Assembly: GCA_938010615.1 (NCBI GenBank)
Contig: CALLUY010000061.1
Coordinates: 1 to 47,507 of the forward strand
Direction: 5' to 3'
DNA: 47,507 bases
From: an uncultured Pirellulaceae bacterium
Lineage (GTDB): Bacteria > Planctomycetota > Planctomycetia > Pirellulales > Pirellulaceae
The notes below the pieces were generated by a model that saw only the letters and a list, made by a program, of their open reading frames with translations, was not told where the DNA came from and ran no database searches. Shown one piece after another: positions 1 through 47,507 of this stretch. Numbering within the stretch: position 1 is the stretch's first letter; every line of letters begins with the position of its first letter. Position numbers and translations under genes: made by a program.

Positions 1-260
1 TTCGGTTAGGGCGCACATGCGCCGCAACTGGTCGGGCTTTCAGCCCTAAGTGATCGTCCAACGCAATCCCGGCCCTGCGGGCCGGGCTAGGTAAATTGCT
101 GGGCCGTTGGCCCGAAATGACCGGAACACTGCAACTTCAAAACTCACGCGTCGGGTTGTGATTGGCGTATCAACTTGTGTAACTTCCCAAATGACGGGGC
201 CTTGCGGCAGTCCATGCAATTTCCTAGTCAGCGAGGACGACTCGCCGCGCCACCAAACCG
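1..260. repeat. Intergenic palindromic repeat block (with right end of MITE-like element)
   Basis: Gene-free start of the window. It contains several short hairpins (GGGCTTTCAGCCC near 35, CCCGGCCCTGCGGGCCGGG near 68, GGGCCGTTGGCCC near 102). At 130-142 lies TGCAACTTCAAAA, the right terminal repeat of the element seen complete at 10141-10383. It is followed by CTCACGCG and then about 100 bases resembling 36765-36870 (both contain CGTCGGGTTGTGATTG and CAATTTCCTAG). The left end of the MITE-like element would lie outside the window. I see no convincing gene between 1 and 466. Confidence 0.7.
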
Positions 261-466
261 ATCACGTCTGAGGTCAAACTGGTATCAGATTGACGATGCA
301 TTGGACGGCGTGAAAACTGTCAGCATGACCGTTAGAAAAGCCAAAAACACCGTGAATTAACGAGTGTTGGGCTCTTTTTGTGAGGTTTGGCACACCCCGT
401 GCAATTAGTTGAACTGTCAAACGGGACAACGACGTTCCGCTGACAGAGACTTTACGGGAGTATCCT

Positions 467-1108
467 ATGACTGGCAATTCAATCAAAACAATTTTGGCAA
501 TCGCTCTTTTGGTTGGCGCTGCCTCTCAAGCAAACGCGAACGACTGGCACCACATCGATCAGATGGCACTTAAGGTGCAACGTCAAACCAGACAGCTTGT
601 GACCGAAGAGCGTCACTATCGCAGCTCGCGACACTACGGCGAACTGCTTCGTTGCACAAATCGGCTCGCGGCGATTTCTGCTCAAGTCCATGACTTGGCC
701 CATCACGCTCAGTGTCCTCGCACATTGAAGACCTACGTTAACGAAATGGACAACATGTTCCACAAAGTTGAAGACCTTTTCGATCATATCGAGGACGATG
801 CGGCTCGCGGAATCGGATGTGTTCGGGGCAACACGGCACATGTAAAGCGACTGTTGGACTCAATCGAAGACTGCATCCATCACTTGCAGGATGATTTGAG
901 ATACCTGACACGAGCTTCACGAGCAGTGCGAGTTCAGCGAGCGGTTTACTCGAACGCAGGACTCTACGGCGGAAGCCCTTACAGCGGACGCGGCTACGGA
1001 TATGGAAACTACGGACATGGTCACCACGGCCGCTCTGCCCGAGGTTACGACAGTGGATTCGGAATTAGCATCGGCGGAGGAAGCTCACGGATCACTTTCC
1101 GATTCTAA
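467..1108 (+). CDS. Small secreted His-rich protein with Gly/Tyr tail, unknown function
   Basis: Unrecognised 213-residue protein. Residues 1-25 form a Sec signal peptide (hydrophobic stretch ILAIALLVGAAS, probable cleavage after ANA). Residues 26-160 are predicted helical, rich in His, Arg and Glu, with four cysteines, suggesting a periplasmic or surface helical bundle. The last 50 residues are Gly/Tyr/Ser-rich (GYGYGNYGHGHH). The start is supported by GGGAG about eight bases upstream of the ATG. An intrinsic terminator follows at 1135-1163, so the gene is probably a single transcription unit. The His-rich surface could bind metal, but that is only inference. Confidence 0.75.
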   Translation: MTGNSIKTILAIALLVGAASQANANDWHHIDQMALKVQRQTRQLVTEERHYRSSRHYGELLRCTNRLAAISAQVHDLAHHAQCPRTLKTYVNEMDNMFHKVEDLFDHIEDDAARGIGCVRGNTAHVKRLLDSIEDCIHHLQDDLRYLTRASRAVRVQRAVYSNAGLYGGSPYSGRGYGYGNYGHGHHGRSARGYDSGFGISIGGGSSRITFRF

Positions 1109-1134
1109 AAGTCGAAACTGAGAATTTAGAAACG

Positions 1135-1163
1135 AAATCGTCTCGGCAACGGGGCGATTTTTA
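1135..1163 (+). terminator. Intrinsic terminator
   Basis: An 11-bp stem (AAATCGTCTCG with CGGGGCGATTT, including G-T pairs) closed by a GCAA tetraloop and followed by a T run, 26 bases after the stop codon of the secreted protein. Confidence 0.8.
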
Positions 1164-1638
1164 TGCGCGAGTTATGTTTCCGAGGCGAAGGGAGTTCTTC
1201 GTCGCTTTGACGCGCTCGATCGGCAAGCATCTTGAGGCTAGATCTCATCCCAAGGAACCAAAAAATCGTCTCTTGAAAACACGGGCGAACTCACTCGCTT
1301 TACGCGTCTTGCTTGTCTTTTAGCAACAGCCTCGAATGCGATCTGAGATTTTCTTCCTTGGGAACAGCAATGGATGCCGTCGTTCTATCCTCGGACATGA
1401 CGGAGCGCGAAACGAGGACCAAACGAAGCTGGCCGGTTTCGCTGGATTGGTATCTTTTTTCGAAAAACGCATCTTTTCGTTGTCCCGCAATAGTTAGTTG
1501 TTGTTCGACATGGTCAGTTGTTGTTCAATGGTAGCGCGACTTTCGCGACCATATGGGTTGTCAGTGACCATCACTGAACAGGAAGCCCCATATCCAATAT
1601 TGCGAACTGACATCAATTGACTTGGAGTGAAAAAAGCC
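1164..1638. other. Gene-free stretch upstream of the VCBS protein
   Basis: About 475 bases without a credible gene. The short open frames here lack ribosome sites and family-like composition. Visible structure: a direct repeat CAGTTGTTGTTC-like near 1494 and 1512, and the palindrome TCAGTGA-CCA-TCACTGA at 1561-1577. Presumably it holds the promoter of the following gene; no -35/-10 pair is clear enough to call. Confidence 0.5.
1561..1577. promoter_or_regulatory. Operator-like perfect palindrome
   Basis: TCAGTGA-CCA-TCACTGA is a perfect 7-bp inverted repeat with 3-base spacer, about 60 bases upstream of the chosen start of the large surface protein. Its position and size fit a dimeric repressor site, but no regulator is known, so the role is inference. 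Confidence 0.3.
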
Positions 1639-4600
1639 ATGAAGAAATTTCCGCCGCGCAAGCGTTCCCGCCAATCTGGAAAAAACTACGCAACCTACGA
1701 GAAACTTGAAGCCAAGAAAATGCTCGCGGCTGTTGGAACTCTGACGGAACTGCAACCGGTAGGGCTTTCGACTGATGCGCAGGAGTTCGGAACCCAAACT
1801 GCGATCTCTGGTGATTTTGCAGCTGTTTCCCAGGAGAGCTCTTTTCGTGATGTTGGGTTTCCTGTCTACATCTACCAAAGGGATGATGCCGGGACACCTG
1901 ATGGAAGTGATGACACGTGGTCACTCTTTGATGAAATTGCAGCGCCTGATCCATTGGAAGAAGGATTTGGTCAGTCGTTGGAGATGGATGGCAACACGCT
2001 CATCATTGGCAGCCAGACTGGATTCTACAGTTACGAGTTTGACGGAGCTGCGTGGAATCAGGTTCAACGGATCGACCAACCAAATGACAATTCATTTAGA
2101 TTTTCAGATGAGATCGATTTGGACGGTGACAAGCTGGCTGTCAGTAGTTATGTGGATAATGTAAACGGCCTCACCAACGCTGGTGCTGTCTATCTGTATG
2201 ATCGAACGGCCAACGGATGGGAGCTCGCGCAATCAATTGTTGGAACCGAAACCGGACAGGGGTTGGGTTTTGAAGTCGCGTTGGCAGGAAACGTTCTTGC
2301 GATTCATCAGATTCCGGCGTTTGGGGCAACGACTGCCCAGAGGGAAGTTCAGTTTTACTATCGGGACTTTGTTGGTGACTATGTCCTGGAGGACTCGGTT
2401 CCCGCGACTTCGGGAGTCACAATTGAAGCAGCTCAATTTGATCAAATTCTGGTACTGACACCTGGAACTACCTCGACGCTGACCACGTACCAACGACCAC
2501 GAGGCGGAGGTTGGTTTGAAGGGCCTTCGTATACGGGAAGCACGTGGCGAAACGTCGTTGTTGACAATCAGGTTATGCTTGTCGGTAGCTCCAGTCGAGA
2601 TGTCGTGTTTACACGAACAGGCTTGGGAAGTGACTGGACAGAGGTCTCGACTATCAGAAGTTCGAGAACGGTGGGGGATGAGTTTGCGGCCATTGATGAC
2701 GGTACCATCATCCGTGGATATCCCGATGACAATTCAACTTCGATCGCGTCGGGATCGGTTGATTTCCATTTTGTAGATGTTGCGGCCGGGGCTGTAACCC
2801 AAACTCAGAGCCAGGTTTCCCCGCCGGCCGTCGAAGAGTCGGGCTCGATTGCGGGTGATGGGTTTGGCGAAAAGACAGCGATGGGAGGCAGCTTTGCCGC
2901 AGTATCCGCGCCCGATCGCTTTAGTTTCCAGGGTGGTGGTCTGGTTTCCGTTTATTCACTTAATGACCAAGATACCATAGACGCTGGAGATGACACCTAC
3001 AGCTTTGCCTATTCGATTGCTCCCGATTCTCCTACACCGTTTGAGGCTTTTGGAAAAGCGGTTGCGGCGCAGGGAGATGAGCTTTTCATTCAGTCCAGAA
3101 ACAGCATTTTTGTTTACGAAATTGGCCCTGATTCGGCTACCTTGCAACAGGTCATCCCACTTGCGGAATCTACGTTTGTTGGCAGCATGAAGATCGAAGG
3201 AGATCGGCTGGTCGCCTCCACAGGGAACGATATGCTGAGTATCTTTGATCGGATCGGGGGCACATGGACACAGACTTCGTCGCTGACGATGGCGAGCTCA
3301 ACTGCTCCTTTTGATTTTTCTGGTGACACGATCGTTGTCGCACGACGTTCGACTACCAACGACAACGATGTCTATCAATTGCAAGGCGACTCTTGGGCGC
3401 TCGTTGAAACATTCGTGCCGTTTGATCGGTCAGGGACTACAAACATACGAAGAATTCGGTTTGACGGAAACCGACTGGCAGTCAACTATGGAGCAACCAT
3501 CAACACGTACACTTTCGATGGATCCACATTCACGCCTGAGGGCAGCATCCGTTCCGGATTCACGTCTTTTGAATTGATCGACGATGTACTCGTCTACGCG
3601 AGAGTCAATGGAGCGAGCAACGCTGTGGAATTCCTGACTGCTGGCTGGGATTCGTCCATTGGGGAATGGGGTGTAAGCAATCAGATAACAACCTCAACGA
3701 TCGATGACCTTACAACTGTTATCGGAGAAGTTGCCACAAACGGTAAACAGGTGGTCTATGGGTTGGACACGATTCAGAACAGGACAGGAACGGCTTACAC
3801 CTTTGGGTTGACCAATCAGGCCGTGATTGGAGTTGATCGCGAATTCTCTGTTGCCGAAGACGCGGCTTTGGGAAGTGTTGTCGGCCAGATTGCCCCGCTC
3901 GGTGAAACGGAGCTGGACGTAGAAGATCGGGATGACCTGACGTACACTTTCACTGCTGGTGATACAGGTGCTTTCGCGATTGATAATCTTGGCGTAATTA
4001 CCGTTGCCGATCCCTCCCAGTTGGATTTCGAAACAGGTTTGCAATCGTTTTCGCTTCAATATGAAGTAAGTGATGGTGAGACGAGTGCGACGGCTACCGT
4101 TCAAATCCAGGTGGCCGATGTCACCGAACCGGAAATTATCGGTGGCCTTATGGAAAGCGTGTCCGAAGACGCCACCTCAGTTAACGATGGTGTGATCTAT
4201 CGCCGCAGTGACAACACATTTGGTGCGCTTGCTCCAACAACTGCATCTGGCACTTATGGCGACTTTACACTTGGCTCGGACGGTGCCTGGAGTTATGTTC
4301 TAAACGCGAATGCCCAAACGCTGCCCGCTGGCCAAAACGGTCAGGATTCGTTCGATATTTTCTCGGCAGATGGATTGGCAAGCAACACCGTGACGATCAC
4401 TGTTATCGGCGAAAACGACAGTGCCTCCATTACAGATCCTCAGGGTGGACCAGTGGTCGGCAACCTCAACGAAGACTCGACCAGTCCAGCCACTGGACTC
4501 ATCGTGGTAACCGATGTTGACGATCAGGAAGCCGAGATTGTCCCCGGCACATTCGTGGGAGGGTTTGGTGACCTGACGATTACCGCCGATGGACTATGGA

Positions 4601-5301
4601 GTTTCAGCCTTGATAACTCAGCTGTTCAGATTCTAAACGCAGGAGATACCGGAACGGCATCATTCGCCATCGAATCGGTAGACGGTACTCAGTCCCAATT
4701 GTCCGTATTTATCACCGGGAACAACGACGCTCCGGTCATTGGCGGAACCAATACAGGGACCACTGATGAGGACTCAACCGCACCGGTCACTGGATCGCTT
4801 ACCATTTCCGATGTCGATGATGGCGAAGCCAGATTTGCCACCCAATCTGACATCGCGGGAGCCTGGGGCACTTTCAGTGTCGATGCATCCGGTCAATGGA
4901 GCTATGTCCTTGATAACGCCTCCGTCGCCGATCTAAACGACGGAGAATCTGTAACAGATTCGTTTACCGTGACTTCGTTTGATGGATCTGGTTCCGTTGT
5001 GGTATCGATAGCCATCGAAGGTGCCGACGAAGACGTGGACGTCACTATCCCCGGAGTCATAGAAGATATTGAAGAGCTTGTTGGTGATGGAGACCTGGGG
5101 AATGGACAAGCAAACCCAATCATCAACGACTTGAGAAATGCCGAAAAGGACATCGCGAAAGGAAAAATTGACAAGGCGATCGAAAAACTCGAGGCAGCCA
5201 GAGATCGTGTGCTGGATCTCTTCAATGACGGCGACCTCGATGCAGATGATGCTGATCAGCTGATTGCTTCGATCGACGCACTCATCGGTTCGCTGCTTTA
5301 A
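1639..5301 (+). CDS. Large secreted/surface protein: LEPR-XLL-like N-terminus, FG-GAP-like, cadherin-like and VCBS repeats
   Basis: Probable 1220-residue extracellular adhesin-like protein. The N-terminus is very basic (KKFPPRKRSRQ) followed by YEKLEAKKMLAA, which resembles the planctomycetal LEPR-XLL export region. Residues about 35-720 contain repeated blade-like motifs (FGQSLEMDGNTLIIGS type) resembling FG-GAP/beta-propeller repeats. About 735-830 is cadherin-like (FSVAEDAALGSVVGQI, ending VQIQVADVTEP). About 840-1140 has three VCBS repeats (DVDD, GLWSFSLDN, GENDS/GNNDAP). The C-terminus is a charged two-helix segment (DLRNAEKDIAKGKIDKAIEKL) resembling a FIMAH domain, though I am not sure. 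ATG 1639 is preferred over the in-frame GTG at 1627 because GGAG lies 11 bases upstream. The terminator at 5323 closes the unit. Confidence 0.85.
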   Translation: MKKFPPRKRSRQSGKNYATYEKLEAKKMLAAVGTLTELQPVGLSTDAQEFGTQTAISGDFAAVSQESSFRDVGFPVYIYQRDDAGTPDGSDDTWSLFDEIAAPDPLEEGFGQSLEMDGNTLIIGSQTGFYSYEFDGAAWNQVQRIDQPNDNSFRFSDEIDLDGDKLAVSSYVDNVNGLTNAGAVYLYDRTANGWELAQSIVGTETGQGLGFEVALAGNVLAIHQIPAFGATTAQREVQFYYRDFVGDYVLEDSVPATSGVTIEAAQFDQILVLTPGTTSTLTTYQRPRGGGWFEGPSYTGSTWRNVVVDNQVMLVGSSSRDVVFTRTGLGSDWTEVSTIRSSRTVGDEFAAIDDGTIIRGYPDDNSTSIASGSVDFHFVDVAAGAVTQTQSQVSPPAVEESGSIAGDGFGEKTAMGGSFAAVSAPDRFSFQGGGLVSVYSLNDQDTIDAGDDTYSFAYSIAPDSPTPFEAFGKAVAAQGDELFIQSRNSIFVYEIGPDSATLQQVIPLAESTFVGSMKIEGDRLVASTGNDMLSIFDRIGGTWTQTSSLTMASSTAPFDFSGDTIVVARRSTTNDNDVYQLQGDSWALVETFVPFDRSGTTNIRRIRFDGNRLAVNYGATINTYTFDGSTFTPEGSIRSGFTSFELIDDVLVYARVNGASNAVEFLTAGWDSSIGEWGVSNQITTSTIDDLTTVIGEVATNGKQVVYGLDTIQNRTGTAYTFGLTNQAVIGVDREFSVAEDAALGSVVGQIAPLGETELDVEDRDDLTYTFTAGDTGAFAIDNLGVITVADPSQLDFETGLQSFSLQYEVSDGETSATATVQIQVADVTEPEIIGGLMESVSEDATSVNDGVIYRRSDNTFGALAPTTASGTYGDFTLGSDGAWSYVLNANAQTLPAGQNGQDSFDIFSADGLASNTVTITVIGENDSASITDPQGGPVVGNLNEDSTSPATGLIVVTDVDDQEAEIVPGTFVGGFGDLTITADGLWSFSLDNSAVQILNAGDTGTASFAIESVDGTQSQLSVFITGNNDAPVIGGTNTGTTDEDSTAPVTGSLTISDVDDGEARFATQSDIAGAWGTFSVDASGQWSYVLDNASVADLNDGESVTDSFTVTSFDGSGSVVVSIAIEGADEDVDVTIPGVIEDIEELVGDGDLGNGQANPIINDLRNAEKDIAKGKIDKAIEKLEAARDRVLDLFNDGDLDADDADQLIASIDALIGSLL

Positions 5302-5322
5302 GCAGGCGGCTTCCTTTCACAC

Positions 5323-5352
5323 GGGCAGTGCCATTTGTCACGGCCCTTTTTT
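5323..5352 (+). terminator. Intrinsic terminator
   Basis: GGGCAGTG-CCATTTGT-CACGGCCC hairpin with one internal mismatch, followed by TTTTTT, about 20 bases after the stop of the VCBS-repeat protein. Confidence 0.7.
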
Positions 5353-5744
5353 GTTGCTTAACAACGACGCGAAGCAAGCTCTCGAAACGCCTGAGCAAGT
5401 GCGTGCTCTAAAAAATGTGCTGCAATGCCAGAGCATGCGATCGAGCCCGGCTCGACGACCTGCGACGCAACCAGTTTTCGCTTTTGGTTGATTGCTCGAT
5501 TCTGCCTTGTCGCTATATCGTAAAACCATGCAACCCGGATTTTGTTCCAACGACGTATTGGTTGTCGTTCAACAGCACGCCGCCGCTCAACCGATACAGT
5601 GTTCGCGAATACAAACGCTGAGAGTCGGCTTTATCCTTCGTTGATGTAAACGCACTAACGATTCGGTCCTGACTGTCAAGCTGAAACGCGTTGAACGAGT
5701 TTGGCCCCATCTCCTACCCCTGACAGCGAACCTTGAGCGTCGTG
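5353..5744. other. Intergenic stretch between the VCBS protein and ribD
   Basis: About 390 bases between two converging genes. The only plausible content is a 65-residue minus-strand frame at 5513-5710, listed separately with low confidence. No repeat of the families in this window and no RNA gene was recognised. Confidence 0.4.
5513..5710 (-). CDS. Possible small hypothetical protein or gene remnant
   Basis: A 65-residue open frame starting with ATG 34 bases downstream of ribD on the same strand. The composition is protein-like (FNAFQLDSQDRIVSAF, TLYRLSGGVLLNDNQY) without low complexity. There is a purine-rich GGGGTAGGAG just before the ATG but with almost no spacing. No family was recognised; it may be a short real protein, a fragment, or chance. 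Confidence 0.3.
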   Translation of the reverse strand: MGPNSFNAFQLDSQDRIVSAFTSTKDKADSQRLYSRTLYRLSGGVLLNDNQYVVGTKSGLHGFTI

Positions 5745-6881
5745 CTACTTCGATTGCTTCTGCAGAACCATATACACATCATCCCCAACTCGCTGAGCAG
5801 TTTGCAGCTTCATCTCCGTACCATCAACAATTCGATTGCGGTCCAAACCCATCACCGGCGTGACTGAATGGAAACCGCCAAGCAGCTTGGGCGCGACAAA
5901 CGAATGGATTTCGTCAATTTCACCCAGATCATGTAGCAGGCCCAGCAACTTGCCGCCGCCTTCGACCATCAAGTTCGTGATTCCACGCTGCGAAAGATGC
6001 ATCAGCAGTTCAATCATCCGTTCGTGATGGCTGAGCGAATTGCCGATCCAAATTTCGACGCCGTGTTCCACAAAACGAGCAACCTGCTTTGTGTCATGCT
6101 GTGGACCGACCGCGATCAAAGTTGGGATCTCTTTGGCCGTTTGGACCAAATTCGAAACGACGGCCGTCGAGGCCAGAGAATCGACAACGATCCGTAGTGG
6201 GGTCCGTGGCTCGAAGTCGAGCACTTCATCCGAACCGGGCAAGCGAACGTTGAGTTTCGGATTGTCGGCTTTGGCGGTGGCGGATCCAACCATGATTGCG
6301 TCGACGCGAGCCCGCAAGCGATGAACAAGGTTGCGCGACTGCGTGTTGGAGATCCATTCGCTGTCGCCAGAAGCCGTCGCCATCTTTCCATCGATGGTCA
6401 TCGCCCATTTCGCGACAACCCATGGCTTGCCCCTTTCGACACCTTTCAAATACGGTGCGAGGACCTCACGGGATTCCTTTTCAAGCAGTCCCGTGGTGAC
6501 TTCGATGCCGGCGGCTTTTAGTCGCTCGATACCCGCTCCTGAGACTTGCGGATTCGGGTCCGTGACAGCGATCATGACGTGAGCAATTTTTGCTTCAATC
6601 AACGCTTCAACGCAGGGACCGGTTTTGCCAGAGTGCGAACAAGGTTCCAAGGAAACGTAGGCTGTACCGCCAACGACTGATTCGGTGGCAGCTTCGATTG
6701 CGTTGACTTCGGCATGATTGCCGCCAAATTTTTCGTGCCAGCCTTGAGCGATGCACTTGCCGTCTTTCACGATGACGCATCCGACCATCGGATTTGGCTC
6801 GACACTCCCCTGCCCTTTGCGTGCGAGATCGATGGCTTGTTGCATCCATAGTTCATCGCGAGTTGTTGGAATGTCAGTCAT
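5745..6881 (-). CDS. ribD: Bifunctional riboflavin biosynthesis protein RibD
   Basis: Catalyses deamination of 2,5-diamino-6-ribosylamino-pyrimidinone 5-phosphate and then NADPH-dependent reduction of the ribosyl side chain, in cytosolic riboflavin synthesis. Length is 378 residues, normal for the family. The N-terminal deaminase carries the zinc motif: HAEVNAI and then PCSHSGKTGPCVEAL. The opening motif MQQAIDLA..GSVEPNPMVGCVIV is typical. The C-terminal reductase starts near KWAMTIDGKMA and includes IMVGSATAKADNP and the NLMVEGGGKLLG segment. I chose ATG 6881 because the longer frame (TTG 6920) runs through the terminator at 6904-6931. No other rib genes are in the window. Confidence 0.95.
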   Translation of the reverse strand: MTDIPTTRDELWMQQAIDLARKGQGSVEPNPMVGCVIVKDGKCIAQGWHEKFGGNHAEVNAIEAATESVVGGTAYVSLEPCSHSGKTGPCVEALIEAKIAHVMIAVTDPNPQVSGAGIERLKAAGIEVTTGLLEKESREVLAPYLKGVERGKPWVVAKWAMTIDGKMATASGDSEWISNTQSRNLVHRLRARVDAIMVGSATAKADNPKLNVRLPGSDEVLDFEPRTPLRIVVDSLASTAVVSNLVQTAKEIPTLIAVGPQHDTKQVARFVEHGVEIWIGNSLSHHERMIELLMHLSQRGITNLMVEGGGKLLGLLHDLGEIDEIHSFVAPKLLGGFHSVTPVMGLDRNRIVDGTEMKLQTAQRVGDDVYMVLQKQSK

Positions 6882-6903
6882 AGCACTGGAGACGGCGGGC
6901 ACG

Positions 6904-6931
6904 AAAAAAGGCGGAAGCAAATGCTCCCGCC
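6904..6931 (-). terminator. Intrinsic terminator of the Cys-Pro-Ala protein
   Basis: On the minus strand GGCGGGAGCA-TT-TGCTTCCGCC forms a 10-bp stem with one mismatch, followed by TTTTTT. It sits between the stop of the upstream secreted protein (6991) and the ATG of ribD (6881), so ribD needs its own promoter or read-through. Confidence 0.8.
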
Positions 6932-6990
6932 CTGTTCAGTATGTCCAGCAATGCGTTTTCACGCAAATGCCGTTTCAATGCAACGTGCTT

Positions 6991-7662
6991 TTAACGGCAA
7001 CGATTGCGATTGCGAAGCCTTGAAAACAGTCCGCCACGATTGCCACACTTTGAACGCTGACACAGACGTGGGCGTGGTGGGCAAGCTGGCTTGCAGCTGC
7101 GACGCGGTGCTGGGCAGCAGCTGCGTGGAGCCGGACAAGCCGGTGCACAGATTGGAGCCGGTGCACAAACTGGTGCCGGAGCACAAACTGGAGCTGGAGC
7201 ACAGACTGGTGCCGGTGCGAAAACGGGTGCCGGAGCACAAGCAGCAACTGGAGCCGGAGCGCAAACAGGAGCCGGAGCACATACTGCCGGAGCCGGAGCG
7301 TAAACGGGTGCTGGGGCTGGGCAACAAACAGGAGCCGGAGCTGGAGTTGGGCAGCACGCAGGTGCTGGAGCTGGAGCAGGACAGCAAGTAGGCGCAGGAG
7401 CTGGGCAGCATGTCGCTACTGGAGCAGGAGCTGGACAACATCGTGGCGCCGGAGCTGGGCAGCAACGTGGTGCTGGAGCGGGGCGGCACTTAGGTGCACA
7501 AGACCGACCGGCGCGAAGCTTGGCAAGTAAGCCACAGCTTGGTTTTTTAGCGCCGCATCTTTTGAAAAGTTGGGCGTTTGAAGTTTCAAGTGAACTGAAA
7601 CTTGACAGTGAAAAAACGATCGCGAACGTGAGCGCCGCAATCCATCCCGAATTTCGATTCAT
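6991..7662 (-). CDS. Secreted cysteine-rich protein with CCPAPAP/CAPAPV repeats
   Basis: Unrecognised 223-residue protein. Residues 1-31 look like a Sec signal peptide (GWIAALTFAIVFSLSSFSS, cleavage after SNA). A short basic Cys segment follows, then roughly 120 residues of near-perfect repeats: first CCPAPAP units, later VCAPAP units, then a basic Cys-rich tail (SCCPAPRRSCKPACPP). More than 40 cysteines in a secreted Pro/Ala scaffold suggest a disulfide-crosslinked wall or surface protein, which would fit the proteinaceous planctomycete cell wall; that is inference. ATG 7662 has AGGAAAG upstream. Because the DNA is repetitive with period 6 to 18, long open frames appear in several other frames; the signal peptide and ribosome site decide this one. 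Confidence 0.8.
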   Translation of the reverse strand: MNRNSGWIAALTFAIVFSLSSFSSLETSNAQLFKRCGAKKPSCGLLAKLRAGRSCAPKCRPAPAPRCCPAPAPRCCPAPAPVATCCPAPAPTCCPAPAPAPACCPTPAPAPVCCPAPAPVYAPAPAVCAPAPVCAPAPVAACAPAPVFAPAPVCAPAPVCAPAPVCAPAPICAPACPAPRSCCPAPRRSCKPACPPRPRLCQRSKCGNRGGLFSRLRNRNRCR

Positions 7663-7879
7663 GGGTCTTTCCTCGAATGTGGAGCAGGTTGTGAAAACAG
7701 GTAAATCAGGACGATGAGGCTATGCGATATTGGACCCGTGTCAACAGCACGGGCAATACGACGCCCAAAAAGCGGCATTCATCCAAGAAAAAGCCCTACA
7801 AGCCAGTCACCTCGAGCAGCTTACTCGAAGGAAAGCGACCAAGGCCCATCAGTTACCGAAGAATCCATTGCGGGAGAAA

Positions 7880-8242
7880 TCACCCAAACCAACCCGATTT
7901 TTTTAGCTTGGCAACGGAATCGCTTTCATCCACATCAAGCTCGAAGACTTTCTGCAAGTTCATCAATGTGAAAACTTTCATCACGTTCTCGTTGATGTTG
8001 CAGAGTCGCAATTTGGCTTTTTCTTCCTTACAGCGTGTCGAGAAATGGATCAACTTTCCAATCATCGCAGACGACATGAAGCTCACGTTTTCGAAGTTGA
8101 CGACAATTTTGTCGTTCTCGTTCTTGATCAAATCAAGCAGTTCTTCGCCCAGGCCGGTGATGCGGGCTTCGTCGATGATGCTGATGTCCTGGAAGTAAAC
8201 CACCAAAATGTCGCCATCTTTGCGAGTTAAAAGAGTCGCCAT
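7880..8242 (-). CDS. STAS-domain protein (anti-sigma factor antagonist type)
   Basis: A 120-residue STAS protein of the SpoIIAA/RsbV kind, a small cytosolic switch that binds an anti-sigma/kinase partner depending on phosphorylation. Visible family marks: LVVYFQDISIIDE at the start, IVVNFENVSFMSSAMIGKLI in the centre, where the serine pair is the expected phospho-acceptor region, and LRLCNINENVMKVFTLMNLQKVF in the last third. ATG 8242 is preferred over an upstream extension because the STAS fold begins directly after MATLLTRKDG. No partner kinase or sigma factor gene is adjacent. It is divergent from the membrane protein starting near 8412. Confidence 0.88.
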   Translation of the reverse strand: MATLLTRKDGDILVVYFQDISIIDEARITGLGEELLDLIKNENDKIVVNFENVSFMSSAMIGKLIHFSTRCKEEKAKLRLCNINENVMKVFTLMNLQKVFELDVDESDSVAKLKKSGWFG

Positions 8243-8411
8243 GTCAGTTTTCCAGAAATCAGGGTGTTGGGCAGTCGCAAAACGAATCGGCTGCATCGAC
8301 GAAACTGGCCAAAGCATGGATGTGCATGATATGATTTGTCAGTCGCACGACCCACTGATTGTACGTCGGAGCAAAGCGACTGTAAACCAAAAGCAAATTT
8401 TCGGTAACACT

Positions 8412-9026
8412 ATGCGTATTAGAATCGGGGGACGTGACCCGAGATTCAGAAATATTGGCGGACGTAACATGCACGGCATTGAGCGCATGTTTCACTTGTT
8501 CGTCAGCCTTCAGATCCTGTTCGGTTCTCGACGTGGTCTTTCGATGGTGCTTCCTTTGTTGCTTTTGGTGGCACTGATTGCAGGAGGCTGGTTTATTTTC
8601 AGTAGCATGAATTCGCCGCAGAGTAAGCTCGAACAGGCACATGCCGATTGGGATTCGGGCGTGACGACTCGTCAGATTTCAGCGATCACGAAGTACAAAG
8701 AACTTTTGCAGAAAGACAATCCAATCGAACCAGGCATGCGGTGGCTGCAAAACGATCGAGATACGCTCTATCGTCGCATCGTCGAACATCAAGTGCTCTA
8801 CGAGAAAGACGACCGCAGCGCCCGAGAATGGATTATCAAAGCGTGGGACGAAGGGATCCGCGATCTGCGGTTTGCCGATGGTGAAACAAATGACGTCTGG
8901 ATCAAGGTGACGGAGTCGCTTAGTAAGAAGAAACGCACGCAGAAACCTTCCTCCTCGCGAGACCGTAACGAGCCCGGCGTCATCAATGATGATCGATTGG
9001 ACGGAATCCTTGCACCGGGAACTTAA
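8412..9026 (+). CDS. Single-pass membrane protein, unknown function, coupled to senB-like gene
   Basis: Unrecognised protein of about 204 residues. A basic N-terminal segment precedes one strong transmembrane helix (MVLPLLLLVALIAGGWFIF). The rest is a soluble helical domain with TPR-like spacing (KLEQAHADWDSG, ITKYKELLQKDNP, LYRRIVEHQVLYEKDD, AREWIIKAWDEGI) and a basic Ser-rich tail. The start is uncertain: ATG 8412 keeps an Arg/Gly-rich lead; ATG 8469, with GGCGGA upstream, is the main alternative. The stop is two bases from the TTG start of the next gene, so the two are very likely co-transcribed and translationally coupled. Confidence 0.65.
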   Translation: MRIRIGGRDPRFRNIGGRNMHGIERMFHLFVSLQILFGSRRGLSMVLPLLLLVALIAGGWFIFSSMNSPQSKLEQAHADWDSGVTTRQISAITKYKELLQKDNPIEPGMRWLQNDRDTLYRRIVEHQVLYEKDDRSAREWIIKAWDEGIRDLRFADGETNDVWIKVTESLSKKKRTQKPSSSRDRNEPGVINDDRLDGILAPGT

Positions 9027-9028
9027 CC

Positions 9029-10027
9029 TTGAAGATCGCCATCTTCTCGGCTGCGACTCGCGAAACGCGATCTGGAAACTGGGTCACCGCCAGTCGCTGG
9101 CAACGTTCATTGCGTTCGGCAGGTCATCATGTGACGATTCTGCACGACGCAAGTGAAGTTGAAGGTTGCGATGCGGACGTTTTGATCGGCCTACATGCTC
9201 GCCGAAGTGGATCAACGTTGCTTCAGTTCAAGAAGCGTTATCCGGAACGAAAAACGATCGTTGCGCTTTCGGGAACTGATATCTATCGTGAACTTTCGCC
9301 GACTCGCAAACGCCATCCGATCGTGGCGATCAAGTCGCTTGATTCTTGTGATCAGATCATTCTGCTGCAACCATTAATGGCGGATAGGCTCAAACCAAAA
9401 TGGCGATCCAAATCGACCGTTGTCATGATGGACGTTACCAAACCAAAACGCGTCCGCAAAAGAGTCGTCGGAAGTTCACTGAATGTTTGCGTGGTCGGTC
9501 ATCTGCGACACGAAAAAGATCCGCTGCGAGCGGCGCTGGCAGTTCGGAATCTAAGTGGCGAAGTTCGTATTCGTGTCACGCACGTCGGCAGTGCGCTTTC
9601 GGATTCCTTTCAGGTTCGGGCATCCTTGGAGTCAAAGCGAAACGCGAGTTGGAATTGGTTGGGTAGCGTCGAGTACGCTGCGGTTCAGAAGCTGATGCAA
9701 GAAAGTGATCTGTTGGTCAATGCTTCGCGAGCTGAAGGAGCTCCCAACGTGTTGTTCGAAGCGATCAGTTGTCGGCTGCCAATCGTTGCTTCACGGATCG
9801 ACGGTCATGTTGGTGTGTTGGGCAAGGGTTACCCTGGATATTTCGCGGTCGGTGATACGGATGGTCTGCAGAAGTTGCTGGTGCGATGCAAGGTAGACGC
9901 GAAGTTCTATCAGCAGCTTTTGAATTCGATCGATGTTCTGGCAAAGAATTATCGGCCAGGAACGGAGTTAAAATCGTTGCTCGAAGCGATTGAGAATTCA
10001 ATACAAGCCCGAAGCGCAAGCGAGTGA
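9029..10027 (+). CDS. senB: SenB-like selenosugar synthase / family glycosyltransferase
   Basis: GT-B type glycosyltransferase of 332 residues. The N-terminal pattern (SAATRETRSGNWVTASRW, then LIGLHARRSG and VALSGTDIYREL) matches what I remember of the family formerly annotated only as a glycosyltransferase and now known as SenB, which couples a UDP-sugar to a selenium donor in selenoneine synthesis. The C-terminal half has the usual sugar-nucleotide region (LLVNASRAEGAPNVLFEAISCRLPIVAS). Start codon is TTG 9029, with CCGGGA upstream, two bases after the preceding stop. No SenA (EgtB-like) or SenC (SelD) gene is in the window. The last eight residues (IQARSASE) are encoded by a dispersed repeat that starts at 9999. 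Confidence 0.75.
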   Translation: MKIAIFSAATRETRSGNWVTASRWQRSLRSAGHHVTILHDASEVEGCDADVLIGLHARRSGSTLLQFKKRYPERKTIVALSGTDIYRELSPTRKRHPIVAIKSLDSCDQIILLQPLMADRLKPKWRSKSTVVMMDVTKPKRVRKRVVGSSLNVCVVGHLRHEKDPLRAALAVRNLSGEVRIRVTHVGSALSDSFQVRASLESKRNASWNWLGSVEYAAVQKLMQESDLLVNASRAEGAPNVLFEAISCRLPIVASRIDGHVGVLGKGYPGYFAVGDTDGLQKLLVRCKVDAKFYQQLLNSIDVLAKNYRPGTELKSLLEAIENSIQARSASE

Positions 10028-10489
10028 ATATTCCGCCGCACCGCAATTCACTCGTTTGCGAGGAATTGCATGGATTGTGCCAAGGTTCCGCCACTCGGAG
10101 AGTTACGCAAGTTCATACTGGCAATCACCCGACGCGTAAGTTTTGAAGTTGCACACTTTCAGTCGCGAAGTGACGACATGTATTAGCCATGGACGCAAGT
10201 CCGTGGTTACGGTTAGTGAATCGCCGTAGAGTGCCGAAGGCACGGCAGGAGTCAAGCTTTGCACTACCGCAATTTTCCTGCCGTCCTTTCAGGACTGCCG
10301 ATGAATGCATCAACGTTTCCATGGACTTGCGTCCATGGCTAATACATGCCGTGCTTTCAGCACTAAACACTGCAACTTCAAAACGCGTAAGTGAGGTGCA
10401 GCTGGTACCTCGCTCACGCTTCGGGTTAGGATTTGCGCGGACAAACCAAAACCATGCAACTTCAAAACTTACGCTTCGGGCTTGTATTG
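9999..10489. repeat. Composite dispersed repeat with 18-bp terminal inverted repeats
   Basis: CAATACAAGCCCGAAGCG at 9999-10016 is the exact reverse complement of 10472-10489, so the whole 491-base block is one inverted-repeat-bounded unit. It extends over the last codons of the senB-like gene and stops just before the xerC stop codon. The left part is homologous, in reverse orientation, to 36765-36920 (shared GCAAGTTCAT.CTGGCAATCAC and CCCGACGCGTAAG). Its central palindrome (CCCGACGCGTAAG ... TCACGCTTCGGG) is interrupted by the MITE-like element at 10141-10383. No gene is credible inside it. Confidence 0.8.
10141..10383. mobile_element. MITE-like non-coding element with 13-bp TIRs and 8-bp target duplication
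   Basis: The ends are perfect 13-bp inverted repeats, TTTTGAAGTTGCA (10141-10153) and TGCAACTTCAAAA (10371-10383). Directly outside both ends stands the same 8-mer, CGCGTAAG (10133-10140 and 10384-10391), as expected for a target-site duplication. The interior contains a long hairpin: ACATGTATTAGCCATGGACG near 10171 pairs with the sequence ending at about 10349. There is no coding capacity for a transposase. The uninterrupted target is visible at 36730-36745. Related ends occur at 130-142, 10455-10467 and 34425-34596. Confidence 0.75.
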
Positions 10490-10494
10490 ATCGC

Positions 10495-11412
10495 CTACCC
10501 GACACCACGAGCTCGCGGATGCGCTTTCTCATAAGCCTGCTTCAATCCCGCTGTGCTAACGTGCGTGTAGATCTGAGTCGTCACAAGCGACTTGTGACCC
10601 AGCAACTCTTGTACGCTGCGGATGTCGGCGCCACCGTTTAGCAGATGTGTTGCGAAACTGTGCCGTAATGTGTGCGGCGAGGTTCGCAGATCTAAGCCGG
10701 TTTGCTTCAAATACTTTTCCAACATCCGTCCGATGCTGCGGGTCGTTAAACGCTTGCCGAACTTGTTCAGAAAGACAGCCCCGTCTCTGCCGCCTTCCGA
10801 TTTGTCAGCAGCCCGCATTCTGAGCCAATTTTCCATCGCCTTGACGGCATAGCTACCCAGCGGAGCCAAACGCTCCTTCTTGCCCTTACCGCGAACGCGG
10901 ACGAGACCGTCTTCGAGGTCCAAATCGTTCAGGTTGATTCCGACCAGTTCACTCACACGCAAACCGGCAGAATAGAGCGTTTCCAAAATCGCTGAATCGC
11001 GGAGTCCCATTGACTGAGACTTAGGCGGCGCTGAAAGCAGCATTCCAATTTCGTCACTGGACAAGAAATGAGGCAGCTTCCTTTGCTTCCGCGGATTTCG
11101 CAGAGGCTTTGCTGGATTCGAATCGGCCAGCCCTTCACGCTGGGCGAATTTAAAGAAGCTCCGTAGTGACGCCAGTCGCCTCGAAATCGAGGTCGGTGCA
11201 TATCCAGCCTCATGCAGAGCAGCGATGTAACCTCGCAGATCCAGTGGAGAGATGCTTGCGGGATCCGGGGATCGTCCGATCGTCTCAACGAAGTAGCCAT
11301 TGAGAATCGTCAAGTCTTCTCGATAGGACTTGATGGTCAGCTCAGACGCATTTCGCTCGTTCTTGAGATAGCGAAGGAATCTGACGATCGCGGATTCGAA
11401 ATCTGCCGGCAT
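10495..11412 (-). CDS. xerC: Tyrosine recombinase XerC/XerD
   Basis: A 305-residue site-specific recombinase that resolves chromosome dimers at dif and other Xer sites. The N-terminal SAM-like core-binding domain covers about 1-105; the catalytic domain about 115-300. All catalytic residues are visible at the spacing known for E. coli XerD: R152 (GLRVSEL), K176 (RGKGKKER), H247 and R250 (HTLRHSFATH), H273 (LLGHKS) and nucleophile Y282 (IYTHVS). C- and D-type cannot be told apart with certainty by eye. It starts 17 bases after a small conserved-looking gene, probably in one transcript. The stop codon lies six bases from the repeat ending at 10489. Confidence 0.93.
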   Translation of the reverse strand: MPADFESAIVRFLRYLKNERNASELTIKSYREDLTILNGYFVETIGRSPDPASISPLDLRGYIAALHEAGYAPTSISRRLASLRSFFKFAQREGLADSNPAKPLRNPRKQRKLPHFLSSDEIGMLLSAPPKSQSMGLRDSAILETLYSAGLRVSELVGINLNDLDLEDGLVRVRGKGKKERLAPLGSYAVKAMENWLRMRAADKSEGGRDGAVFLNKFGKRLTTRSIGRMLEKYLKQTGLDLRTSPHTLRHSFATHLLNGGADIRSVQELLGHKSLVTTQIYTHVSTAGLKQAYEKAHPRARGVG

Positions 11413-11429
11413 GTGATTGGGCCCAGCGA

Positions 11430-11726
11430 TTAGAAGTCGTCGCTGGAAAACAGATCTTCCGAAATTGCGGATCGCGAATCGAGGATACCGTCAACGGGCT
11501 CTTCAGCGCGAGCCGCATTGCGGACTTTCTGGCTCAACACGGCAGCGTCGTACCATGAGAAACTCAACTCGGGATTGGAGGCGTACCGACCGAGCGTGCG
11601 TAGCGTTTGACTTTTTTGCTGATCGTTGAAGAGAAAGATGTATCTCTCTTCACCCTTAACCAGCGCAACAACGTTAATATCTTTCGACACTTGGAAACCA
11701 TCCTCCGACGATTGGCTGTGCGACAT
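11430..11726 (-). CDS. Small hypothetical protein upstream of xerC
   Basis: Unrecognised 98-residue acidic cytosolic protein without signal peptide or membrane segment. Core: INVVALVKGEERYIFLFND followed by LRTLGRYASNPELSFSWYDA and an acidic end. The ATG at 11726 is preferred to the longer TTG frame (11762) because GGAAG lies upstream and the fold-like part starts soon after. Its 17-base distance to xerC suggests co-transcription. It could be a conserved planctomycete orphan family; no function can be given. Confidence 0.6.
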   Translation of the reverse strand: MSHSQSSEDGFQVSKDINVVALVKGEERYIFLFNDQQKSQTLRTLGRYASNPELSFSWYDAAVLSQKVRNAARAEEPVDGILDSRSAISEDLFSSDDF

Positions 11727-11933
11727 GCGCACTTGTACTTCCGATGCTTCTGGTTTCGGCAAACCAACATCGGGCCAATAGACAGGAATGGATTTAGCAA
11801 ACGATATTCAGAATCGAATCATTTCAATTCGGAATCAACGATACTTGTCACACAATCGGAACGGACGCCGCCATGTCCGTTTCAGCACGTTCTAGGCGCA
11901 ATCGGACGAATCGTTAAAGACGATTTGAGTGGA

Positions 11934-13088
11934 TTAGACTCGTTTTTCCAAGCGTCGAGCGATCGCCTCTTCCGGAATGCGAGTCACTTCGGCGGTCGCG
12001 ACCAAGTCGGTTCGTAGGATGTCCGTTTCCTTTTTGCCGGCAGGCATCGTGAACTCAACGATAAAGGCACCGATCTGCATGCCTTGACTGGTGTAAACCG
12101 GAGGCCAAAAATCTTCCGCACGAGTCGCCAGTGCTCTGGCGAGCAGCCGAGTCGCTTTGCCAGAAAATCCGCCCATCACCATCTCAAGCCGTCCCTGAGA
12201 TTCGCGATGCAAGTAAAACACGAACGCGACTTCTTCTTTTGCTTTTCCGGATCCACAGCGAACCCATTTGCCGGCCGCGTCTTCGTAGTACAGACCTTCC
12301 TTGAGATTCTTGTCAGCTTTGCTCAAGTTCAAACCAGCCATGCAGGACGCGGGATGAGGATCGTTGTCCCGATATCGGAGGAAGAACGGCAACGAACGCT
12401 CGGCCGGCGTGGCAACATCGTCCTGTGACTCGAACGCGTTGCAGTTGAAGGACTGCGCCAGAATCATTTCTACGACTGGATTACTTTTGGTGCTACCAAT
12501 TCCAACAAGCGCTTTGTCGCCTTTGGAATCGGAGAATCGGTCATGAACCTGTCGAGCCCGTCTAGCAACTTCAGAATCGTCAGCTTGGCCGGGACTCCAT
12601 ACGAGTGATTGCTTAAGGTGTTCCGGTTGCGGTAACTCTTCCGCTGCCAATGCTGCCGAAGCATCTGCTGGCTTTCGGAGCATGGCTGTGCCACCGAGAG
12701 TCGTGACGCCGTTGAGCAGTTCACCCAGCAACACCGAATCGGACGCCGCTACGAAGGAGACTTCGCTGTCAGGGCTGTCGTCCTTGCGAACGCCAACACA
12801 CATTTCAAGTCGCTTCCGACGGGCGAGCAATTCCCAGAAGTTCTCCGGTTCGACTGCAAACAGGGCTCCCGGCAGTTGGTCCGGCGTTGCGTGACCGTGC
12901 TCGATCAGGAAGTCACAAAGGCGAGACAGGGCCTTGAGGGGAATGTATTTAACTTCGTTCTTCAGAAGGGCGGCGACTTGATGCCGATCGAGACCGGTGT
13001 ACTCCACAATGGCTTTAATCGTGCCCGGACGCTTTCGGGGATCTGGGACGTGACCAAGTAATTCTGCGAGCCTAAAACTGTATTGCAT
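11934..13088 (-). CDS. HTH-domain protein with large unknown C-terminal region
   Basis: A 384-residue protein, probably a transcriptional regulator. Residues 1-65 resemble a Cro/C1-type helix-turn-helix (TIKAIVEYTGLDRHQVAALLKNE, then IPLKALSRLCDFLIEHG). The remaining 320 residues are not recognised; one stretch contains GSTKSNPVVEMILAQSF and SLPFFLRYRDNDPHPASCMAG, another VAFVFYLHRESQGRLEMVMGGFSG, reminiscent of a ligand-binding or catalytic module. No membrane segments. The gene stands alone: 170 bases from the preceding minus gene and divergent from the secreted protein at 13465, which it might regulate; that is inference. Confidence 0.7.
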   Translation of the reverse strand: MQYSFRLAELLGHVPDPRKRPGTIKAIVEYTGLDRHQVAALLKNEVKYIPLKALSRLCDFLIEHGHATPDQLPGALFAVEPENFWELLARRKRLEMCVGVRKDDSPDSEVSFVAASDSVLLGELLNGVTTLGGTAMLRKPADASAALAAEELPQPEHLKQSLVWSPGQADDSEVARRARQVHDRFSDSKGDKALVGIGSTKSNPVVEMILAQSFNCNAFESQDDVATPAERSLPFFLRYRDNDPHPASCMAGLNLSKADKNLKEGLYYEDAAGKWVRCGSGKAKEEVAFVFYLHRESQGRLEMVMGGFSGKATRLLARALATRAEDFWPPVYTSQGMQIGAFIVEFTMPAGKKETDILRTDLVATAEVTRIPEEAIARRLEKRV

Positions 13089-13464
13089 GTCGGTTCCAAC
13101 TGATTTTGCGGTAGTGAGGGCCTTATTCTCACATCAGCTATTAGTGTGACATTGGTGACCCTAAATATCAATCATTAAGATTTTCACATTAGAAGTACTT
13201 TTCGCTGCCATAGTGGCACGTATTTTGGAATCAATTTATCCAGTGAAGCGGATGTAGGGAGGATTCAGTCCCCTTTAAGGTTTATGGCGTGCAGGCTTCT
13301 TAGCCATTCGCAGGCAGTTTGGGTAGTATTTTTTTGGATCACTAGCTACCAGAGAGGCTGACTTTAGCGAATTTTCCAAGAAATCAAGAAATGATCTGGA
13401 GGTCAGATTTTGGTTTTGCTACGGTCCCGGCGCGTTTCATAAAGATGGATCTCAGGAGCAACCA
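13089..13464. other. Divergent intergenic region
   Basis: 376 bases between two divergent genes, locally A+T-rich (around 13130-13200). It must hold both promoters. A short inverted repeat GCCATAGTGGC lies near 13207-13217. A ribosome site (CAGGAG, seven bases before ATG) marks the plus-strand gene. I see no gene or dispersed repeat here. Confidence 0.45.
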
Positions 13465-14697
13465 ATGAAGGTGCCAAACTGTTCAATTGTCGCTGTCGTC
13501 ATGATGACGATTGCATTCGCCAGCTTTCAACAAGCTCAGGCGCAGGACTATCCCGCGCTTCCATTTAAGCGGGCGGCGAACTCTGCCAATTCGATGAAGC
13601 TCACGGAAAGCGTTGGTCCGTGGTTGATCATGTGCTACTCGTTTTCGGGTGAAGATGGAGCCCAGCAAGCCCAACTTTTGGCGGCTGAACTTCGAAAGAC
13701 ACACAAGCTCAATGCTTACACTTACACACACCGCTTTGACCTGACAGACAAGATCAAGAACAACGCTCTGATCGGAACTGAGTACGTTCGTCTTCCCAAT
13801 GGAGATGTTGCTCTTGGTTCCGATGGCAAGCCGATGCTAAGGGATGAGAACCTTGTTCCTGCAAGCAACGCAAACATTGCTGAGACTGCTGTCTTGGTCG
13901 GCAGTTTCTCTTCCGTTGAAGATGAGCGGGCACAAAAGGTGTTGGCCAAAATCAAGAAGCTGGCTCCAAAAACGCTCGCTGGTGGCGATCCGGATGCTCT
14001 GGCCAACGATGATTCGTTAGCGGGTGGAACACTGGAGTTTTATCGCAAAAGCGTCAATCGTTCACGAGGACGACAAGCAAATGCGTTGAGTAACGCTTTT
14101 CTGCTTCCGAATCCACTGCTGCCAGAAGATTACTTCACCGCCCACAGCATCGACAAGTTTGTAATCGATCTCAACAAGAGGGTTCGCTACAGCCTGTTGG
14201 ATTGCAAAGGCAAATACAGTGTTCGTGTTGCAACATTCCGAGGCAAGACGGTCATCAATGCCAACGAAATCAAGAAGCAAATGGATGATTTGAGTTGGCA
14301 CAAACGCAATCGTAAAGCGATTGAGAGTCAGCTTGATGAATGTATGAACAAGGCGAACATGTTGACCAAGGCTCTTCGGCAGGAAGGGATTGAGGCTTGG
14401 GAATTTCACGATCGTGAAGAGAGCTACGTTTGCGTTGGTAGCTTTGACTGGTTGAAGAAGACTGACGCAGCTGGCAACGAAGTTCAGAACCCTTTGATCC
14501 GTCAGACCATTCTTAAGTACCGCGGTAGTGTTCGGCATAGCAACGGAAACCCAGTTGCTGTCGGAGTTCCTGTTCCCAAGTCGCTGCAGAAACTACAGGG
14601 CGAGAAAGCGATTGCTTACGACATTCAGCCATTGCCTGTAATCGCTCCAAAAGCGCCTAAGGGTCGGATGGCGAAGCTGTTTTCAAAATGGCGATAG
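13465..14697 (+). CDS. Secreted protein with SPOR-like repeated modules, unknown function
   Basis: A 410-residue exported protein. Signal peptide residues 1-27 (VAVVMMTIAFASFQQAQAQ). The mature part has three segments with the same pattern: a beta strand (WLIMCYSF; YSVRVATFRG; EAWEFHDREESYVCVGSF), then a helix rich in A/K (AQQAQLLAAELRK; CMNKANMLTKALRQEG) and a GSF-type strand (VLVGSFSSVED; VCVGSFDWLKK). This resembles SPOR-fold repeats, which bind peptidoglycan or act as envelope scaffolds; the assignment is by pattern only. The C-terminus is basic and Pro/Ala-rich. A strong terminator at 14719-14760 follows. Confidence 0.75.
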   Translation: MKVPNCSIVAVVMMTIAFASFQQAQAQDYPALPFKRAANSANSMKLTESVGPWLIMCYSFSGEDGAQQAQLLAAELRKTHKLNAYTYTHRFDLTDKIKNNALIGTEYVRLPNGDVALGSDGKPMLRDENLVPASNANIAETAVLVGSFSSVEDERAQKVLAKIKKLAPKTLAGGDPDALANDDSLAGGTLEFYRKSVNRSRGRQANALSNAFLLPNPLLPEDYFTAHSIDKFVIDLNKRVRYSLLDCKGKYSVRVATFRGKTVINANEIKKQMDDLSWHKRNRKAIESQLDECMNKANMLTKALRQEGIEAWEFHDREESYVCVGSFDWLKKTDAAGNEVQNPLIRQTILKYRGSVRHSNGNPVAVGVPVPKSLQKLQGEKAIAYDIQPLPVIAPKAPKGRMAKLFSKWR

Positions 14698-14718
14698 TCT
14701 GAAGCGAGATAATCTGAA

Positions 14719-14760
14719 ACGCGAAAGCCTCGGTCATGTGATCGGGGCTTTTTTCGCGTT
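14719..14760 (+). terminator. Intrinsic terminator
   Basis: AGCCTCG-(loop)-CGGGGCT hairpin followed by TTTTTT, nested inside outer arms AACGCGAA and TTCGCGTT. It lies about 20 bases downstream of the secreted protein stop and, because of the outer arms, may also work for the converging kinase gene. Confidence 0.75.
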
Positions 14761-14801
14761 CCTTCGAACTATGTTGAGCTATTGTCTTCCCCTTCAGGAG
14801 C

Positions 14802-15740
14802 TCACACGCTGCCGCGCATCAAGGCTTCGTTTTGAAAGTCACTGATCGCTTCGGCCATCTCGTTCATCGACTGAAAACGATCGGCAGGATCTTTGGCGAT
14901 CGACTTCAAACAAATTCGCTCAATCGTTTCGGGGATGAAACGGTGTGGGGCTGCCTTTCGCGGTGCCATGGCGTCGTTGTTGATGATGTTGTTGAATGTG
15001 TCCTGAATCGTCGGTCCCCGGAACGGCTCTTTCTGGGTCATCATTTCGTAGAGCACGATACCCATGCTGAAAATGTCCGTTCGTTCGTCGACAGGCTTGT
15101 GTCCCAGTATCTGTTCCGGCGACATGTACAGCGGTGTGCCGCCGCGGTCGTTTCCTTTTTGGTCATCTCCTTCGTTTGGCATGCCCCAAACTTTCGCCAC
15201 GCCCCAGTCAATGAGCGTCACCTCGCCAAACATCCCCACAATAATGTTCTCTGGTTTGATGTCGCGATGGATCACTCCCCGAGCATGCGCGTAGCTCATC
15301 GCATCGCAGACTTGACGGAAGATGTTCAGCAGGCGCGTGAGATTAAATCGCTTTTCGATCGCCGGTTCGCGATGGTAGAGCCCAACAATGATTTCGAAGA
15401 GTGTTTGGCCTTCGATTTTCTTCATCGCAAAGTACCAGTGCCCTTCATCGTCCTGTCCAATTTCGTACAGGGGCACGGTCGCAGGATGTTGGAGCTGCGC
15501 CGTGATGCGGGCTTCGCGTAGCAGTCGCGAAAGTTCTTTTTCGTAGTTTGCAACGTCTTTGCGAAGCTTTTTCAATACAACCGGGCGACCGAGGTTGTTG
15601 TCTTTACAGACGATCAGGTTGGCTTTGCCACCGGAGCTTAAAGCTTTGAACTGTTGGAATTTTCGATAGTCGTTTGAGAATTCGACGGGTGGAACGCCGG
15701 AAACATCCGCCGAAAAGATCATGGAGAGATTGTTGGTCAT
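14802..15740 (-). CDS. Soluble Ser/Thr protein kinase (single domain)
   Basis: A 312-residue Hanks-type kinase consisting of the catalytic domain only, without membrane segment or sensor region. Visible motifs: degenerate Gly-rich loop FKALSSGGKANLIV (about 32-44), VVLKKL with the ATP-binding Lys (K57), a helix-C Glu (E76), HRDIKPEN (158-165), IDWG at 177-180 replacing DFG, and the activation-segment end GTPLYMSPEQ (201-210). The DWG form is one I associate with planctomycete kinases and keeps the metal-binding Asp, so activity is expected. It lies 63 bases downstream of rsmG and may belong to the cdsA-rsmG transcript. Substrate unknown. Confidence 0.92.
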   Translation of the reverse strand: MTNNLSMIFSADVSGVPPVEFSNDYRKFQQFKALSSGGKANLIVCKDNNLGRPVVLKKLRKDVANYEKELSRLLREARITAQLQHPATVPLYEIGQDDEGHWYFAMKKIEGQTLFEIIVGLYHREPAIEKRFNLTRLLNIFRQVCDAMSYAHARGVIHRDIKPENIIVGMFGEVTLIDWGVAKVWGMPNEGDDQKGNDRGGTPLYMSPEQILGHKPVDERTDIFSMGIVLYEMMTQKEPFRGPTIQDTFNNIINNDAMAPRKAAPHRFIPETIERICLKSIAKDPADRFQSMNEMAEAISDFQNEALMRGSV

Positions 15741-15803
15741 GGTCGCTCCCTGAGAGTGGAGCAGGTTTTCAACCTGCTGTTTGTCATGGTTCGTAAGCTG
15801 GGC

Positions 15804-16451
15804 CTATTTTTTACGATAACCCTTGGCACTGATCTGAAGAATGAAGCTGTTCCAATCAGCGCCCGGTGATGGGTACTCCGCAACGACCTCGATATCAATC
15901 TTCTTGAGCAGCCCTTTTTCAGCCGCTTCGTTACGTTCGTTTTTCCAGTTCGGGCCCTTGATCGCCAGAATCTTGCCAGCCGAAGACCAAACTTCATCCA
16001 ACCAGATGCAAATTTTGTGAATCGGACCGACGGCACGAACGGTCGTGAAGTCGTAGCTAAAGTCTTCCAATAGTTTTTCGGCTCGCGAGTTGTAAATTTC
16101 TGCGTCGAGTTTGATCTCCTTGGCGATTGCCTCAAGAGCGACACATTTTTTCCCAACCGATTCAGAAAGTGTCATTTCGAGGTCTGGTCGCAGGATCGCG
16201 AGCACCATGCCGGGCACGCCGCCACCGGAACCCATATCCAGAACCGTTTTGCCAGCCGGAATTAGTCGGGATACTTGAATCGTGTCAACCAAATCTCGCG
16301 CTACGAACTTCTCGTAGGTCGTATGCCGCGTCAGATTGACGGTTTCGTTTGCTTTCCAGAGCGCGTCGCAATAGGCCGACAGCTGTGCACAGATTTTTTC
16401 TTCCGGCACGGGCAGCTCTAACGCTTCAATTGTTTCTTTTAGATTGGGCAT
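15804..16451 (-). CDS. rsmG: 16S rRNA (guanine-N7)-methyltransferase RsmG
   Basis: A 215-residue SAM-dependent methyltransferase (GidB) that makes m7G527 in 16S rRNA. The N-terminal helix pair ends in the family motif NLTRHTTYEKFVARDLVDTI; SAM motif I is VLDMGSGGGVPGMVLAI (about 70-85), followed by LSESVGKKCVALEAIAKE and the VRAVGPIHKI region. Length fits the family. The C-terminal part (ILAIKGPNWKNE) is also typical. It lies 13 bases downstream of the cdsA-like gene in the same direction, so the two are probably one transcript. Confidence 0.92.
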   Translation of the reverse strand: MPNLKETIEALELPVPEEKICAQLSAYCDALWKANETVNLTRHTTYEKFVARDLVDTIQVSRLIPAGKTVLDMGSGGGVPGMVLAILRPDLEMTLSESVGKKCVALEAIAKEIKLDAEIYNSRAEKLLEDFSYDFTTVRAVGPIHKICIWLDEVWSSAGKILAIKGPNWKNERNEAAEKGLLKKIDIEVVAEYPSPGADWNSFILQISAKGYRKK

Positions 16452-16464
16452 GGCTTGAACCGGG

Positions 16465-17502
16465 CTACGGAACGATTGGATTCGCGGTCAAAAAGTACCG
16501 CGTGAGATGAAAAAAGATCGGAGCCGCGAAACAGATCGAATCGATTCGATCAAGAATTCCAACGTGCCCCTGCACCAGAGAACCGTAATCCTTTACGCCA
16601 CGATCGCGTTTGATTGCCGACATCGTCATGCTTCCCGAAGAAGCCATCACGCTAATGATCAACGCCATCAACGCAGCTCCATACCAAGTGAACGGAGTGG
16701 TGTTCGGCAACAGCCACAACAGGCTTCCAAGTAGTGCACTGGATAGTGCCGCGCCGATCAAGCCTTCCCAAGTCTTGGTTTCATTGACTTCTGCCGCAAT
16801 CAGATGCTTGCCAAACAGGCGATCCCACACATAGTGCAGCGCATCGCTGACTTGAACGATAATCATCAAGAACAGCAACAGCCCTGCTGGCTTTCCTCCC
16901 CACGGAACTTGCTTGCTCTGGACTGGATTCCAAGTCATCAAATCAAGGTTCAGTAACGCCGCAGCGTGACTTAGCGAATAAACGCAGATCAAAAGTCCGA
17001 ATTGGATCTTCGCGGTTCGTTCAAGGAATCTTTCTCGATCGCCTGTGAACGCGATTCTCGCCGGAATGAACAACGATGCGTAGACGGGTATCACAACGGT
17101 GAACAACGCATAGTGATTCATCGCCACCAAAATGTATTGGACTGGAGTGAAACCAACGAACACCCAGAACAGGGTGCGATGATCTCCGCGCCGCGTCGGC
17201 GTCATGGTGATGAATTCACGCAGTGCCCAAAACGAGAGAAATCCAAACAGAATCACCGTTGGAATGGTGCCAAGAAAAAGCGAAACCGCCAGCAGTGCGC
17301 AGATCATGAACCAGAACTGAAGTCGCTGGTTGAATTTGCCGACGATGGCCGCGTCAAATTTTGCTGCGGGTTGTCGTTTGAGATATTGCCCGGCGAGCAT
17401 TAGCACTGCGAGAACGCCAAGCACCACGGCGATCAGAATACCTGCGGTTTTATCCAGCAGGTCTGACGAAAAGTATTGGAGCAGGTTGGCGATATATTCC
17501 AT
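16465..17502 (-). CDS. cdsA: Phosphatidate cytidylyltransferase, CdsA family
   Basis: Integral membrane enzyme of 345 residues making CDP-diacylglycerol from phosphatidate and CTP for phospholipid synthesis. About eight hydrophobic segments are visible, beginning at residues 20-40. The C-terminal signature is present as SAIKRDRGVKDYGSLVQGHVGILDRIDS, close to the CDP-DG synthase pattern S-x-x-K-R-x4-K-D-x-G...H-G-G-x-x-D-R-x-D; the second position of the HGG triplet is V here. The asparagine/lysine-rich NETKTWEGLIG segment is also typical. This type is longer than E. coli CdsA, and a paralogue elsewhere in the genome is possible. Followed after 13 bases by rsmG. Confidence 0.88.
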   Translation of the reverse strand: MEYIANLLQYFSSDLLDKTAGILIAVVLGVLAVLMLAGQYLKRQPAAKFDAAIVGKFNQRLQFWFMICALLAVSLFLGTIPTVILFGFLSFWALREFITMTPTRRGDHRTLFWVFVGFTPVQYILVAMNHYALFTVVIPVYASLFIPARIAFTGDRERFLERTAKIQFGLLICVYSLSHAAALLNLDLMTWNPVQSKQVPWGGKPAGLLLFLMIIVQVSDALHYVWDRLFGKHLIAAEVNETKTWEGLIGAALSSALLGSLLWLLPNTTPFTWYGAALMALIISVMASSGSMTMSAIKRDRGVKDYGSLVQGHVGILDRIDSICFAAPIFFHLTRYFLTANPIVP

Positions 17503-17612
17503 GATATAGCCTCAAACGGCGGCTGCCGCCCGGCGATCAATTGTGTTGGTGACTGAGTCCTGATTCTATCAGTAAGGATCGTGGTAACATACAACCCGTT
17601 TGCCGTTAACCA

Positions 17613-17642
17613 CAAAAAAACCCTGCTCTCAAGGAGCAGGGT
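17613..17642 (-). terminator. Intrinsic terminator of glnII
   Basis: On the minus strand AACCCTGCTC-CTTGA-GAGCAGGGTT followed by TTTTT. Outer arms CCGTTAACC/GGTTAACGG extend the symmetry. It stands about 45 bases after the glutamine synthetase stop and upstream of the cdsA start. Confidence 0.85.
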
Positions 17643-17688
17643 TAACGGTCGTAGCGTTTCTTTACGGCAAGACTCGACTACTGTTTAA

Positions 17689-18696
17689 CTAGGCGTTTTT
17701 GACCGTCTTGATGATCTCAGCCGCAACGCGGTAGGGATCCGCGTTTGAAGCAGGGCGGCGATCTTCCAACCAGCCCTTCCAACCGTTGGTGACGGTGGCA
17801 ACTGGGATGCGAATCGAAGCACCGCGATCAGAAACGCCGTAGCTGAACTGATCGATCGACTGTGTTTCGTGAGCACCAGTCAAACGTTGATCGTTGTAAG
17901 CACCGTAAACAGCGATGTGCTCTTTTACGCGTGGCTCGAACGCTTGGCAGATTTTGTCATACTGAGCCTGTTCGCCACATTCACGAAGTGTCGTGTTGGA
18001 GAAGTTTGCGTGCATGCCGGATCCGTTCCAGTCCATTTCGCCGAATGGCTTTGGATGGTAGTTGATCGCGAGGCCATATTTTTCGCCGCAACGCTCAAGG
18101 ATGTAGCGAGCCAACCATACTTGGTCGCCAGCTTCTTTGGCACCTTTAGCGAATACTTGGAATTCCCATTGGCCAGCAGCAACTTCTGCGTTGATGCCTT
18201 CCACGTTGAGTCCCGCTTCGAGGCACACGTCGAGGTGATCTTCGATGACGTGACGACCGTGAGCGTTTGCTGCTCCAACAGAGCAGTAGTACGGTCCTTG
18301 TGGTCCGGGGTATCCACCGACTGGAAATCCTGGTGGTTTATCCGTTTCGTTGTCCCACAGGAAATACTCCTGCTCAAAACCGAACCAGAAATCGGCGTCA
18401 TCATCGTCGATGGTCGCTCGGCCGTTTGATACGTGAGCCGTTCCATCCGCGTTGAGAACTTCGCACATGACCAAAAATGCGTTCAGGCGATCGGGGTCAG
18501 GAATGATTGCAACGGGCTCAAGCAGGCAATCCGAAGAGTTGCCTTCTGCCTGTTCGGTTGAGCTTCCGTCGAAGCACCACTGCGGGCAGCTTTCAAGTTT
18601 GCCATCGAAGTCAGAAACGACTTTGGTCTTGCTGCGTAGAGACTGGGTTGGCTGATATCCATCAAGCCAGATGTACTCGAGTTTTGACTTACTCAT
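17689..18696 (-). CDS. glnII: Glutamine synthetase type II (eukaryotic-like)
   Basis: A 335-residue GSII enzyme making glutamine from glutamate, ammonia and ATP. Typical GSII blocks: LEYIWLDGYQPTQSLRSKTKV at the start, WCFDGSSTEQAEGNSSD, FGFEQEYFLWD with metal-binding Glu, GPYYCSVGAANAHGR, GINAEVAAGQWEFQ, FGEMDWNGSGMHANFS and RGASIRIPVAT. GSII lacks the adenylylation loop of bacterial GSI and is a decamer in known cases. ATG 18696 is used rather than an upstream frame because the family starts there and GGAGAA stands upstream. The gene is monocistronic: terminator at 17613, and about 480 gene-free bases upstream. No PII or amtB gene is close. Confidence 0.95.
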   Translation of the reverse strand: MSKSKLEYIWLDGYQPTQSLRSKTKVVSDFDGKLESCPQWCFDGSSTEQAEGNSSDCLLEPVAIIPDPDRLNAFLVMCEVLNADGTAHVSNGRATIDDDDADFWFGFEQEYFLWDNETDKPPGFPVGGYPGPQGPYYCSVGAANAHGRHVIEDHLDVCLEAGLNVEGINAEVAAGQWEFQVFAKGAKEAGDQVWLARYILERCGEKYGLAINYHPKPFGEMDWNGSGMHANFSNTTLRECGEQAQYDKICQAFEPRVKEHIAVYGAYNDQRLTGAHETQSIDQFSYGVSDRGASIRIPVATVTNGWKGWLEDRRPASNADPYRVAAEIIKTVKNA

Positions 18697-19175
18697 CTTA
18701 TTAGTGTTTCTCCACAAAATAGGTCGCGGTGGCCGCCGCAAATACAATTACTGCCGGTGGTGTGTGGTCAAAAGGTGGTTGGCAGTTTCTCCGCCTAGGG
18801 CTGCGATGATATCAATCGGAAGGGCGATTTTCTAGACATTGGATTGCCCACAATCCTATTTTGGGTGTTTTGTTCGCCCCAACTGTCAAAGAATTCGGGC
18901 GTTCAAGATTAGCGCCCGGTTCCCGCGCCGTAATCGAGTTTAATGTTTTTGGGCCTCCGGCTTTTACCCGCCTTAAGCTTTGCGAACCAACAAGGAGCTG
19001 ACGCAATGTTCGTCAACTGCTTTTGCGACTCTGAACGCTCTCGAAGTCCGCTACAACATGCTCGACCTCAAATATTCTGTTAGACAGGCCACGCTGGTAG
19101 AAGTTGTTCGGGTTTCAGCAACATCCACAGCTATAGTCGTATCTTTCCCTGCTTCTTTCCTACAGCTTCTGTCTC
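18697..19175. other. Divergent intergenic region upstream of glnII
   Basis: 479 bases between divergent genes. It must contain the glnII promoter. I looked for a sigma-54 -24/-12 element and did not find a convincing one. Some A+T-rich stretches (near 18840-18870 and 18940) exist. No gene, RNA or dispersed repeat recognised. Confidence 0.4.
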
Positions 19176-20120
19176 ATGGCCAGCATTGATTCCAAGCAAC
19201 GATTGGCGAACGCCGCCAAGGACTATTTTCGTATTGGCGCCCGGGTGCGTATTAAGTCGGCGACCGATATTTTGGCAACGCTCAACGATGAAGGAAGTTG
19301 TGAAGGTCTGAGCTTCATGCCGCAGATGGTCGGCTTGTGCGGGCAGGAAGCTACGCTGGTTCGCTGGGTAACCAGTAGCTGCGTGCCGACTCGTGATGGC
19401 GTGGTCTTTGGCGGAATAAAGGACGCAGTGTTGTTGGATGTAAAGCGATGTGACGGTGAAGCTTTTGGTGGTTGCCAATTGGGCTGTTCGACGATCTGGA
19501 AGACCCATTGGCTGACCACTGACATTGTAAGTTCGATTGAATCAAGTTTTGATAACGAGGCGAATGTCGAAGCTCTTCACGAACTGAGTCTGCGAAACAG
19601 TCGCATCGACGGCCGAGCCAATTGCCAGGCAACTCAGCTGGTAAAGATCTCCACGTCCAGCGACGGTGCTCGACTGCAGCACTATCGTCAGGAGATGAAT
19701 CTGAATCGCGTGTCAGTTTCGACGATCGCGTCTTCGTTGTGTGGCGGTTTGTTGGCACGAGTCAGCGGTAGATCTGCGAATGTCGTAGGGACATTGGCTC
19801 GGACGCCGGTGACAGATTTGAATCTACAGCCGGGCGATCGCGTTCGGGTGAAATCCAAAGCTGAAATCGTTCAGACTCTCGACACCAAAGGATGCAATCG
19901 CGGTTTGTGGTTCGATCCTTTGATGCTGCGATACTGTGATCAGGAGTTGACCGTCACCAATCGGATCAGGGTTCTGGTCGATGAGACCGATGGCCGAATT
20001 CGAACTTTGAAAACACCATCCGTTGTGCTGGATGATCTACGTTGTGATTCCACGCAGCGTCGATTCTGTTCGCGACTCTTGCATTTGTTTTGGCGCGAGT
20101 GTTGGTTGCAGCGGGTTTAG
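19176..20120 (+). CDS. Tandem Cys-rich domain protein of unknown function
   Basis: A 314-residue cytosolic protein (no signal or membrane segment) built from two copies of one domain of about 95 residues. Copy 1 (about 18-113): GARVRIKSATDIL, GSCEGLSFMPQMVGLCGQE, then VLLDVKRCDGEAFGGCQLGC and HWL. Copy 2 (about 219-314): GDRVRVKSKAEIV, GCNRGLWFDPLMLRYCDQE, then VVLDDLRCDSTQRRFC and WRECWL. Shared cysteines precede EGL/RGL, follow M.x.x.[LY], and occur in RCD and the last C. The pattern suggests a metal- or cluster-binding fold. I vaguely recall single-domain relatives near polysaccharide or natural-product genes but cannot name them. No clear ribosome site; ATG 19176 is the first in-frame Met. 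Confidence 0.7.
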   Translation: MASIDSKQRLANAAKDYFRIGARVRIKSATDILATLNDEGSCEGLSFMPQMVGLCGQEATLVRWVTSSCVPTRDGVVFGGIKDAVLLDVKRCDGEAFGGCQLGCSTIWKTHWLTTDIVSSIESSFDNEANVEALHELSLRNSRIDGRANCQATQLVKISTSSDGARLQHYRQEMNLNRVSVSTIASSLCGGLLARVSGRSANVVGTLARTPVTDLNLQPGDRVRVKSKAEIVQTLDTKGCNRGLWFDPLMLRYCDQELTVTNRIRVLVDETDGRIRTLKTPSVVLDDLRCDSTQRRFCSRLLHLFWRECWLQRV

Positions 20121-20127
20121 TCGGGCA

Positions 20128-20196
20128 GGTGGCATAAGCCTCTGGCTTGTGGACATGCAGAACACAGGCCAGAGGCCTATGCCACCGAGACTTTGG
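20128..20196 (+). repeat. Partial copy A of the composite hairpin repeat (apex only)
   Basis: The central palindrome GTGGCATAAGCCTCTGGCTTGTG / CACAGGCCAGAGGCCTATGCCAC with flanking CGAGACTTTGG, starting eight bases after the stop of the tandem Cys-domain gene. The outer arms found in the four complete copies are missing. Confidence 0.85.
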
Positions 20197-20422
20197 TCAC
20201 GAGCCACAGAGATTTGAGACGTTGGTAGCACAGTGCCCCTTTGGGGCACGCAGAGTCGTCGGGCGGCTTGCGACTGTTGTCCATGAAATCGTCTGGAATT
20301 TTTGGTTCGGAATATCTTAACTCCGAGTCAGGTCGCCATACGATTGGTTCGTCATAGTTTGTCAGCGCAAGAATGGCACTGATGGCAACGAACACAGCAA
20401 GTATTTGAGAAAGCGTATTCAT
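20177..20422 (-). CDS. Possible small membrane or secreted protein
   Basis: An 81-residue open frame starting with ATG 22 bases after the hrpA stop, on the same strand. Residues 5-20 are hydrophobic (QILAVFVAISAILAL), followed by a polar acidic part (NYDEPIVWRPDSEL). The last residues (KVSVA) are encoded by the repeat at 20128-20196, and a preceding stretch looks like another intergenic repeat, so the original C-terminus may have been replaced. Could be a real short protein with single membrane anchor or chance; no family recognised. Confidence 0.35.
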   Translation of the reverse strand: MNTLSQILAVFVAISAILALTNYDEPIVWRPDSELRYSEPKIPDDFMDNSRKPPDDSACPKGALCYQRLKSLWLVTKVSVA

Positions 20423-20444
20423 TGATGATTGGCCAGTGTTTCAG

Positions 20445-23400
20445 TCATACTCGACGAACTTTATCCATCTGCTTTTCCAGTCGTTTACTGGAAACTTTGA
20501 TCACGGTTCCAAGCTGCTGCGCAAACAACGAAACTCGATACTCCTCGATCATCCAACGGAGTTGAACCAGCTCGGGATCGACGATGCCGATGGCGTCGTG
20601 TTGCTGCTTGAGTTCGGAGTAGCGATTCCAAAAGTGTTCGACTTCGTCCGCGAGTCCGCGATCTTGGTCGGCCGGCATACTGGTGATCTTTTCGATGCGG
20701 CGAGCAATGCCCTCGAAGTAACGTGGGTATTCGCCCAGCCACATCCACGCCGTTGTGCCGAGGAAGCCTTCCGTCGTCAGCGCCGAAAGTTGATTCTGAA
20801 TGTCGTGCTTCGTCGTGCCGCGTGATGCCGGAATGTTGCTCAAAGCCAAGTCCGTCGCGTGAGCCGCCGCGGAAAACTTTGGCAGCCATTTGGCGACCGA
20901 TTGTGTGGCCATCGAAATGCGTTCAACGGCGTTAGCGTTGAGAGCTTGAAACGCGGATTCGGTTCGAGGCAGTTTTTCGCGTTCGATAAATGCTATACGA
21001 GTGATCAAATCACCAAGGTCATCCTTCAGTGTTTTGGTCGGGACGAATCGCGAAAGTAACAACGCATGTTTGTCGAAATCCGGCAACCAGTTAACTTGTG
21101 ATTTGATCGCCTTGCGATTTTGAATTTTCAACAACCGCATCAATCCCTGCCGCGTTTTCGATTCCGCGCTGTCTTTGGAATCGGTCAGCCGTAAGCCGAC
21201 ACTGTCTTGTTGATCGATGATCGCCGGGAAGGCCACCAGTCGAGTTGCTCCGCGTTGGATTGGAACTTCGGTTGGAAGGTCTCCCCATGTCCATTCGTTC
21301 AGTCCGTCCTTGGTCCACGTTTCGTCTCTAACTTCCACGATCGATGAAACGTGCTGTGGACCAAGCTGTTGTCGGATTTCAGCGACGCTGCGACCCTCCG
21401 CGATGACTTCACCTTGCTCGTCGACGACTTCCACGTTCACGTTCAGGTGCGGAGAAAGTTTCTCCAGTTTGAATTCGCTCGGAGAGATCGGTTGCCCCGC
21501 GACTTTACTAAGCTCGCGCGCGACGGCTTCGGTAAACATGCCGTTGCCGAAGTCGATTTCCGCGACGACACGATCGGCCGTTTCCGGCGCGGGCACAACC
21601 ATCCGACGCGTTGCCTTTGGCAGAGAGCGAATCAGCTCGATGACTCGGGACTTCATCAAACCTGGAATCAGCCAACCGGTTTGCACGTCGTCCAACTGGC
21701 CAACGCCTTCGACAGGCAACCGAATTGTGGCTCCATCATTCTTTTCGCCGGGCGTAAAACGGTACTCGATTGGAATATCCATCGAGCCAATTTGAACTTC
21801 GTTCGGGAACAGCTCTTCCGACTTCCCTAAATCCGCACCTGGGAGCAGGTCGGCTTTCGTCATCCGCAATTTCTGATCGAGCGTCGGATCGGACTTGAGT
21901 TTTTGCAGCAGCGATCGATTGTCGAAAACGTCTTCCGGAATATGCTTTTCGTAGAACGCGGGAGTCACGAAAGGGTCAATCACGAGGTTCCGATCGCGAG
22001 TTTTTGCACCTTCCTTTTCGAGTTCCTCAACGAGCCACTGGTTGTGAATGTAAAAATCAGGAGTCCCTTGGAACTCGTCACCGCAGAGGCCGCGATCAAT
22101 AAAGATCGTTCGCGCCGATTCAGGTTCAATCGGACCGTAGTGGACGGCTCGGCCGGCGACGATTGGTAAACCGAACAGGCTGACGTGTTCGGACGCCATC
22201 ACCGACTGTTTCTTTTTGCTCCAGCGAGCATCGGTGTGTCGTTTCTTAATTAGGTGCGGAGCGATCCGTTCAATCCAGTCGGGGGAAATCGAAGCAACGG
22301 TGCGACCGTATCGTTTGGTGGTTTCGACGATCTCAGCGGCGATGATCCAGGCTGGCTTCGAGCCAAACACGTCGGAGCCAGGCCACAGGTGGAATTTGAT
22401 TCCGCCAGAGCCCGTGAACTCGTGTTTGTCGCCCAGCATTGCGACGCCGGAAAGCAAACCCGACAGCAGACTTCGATGAATGGAGTCGTAGTCGTCTTTG
22501 CGGTCGCGTGATCTTAAGCCTTCGCGGCCGACCATCGACTTGAGTTGTCGATAGATCTCTTGCCACTGTCGCATCAGTGAAAATGAAATGAAGTTCTGTT
22601 CGCAGGCTCGCTTGAGCTTGCTCTTGGAGAGATCTTCTTTGCGTTCGTGATACCAATCCCAAATGTTCAATAGCGACAGAAAGTCAGAACTGTCGTTAGC
22701 AAACTGTTCGTGAGCCTGATCGGCGGCTTGTTTCTTTTCCGCGGGACGAAGTTTCGGGCTCTGAATTTCGAGCGCAGAGGCGATGACGAGCACTTCGGCG
22801 AGGCAACCTTCGCGATCGGCGGAGAAAATCATCTTTCCGATTCGCGGGTCAACAGGCAGTCGAGCCAACCGACGTCCTTCTTTGGTCAGATGTTTCTTTT
22901 CGTCGACGGCTCCGATTTCAAAAAGCGTTTTGAACCCATCGCGAATCGCTTCGATGCGAGGCGGATCGATGAAAGGAAACTCTTCGATGTCTCCTAGTCG
23001 CAAGTGCAGCGTTTGCAAAATGACGGACGCCAGATTCGTGCGGCGGATTTCCGGCGTTGTGAACTGCTGTCGCGTTTCGTAGTCTTCCTCGGAATAAAGT
23101 CGCACGCAAACGCCAGGCCCGATTCGACCACAGCGTCCGGATCGTTGATTGGCAGAGGCTTGTGAAACGGGTTCGATCGGCAATCGTTGAACTTTGCTCT
23201 TCGCCGCGTAGTGACTGATGCGAGCCGTTCCTGTATCGACGACACACATGATTCGCGGCACCGTGATCGAGGATTCGGCCACGTTGGTCGCCAGCACGAT
23301 GCGCCGCGCCGCTTTCGGCGCAAAGATTTCGTTTTGTTGACCGGTGGAAAGTCTCGCATAAAGCGGCAGTACATCAATCCGCGATCCACCGAGGGCTCCT

Positions 23401-24350
23401 TTGAGTTTTCGGCTGACGTTGCGAATGTCGGCTTCGGTTGGCAGGAAGACGAGAATGTCGCCGTCCTCGTTACGGATAAGCTCGCGACAAGTCTGCACGA
23501 CATGATCAGAAACTTCCATCTCTGATTCAGTGCCATCGGGCTTCGTTGGCGGACTGTATTGGATGTCGACGGGATAAGTCCGGCCTTCGACGTTGATGAT
23601 CGGAACGGGATTGTCCTTGTTGACGGTGAAGTGATCCGCAAAACGCTGTGTGTTAATCGTCGCCGAAGTGATGATCAGCCGCAGGTCTTTGCGTTTTGCG
23701 AGGATGCGTTTAAGTCCGCCCAGTAGGAAATCAATGTTCAGCGATCGTTCGTGAGCTTCGTCGATGATGATCAGTTCGTACTGATTCAGGAATCGATCGG
23801 ACTGCGTTTCGGCAAGTAAGATTCCGTCGGTCATCAGTTTGACGAAAGTGTCGTTACCCGTTTTGTCATCGAAACGAATTTTGAATCCGACGTCCTTGCC
23901 CAGCGGCGTTCCGATCTGCGAAGCCAGTCGAGCGGCGACTCCGCGGGCGGCGATGCGACGAGGTTGCGTGTGGCCGATCATGCCCCGAATTCCGATGCCG
24001 GCGTTGAGTGCGATCAAGGGAAGTTGCGTTGACTTTCCGCTACCCGTTTCGCCGCTGATGACGACGACTTGATGGTTCAGGATCGCTTTGGTGATCTCTT
24101 CGGATCTTGCCGCGATGGGAAGTGTCTCATCCAGTTGCGGTTTCGGGAGCGAAGCTTGACGTTTTGAAAACCGTGACTTGGACTCCTCGAACCGCTTCAA
24201 GAAGTCCTCCAGCTTTCCCGAGGTATCCTCTTCGCCCTGTTTTGTTTCGCTTTGTAATCGACGCAAGTTCGAACGCAGCCAGTGCTCATCGACGAGCATG
24301 GTTTGTTTGATCGAGGATCGAAATTCGGAGTGTGTCGGCAGTTGTGTCAT
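20445..24350 (-). CDS. hrpA: ATP-dependent RNA helicase HrpA (DEAH box)
   Basis: A 1301-residue DEAH/RHA helicase, the same length as E. coli HrpA. Motifs: Walker A GETGSGKST (100-108), Ia QPRRIAARGVA, DEAH at 197-200 (IIIDEAHERSLNIDFLL), III SATINTQRF, IV/V LATNVAESSITVPRI, VI QRSGRCGRIGPGVCVRLY. After the helicase core come the winged-helix/OB region and a long C-terminal part typical of HrpA. It acts on mRNA/ribosome complexes in E. coli. ATG 24350 is chosen because the upstream extension of the frame to 24620 is translated repeat sequence. Downstream minus-strand frame at 20422 may be a tiny partner. Confidence 0.95.
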   Translation of the reverse strand: MTQLPTHSEFRSSIKQTMLVDEHWLRSNLRRLQSETKQGEEDTSGKLEDFLKRFEESKSRFSKRQASLPKPQLDETLPIAARSEEITKAILNHQVVVISGETGSGKSTQLPLIALNAGIGIRGMIGHTQPRRIAARGVAARLASQIGTPLGKDVGFKIRFDDKTGNDTFVKLMTDGILLAETQSDRFLNQYELIIIDEAHERSLNIDFLLGGLKRILAKRKDLRLIITSATINTQRFADHFTVNKDNPVPIINVEGRTYPVDIQYSPPTKPDGTESEMEVSDHVVQTCRELIRNEDGDILVFLPTEADIRNVSRKLKGALGGSRIDVLPLYARLSTGQQNEIFAPKAARRIVLATNVAESSITVPRIMCVVDTGTARISHYAAKSKVQRLPIEPVSQASANQRSGRCGRIGPGVCVRLYSEEDYETRQQFTTPEIRRTNLASVILQTLHLRLGDIEEFPFIDPPRIEAIRDGFKTLFEIGAVDEKKHLTKEGRRLARLPVDPRIGKMIFSADREGCLAEVLVIASALEIQSPKLRPAEKKQAADQAHEQFANDSSDFLSLLNIWDWYHERKEDLSKSKLKRACEQNFISFSLMRQWQEIYRQLKSMVGREGLRSRDRKDDYDSIHRSLLSGLLSGVAMLGDKHEFTGSGGIKFHLWPGSDVFGSKPAWIIAAEIVETTKRYGRTVASISPDWIERIAPHLIKKRHTDARWSKKKQSVMASEHVSLFGLPIVAGRAVHYGPIEPESARTIFIDRGLCGDEFQGTPDFYIHNQWLVEELEKEGAKTRDRNLVIDPFVTPAFYEKHIPEDVFDNRSLLQKLKSDPTLDQKLRMTKADLLPGADLGKSEELFPNEVQIGSMDIPIEYRFTPGEKNDGATIRLPVEGVGQLDDVQTGWLIPGLMKSRVIELIRSLPKATRRMVVPAPETADRVVAEIDFGNGMFTEAVARELSKVAGQPISPSEFKLEKLSPHLNVNVEVVDEQGEVIAEGRSVAEIRQQLGPQHVSSIVEVRDETWTKDGLNEWTWGDLPTEVPIQRGATRLVAFPAIIDQQDSVGLRLTDSKDSAESKTRQGLMRLLKIQNRKAIKSQVNWLPDFDKHALLLSRFVPTKTLKDDLGDLITRIAFIEREKLPRTESAFQALNANAVERISMATQSVAKWLPKFSAAAHATDLALSNIPASRGTTKHDIQNQLSALTTEGFLGTTAWMWLGEYPRYFEGIARRIEKITSMPADQDRGLADEVEHFWNRYSELKQQHDAIGIVDPELVQLRWMIEEYRVSLFAQQLGTVIKVSSKRLEKQMDKVRRV

Positions 24351-24445
24351 CGGCGGAGATTTTAGTTGAACTGTCCTCAGCGACAAACGCCTGTCGTAAA
24401 GGTTCAGGCTGGAAGCCACAATTGCGTTCTGTGGCGGCTTTTTTC

Positions 24446-24669
24446 GTTTAACGGCAAGCCGTAGGCGACTGCGCGATACCGTAAACGCGCATGCTGACGC
24501 AGTCGCCTGCGGCTTGCCGTTAAACGCAATACCGTTCAATGAAGCCAAAGTCTCGGTGGCATAGGCCTCTGGCCTGTGTTCTGCATGTCCACAAGCCAGA
24601 GGCTTATGCCACCTCCCCAATGCAACGACCCTACTGAATCACCTTCATTGAACGGTATTGCCGTTAAAC
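24446..24669 (-). repeat. Composite hairpin repeat, copy B
   Basis: Complete copy (minus orientation relative to copy A), 96 bases upstream of the hrpA start. Terminal repeats GTTTAACGGCAA and TTGCCGTTAAAC (12 bp). First hairpin: GGCAAGCCGTAGGCGACTGCG with CGCAGTCGCCTGCGGCTTGCC. Second, nested hairpin: CAATACCGTTCAATGAAG with CTTCATTGAACGGTATTG, enclosing the CCTCTGGC palindrome. No coding capacity for a transposase; the frame reading through it is spurious. Confidence 0.9.
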
Positions 24670-24828
24670 GACTCAGGGCTGGCCACTTCCGCAAGAATCG
24701 GCCCGCACGACGGTTATAACGATTGTGCCAACTTGAAATTGCGAACATCAACCGACTAAGGTATGGAGAACTCTGGCGAGTGACTAACATGGATGTTTCT
24801 CTTTTCATTGAAGCCCCGAAAGTAAGCC

Positions 24829-25674
24829 ATGAGTATCCGACGTGCTGTTATCACAGCCGCGGCACCTGACCAAAAGTCGCTTCCGCTGCAACGCCTTGTT
24901 GATCAACAGGGCCAGACCAAATCAGCCCTTGAACTCATCCTTGAAGAATGCGTTCAAGCCGGTGCAGAGGAAATCTGCGTCGTCGTTTGCCCTGGAAGCT
25001 CGAAAGATTTCACGAACTCGGCAGGACAACACGCCAATCGTCTGACGTTCGTCGAGCAAGATGATCCTCGCGGTTACGGTGACGCGCTTTATCGCGCTCG
25101 TGACTTCGTGGGGGACGAACCGTTTCTGCATCTTGTTAGTGACCATGTTTACATTAGCCACAATGGTAAAGGCTGTGCTCAACAAGTCGTCGAATTGGCC
25201 AATCGGGAAAACTGTGTCGTGTCGGCCGTGCAAGAAACTCGTGAAAACATGTTGCCCTACTTCGGAGCCGTGGGAGCCAATGGTGCTGGAAATCGGGACG
25301 ATGTTTACGAAGTCACCTCGGTCGTTGAAAAGCCAACGCCGACCCGCGCAGAACAGGACTTGATCGTTGCGGGTTTGCGATCAAGCCACTATCTGTGCCT
25401 TTCGGGAATGCATGTTTTGACTCCCGGAGTGATGGAAGTTCTCGGCGAGCAAATCAGTTCAACGAAAGGATCCGTTGCGCTTTCGGATGCGTTGAACAAG
25501 TCGGCCCAACGGGAGCAGTATCTTGCTCTTCGAGTTCGTGCTTCGCGATACAACATCGGTGTGAAGTACGGATTCTTGAAAGGCCAGTTAGCGCTGGCGT
25601 TGTCCGGAAAAGACCGCGACGACGTGCTCACGGAGTTGCTTGAGCTCGTAGCGACCACGCGTGGGGAGGCGTAA
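24829..25674 (+). CDS. Nucleotidyltransferase-fold protein (GalU-like) lacking the glycine-rich loop
   Basis: A 281-residue protein with the fold of NTP:sugar-1-phosphate nucleotidyltransferases. Strand 1 RRAVITAA is followed not by GxGTRxxP but by APDQKSLPLQRLVDQQGQTKSALELILEE. Later blocks fit the family: AGAEEICVVVCPGS, DPRGYGDALYRARDFVGDEPFLHLVSDHVY (metal/substrate region with DH where GalU has DD), YEVTSVVEKPTP with EKP, and SGMHVLTPGVME. The missing loop suggests altered nucleotide binding, a regulatory subunit or a distinct subfamily. Its stop is one base from the start of the large fusion gene, so they surely act together. Confidence 0.75.
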   Translation: MSIRRAVITAAAPDQKSLPLQRLVDQQGQTKSALELILEECVQAGAEEICVVVCPGSSKDFTNSAGQHANRLTFVEQDDPRGYGDALYRARDFVGDEPFLHLVSDHVYISHNGKGCAQQVVELANRENCVVSAVQETRENMLPYFGAVGANGAGNRDDVYEVTSVVEKPTPTRAEQDLIVAGLRSSHYLCLSGMHVLTPGVMEVLGEQISSTKGSVALSDALNKSAQREQYLALRVRASRYNIGVKYGFLKGQLALALSGKDRDDVLTELLELVATTRGEA

Positions 25675-25675
25675 C

Positions 25676-28600
25676 ATGTCAGTCGCCACCGAGAAAAATA
25701 CACTCGTCGAAATCATTACTTCCGAAGACGATGCCATTCGCAATCGTTCGCTGGACAGTGTGTGCGAAGGTGCGTCGCTGGAAGAGTTGATGGCGCATTG
25801 TGCGGCATTGGATTTATTCTGGCGTCAAACGGACAACTTGTATCATCGTGTCCGAGCATTGTTTTTTCTGTTTTCGATTCACCGATTTCAATTGCCGCCG
25901 CACTTCGGCCCAGACTTCACTGGCAACATTCCGTTTTCGGCGTATCAGCATTTGTTGGAACGCCGCTTCACCGAAGCGATCGATGAACTGCTCGTTGCGC
26001 AGGTCGACAACGGTCCATGTGACGGATTGTCGAGTGCTCTGGCAAGCGGCTATCACGAGCTCGGGTTTCAAACATTGGCCGATCAGGTTCGTAAAAGCGT
26101 GCGGACGGTTCGCGGCAATCAATGGATGTTCCGTACGGGGCATCCGGCCGACCATCCGCTGCGGTTCCGTGAAGAGCTTTTGCAAAAGCAGGACGGTGCG
26201 GCGTCATTTCCGATGCTCAAAGAGACAACGGCCGTGCGGATGGACTTCACGCACAGTGCTTGGAGCGACATTTTCTTTCTGGGGATGGATTTTCCGGCGG
26301 GAGCAAAAGTCATCAATGCGTCGGTCAATCTTGGCGTGATGGGTCGAGACGACCAACCGCAGCCACCGATCGAATGTTACTTGCGAGTCATCGATCAGCC
26401 AGTGTTGAAGCTGACCAGTACGGATTTGAATGCGTCGGCCGAAATTCACACCATCGCGGAAGTCTTCGATTTCGCAAAAGATTACCTTGGCTTACTGAAG
26501 GCTGCACTGATCGCGGCGGGAATCGTGCCGCCTGGGATGGAAGGTTGTGGCAAGGACATCAAAAGTCTGTTGGAACCGTTGGTCGGTCCGGGACTTGGTT
26601 TGGAAATTGTTTCCAAGGTCAACGACATTCCGAAAGGATCGCGGCTGGCCGTTTCGACAAACCTGCTGGGTTCATTGATTTCGATTTGCATGCGAGCGAC
26701 GGGTCAAGTCAGTGCACTTACTGGTGGGCTGGAAGAATCGGATCGCCGCATCATTGCCGCTCGAGCGATTCTTGGTGAGTGGATTGGTGGTTCCGGTGGT
26801 GGCTGGCAGGATTCAGGTGGAGTTTGGCCAGGCATCAAACTTATCTGTGGCAGCGAATCCAGCGAAGGCGATCCAGAATTTGGCGTCAGTCGCGGTCGAC
26901 TGTTGCCTCAGCACGAAGTTTTTAGCGAAGATGAAGTTTCTCCCGCAACGCGAAAGGCGCTGCAGGATTCTTTGGTCCTCGTTCACGGTGGGATGGCGCA
27001 GAATGTGGGTCCAATCTTAGAGATGGTCACCGAAAAATATCTGTTGCGAAGTCCTGTCGAATGGGAAGCTCGCAAAGAAGCGATCGAGATTCTCGACGAG
27101 ATCACTCAAGGTCTGAAAGAGGGCGATATTCGTGCGGTCGGCAAAGCAACGCATCGAAACTTCTTTGGACCGCTTCAAAAAATCATTCCATGGTGCACGA
27201 ATCTGTTCACCAATTCGCTGGTCAGTCAGTGCGAAGAAAAATGGGGCGAACAGTTTTGGGGATTCTGGATGCTGGGCGGAATGGCCGGCGGCGGAATGGG
27301 ATTCATCTTTGATCCAGCCGTTAAGGAAGAAGCAAAGCAGTGGTTGCAAACGACAATGGTGGAGACACGCGACTCGATGCAGACTCGTTTGCCGTTCGCG
27401 ATGACGCCTGTGGTTTACGATTTTGAAATCAATGATCGCGGCACTTGGAGCGAAATGCTCACCGGTGTCGAAGCGAGGATGCCAAGCGAGTACTACGCCC
27501 TTCAGGTGCCCGGTTGGCTAAAACAGGAAGCTCACGAACTGCCAATTCTGGCTCGACGCGAACTGGAACAACTCGGCAGTGAATACCGTGATGCGGGCGA
27601 GTCAAAAGCTTTGCAAAGGCTGATTGAGAGTATCTTGCCGGGCCGAAAGTCAACGGAACAGCGTGAGGATTCGCTTGATGATTTGTTGCAGCGATTCGGA
27701 TTTGATCGTGAATTGCATGAACAGATTCAAACGGACTTAAAGTCGGGCAGGTTCGGGCTTTCACAAAACCGTTTGCCAATCAATACGCTGATCAAGGACG
27801 TTGAGCCAGAGGACGTCGTCGACGTTCGTGGTTCGGTATCCGATGCCGTGCGAGTCGCCGGTGAACAGGCGATTGCGAACGGAGAGGTCGCGGTAGTGAC
27901 GCTCGCTGCGGGCGTTGGAAGCCGTTGGACTGAAGGAGCTGGTGTCGTCAAAGGCTTGCATCCGTTTGCCGAAATGGCTGGAAAGCATCGTAGCTTTCTG
28001 GAAGTGCATCTTGCCAAAAGCAAGCGAATATCAAATCAGTTCGCGGACGCATCCAACGCGATTCCGCACGTGATCACCACCGGTTACATGACTCATCAGC
28101 CAATCGCTGATCATTTGGAGTCGGTGTCAAACTACAACTATCCTGGACAAGTGCTGCTTTCGCCTGGGCGGTACGTTGGATTACGGACAATTCCTATGGC
28201 GCGTGACTTGCAGTTTGCGTGGCAGGAAATGCCTCAGCAAGTGCTCGACCAGCAACAGCAAAAAGTTCGCGACAGTGCCAGAGCTGCGTTGACGCGGTGG
28301 GCCAAACAAATGGGGGAAGGCACCGACTACACGGACAACATGCCGATGCAGTGTCTGCATCCGGTGGGCCACTGGTATGAAGTTCCCAATATGCTTCGCA
28401 ATGGAACGCTACATCAGTTGTTGCAGTCGCGTCCGAATCTTAAGTACATGATGTTGCATAACATTGACACACTTGGAGCCAATGTTGATCCGGGCTTGTT
28501 GGGGTCGCATATCGAAAACGGAAGCTGCCTGAGCTTCGAAGTGATCGAACGACGGCTCGACGATCGCGGTGGCGGATTGGCTCGAGTGAACGGACGCCCT

Positions 28601-29020
28601 CGATTGGTGGAAGGTTTGGCGATGCCGCGGGAGCGAGACGAATTCAAGCTCTCGTATTACAACTCGCTGACGACGTGGATCAATATCGATCAGTTGCTAA
28701 CGACATTGGGGCTGACGCGGGATGAGCTTGGAGATCAGCAGAAAGTCGACCGTTGCGTACACGAACTTTCATTGCAGATGCCGACCTACATTACGCTCAA
28801 GGATGTGAAGAAGCGTTGGGGTAACGGGCAGGAAGACGTGTTTCCGGTCGCCCAGTTTGAGAAACTTTGGGGTGACATGTCGGCGCTTTCTGGCGTGGCA
28901 TGTGACTTTTTCGTGATTCCGCTTCAGCGTGGCCAACAGCTCAAGGAGCAGGCCCAGTTGGACGGTTGGTTACGGGATGGAACAGCCCAATTCGTGGACG
29001 AGCTTTGCGAGTGGAGCTAA
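25676..29020 (+). CDS. Fusion protein: GHMP sugar kinase-like domain plus UDPGP-type pyrophosphorylase-like domain
   Basis: A 1114-residue cytosolic fusion. Residues 1-180: unrecognised helical region. About 185-560: GHMP-kinase-like, with opening RMDFTHSAWSD (188-198, compare R-x-D-x-x-G-G-W-S-D in fucokinases), motif 2 as IPKGSRLAVSTN (about 318-329, degenerate relative to LPKGSGLGTSS), GGSGGGWQDSGG (371-382) and C-terminal Gly motif GGMAGGGMGFIF (534-545). About 735-1110: UDPGP-like, with VVTLAAGVGSRW..GVVKGL (740-761), HPVGHWY (895-901) and MLHNIDTLGANVD (926-938). It would phosphorylate a sugar and then activate it to an NDP-sugar; the sugar is unknown. ATG 25676 has GGGGAGG upstream, inside the preceding gene. 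Confidence 0.75.
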   Translation: MSVATEKNTLVEIITSEDDAIRNRSLDSVCEGASLEELMAHCAALDLFWRQTDNLYHRVRALFFLFSIHRFQLPPHFGPDFTGNIPFSAYQHLLERRFTEAIDELLVAQVDNGPCDGLSSALASGYHELGFQTLADQVRKSVRTVRGNQWMFRTGHPADHPLRFREELLQKQDGAASFPMLKETTAVRMDFTHSAWSDIFFLGMDFPAGAKVINASVNLGVMGRDDQPQPPIECYLRVIDQPVLKLTSTDLNASAEIHTIAEVFDFAKDYLGLLKAALIAAGIVPPGMEGCGKDIKSLLEPLVGPGLGLEIVSKVNDIPKGSRLAVSTNLLGSLISICMRATGQVSALTGGLEESDRRIIAARAILGEWIGGSGGGWQDSGGVWPGIKLICGSESSEGDPEFGVSRGRLLPQHEVFSEDEVSPATRKALQDSLVLVHGGMAQNVGPILEMVTEKYLLRSPVEWEARKEAIEILDEITQGLKEGDIRAVGKATHRNFFGPLQKIIPWCTNLFTNSLVSQCEEKWGEQFWGFWMLGGMAGGGMGFIFDPAVKEEAKQWLQTTMVETRDSMQTRLPFAMTPVVYDFEINDRGTWSEMLTGVEARMPSEYYALQVPGWLKQEAHELPILARRELEQLGSEYRDAGESKALQRLIESILPGRKSTEQREDSLDDLLQRFGFDRELHEQIQTDLKSGRFGLSQNRLPINTLIKDVEPEDVVDVRGSVSDAVRVAGEQAIANGEVAVVTLAAGVGSRWTEGAGVVKGLHPFAEMAGKHRSFLEVHLAKSKRISNQFADASNAIPHVITTGYMTHQPIADHLESVSNYNYPGQVLLSPGRYVGLRTIPMARDLQFAWQEMPQQVLDQQQQKVRDSARAALTRWAKQMGEGTDYTDNMPMQCLHPVGHWYEVPNMLRNGTLHQLLQSRPNLKYMMLHNIDTLGANVDPGLLGSHIENGSCLSFEVIERRLDDRGGGLARVNGRPRLVEGLAMPRERDEFKLSYYNSLTTWINIDQLLTTLGLTRDELGDQQKVDRCVHELSLQMPTYITLKDVKKRWGNGQEDVFPVAQFEKLWGDMSALSGVACDFFVIPLQRGQQLKEQAQLDGWLRDGTAQFVDELCEWS

Positions 29021-29166
29021 ATGGGGCTAAACGGTGATCTGAGACGGTAAAACAGGCTTTGTCGACTTTGGAAACCTTCGGAAAATCCAACTGGCGGCAG
29101 CTTATCCGTGACGTAGGTTTAACGGGGCAATGGCCTCGTTTAATTCCGATTCTTTTGGACTGTCTC

Positions 29167-30084
29167 ATGCGGCCAGACATCGATAACGTTGCTACTCAAA
29201 CGACGAATCATCAAACATTGTCTTACATCGAGCCCGGGAGAAGGTCGGAGTCAGACGACGGCTGCATCCCTAAACTGCTGCGGATGCATCCAGTTGATTC
29301 AGGAATTGGTCTTTTAACGATCGAGTCAGATTCTGTTGTTTTGGGTCGCGACAAAAACTGCGAGGTCACAATTGATGACCACTCAGCATCACGGCGGCAT
29401 GCCAGAATTATTCGTAAGTCCGGCAATTATTTCGTTGTCGACATGGGATCGACCAACGGCACTTGGGTCAATGGAGAGTCAGTGCAGATTCAACAGTTGA
29501 ACACGGGAGATCGAATTCGCGTTGGCCGCTGGATCTTCAAGTTCTTTCTTGAGGACAACGTTGAGGCTCACTACCACGATTCCGTCTATCAAATGATGAC
29601 TCAGGATTCGCTGACCGGAGCCTGGAACAAACGCTACTTGATGGACGTTCTTGATCGAGAGCTTTTGCAACATCGCCGCACGAATAAAGCGTTGAGCATG
29701 TTGATGGTTGACTTTGACTTCTTCAAGGAAACCAACGATGCGTTTGGGCACATTGTGGGTGATGAAGTGTTGGCCGAGTTCGGTAGGCGAATGCGGACTG
29801 CGATGCGAGGTGGTGAAGTGTTTGCGAGGTTCGGTGGTGACGAGTTCGCTGTCGTATTCCTCAATACAAATCGTGAAGAGGCGATGTTGGCTGCAGAGCG
29901 ATTCCGATGTGCTGTCTTCGATTCAAAATTTGAAACTTCCGGCGGCGATCTGGAGTGCTCGATCAGCGGCGGCGTCGCGGTTTGGGATCCAGAGAATCCG
30001 ATGGGACGCGATAAATTCCTCGAAGCGGCGGATCGTAAGTTGTACGAAGCAAAGAAAGCTGGCCGCAACCACATTGCGGGATAG
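29167..30084 (+). CDS. FHA-GGDEF diguanylate cyclase
   Basis: A 305-residue soluble protein. FHA domain at about 40-140: VVLGRDKNCEVTIDDHSASRRHARI, then DMGSTNGTWVNG, which binds phosphothreonine. GGDEF domain in the C-terminal half: DSLTGAWNKRYL, DFDFFKETNDAFGH, and intact active site RFGGDEF, ending AADRKLYEAKKAGRN. It should make c-di-GMP under control of a phosphorylated partner, such as a Ser/Thr kinase substrate. The product-inhibition site position five residues before GGDEF reads RGGE rather than RxxD, so feedback inhibition may be weak. The start is uncertain: ATG 29167, or TTG 29059 with 36 more residues. Confidence 0.92.
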   Translation: MRPDIDNVATQTTNHQTLSYIEPGRRSESDDGCIPKLLRMHPVDSGIGLLTIESDSVVLGRDKNCEVTIDDHSASRRHARIIRKSGNYFVVDMGSTNGTWVNGESVQIQQLNTGDRIRVGRWIFKFFLEDNVEAHYHDSVYQMMTQDSLTGAWNKRYLMDVLDRELLQHRRTNKALSMLMVDFDFFKETNDAFGHIVGDEVLAEFGRRMRTAMRGGEVFARFGGDEFAVVFLNTNREEAMLAAERFRCAVFDSKFETSGGDLECSISGGVAVWDPENPMGRDKFLEAADRKLYEAKKAGRNHIAG

Positions 30085-30086
30085 TG

Positions 30087-30289
30087 CTAGAGTTTGGCTC
30101 AACCTAATTTTCGGGTGCCATGCTTCACGCTTGCGTGAGCATGCCTCACTCAAGTGTCGTTTTTTCACTGTTCAATTCATGGCCATGCTTCGCGTGGCCA
30201 TGGCACCCATCCCGAAAACTAAGCTGCTACAGAATACTAGAGTTTGGCAGGCGTAGAATGGTCGGTGCCATTCCTTACGCTTGCGTAAG
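30087..30289. repeat. Hairpin repeat block downstream of the GGDEF gene
   Basis: An imperfect long palindrome: TTTTCGGGTGCCATG (30108-30122) pairs with CATGGCACCCATCCCGAAAA (30199-30218), with smaller hairpins inside (CACGCTTGCGTG). Direct copies of CTAGAGTTTGGC stand at 30087-30098 and 30237-30248, on both sides. A further hairpin CTTACGC-TTGCGTAAG lies at 30274-30289. Looks like a third kind of dispersed intergenic repeat; no gene inside. Confidence 0.65.
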
Positions 30290-30317
30290 TATGTTCACGC
30301 AAGTGAAAAAACGACTA

Positions 30318-31316
30318 CTAAGCCAACGCCTCTTTCATTTCGTTGGCAATGGAAACATCCAGTCGTGGGCCGAATTTGGAAACGACACGAGACGCCAAAT
30401 AGTTGCCCCAGCGAGCTGATTTCTCAGGCGAAAGTCCGTTCGTCAAACCGTAAAGGACTCCTCCAGCAAACGCATCACCAGCACCAACGGTATCGACGGC
30501 TTTCACATCAAAGCCATCAACTTTCGCGACGTTTCCATCGATCACAACATAACTTCCGTTGGGGCCGTCGGTGATAAATGAGTGGTTGCACATTGCCCCG
30601 ATCTCTTTGACGCAATGATCCAGATCGTCACTGCCGATAAACTTTTTTGCTTCGTCAGCGTTGCAGAAGATGATGTCGCAATGCTCGCGAACCACGTCTT
30701 TGAACTGGTCAGCAAACAAGTCGACCAGGAACGAATCCGAAAAAGTAAACGCGGACAAAACGCCGTTGGCTTTGGCTTGCTTGAAAACTTCTAGGCAGGC
30801 TTCTCGCGGTCCATCAGAAGTCCACAGATAGCCTTCGACGTAACAGATTTTCGACTGGGCCAACATGTCGAAATCAATGTCCGACTTGGCCAACGATGTT
30901 GAGATCCCCAAGTGAGTGCACATGGTTCGCTCAGCATCTGGCGTTGTGAGAATAACACTTGAACCGGTTGGCTCGTGTCCGGTTTCGGCTGGTGGAACGT
31001 AGAACACGATCCCTTCGCCTTCGATTCCCTTTTTGTAATACTCGCCGTTGGTGTCGTCGGCGACGCGACCAGTGTAGACACCTGTACCACCACTTTGGGC
31101 TACGGCAACCATTGTGTTGGCTGCCGATCCACCTGCCGCAAACGTCAGCGAAGGATCATTGATCGCCGTCAGGATATCGCCCTGCTGTTCGGTGGTCATC
31201 AGTGCCATCGAGCCTTTGTTTAGCGAAAGGTCGTTGATAACGTGGTCTTCAACCTGAGCCAAAATGTCCACGATTGCGTTGCCTACACCGAAGACGTCGT
31301 ATTTTTTGTCGCTCAC
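30318..31316 (-). CDS. PfkB-family carbohydrate/nucleoside kinase (adenosine kinase-like)
   Basis: A 332-residue ribokinase-fold kinase. N-terminal signature FGVGNAIVDILAQVED, substrate-binding AAGGSAANTMVAVAQSGG, GRVADDTNGEYY, TGSSVILTTPDAERTM, and PfkB signature 2 with catalytic Asp, DTVGAGDAFAGGVLYGL. The pattern with LNKGSMALM and the TPDAERTM block is closest to bacterial enzymes annotated as adenosine kinase, but the substrate cannot be fixed by eye. I take GTG 31316 as the start since AGGAAA stands six bases upstream; a GTG at 31343 would add nine residues. A composite repeat copy lies upstream (31436-31660). Confidence 0.9.
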   Translation of the reverse strand: MSDKKYDVFGVGNAIVDILAQVEDHVINDLSLNKGSMALMTTEQQGDILTAINDPSLTFAAGGSAANTMVAVAQSGGTGVYTGRVADDTNGEYYKKGIEGEGIVFYVPPAETGHEPTGSSVILTTPDAERTMCTHLGISTSLAKSDIDFDMLAQSKICYVEGYLWTSDGPREACLEVFKQAKANGVLSAFTFSDSFLVDLFADQFKDVVREHCDIIFCNADEAKKFIGSDDLDHCVKEIGAMCNHSFITDGPNGSYVVIDGNVAKVDGFDVKAVDTVGAGDAFAGGVLYGLTNGLSPEKSARWGNYLASRVVSKFGPRLDVSIANEMKEALA

Positions 31317-31435
31317 AGCTTTTCCTGAATGGGGTGGATGCACTTGCAGTCATGTCACTGCAGACCGACATTATGGTACAAGGTTAGCCGCTGGCAAAGG
31401 ACGGCATCGGCTCTTATCCTTCGTTTTTATAAGTT

Positions 31436-31660
31436 GTTTAACGGCAAGCCGGAGGCGACTGCGTTGCATTGGCAGATGCCGGGTTCGCGCAGTCGCCTTC
31501 GGCTTGCCGTTAAACACAATACCGTTCAATGAAGGTGATTCAGTAGGGTCGTTGCAGTTGGGGAGGTGGCATAAGCCTCTGGCTTGTGGGCATGCAGAAC
31601 ACAGGCCAGAGGCCTATGCCACCGAGACTTTAGCTTCATTGAACGGTATTGCCGTTAAAC
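31436..31660 (+). repeat. Composite hairpin repeat, copy C
   Basis: Complete copy in plus orientation between pfkB and the GH63-like gene. Perfect 12-bp terminal inverted repeats GTTTAACGGCAA (31436-31447) and TTGCCGTTAAAC (31649-31660). Contains the GGAGGCGACTGCG/CGCAGTCGCC hairpin and the nested GTGGCATAAGCC palindrome. Fills most of the divergent promoter region. Confidence 0.9.
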
Positions 31661-31725
31661 AGTGAGATCTCTAGGAATCAATCGAAGTGGAATCGAAAAA
31701 CAGCAACTGCCCTGAGCGTCAACGT

Positions 31726-34359
31726 ATGGAGGACGACCGGCAGCGTAAAGCTAACTGGAAACGTTGGGGTCCGTATCTTGCCGAACGCCAATGGGGAACT
31801 GTCCGCGAAGACTATTCCGACAACAGTGACTCGTGGAGATCGTTCACACACGAAGACGCCGTATCCCGAGCGTATCGTTGGGGCGAAGACGGGTTGCTTG
31901 GAATCACCGATCGACAGGGGCGACTCAGTTTCGCGTTGGCACTTTGGAATGGCAAAGATCCGATTCTCAAAGAACGCCTTTTCGGATTGACTGGTCCCGA
32001 GGGCAACCACGGCGAAGACGTCAAAGAACATTACTTCTATCTTGATTCGTCCCCGACACATTCGTACCTGAAAGCCCAATACAAATACCCGCAGTGCGAG
32101 TTTCCGTATCAGCAACTGCGAGACGAAAATGCTCGCCGCGGCTTTGACGATCGAGAATTCGAAATCGAGGACACCGGCGCTTTCAACGAAAGCCGCTACT
32201 TCGATGTCGTTGCCGAGTACGCCAAAAATTCGCCGAATGATATTTTGATTCGCGTCACCGTAACCAATCGCGGACCGGATACGGCTCCACTTCATCTGCT
32301 GCCGACGCTTTGGTTTCGCAACACTTGGTCATTCGGTAGGTCAGGCGAGGGTTATTGGCCTAAGCCCCGAATCTCGAAACGGGTCAGTCAGCATCTTGAA
32401 TCGGACCACGCCTCGTTGGGCCGGTTTCATTTCTTTGCCTGCAAAGACAATGGCAGCGATCCAAAATTTATTTTTACCGACAACGAAACCAACTATCAAA
32501 AGCTTTTCGGGCAAGATACTGACGAACCGTTCGTCAAAGATGCTTTTCACGAGCACATCATCGGCGGGCACGACTACGTCGTTCATCCAGCTCAAACGGG
32601 CACCAAAGCCGCTGCGGTTTACGCGATGGAGTTGGCGGCGGGCGAAAGTCGCACGTTTGAGTTTCGGCTCGTTCACGAAGACGAATTGCCCTCCGAGAAT
32701 CCAGACGAGCTACTGCAGAAACCTTTCGAGGAAACCTTCGCCAGTCGAATCTCGGAGACCGATGCGTACTACGACGACGTTTTATCCCAATGGAATGACG
32801 ATTCGGAAAAGGCGATCGCTCGCCAAGGTTTCGCAGGACTTTTTTGGACGAAACAGTTTTACTTTTACTCGGTGCGAGACTGGCTTCGAGGAGATCCTGG
32901 CAAACCCAAACCTGCAGCCGCACGTAGCAATGGTCGCAACGCTGAATGGGCTCACCTGTACAATCGCGACGTGATCTCAATGCCCGACAAATGGGAGTAT
33001 CCTTGGTATGCCGCGTGGGATTTGGCGTTCCATATGGTGCCGTTCGCGCAAGTCGATATTGAGTTTGCGAAGTCGCAATTGTTGCTGTTGTTGCGGGAAT
33101 GGTACATGCATCCCAATGGCCAGATCCCGGCTTACGAGTTCAAGTTCTCCGATTGCAATCCGCCAGTTCACGCTTGGGCTGCGTGGCAGGTCTATCAAGT
33201 TTCCGATCAGGGTAACGGAAAGGACCGAATATTCCTCGCGCGTATTTTTCACAAATTGCTGATCAATTTCACTTGGTGGATCAATCGAAAAGACCGTGAC
33301 GACAACAATATTTTCTCTGGCGGGTTCTTAGGGCTGGATAATATCGGCGTCTTTGATCGTTCGCAGCCAGAACACATCGGCGGCGATCTCGATCAAGCCG
33401 ATGCGACGGCGTGGATGGCGTTCTACTGCACAACGATGCTGACGATGGCGTTAGAGTTGGCCAGTTTCGATGAGAGCTACGAAGATGTTGCGTCGAAGTT
33501 CTTTGAACACTTTGTGGCGATCGCGGATGCGATGAACGCACTTGGAAATGGGCTCTGGGATGAGGAAGAAGGGTTCTATTACGATCAACTTCATCAAGGC
33601 GACCAAGTCACTCCGATGAAGATTCGTTCGATGGTTGGGCTGTTGCCGATGGTGGCAGTCGGCGTGTTGAACATGGAGGTCATCGACCGGCTCCCTGGTT
33701 TCAAAAAGCGGATGGTCTGGTTCTTGGAGAATCGTAAGTCACTTGCCAGTCAAATTACTTACCTTGAAAGGCATGGTGATCAACCGAAGCTACTGTTAGC
33801 GATTCCGTCGAAGCCACGTTTGATGGCGATGCTGCGTTACATGCTCGACGAGACTGAATTTCTTTCAGCTCACGGCGTTCGTTCGATGTCCAAGTATCAC
33901 GAATCGAATCCGTACAATGTCGAGATCAACGGACAGGGATTTTCTGTTTGCTACAAATCAGGCGAGTCAGATTCTGGCATGTTTGGTGGCAATTCGAATT
34001 GGCGTGGGCCAGTCTGGTTTCCCGTCAATTGGCTTCTGATCGAGGCGCTTGATCAGTATCACGATTTTTATGGCGAGTCACTGAAGGTCGAATGTCCTGT
34101 TGGCTCCGGCGTGATGATGAACCTGAAAGAAGTCGCCGATGAGATTGCTCGTCGGTTGACGACGCTGTTCAAATTTGAGAACGGACACCGTCCAGTGAAT
34201 GAAGGCAAAGAATTTCTCGACACCGATCCGCTATGGAACGAGTTGATTTACTTCCACGAGTATTTCGATGGCGACACAGGTCGTGGCCTTGGGGCCAGCC
34301 ATCAGACAGGTTGGACTGCGCTGGTGATTAACTGCATGGAGCGGTTGCAGGCGCGATGA
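31726..34359 (+). CDS. GH63-like / MGH1-like glucosidase
   Basis: A cytosolic (no signal peptide) glycoside hydrolase of 877 residues with an (alpha/alpha)6 barrel. The N-terminal part shows the bacterial family block KANWKRWGPYLAERQWGTVREDYS and ENARRG; the barrel begins near AIARQGFAGLFWTKQFYFY and holds WEYPWYAAWDLAFHMVPFA, with YPWYAAWD typical for the catalytic Asp region, and later NSNWRGPVWFPVNWLLIEAL. Relatives act on glucosylglycerate, mannosylglycerate or trehalose-like compatible solutes; substrate here unknown. Start is ATG 31726, matching the usual family beginning; GTG 31687 would add 13 residues. It stands alone, 66 bases after repeat copy C. Confidence 0.88.
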   Translation: MEDDRQRKANWKRWGPYLAERQWGTVREDYSDNSDSWRSFTHEDAVSRAYRWGEDGLLGITDRQGRLSFALALWNGKDPILKERLFGLTGPEGNHGEDVKEHYFYLDSSPTHSYLKAQYKYPQCEFPYQQLRDENARRGFDDREFEIEDTGAFNESRYFDVVAEYAKNSPNDILIRVTVTNRGPDTAPLHLLPTLWFRNTWSFGRSGEGYWPKPRISKRVSQHLESDHASLGRFHFFACKDNGSDPKFIFTDNETNYQKLFGQDTDEPFVKDAFHEHIIGGHDYVVHPAQTGTKAAAVYAMELAAGESRTFEFRLVHEDELPSENPDELLQKPFEETFASRISETDAYYDDVLSQWNDDSEKAIARQGFAGLFWTKQFYFYSVRDWLRGDPGKPKPAAARSNGRNAEWAHLYNRDVISMPDKWEYPWYAAWDLAFHMVPFAQVDIEFAKSQLLLLLREWYMHPNGQIPAYEFKFSDCNPPVHAWAAWQVYQVSDQGNGKDRIFLARIFHKLLINFTWWINRKDRDDNNIFSGGFLGLDNIGVFDRSQPEHIGGDLDQADATAWMAFYCTTMLTMALELASFDESYEDVASKFFEHFVAIADAMNALGNGLWDEEEGFYYDQLHQGDQVTPMKIRSMVGLLPMVAVGVLNMEVIDRLPGFKKRMVWFLENRKSLASQITYLERHGDQPKLLLAIPSKPRLMAMLRYMLDETEFLSAHGVRSMSKYHESNPYNVEINGQGFSVCYKSGESDSGMFGGNSNWRGPVWFPVNWLLIEALDQYHDFYGESLKVECPVGSGVMMNLKEVADEIARRLTTLFKFENGHRPVNEGKEFLDTDPLWNELIYFHEYFDGDTGRGLGASHQTGWTALVINCMERLQAR

Positions 34360-34424
34360 TTTAGTGTCGCTCAGTTCTCCGAACTGATGGCGCGCGGGGT
34401 GAGATGTTCCGACATAGGCCAGAG

Positions 34425-34596
34425 TTTTGAAGTTGCAGTGTAGGCCGGATCAAGGGCGTCAGAATTGCCGGAGCTGCGAAAACACGCGATCCCAATTTGA
34501 ATTCTTTGAAGACAGTCCAACTTCTTGGTGACGTCCGCGGCTCCGGCTATCGCGGTGTTTTCTTGATCCGGCCTACCAAAGTGTGTAACTTCAAAG
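34425..34596. mobile_element. MITE-like element, second copy
   Basis: Left end TTTTGAAGTTGCA (34425-34437), right end TGTAACTTCAAAG (34584-34596), 11 of 13 matching the terminal repeat of the element at 10141. Flanks are GGCCAGAG (34417-34424) and GACCAGAG (34597-34604): a 7-of-8 direct repeat, consistent with an aged target duplication. Inside, TAGGCCGGATCAAG and CTTGATCCGGCCTA extend the hairpin. The rest of the 34360-34669 gap contains nothing recognised. Confidence 0.65.
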
Positions 34597-34669
34597 GACC
34601 AGAGCTGCGATTGCTAGGAAACGCATTTCCCCGGCTCGCTACCAGCTCGGAGAGCTGGGCGACTTTGGT

Positions 34670-36793
34670 CTATCGCCGAAAAATATTTCGAAGCGACCAA
34701 CGATTTGCGGACCTCTTGGGACGTGTCTGATCACTTGATGGCGAAAGTCGGTTCTTGAACGAGTTGATTGGTCCTAGTGAGGACGATGATGATGAATTCG
34801 ATTCAGGATTCAGATCCAAATCCTGTTCGTCCATCAATTCTTTCAAGCTCTTGATCCGAAGCGTGGGATCATCTTCAGCTGAGTTTTCAAGGTCCTCAGC
34901 CGTTGCATCGTCCTCGAAGTCGACGTCCGACGGGCGTGGCGTTTCGAGTTTCTCAAGCTTGAAAGCTGAATCCGAACTGGTGCCCGATTCTTGATAGCGA
35001 TCGGTCGCACCGTCAATGCGAAGGGACTTCGGGTACGAGCGAATCGGTCGTCGAACGCCGGTCAGCGTTGGGGCAATCGAGCCGAATCGTTCTTCGACGA
35101 AACGGATGCCGTGCGTTTCAAGAATGGAACCCGTTTGAGACTCAACGTTGGCCAATTCGGAATTGTATTGAGTGATCGATTGGGCTTCTTGGGAGAGCGC
35201 GTTGCCCCAGTCGGTGATCGCTGTCAGCACATTGATGAATTCGCGTTCTCCAGTCCCAACCGCTGCCGCTTGGTTGTCGTAGTTGATTCTGGCCGCCTCA
35301 CGAGCTTCGCGAAAGGCTTCGATTTGTAGATAAAACTGGTCAAGGTTTCGATAGTTGATCGTTAACTGATGCACCATCTGGTGGATGCCCTGTTCCAAGT
35401 TCTTTTGATCTTGGAGCAAGATTAATTCATTGCGCCGAAGCGAGGCACGACTCTGTCGCAGTCCAAACGGAACTGAAAAGTTAACTCCCAGATTGAATCC
35501 GGCGAATCTTCCGCCGTCATTTTCCAGAAAAGTTCCGTTGGGCATTTCGCCGCTCAGTCCGTCCCAGCGGTAGTTCGCGATTCCGTCGAACTGTGGGCGA
35601 GCCGTGTTGTCGGATTGGCGAAGTTGTTGACGATCGGCTTCAAGGACCAGTTTCAATTCGATGATGTCCGGGCGATGCTGTTCTGCGATGGCGACGATCT
35701 CGTTCCAGTCGAAATCGATCTGCTCAAGCACCGGCAGCGAAGTCGGAACGATGACTCGACCGTTCGATGGAGGTAAGCCCATCACGTTTCTTAGTGCTGT
35801 TTCAGCTAGTATCAGATTTGAACGCGCCGTAATCAGGCTTGCCCGAAAGTTGGCCAATGAGGAGCGCGCCTGTGCCACATCAGCGGCGACGGCGAGATCA
35901 GCGGCCTTGCGAGCCTTGGCCCGCTCGAACGCAAAGTTGACCTGTTCGATTTGTTGTTTCGTGGCCCAGACTTGGACGCGGGCTGAAACCAGATTCCAGT
36001 ATCCAGCGATTACGCTGCGGACCAGTTCCTGAACCGAGTTCTTGAATTGAAAGAAAGAACGTTCGGTGTTGATGCGAGCGACAATCACGGGAGTCATGTT
36101 CGCATCGCGGCCGTAACCTCGAGCGAGCGGTTGACGCAATGTGATTTCGGCGAAAGAACGATACTGCGGCTCCAGCGGAAAGATGCCCGGTTCGAAATAC
36201 GATCCAACTGCGTTCACGTTGAGCCCAACGGTGGCTCCGTTTTGGTTGCGCTTTTGCAGGTTTAGTGTTGTGCTGATCGAATCGGTGCTGGAACCCGTCA
36301 GGATTGAGCCGCCGGGAACCAGTGGATCAAAAATTCCGCTCGGACTGTCGGTCTTGTTCATTGTCGACGTCAAGTTCAACGTCGGATCAAAAACCGAAAG
36401 TTGCTCGTCGATCGAGGCGTTCGAAATGGCGACATCGTAAATCGTGCGGCCCGTTGATGAAGCCGAAACACCGCTGAGGACTCGAACAACTTCCGCGTTT
36501 CGGATCGCGATTTGAATGCAGTCGTCGAGCGAAAGTGGCTCCTGGAATCGATCTTCTTCTAAAGCGACCGTGAATGGAACTTCTGCGTTGGGAATGCTGA
36601 TTGGACACATCTCGCCCGGGTCACGGACGGCGATGTGACGTTGCTCCGGGCAGATGTCGAGCAGCTGAGCCTCGGCGGATGATGTTGCAAGGAATAGCAG
36701 CACCAACACAAACTCCGCGCAAATCTTAACCCGACGCGTAAGCGAGGTGCGGGCAGATGCCTCGCTTACGCGTCGGGTTGTGATTGCCAGCAT
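34670..36793 (-). CDS. TolC-like outer membrane efflux protein
   Basis: A protein of about 707 residues in the TolC family: periplasmic-tunnel/outer membrane channel for export. Signal peptide core FVLVLLFLATSSAEA. Two OEP repeats of long helices: PLSLDDCIQIAIRNAEVVRVL, EITLRQPLARGYGRD, SVQELVRSVIAGYWNLVSARVQV, then the second half with FAGFNLGVNFSVPFGLRQSRASLRRNEL and AREAARINYDNQAAAVGTGEREFI. The C-terminal 150 residues form an acidic Ser-rich tail not normal for TolC. ATG 36793 and the basic stretch up to KICAE lie inside a dispersed repeat, so the original start may have been a GTG/TTG near the hydrophobic core. An ABC ATPase gene lies 238 bases upstream. Confidence 0.85.
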   Translation of the reverse strand: MLAITTRRVSEASARTSLTRRVKICAEFVLVLLFLATSSAEAQLLDICPEQRHIAVRDPGEMCPISIPNAEVPFTVALEEDRFQEPLSLDDCIQIAIRNAEVVRVLSGVSASSTGRTIYDVAISNASIDEQLSVFDPTLNLTSTMNKTDSPSGIFDPLVPGGSILTGSSTDSISTTLNLQKRNQNGATVGLNVNAVGSYFEPGIFPLEPQYRSFAEITLRQPLARGYGRDANMTPVIVARINTERSFFQFKNSVQELVRSVIAGYWNLVSARVQVWATKQQIEQVNFAFERAKARKAADLAVAADVAQARSSLANFRASLITARSNLILAETALRNVMGLPPSNGRVIVPTSLPVLEQIDFDWNEIVAIAEQHRPDIIELKLVLEADRQQLRQSDNTARPQFDGIANYRWDGLSGEMPNGTFLENDGGRFAGFNLGVNFSVPFGLRQSRASLRRNELILLQDQKNLEQGIHQMVHQLTINYRNLDQFYLQIEAFREAREAARINYDNQAAAVGTGEREFINVLTAITDWGNALSQEAQSITQYNSELANVESQTGSILETHGIRFVEERFGSIAPTLTGVRRPIRSYPKSLRIDGATDRYQESGTSSDSAFKLEKLETPRPSDVDFEDDATAEDLENSAEDDPTLRIKSLKELMDEQDLDLNPESNSSSSSSLGPINSFKNRLSPSSDQTRPKRSANRWSLRNIFRR

Positions 36794-36925
36794 GAACTTG
36801 CATAACTTCCCGAATGACGGAGCCTTACGGCGGTCCGAGCAATTTCCTAGCAAGCGAATGAATGCGCACCGTGCGGATGTATTCACTCGCTCGCGCTTCG
36901 GGCTTGTATTGGCGTCGTGTTTGGC
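36722..36925. repeat. Dispersed repeat overlapping the TolC-like N-terminus
   Basis: Homologous to 9999-10140 plus the segment after 10384 (shared, reading on the minus strand, CAATACAAGCCCGAAGCG, GCAAGTTCATGCTGGCAATCAC, CCCGACGCGTAAG and GATTTGCGCGGA). Also homologous to 150-260. Contains the intact palindrome CCCGACGCGTAAGCGAGG-loop-CCTCGCTTACGCGTCGGG at about 36731-36778, which is the empty version of the site interrupted at 10141. Confidence 0.8.
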
Positions 36926-37030
36926 TAGGTCCATCGTCATCCATTGCTAGCGTCCGTTTGTAACGGCGGTAATCATGGAATCGGATGTGCGTATGAGTCC
37001 TGTTGAAGCGAAAAAATCAACGGTGCTAGA

Positions 37031-37798
37031 TTATTCGTCAACAGGGTAGGAATGTAACGATTCTAGCGCTTCGCTAAAGTTTTCCGTATCGCAAACGACG
37101 GTGCCGTCACGCAAGACGATCGTACGGCGGGCGTTGCGGGCAACTTCCTGATCGTGCGTGACGAGGATGATGGTCAGCTTTCGCTCCTCGTTGAGCTTCT
37201 CGAGCAGTTCGATGACTTCGCGGCTGGTTTTGGTGTCGAGGTTGCCAGTCGGTTCGTCCCCCATCAAAATCGGAGGCTCATTGACGAGAGCTCTGGCAAT
37301 CGCAACGCGTTGTTGTTGGCCGCCGGAAAGCTGAGCCGGATGATGGTCGAGCCGATCGCCAAGCCCAACCAAACCTAACAGCTCACGAGCCTTCTTTCGT
37401 CGCTGTCGTGGCGTGACCCCCTTGGAATACAGCAGCGGAAGTTCAACGTTCTCTTCGGCGGAAGTTCGAGACAGTAGATTGAAGTTCTGGAACACGAATC
37501 CAAGCTTCAGGTTGCGAATTGCGGCTCGTTGGTCGAGTGACATGTCAACGACTTCTTCGCCGTCCAGGATGTAGCTGCCAGTCGTCGGGCGGTCGAGGCA
37601 GCCAAGCGTATTCATCAGCGTCGATTTCCCGGAGCCGGACGGTCCGATCAGCGCGACGTATTCTCCCTGTTCAATGTTCAGCGTCGTTTCGCGGAGGGCG
37701 TGCACCTTCACTTCGCCGAGATCGTAGGTTTTGCTGACCTTGTTCAGTTCAATAAGTGCCAAGTGAGGCTCCGAGGGGTTGTCGTTGATCGGTTGCAC
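37031..37798 (-). CDS. ABC transporter ATP-binding protein (LolD/MacB type)
   Basis: A 255-residue ATPase. Walker [14 protein letters not shown]-loop [10 protein letters not shown], signature [15 protein letters not shown], Walker [14 protein letters not shown]-loop LVTHD. The [17 protein letters not shown] and DEPTGNLD blocks place it with LolD/MacB/FtsE-type ATPases that drive mechanotransmission permeases. The matching FtsX-like permease and membrane-fusion protein are not adjacent; only a TolC-like gene follows downstream. Start GTG 37798 has no clear ribosome site; TTG 37762, with GGAG seven bases before it, is a good alternative that removes 12 residues. Confidence 0.92.
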
Positions 37799-37855
37799 TA
37801 TTCTAAATGAAGGAACGCAACTTGAGTTCTACCCGCTGAAGATTGAATCAGTTTC

Positions 37856-38731
37856 ATGCCTAAAACCACAATAATTTATTGGATGTTGGTTTTGGCCATC
37901 GTCACGACGGGTTGCGACCCGGCCGAAGTCGTGGAACGACAGCCAGATCCTCCGGTTGCGGTGGTGAAGGAAGTGGAGGAAGTGGAGGCTGAGTCACCTA
38001 AGGTTGAGTCTGCGACCTCTCCTGCAATCTCTGCGTTCCTGCCGAAGTTTGATGCATTGTCCGCGAAGGGTTTTGTGCCGACTCTCCGTCGCGGGTCAAC
38101 CGGAATCGGCTACACGTTGGAAACGATGTTGAACATCGAGGAGAACAATTCGCCCGGCGGCGACTTCATGGGAATGGAGCTCAAGGCGTTTCGCGACGAC
38201 GATTTGACGATGAATGATTCGGAGAAAATGAATCTGTTCCTCAAGGAGCCAAAATGGACTGATGGTTTGAAGTCCGCTGATCGAGTTCGCAAATACGGAT
38301 ACGTTAATGACAACGGACGCACAGCCCTTTATTCGACGGTCAGAATCGAAATTAATTCACACAAGTTTGCTTTTGAAGTCGAAGACAATTCGTCGAAAGT
38401 GTGGCTGAAGTTCGACGGCCAGCGGATTGCGTATTGGACTCGAGAGATTCTGGCGAAGCGACTCAAGGAGAAGCACACCGAGACCGTTTTCGTTTCAGCG
38501 CACACTCGCGGAAAGGGGCAGGAGGAAGAGTTTCACTATTACGGCGTGACGTGGTGTCGTGAACCATCGGTGGATGAGTTCATTTCGCTATTGCGCGACG
38601 GCGAAGTGATGTTGGAATTGCGGATGCACTTAAAGGAAACCGGTGCGACGCGAAATCACGGAAGCTGTTTTCGCATCAAACAGAATCGGATCAAGGATTT
38701 GTTCAAGCACTCCGTGCAAGTGCGACCTTAG
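37856..38731 (+). CDS. Predicted exported lipoprotein with MvaI/BcnI-type restriction endonuclease domain
   Basis: A 291-residue protein. Residues 1-20 look like a lipoprotein signal (IIYWMLVLAIVTTGC; the lipobox is TTGC rather than the usual L-A-G-C). Residues 21-58 are a Pro/Glu/Val tether. From about 60 to the end the sequence follows the MvaI/BcnI restriction nuclease family as I know it: GFVPTLRRGSTGIGYTLETML, IEENNSPGGDFMGMELKAFR with probable catalytic triad D103-x4-E108-x-K110, and near the C-terminus LELRMHLKETGATRNHGSCFRI. No methyltransferase gene is in the window. A start at an internal GTG (residues 34-43) would remove the signal, but the hydrophobic lead is in frame and follows an ATG. 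Divergent from the ABC gene; a repeat begins 12 bases after the stop. Confidence 0.75.
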   Translation: MPKTTIIYWMLVLAIVTTGCDPAEVVERQPDPPVAVVKEVEEVEAESPKVESATSPAISAFLPKFDALSAKGFVPTLRRGSTGIGYTLETMLNIEENNSPGGDFMGMELKAFRDDDLTMNDSEKMNLFLKEPKWTDGLKSADRVRKYGYVNDNGRTALYSTVRIEINSHKFAFEVEDNSSKVWLKFDGQRIAYWTREILAKRLKEKHTETVFVSAHTRGKGQEEEFHYYGVTWCREPSVDEFISLLRDGEVMLELRMHLKETGATRNHGSCFRIKQNRIKDLFKHSVQVRP

Positions 38732-38743
38732 TTCAGTGTTTTC

Positions 38744-38957
38744 GTTTAACGGCAAGCCGGAGGCGACTACGCCTGCATGAAAAACGCAGTCGCCTCCGGC
38801 TTGCCGTTAAACGCAATGCCGTTCAGTGAAGGTGATTCAGTAGGGTCGTTGCAGTTGAAGAGGTGGCATAAGCCTCTGGCTTGTCGACATGCAGAACACA
38901 GGCCAGAGGCCTATGCCACCGAGACTTTGGCTTCATTGGACGGTATTGCGTTAAACG
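38744..38957 (+). repeat. Composite hairpin repeat, copy D
   Basis: Complete copy in plus orientation, exactly filling the space between the nuclease-lipoprotein stop and the stop codon of the minus-strand secA-like gene, which ends one base away. Same two-hairpin structure; the right arm is slightly shortened (GGTATTGCGTTAAACG). Confidence 0.9.
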
Positions 38958-38958
38958 T

Positions 38959-40812
38959 TTATCCCTGAACCACATCGCAATACGGATCCTGGCCCATTTC
39001 GATATGTCTTTCCTGTCGCTCTTTGTCCTGTTTGAGCAAGATCATGCGATCAACCAGATGCTTCCGCTCCATGCGACGCTGCGCCCGTTGGAAAAATTGA
39101 AAAACTTTCCGTGAATGCGTTCCACGCGCTGGAAGCGAATTGTACTTGCGGCGCAGGCGTTGCGTTTTGGAAGGCCCAAGTCCTTGTAGCAAAACGTCGT
39201 CGTCCATCGAGACGAAAATTCGAAAGCTTCCCGGTTCGCCCTGTCGCGATCCGCGTCCGATCAACTGCCAATCGATTCGTTGGCTCTCGTGAACTTCCGT
39301 CAGGATCACATGCAAGCCTCCTGCGTTTCGAACTTCAGGAGCGAGAATGAAGTCCGTTCCACGGCCCGCCATGTTTGTGGCGACGGTGACTTTTCCGATG
39401 GCTCCAGAGCCCGAGATAATTTCCGCTTCCCGCTCTAGCTGATTTGCGTTGAGCACCTCATGTTCGATGCCGCGTTCGTTGAGCAACCGCGAAAGTCGCT
39501 CAGATTTTTCCACGCTGCGAGTGCCGATCAAAACCGCCCGCGACGCCGCTGTCATGCTTGCGATCTCCGCGACGACGGCATCGAACTTGGAATCGATGTC
39601 AGAGAAAACTGTGGTTGCCAATTGCTTTCGATCGACAGGTCGATGCGTCGGAATGACCGTTGTTTTCTTTTTGTAGACTTTGCGGAATTCACGAGAGCTC
39701 GTCGCGACGGTTCCCGACATTCCGCCAAATTTCTCATACAACCGAAAGAAGGTCTGCATCGTGACCGTCGCACCAGAGCCAACGTTTGGAGTGATTTCGA
39801 TTTTCTCTTTGGCTTCGACCGATTGATGGATGCCGCGTTGCCACTGTCGACCTTCGGCGATGCGACCTGTGAATTCGTCAATGATCGCGATTTTGTCGTC
39901 GCGAATGGTGTAGTGTTGATCAAGTTGAAAGTCGCGACGAACCTTGATCGCGTTTTCCATGTATTCGTAGAGCTTGCGAATGGGAATGCAACGCGTGCCT
40001 TCGTTCTGCGGAAGAGCCCGCATGCGTTGGATTCCGGCGGGCTTGAGTTCTACTTTCTTTTTGTCGTGTTGATATTTGTAGTCGGTGTCTTGGACAAAAC
40101 TGTGAGCGTGCTCCGCCGCCCACCGAAAACAGAACTCGGTCAGTTTCTGTTCTTCCGGATCGGTGATGCCGATGATCAGCGGTGTACGAGCTTCATCAAT
40201 CAGCACGCTGTCAACTTCGTCGACCAAAACATAGTTCAATTCGCGATGTAGAAGTTGTTGTGAGCTTGTTCCGCCAGATAGCGAGAGGCGATCGCGGAGG
40301 AAGTCGAACCCAAATTCCTTTGCCGTCCCGTATGTGATGTCTTTGCGATACGATTTCTTACGTTCTGGTGGCGAAGTCTCGCTGGTGATCACGCCGGACG
40401 TAAGTCCAAGTGCCTTGAAAACGGGGCTCATTAGTTCGTGGTCGCGATTGGCGAGATAATCGTTGACGGTGACTACGTGTGAGCCACGTCCAGTAAGTGC
40501 ATGGAGGTAGGAAGGCATCGTCGCGGTCAGCGTTTTACCTTCGCCAGTTTTCATTTCCGCGATGCGACCTTTGGCGATTTGCATGGCCGCGAAAATTTGC
40601 ACATCGTAGGGAACCATGTCGAGGCTACGACGGATCGCTTCGATGACGATTGGAAACGCTTCGGGGATCAGTTTCTCGAGAGGTTCACCGATCGAAGCAC
40701 GGTACTTGAGCGACAGTCCCGATTTGCGTAGCTCTTCCTCGGATACGTCGGCGAGCGGTTTGGCTCGGCGGCGAATTTTTTGGACAAGCGAGAATTCGAG
40801 GGCGCGGTTCAT
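38959..40812 (-). CDS. Short SecA-like translocase ATPase
   Basis: A 617-residue SecA homologue, against about 900 for canonical SecA. Present: Walker A AEMKTGEGKTLTATMPSYLHAL, VTVNDYLANRDHELM, YGTAKEFGFDFLRDRL, Walker B LVDEVDSVLIDEARTPLII, preprotein cross-linking region, IIDEFTGRIAEGRQW, MSGTVATSSREF, TNMAGRGTDFIL and IGRGSRQGEPGS. Missing: most of the helical wing/scaffold domain after the second nucleotide-binding fold, and the C-terminal zinc-binding CxCxSGxKxKxCC. So it keeps the motor but not the usual SecB/lipid-binding end. Probably an accessory SecA2-like protein; a full-length SecA should exist elsewhere. It is bracketed by inverted repeat copies D and E. Confidence 0.85.
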   Translation of the reverse strand: MNRALEFSLVQKIRRRAKPLADVSEEELRKSGLSLKYRASIGEPLEKLIPEAFPIVIEAIRRSLDMVPYDVQIFAAMQIAKGRIAEMKTGEGKTLTATMPSYLHALTGRGSHVVTVNDYLANRDHELMSPVFKALGLTSGVITSETSPPERKKSYRKDITYGTAKEFGFDFLRDRLSLSGGTSSQQLLHRELNYVLVDEVDSVLIDEARTPLIIGITDPEEQKLTEFCFRWAAEHAHSFVQDTDYKYQHDKKKVELKPAGIQRMRALPQNEGTRCIPIRKLYEYMENAIKVRRDFQLDQHYTIRDDKIAIIDEFTGRIAEGRQWQRGIHQSVEAKEKIEITPNVGSGATVTMQTFFRLYEKFGGMSGTVATSSREFRKVYKKKTTVIPTHRPVDRKQLATTVFSDIDSKFDAVVAEIASMTAASRAVLIGTRSVEKSERLSRLLNERGIEHEVLNANQLEREAEIISGSGAIGKVTVATNMAGRGTDFILAPEVRNAGGLHVILTEVHESQRIDWQLIGRGSRQGEPGSFRIFVSMDDDVLLQGLGPSKTQRLRRKYNSLPARGTHSRKVFQFFQRAQRRMERKHLVDRMILLKQDKERQERHIEMGQDPYCDVVQG

Positions 40813-40839
40813 ATTGTAGAACGGTGGTCTCCACCGTTT

Positions 40840-41057
40840 GTTTAACGTCTAGCCGTTAGGCGTTGGCGTTTCGCAGTTCCAAACGCAGTCGCCTCCGGCT
40901 TGCCGTTTAACGCAATACCGTTCAATGAAGCCAAAGTCTCGGTGGCATAGGCCTCTGGCCTGTGTTCTGCATGTCCACAAGCCAGAGGCTTATGCCACCT
41001 CCTCAACTGCAACGACCCTACTGAATCACCTTCATTGAACGGTATTGCCGTTAAACG
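40840..41057 (-). repeat. Composite hairpin repeat, copy E
   Basis: Complete copy in minus orientation, occupying the gap between the secA-like start (40812) and the acyl-CoA dehydrogenase-like stop (41066). The first hairpin is partly degraded (GTTTAACGTCTAGCCGTTAGGCG); the nested hairpin and CCTCTGGC palindrome are intact. Confidence 0.9.
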
Positions 41058-41065
41058 ACTTGCGT

Positions 41066-42133
41066 TCAAACATTGCACGGAGCGAATTCATCCAGATTAG
41101 CCTGGGTAACCGCATGCGGGCAGCTCCAGACCAAGAAAAATAGAGCCTCGCGGCACCAGCGTCCGACTGGATGACCTGTAACGAATCCAGCGCCTTTTGC
41201 AGCAACCAAAGCCGATTGAGTGGCTCGAAGTGCGAGACTGTTGGCCTGAGATCGAATTTCGGCGGCTGTGACTTCCGTGCTGCCGCCGGTGGCTTCGAAC
41301 AGGTCCTTGAGCAGCGACTGATGTTGCTGACGCAGCGCCGTTTGGGCTGGTGCGAGATGGTCACGGTTCTTCGATTCGGATTCGATGAAGTCAATCGCTG
41401 CTTTGGCGACACCCAATGCGAGCACAGAAGTTTGCAATCCACCCGCTCCTCCGCCGTTTCCAGTCAGCACTTGTTCGATTGGGCCAGCGACAATATTTGA
41501 GTGCGGCACAGTGACGTTGTTGGCTTCGACGGCACCTGTTTGGCTGGCGGAGAGTGCGATCAGATCGAAACCCGGTTTCACGTTGACGTTTGGGTTTCCC
41601 GTTGCAACCACGAACAGAATTTCTCTTCCATCGGCGTTCCCCAAGCCGTCGACGATTGATCCGCCCATCAGGATCCAGTCTGCGCCGTCGGCGCCTGTGG
41701 CCCACGGGGTGACTCCGTTGATTTGGAAACCGTCTTTCGTTTCGACCGCTGAGAGAATCGGTTTGCCAAGATGTTGGCGGCTGGTGGTGAGGTGCGAAAT
41801 GCCAACGGTGGCAGTGAGTTTTCCACAGAGTATCGGTTCCAAAAAGCGTTGCTTCAAGGATTCATTTTGGCAGCCGGCAATCCGGCGCAGAGCTGCGACA
41901 CGCTGCGTCAAAATAAAGGTGACGTTCAGATTGGCAGCGCTGAGTTGCAAGTAGCCTTTCGCGATGTCGGTTGAGCTCCATCCGAATCCGCCGTCCGTCG
42001 AAACGAACCAGCGAAAGAATCCTGCGTCGGCGCAGCGTTGCAGAGCTTCTTCTGGCCAAGTTCCGTCATCAGGGAGTGACGCGAGGTAATCGCAAAGCGA
42101 TTGTAGTTCCGGGCTGTCAGGAGATTGGATCAT
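41066..42133 (-). CDS. Acyl-CoA dehydrogenase-family protein
   Basis: A 355-residue flavoprotein-like sequence following acyl-CoA dehydrogenases: N-terminal helices (LQRCADAGFFRWFVSTDGGFGWSSTDIAKGYLQLSAANLNVTFILTQ), a beta region with TVGISHLTTSR and INGVTPWATGADGADWILMG, and a C-terminal helical bundle. The substrate base Glu is not identifiable, and the C-terminus is divergent, so it may act as an oxygenase-like or non-canonical member. The gene starts 10 bases after a GNAT acetyltransferase stop and is likely co-transcribed with it. Its stop lies nine bases from repeat copy E. Confidence 0.75.
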   Translation of the reverse strand: MIQSPDSPELQSLCDYLASLPDDGTWPEEALQRCADAGFFRWFVSTDGGFGWSSTDIAKGYLQLSAANLNVTFILTQRVAALRRIAGCQNESLKQRFLEPILCGKLTATVGISHLTTSRQHLGKPILSAVETKDGFQINGVTPWATGADGADWILMGGSIVDGLGNADGREILFVVATGNPNVNVKPGFDLIALSASQTGAVEANNVTVPHSNIVAGPIEQVLTGNGGGAGGLQTSVLALGVAKAAIDFIESESKNRDHLAPAQTALRQQHQSLLKDLFEATGGSTEVTAAEIRSQANSLALRATQSALVAAKGAGFVTGHPVGRWCREALFFLVWSCPHAVTQANLDEFAPCNV

Positions 42134-42143
42134 TGGCGGTTGG

Positions 42144-42710
42144 TTAGAGTACCGATGGCACTTCGGCTGATTTGAAGACGACTTTTAGGATCTTGAATCC
42201 GAGTCGTTCGTATAGGCGATGAGCACGCGAGTTGTTGGCGGTTACTTCAAGTGTCACGAAGCGAACGCCGACTTCCTGGAAACCGTTTAGGCACTGTCGA
42301 ACGATCGCGGTGCCCAGACCGTTGCCGCGAAACTGGTCGACGATGCCAATGTTCTGAATTGATCCAACATCTTTTTGCTCTCGAATGCCCTGCACCGTTC
42401 CAATGCTTTGGGCGCGAGCAGTCGTGGGGTCGGTGTAAGTCATCAGCCAGGTTGCTTCAGGGACGAATCCGCCGCGGGAGCTTATCTCGTTCATGAGCCG
42501 CTCGCAACCGTCGGCGTCTCCGAGGCAAGGGAACACGTTGCAATCAATTTCGTTTTGAAAGCTAAGAAATTTTGCGTGAGCGTGGGCCTCAATTAGTGAC
42601 TCGCTCCACGCATGCAATGCGAATCCCATTGGAAGTTCAGGAACATCGAACGAACCGAACTCTTGCAGATCGATCTGCATTCGATATCGCTTGAAGTAAC
42701 TAACTTGCAC
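42144..42710 (-). CDS. GNAT-family N-acetyltransferase
   Basis: A GNAT enzyme of about 188 residues. The C-terminal half carries motif A, GIVDQFRGNGLGTAIVRQCLNGF, with R/Q-x-x-G-x-G/A acetyl-CoA loop, and motif B, LEVTANNSRAHRLYERLGFK. The N-terminal half (RYRMQIDLQEFG, LPMGFALHAWSESLIEAHAHAKFLSF) is the substrate-side extension. Substrate unknown. Start is uncertain: GTG 42710, or ATG 42680 just inside the RYRMQIDL block. It leads into the acyl-CoA dehydrogenase-like gene 10 bases downstream, suggesting one operon. Confidence 0.85.
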   Translation of the reverse strand: MQVSYFKRYRMQIDLQEFGSFDVPELPMGFALHAWSESLIEAHAHAKFLSFQNEIDCNVFPCLGDADGCERLMNEISSRGGFVPEATWLMTYTDPTTARAQSIGTVQGIREQKDVGSIQNIGIVDQFRGNGLGTAIVRQCLNGFQEVGVRFVTLEVTANNSRAHRLYERLGFKILKVVFKSAEVPSVL

Positions 42711-42837
42711 GTGAGCGTCCAATAGGGGATTGGTGAATAGCAGGACCCAACCAAATCGATGCCAATCCTACCGCAGTCCAATTTAGCAACCTCAACTCGT
42801 AAGGAAAATGGCGCAAATACCGACGGCGGGCATTCGG

Positions 42838-44892
42838 CTACTCTTTTGGAGGCAAGATTGATACGACCTGACTCAATGGGATCAATACCTCATCGCCACC
42901 AAAGGATAGCTGAATCTTACTTCTGTCCATCGATTGAAGCTGGAAGTTTGCTCCTTCGCCATAGACCAGAACTTCACCGCCGTTGAGACGAATCGCGCCT
43001 TCGGCTGATCGAATGGAAGTCGGTGGTTTGAACCAGATTGTTGGGACTTCATATTCGGGAATCGAGGTTAAGTCGAATGAATAGTTTGTCTTTCTTGGGG
43101 CTACATTGTCTGGCTTGTCACCCGGACGAGCATCGACTTTGAATTCGTTATCTTCATGAAGCGATTCTGTTTTCACCGTTGGGTTGCTCCAACGAAAACC
43201 TTTGGCGTCGAAATCGACTTGCGGCGTTACGACACGGCATCCGGGATATACGATCACGTTCTTTCCATCGTCGAAGTCTCCCTTTAGAGGCAATCGTGGT
43301 GGGCGACCAGCAGGCCAAATGGCGACAACATCCTCACGAACCAAATCCCTTTTTAAAGTGGCACTACGGAGCGGCTTTCTTGGATCCCATTTGAGGATGC
43401 TGTTATCACTGAGCATCGCCATCCACGCCGTGTCGGAATTTAACTTCTGCGGCAGTTTCTTTCGCATGGTCTTTAACGCAATCGTGTTTGCGCTGCTTAG
43501 GTCTGAAGACAGAAGCTGAAAGTTTCGAGAACCAAATTCGATACGGTCCTGACTGTAGATTATCGCCCAGTTGAGAGGGATCATGTCTCCGTTTCGGCCT
43601 AGGTAGTGACGTTCTTTATTTATGCTGTCGATCGGCAAGGGCTTGGAGAACATCACGTTGTCGACCGCATAGTCTTTGTCGACGAGTTGTTTGCCGCGAT
43701 CTTCGGGCTCCGCGTTCTGTCTGCGCAGTTCCAGAATCCAAGGATTTGAAAGGATGCGAATTTTTGCGATCGGAACCGACGAGCTGATGCCACAAAAAGT
43801 ACACGGTTCGTCGTTCGATTCGCAGACTCCGATCAAGCGATCCATCGAATCCCAGGCTTCGACCAACAAGTCACGGCTATGGTTGACTCGCGATAGGAAG
43901 ATCCCAAAATCTTTCACGCCTCGAGGCATGTTTTTGTTTCCCGGTTGGCAGAAGGTGATTTCCATCACGCCTTGAAATCGATTGCCCGTTCGACCTCCGG
44001 TTAGAGACTTATAGACGCAGGCTGAATTGCCGCCGACCGGTTTGTCACCGGCCTTGATTTCATAGGGGCCGGTTCTGCCGCCACTGATGCCCACGCAGCC
44101 TTTCGGATACTCGGTTCCCAGTAACAGGCCGAAATCAACAAAGTCATCTGAAATGTTTTTGTCCAAAGAACTCAAGGCAACGCCATCTGGCTTGCGTTCA
44201 AAGTCAACCAGCTTGACTTCACGCTCTTTCATGAAGTCAACGTGACTATGGAAAAGCTTTGTGTTGATGACCTCGCGTTGTTCTGTACGCGTGTTGAAAT
44301 CGAGATCCGCTTTCAGGATTCGTGAAAGTCGCTTGCGAGCAACGGTGATTGTTTTGCCCCGATACGTGACTTCGAAGTCATCCGGGCCGGCGTCTCCTGA
44401 GAGTTTCGTGCCGTCTAGTAAAACCAATTCGTCCAATTCGATTCGGTTTTTCTGATTAGGGCTGACTCGCATAGAAGACAGGACGCGTTTGAGTCGGTAG
44501 ATGCCATCCGGCGTTTTCAATGAGTTGTTGCTTTGGATCACCGAACGAAATCGTTTTCCAGTTGAACGCAGCTGATTCTCTGCCTCTTCGCGAACGTAAA
44601 ACTCATCGGAATCCAGTTCACCAATCAGTTTCAGGATGTTGGCCAGTTGGTCGCCAGCGGGTTCAGTCGTCAACTTTATCGACCGAATTTGTGACATGTC
44701 GATCACACGTTTCGATGTCTGACCGAAGCCCGACACCGACGTCCATGAGAGCTGTTCTTTAACAAAGTTAACGGCGATCGTCGTGCCGTCCCGATACTCA
44801 ATTTGGAACGGCGCTTCGTCGGCGTGGCAACATGAAGGCGCAATGAGAACGAAGAGGATCGCGATCAATCCCGGGATTGATTCAGGTTTCAT
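42838..44892 (-). CDS. Large secreted protein, unknown function
   Basis: A 684-residue exported protein. Signal peptide residues 1-24 (GLIAILFVLIAPSCCHADEA; a lipobox-like SCC is present but not convincing). Start ATG 44892 with GGAATGAG upstream. Residues about 30-80 form an Sm/pilus-like beta segment (IEYRDGTTIAVNFVKEQL). About 90-120 matches a short HEAT-like planctomycete motif (LIGELDSDEFYVREEAENQLRS). Two copies of a DGTKLSG/SILKWDP-type beta segment follow and a central galactose-binding-like or NPCBM-like part (IFLSRVNHSRDLLVEAWDSMDRLIGV). It lies 46 bases downstream of the VWA gene and is probably in the same operon. Confidence 0.75.
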   Translation of the reverse strand: MKPESIPGLIAILFVLIAPSCCHADEAPFQIEYRDGTTIAVNFVKEQLSWTSVSGFGQTSKRVIDMSQIRSIKLTTEPAGDQLANILKLIGELDSDEFYVREEAENQLRSTGKRFRSVIQSNNSLKTPDGIYRLKRVLSSMRVSPNQKNRIELDELVLLDGTKLSGDAGPDDFEVTYRGKTITVARKRLSRILKADLDFNTRTEQREVINTKLFHSHVDFMKEREVKLVDFERKPDGVALSSLDKNISDDFVDFGLLLGTEYPKGCVGISGGRTGPYEIKAGDKPVGGNSACVYKSLTGGRTGNRFQGVMEITFCQPGNKNMPRGVKDFGIFLSRVNHSRDLLVEAWDSMDRLIGVCESNDEPCTFCGISSSVPIAKIRILSNPWILELRRQNAEPEDRGKQLVDKDYAVDNVMFSKPLPIDSINKERHYLGRNGDMIPLNWAIIYSQDRIEFGSRNFQLLSSDLSSANTIALKTMRKKLPQKLNSDTAWMAMLSDNSILKWDPRKPLRSATLKRDLVREDVVAIWPAGRPPRLPLKGDFDDGKNVIVYPGCRVVTPQVDFDAKGFRWSNPTVKTESLHEDNEFKVDARPGDKPDNVAPRKTNYSFDLTSIPEYEVPTIWFKPPTSIRSAEGAIRLNGGEVLVYGEGANFQLQSMDRSKIQLSFGGDEVLIPLSQVVSILPPKE

Positions 44893-44938
44893 GATTGTCT
44901 CATTCCAGTTTTCGAAATCAAAGCAGTGCGATGAAGAA

Positions 44939-45946
44939 TTACTCATCCCAGTCGCGAACATCAATATACCTGAACGTTCCATTACATTCGCTGGCCAATC
45001 GAGTCATAAAGTTCGTTGGCTTCTGTTGCGGTCCCAATCCGAATTGAATGCAGTGAAACTCCGCTTTCCCGGCTCTCTTGCGAACCTCTTTCAACTGCGT
45101 GGCGGTCAAGCCGGGATAACCACCATCGGTTAGTAACACGATTGCGTCTGGTCGAAACATTAACCCCGCATTGATTCCATAGTTGTGTTCGGTCGCTCCA
45201 AATGCTGCAAGTCGCTGTAAGAAAGGTTTGACGAGTGCTTTGTTTTCTGCGTTGGCCGTGAGCAACCGTCGCTCAGAAATGGTGACGGTTCGGCTGTGAT
45301 AAGCGACGATTTGAAATTCGTGATTGGGTTGTAGTTGTTGGATTGCCGCGGTGAGTTCTTTTGTGGCTTGGGACAGCACGCCCAACCCCTGGCTGCCCAT
45401 ACTTTGGGAGCGATCGATGATGAACACGAATCGCCTACCGGTCATCTTCGTGCCATCGAAGATGTTGATCGACATTGGGTCGCCTTTGGGTTGCCGCGAT
45501 TTGAGGCGACGTTGCTCTTTGGCGATTTCGTCCAGCTCTGCCTGAGACAACTCAAACTGATGATTCGCCGCATCGGTGAGCGTCTCGTTCGCCATCTCGG
45601 TTGCGTTGGGGGTGGGTTCAACCGGCGGCGGTCCGGGCAAGCTTTCGATGACAGGCACATCGAGGGCCGGAGCGGCTTGGGCGGCGGGGGCCGATGCTGC
45701 GACAGCGGTCTCTTCCATCGTCTCTTCGAATTCCTCCTCGGTGAGAAACTCTTCATTCTGATTTTCGTCGTTCGAAGTCAGCACGATGCTGCCACGTCGC
45801 GTTGGCTCATCGGGAGCGGGCGTGCGGAACAAAGAGAACAGAAGCACGGCGATCGCCAACAATCCGCCATGCAGCAAAACAGAAATCAGCAGCGAAGCTG
45901 AACGCCGCTGGTTGAATCGTTCGAAGTTTTGTGGCGCATCTGACAT
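44939..45946 (-). CDS. Membrane-anchored VWA-domain protein
   Basis: A 335-residue inner-membrane protein. A cytosolic N-terminus is followed by one helix (residues 17-39, LLISVLLHGGLLAIAVLLF), an acidic/Pro-Ala linker (40-150) and a VWA domain (about 170-335). The MIDAS motif is D178-R-S-Q-S in FVFIIDRSQSMGS; the second Asp region is IVLLTDGGYPG. Domain layout (membrane anchor plus external VWA) fits surface binding or scaffolding roles. Start ATG 45946 with CAGG upstream, rather than a frame extending to 46072 through a hairpin. Downstream gene starts 46 bases after the stop. Confidence 0.85.
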   Translation of the reverse strand: MSDAPQNFERFNQRRSASLLISVLLHGGLLAIAVLLFSLFRTPAPDEPTRRGSIVLTSNDENQNEEFLTEEEFEETMEETAVAASAPAAQAAPALDVPVIESLPGPPPVEPTPNATEMANETLTDAANHQFELSQAELDEIAKEQRRLKSRQPKGDPMSINIFDGTKMTGRRFVFIIDRSQSMGSQGLGVLSQATKELTAAIQQLQPNHEFQIVAYHSRTVTISERRLLTANAENKALVKPFLQRLAAFGATEHNYGINAGLMFRPDAIVLLTDGGYPGLTATQLKEVRKRAGKAEFHCIQFGLGPQQKPTNFMTRLASECNGTFRYIDVRDWDE

Positions 45947-46029
45947 GGGCATCCTGAGTTCAATCGTTCCGTTTCCATTATTGCATGCCGATGGAGATTG
46001 GCCAATTGAACCTGAATTTCTGTAACGGC

Positions 46030-46064
46030 GTCTCTTCGAGGCACCGAATGAGCCTCGGAGAGAC
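46030..46064. promoter_or_regulatory. Strong stem-loop upstream of the VWA gene
   Basis: GTCTCTTCGAGGC-ACCGAATGA-GCCTCGGAGAGAC: 13-base arms with one mismatch, nine-base loop. No T run follows on either strand, so it is not a standard terminator. Position between the terminator at 46073 and the VWA start suggests a 5-prime leader structure or a second barrier to read-through; role unknown. Confidence 0.4.
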
Positions 46065-46072
46065 TGGCCCAC

Positions 46073-46105
46073 GAAAAAAGGCCGAACCCGATTGGATTCG
46101 ACCTT
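46073..46105 (-). terminator. Intrinsic terminator of the CNT-repeat protein
   Basis: On the minus strand AAGGTCGAATCC-AATC-GGGTTCGGCCTT (12-bp stem with G-T pairs) followed by TTTTT, about 30 bases past the stop codon. Confidence 0.85.
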
Positions 46106-46135
46106 TGTTCTGTTTTCAGTTGAACTCAGTATGGT

Positions 46136-46855
46136 TTACTGGTCCGGGCTCGCATCGTCGTCACCGTCGATGAATGCCAATCCGCCAAGTCCAAGAAGCA
46201 GACCTGGCCTTGCGAGAAGGCCACCGCCAGCTCCAGAACCGAGACCGCCACCAAGACGGCTACCGAGTCCGCCACCGAAGCGACCGCCACTCAGGCGACC
46301 GCCGAATGATCCGCCTGCAGAACATGTGTTACACGTGTTACATGTGTTACATGTGTTACATGCACTGCATGAGCTTGGCATGAATGAAGCGACAGGAGCA
46401 CTTCCGTAGCTGTCGTAGACAGACTGTGAAGCTGCTGGCTGAAGGATGACTTTGCTAGGTGCTGCTGCAGCTGTCTTCGAGAAAGAAGCAGCTTTGATCA
46501 GCTGTGAACCGACAAGGCCGTTTGCAGATCCAACGACTTGGTACTCACCTGGATTAACGTTTGCGAATGAGAAAACACCCGCATCGTCAGCTGTAACAAC
46601 GTCGATTACTTTGCCTTGAGAGACAAGTGAAACTTTTGCGTTTGCGACTTCAGTGCTTTCGCCTTCTGAAGCTGGAGCGATAACGGTTCCGCTAAGATCT
46701 CCTTCAGCTGAAAGCATTGCTGGCAAAGTCTGAACTGCAGCAGTCGCTGTAGTTTCAGGCTGAGTCTCAACGATTTCTTGAGCCAAAGCAGGACAAGCCA
46801 GCAGGCATGTCGCAGCGACAACTGTAAATGTCTTACGTACTGAGTTAAGAAGCAT
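46136..46855 (-). CDS. Secreted protein with carboxypeptidase-regulatory-like domain and CNT repeats
   Basis: A 239-residue exported protein. Signal peptide residues 1-26 (TVVAATCLLACPALA). Residues about 50-130 are a carboxypeptidase-regulatory-like beta sandwich (GTVIAPASEGESTEVANAKVSLVSQG, DDAGVFSFANVNPGEYQVVG). About 165-185 holds four CNT units (SACNTCNTCNTC), then a Gly/Arg-rich tract (GGRLSGGRFGGGLGS) and a hydrophobic, acidic end (LLLGLGGLAFIDGDDD). The cysteine repeat could form intra- or intermolecular disulfides; a wall or surface role is inference. ATG 46855 with AAGGA upstream. Terminator at 46073. Confidence 0.8.
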   Translation of the reverse strand: MLLNSVRKTFTVVAATCLLACPALAQEIVETQPETTATAAVQTLPAMLSAEGDLSGTVIAPASEGESTEVANAKVSLVSQGKVIDVVTADDAGVFSFANVNPGEYQVVGSANGLVGSQLIKAASFSKTAAAAPSKVILQPAASQSVYDSYGSAPVASFMPSSCSACNTCNTCNTCNTCSAGGSFGGRLSGGRFGGGLGSRLGGGLGSGAGGGLLARPGLLLGLGGLAFIDGDDDASPDQ

Positions 46856-47507
46856 GATTTGGTCCTTCACGGGTGGGGTGCAGTTGGTTCGAGTCGCCCA
46901 ATCAAGTTTGGGCATTGCCAAGCTGCTATCTGGGTTCGCGAAATAGTAAAAGTGTTAGTAGTGCTTGTTGTCCGTTTCAACAATCAATACTGACGGTTGT
47001 GACGGAAAGCTTGGCTGTTGGATTTGTTCCGACTTCTAGCCAGCCTCTCGAAAGGATGTGAATCGAAACAAATTGAGTTTGCGATATCTCACCGATCGAA
47101 AGAATGTTGCTCACCAATTAACTCGAAACGGATTCAGGTTGGAGTTCAGCGGGAATTGGAGCTGATCGATCGCGATCATGAAGATTTTTCCGGTTGCTCC
47201 GCGCGATGCCCGCATTTGACCGCCCGGAGGACCGAATTCCATGCTTCCTTCTTTGCGCGATTCGCTGGGCGAAGATCCGAATAGCAGGTCGCGGGATGGA
47301 ACCGGAACCGCTGACTGAAACGGCTCACCGATGCATCGATTGCTGTCAATCGTTAAAAAACTCGACTTGCAATCCCAAATGGCACTTTTTTGTCAACAAT
47401 TCTGCCCACGGGCAAAATCCTGCAACCTTTGGGGACTTCGCGCAGTGTTAGTAAGCAAGAGACGGTGTTTGACGTTAGAATGAATTATACGACTTGCGCC
47501 AGCGCGC
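46856..47507. other. Gene-free end of the window
   Basis: About 650 bases up to the window end. It should contain the promoter of the CNT-repeat protein. The small open frames here (for instance 47018-47284) have neither ribosome sites nor recognisable composition. A tRNA-like GGTTCGAGTC near 46884 was tested and has no matching arms. No dispersed repeat of the other families is seen. Confidence 0.4.

Follow-up and report, generated by a model that had tools for sequence, protein, structure and literature searches.

Restriction enzymes are understood to be cytosolic and tied to a methylase that prevents self-killing. The exported non-specific DNases (secreted or periplasmic enzymes of the EndA, NucA and Dns types) act outside the cytoplasm and need no methylation; their folds are unlike that of an MvaI-type nuclease and they lack sequence specificity. 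No described exported restriction endonuclease was found in the open-licence PubMed Central literature. The analysis below indicates that some Planctomycetes appear to carry a restriction enzyme that is exported from the cytoplasm and that has no neighbouring methylase gene. The gene lies in the window, which is the whole stretch of 47,507 nucleotides that was analysed, from the genome of an uncultured Pirellulaceae bacterium (G000). Its features are as follows.

37856..38731, plus strand: gene of a predicted exported MvaI/BcnI-family nuclease (P0001, 291 amino acids), from the translation and the PF15515, R.MvaI and R.BcnI matches.
37856..37912, plus strand: predicted signal peptide, residues 1–19, hydrophobic from residue 6 (hydropathy scan, lipobox pattern, equivalent signals of homologues).
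37913..37915, plus strand: predicted lipidated Cys20 (VTTG-C; PS51257-like pattern, Gly-Cys in 5/5 genus carriers).
37916..38020, plus strand: linker rich in Pro, Glu and Val, residues 21–55 (low pLDDT to about residue 50; dN/dS 0.25 versus G532).
38021..38728, plus strand: MvaI/BcnI-like nuclease domain, residues 56–291 (PF15515, PDB matches, AlphaFold, Foldseek; dN/dS 0.057).
38162..38185, plus strand: catalytic motif D103-x4-E108-x-K110 (DFMGMELK), residues 103–110 (D, E and K invariant in a 21-sequence alignment).

The original prediction had placed an MvaI/BcnI nuclease with a D-x4-E-x-K site in the C-terminal part of the protein, and this was confirmed. Residues 64–283 matched PF15515 (MvaI_BcnI) over the full length of the profile (positions 3–227 of 227, E = 1.1e-45), and the score of 156.8 bits against a curated cut-off of 25 places the protein in the family. 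A phmmer search of the PDB gave R.MvaI (7e-14) and R.BcnI (1.7e-6) and no other significant relatives. The motif at residues 103–110 is intact, D-x4-E-x-K was present in all 15 intact exported proteins, as in PD-(D/E)xK enzymes, and D103, E108, K110 and 15 further positions were invariant in an alignment of 21 exported and signal-less members. In BcnI, four residues separate the two parts of the motif, according to a review (PMC4081073). The AlphaFold model (22 input sequences) had a mean pLDDT of 85, with residues 1–50 poorly defined and values of about 47–57 across linker residues 21–50. Its best Foldseek match in the PDB was 2oaa (R.MvaI; E = 9.7e-20, TM 0.65/0.75), 2odi matched at 2e-16, and all six fold matches at E ≤ 0.001 were R.MvaI or R.BcnI. 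The model thus has the family fold, and the objection that a PD-(D/E)XK core might be missing fails. Between the window gene and its orthologue in G532 (78% identical; 42–66% identity for 12 other aligned homologues) dN/dS was 0.057 for the domain, 0.25 for the linker and 0.51 for the 20 signal codons. By these ratios the nuclease is an enzyme under strong purifying selection and the putative tether drifts freely.

Export signals were judged by hydropathy and sequence patterns, and the predicted signal peptide ending in Cys, followed by a Pro/Glu tether, stood up to this inspection. The gene is present in 5 of the 28 genomes of the window's genus, and in all five carriers a hydrophobic N terminus ends in Gly-Cys and is followed by a variable Pro/Ser/Glu-rich linker. 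Three of them (the window, G532 and G067) match a strict lipobox pattern of the PS51257 type; in G551 and G134, Gly-Cys follows the hydrophobic stretch and the pattern is broken just before the Cys. The exported type comprises 15 intact proteins, including that of the window, and 4 broken or fragmentary copies, in two related families. In the second of these (f4), PF15515 was found in 16 of 170 genomes, of which 14 hold the exported type (10 intact and 4 broken or fragmentary); the other two, G757 (a partial gene) and G884, are of different types. The lipobox pattern was absent from all 10 intact f4 proteins, whose signals resemble the type I Sec kind. N-terminal signals are shared by the 15 clade members, two of them weakly, and the strict lipobox by three. 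As predictions, "lipoprotein" holds for the genus of the window and "exported" for the whole clade.

The hydropathy scan used the mean Kyte-Doolittle value of a 12-residue segment starting within the first 38 residues. The core mean was at least 2.1 in 13 of the 15 exported proteins and weak in the other two (G835, 1.48; G786, 1.25), whereas the maximum among 11 signal-less relatives was 1.32. A Lys lies before the hydrophobic stretch and acidic residues come after it, the arrangement expected of an exported protein. Chance or a misread start was rejected, as signal-type N termini recur across the clade despite a drift to 42–66% identity. A cytosolic start of the window protein was likewise rejected, since the stretch from residue 10 to the domain holds no in-frame Met; an in-frame GTG start within the linker is formally possible. 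A tree was built from 47 nuclease domains, of which 15 were exported, 16 signal-less and 16 from viral contigs; a branch supported at 99/99 separated the exported ones from all the rest. The broken or fragmentary copies (G826, G852, G743 and G811) occupy neighbourhoods shared with intact f4 copies and show that loss of the gene is frequent. In four genomes (G625, G821, G877 and G732) about 150–170 additional residues separate the signal from the nuclease domain. This insert of about 150–170 residues has no Pfam match in L053 (8372-9712), L055 (8537-9880) and L058 (8545-9876), and may be an undescribed region fused to the nuclease and predicted to be extracytoplasmic.

The flanks were scanned by checking ORFs with C5 and amino-methyltransferase profiles. 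As originally claimed, no methyltransferase was found near the nuclease gene in the 37.8 kb upstream and 8.8 kb downstream within the window, and none was seen at any of the 19 exported loci. Counted separately, a methylase was present in the scanned flanks of 0/15 intact and 0/4 broken exported loci, versus 15/18 signal-less genomic or plasmid loci; the linkage expected of a Type II restriction-modification system is thus lacking at the intact exported loci (Fisher 1e-6 against the signal-less loci, which, like the exported ones, are not independent). Where a genomic or plasmid locus is methylase-positive, the methylase and nuclease genes overlap or lie within roughly 0.5 kb of each other. 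Homologues without a signal but with a neighbouring methylase, which would have spoken against the prediction, thus exist, yet outside the exported clade. Three signal-less loci lack a methylase: L035, where the contig ends 1 kb away, L062, with a partial gene, and L070. Flank length was uneven: L181 and L182 have almost no upstream sequence, and one of the two flanks is short in L027, L030, L053 and L057. The weak or partial phylum matches L015–L020 and the second matches L021 and L022 were left out of the neighbour counts, and the plasmid sample comprised 8 of 21 records (6 via a nuclease and 2 via a methylase match). Among viral-contig and phage loci, 19 of 30 had a methylase in the flanks (the nuclease was not recovered in one); a tblastn search of 50,697 phage records gave 1 record, and viral contigs gave 29 relatives.

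The nuclease gene occupies the same genomic place in the window and in G532 and is therefore a resident gene; a recent mobile restriction-modification cassette is unsupported for the window, whose flanks are common to G532. A phage origin was rejected in that 0/16 viral-contig relatives placed in the tree lay within the exported clade, and a defence island or toxin-immunity pair in that no partner ORF was common to the carriers' flanks. When these flanks, mostly unnamed ORFs, were compared, no neighbour gene pointed to defence or DNA uptake. Adjoining the nuclease gene on the minus strand (38959-40812) is a gene for a 617-residue SecA-like protein (SecA_DEAD, SecA_PP_bind), possibly an accessory SecA; it is also present in G532 (83% identical) and has no counterpart in the flanks of the other compared carriers. 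The window further contains five copies of a 76-nucleotide near-palindromic repeat (20119-20194, 24546-24621, 31556-31631, 38853-38928 and 40932-41007), one just downstream of the nuclease gene. The copies are about 93–99% alike after orienting, two are inverted and longer blocks around some of them are also repeated; the repeat looks like a dispersed element of the REP or MITE kind.

The family, the intact active site, the clade-wide export-type signal and the absence of a linked methylase are computed results. An exported nuclease without a linked methylase suggests DNA restriction that would act outside the cytoplasm, and we assign a probability of about 0.5 to the whole reading, in which a tethered, exported MvaI-type nuclease serves as an extracytoplasmic barrier against foreign DNA. 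We infer its secretion, lipidation, final location, activity, target and biological role. The Sec system would secrete the endonuclease, Cys20 would be lipidated, and the flexible linker would tether the nuclease domain either within the periplasm or at the cell's outer surface. The nuclease would cleave double-stranded DNA at a short defined sequence (judged from the family alone, probably CCWGG or some other CCNGG variant), and phage, transforming or environmental DNA would be destroyed before it reached the cytoplasm. The chromosome would be safe mainly through its separate compartment, and CCWGG methylation by an unlinked Dcm-like enzyme may add a second safeguard. The weak signals (2/15) and the atypical lipoboxes of the genus (2/5) count against this reading, as do the absence of neighbours that point to defence or DNA uptake and the four broken copies.

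A further point against it comes from elsewhere in the genomes. A strong C5 methylase match (PF00145) was found away from the nuclease in 12 of 13 carriers searched, the sole exception being G835, an assembly of 840 contigs with 89% completeness. Fifteen methylases of this kind, 12 from carriers and 3 from non-carriers, align closely, and five of them are 45–58% identical to E. coli K-12 Dcm (53% for the enzyme of G000, the window's own genome). The unlinked methylase scored 323 bits against TIGR00675 (cut-off 100.65), as a C5 enzyme of the Dcm type, and 411 bits against the narrower NCBIfam model NF007772, below its cut-off of 710. With a limit of E ≤ 1e-60 against a profile of the aligned enzymes, the same for genus and f4, a Dcm-like methylase was called in 18 of the 19 carrier genomes, the window's included. 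In no carrier did it lie in the scanned flank of the nuclease; among single-contig carriers the two genes are about 0.86 Mb apart in G452 and far apart in G532. If compartmentalisation were protection enough for the chromosome, such a methylase would not be needed. The original interpretation keeps its nuclease fold, its export-type signal and the lack of a linked methylase, whereas the claim that no self-protection is needed is weakened.

The methylase is commoner in carriers than in non-carriers. In the genus it was present in 5/5 carriers versus 4/23 non-carriers (Fisher 1.3e-3), the four including G538, with G550 (PF00145, 237 bits) failing the limit at 1.6e-36. In f4 the counts were 13/14 versus 32/156 (Fisher 8e-8) or, by genus, 7/7 carrier genera versus 9/51 others (Fisher 4e-5). 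A draw of 149 genomes from the window's family contained the methylase in 5, including the 3 carriers found in an equal-sized draw (Fisher 2e-5). The genomes are related and the co-occurrence could reflect shared ancestry. An RpoB tree of 25 of the 28 genus members (three had no RpoB row) gave three independent contrasts, of which one agreed in direction, two were uninformative and none ran the other way, with G538 scored as methylase-lacking in this count. In the genome that holds the window, rpoB (L165) contains one in-frame TAG as assembled, perhaps an assembly error. The Dcm-like enzyme also matches DrmMII models; no drm gene that would indicate a DISARM context was found among the best 25 of 113 PADLOC families (65 of 77 listed neighbour proteins), and six neighbours of solitary methylase copies were, by Pfam, unrelated to restriction. 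A separate amino-methyltransferase of the SPPY type (L213, L215, L216 and L218), 79–84% identical among G000, G532, G134 and G067, is a possible candidate partner of the exported nuclease; in f4, a motif scan of PF01555 matches gave no classifiable ORF.

The window-genus methylase probably targets CCWGG. In the carrier G551 its gene adjoins that of an EcoRII endonuclease (EcoRII-C 189 bits, EcoRII-N 61 bits), and in the non-carrier G538 an EcoRII endonuclease lies one gene away; CCWGG is the site of both EcoRII and E. coli Dcm (PMC10305163). The EcoRII-type endonuclease of G551 (L103, 4282-6633) stands beside the Dcm-like methylase in a genome that also carries the exported nuclease, which would possibly give that organism a nuclease for the same target in each of two compartments. 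Depletion was calculated for 512 5-mers in samples of 12–75 kb per genome. In the genus, CCAGG/CCTGG was the most depleted of these when 8 methylase-positive genomes were compared with 15 negative ones (p = 5.5e-4), and again versus the 12 genomes without any PF00145 match (p = 1.9e-4, with one other 5-mer tying). This is as expected because methylated C deaminates; of the deamination products, CCTAG was weakly enriched (p = 0.05) and CCAAG was not. Values were 0.39–0.47 in 3 methylase-only genomes and 0.20–0.75 in the 5 carriers; the depletion, equally strong in methylase-only genomes, therefore tracks the methylase and not the nuclease. Two methylase-negative genomes, G552 (0.34) and G536 (0.55), are also low in CCWGG, and G538 was outside the sample. 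In f4, CCWGG was not depleted (rank 399 of 512, 11 versus 10 genomes).

These data bear on a split restriction-modification system, in which the exported nuclease and the unlinked Dcm-like CCWGG methylase would be cognate across the membrane: own or kin DNA, methylated in the cytoplasm, would be spared outside, and unmarked foreign DNA would be cut before entry. If true, such an arrangement would be useful for selective DNA uptake or for sparing the extracellular DNA of kin. The methylase in 18/19 carriers, its enrichment over non-carriers in the genus and f4, and the CCWGG target backed by the EcoRII genes and the genus depletion favour it, as do four systems in which a signal-less MvaI/BcnI nuclease is linked to a methylase of the same subfamily (L060 and L180 of planctomycetes, L178 and L179 of plasmids). 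We nevertheless consider it doubtful. R.MvaI, whose site is CCWGG, cleaves it regardless of C methylation (table 2 of PMC10305163), and this leaves methylation-based protection from the exported nuclease unproven. In addition, three independent contrasts in the genus tree are too few for a test, methylase-positive f4 genomes show no CCWGG depletion, and many genomes hold the Dcm-like methylase without the nuclease. The signal-less relatives nearest in identity, moreover, pair with amino-methyltransferases (L067, L066 and L034) or have no partner in the flank (L035), and not with a C5 enzyme. The co-occurrence may reflect either a functioning, spatially split pair or ancestry.

The solitary position of the gene, without an evident defence cluster, would also suit a nutritional or biofilm DNase that cuts up environmental DNA so that it can be taken up or the matrix turned over, and whose sequence specificity is a relic of its ancestry. 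Environmental bacteria are often predicted to secrete nucleases, in 61% of genomes by a figure given in PMC11495043. A site-specific enzyme is, on the other hand, poorly suited to digestion, no scavenging gene consistently adjoins the nuclease gene in flanks that are mostly unnamed ORFs, and the residues invariant in site-specific family members are retained; we regard this role as rather unlikely. An ordinary cytosolic restriction enzyme, with an inert or mispredicted N-terminal stretch and protection by the unlinked methylase, would account for that methylase in 18/19 carriers and for some weak signals, but is very improbable in view of signal-type N termini in 15 intact monophyletic members (2 weak) versus 0/11 signal-less relatives, the missing in-frame Met from residue 10 to the domain, and the Lys and acidic residues that bracket the hydrophobic stretch.

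Overall, the protein represents a clade-wide form of a known family of nucleases that is predicted to be exported, and its link to CCWGG methylation of the genome is likely but unproven. If the extracytoplasmic barrier is true, a clade with an export signal and without a linked methylase would represent a second solution to self-protection, separation by compartment, and sequence-specific restriction would take place at the cell envelope, the entry point of phage and transforming DNA. An enlarged periplasm in Planctomycetes is described for Tuwongella immobilis (PMC8567305). With a CCWGG-type methylase associated with the nuclease, the idea that self or kin DNA is marked outside the cell is open to direct testing.

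Among known systems, EcoRII shares the methylase subfamily, and its gene stands by that methylase in the carrier G551; its nuclease belongs to other Pfam families (EcoRII-N and EcoRII-C), and none of this kind lies beside the exported gene. The dcm-vsr-MvaI/BcnI cassettes of Gemmobacter and Rhizobium plasmids (L178 and L179) have both the same nuclease family and the same Dcm-like methylase subfamily, but differ in being three adjacent genes, with vsr in between, and in a distant nuclease branch. R.MvaI and R.BcnI have the fold, the full-length PF15515 match and the D-x4-E-x-K motif in common with the window protein. The signal-less relatives examined begin with the nuclease domain or close to it, or carry an extension of a non-secretory kind, and stand beside a methylase at 15 of 18 loci, whereas the window protein has no linked methylase and adds a predicted signal peptide, lipobox and tether to the same nuclease.
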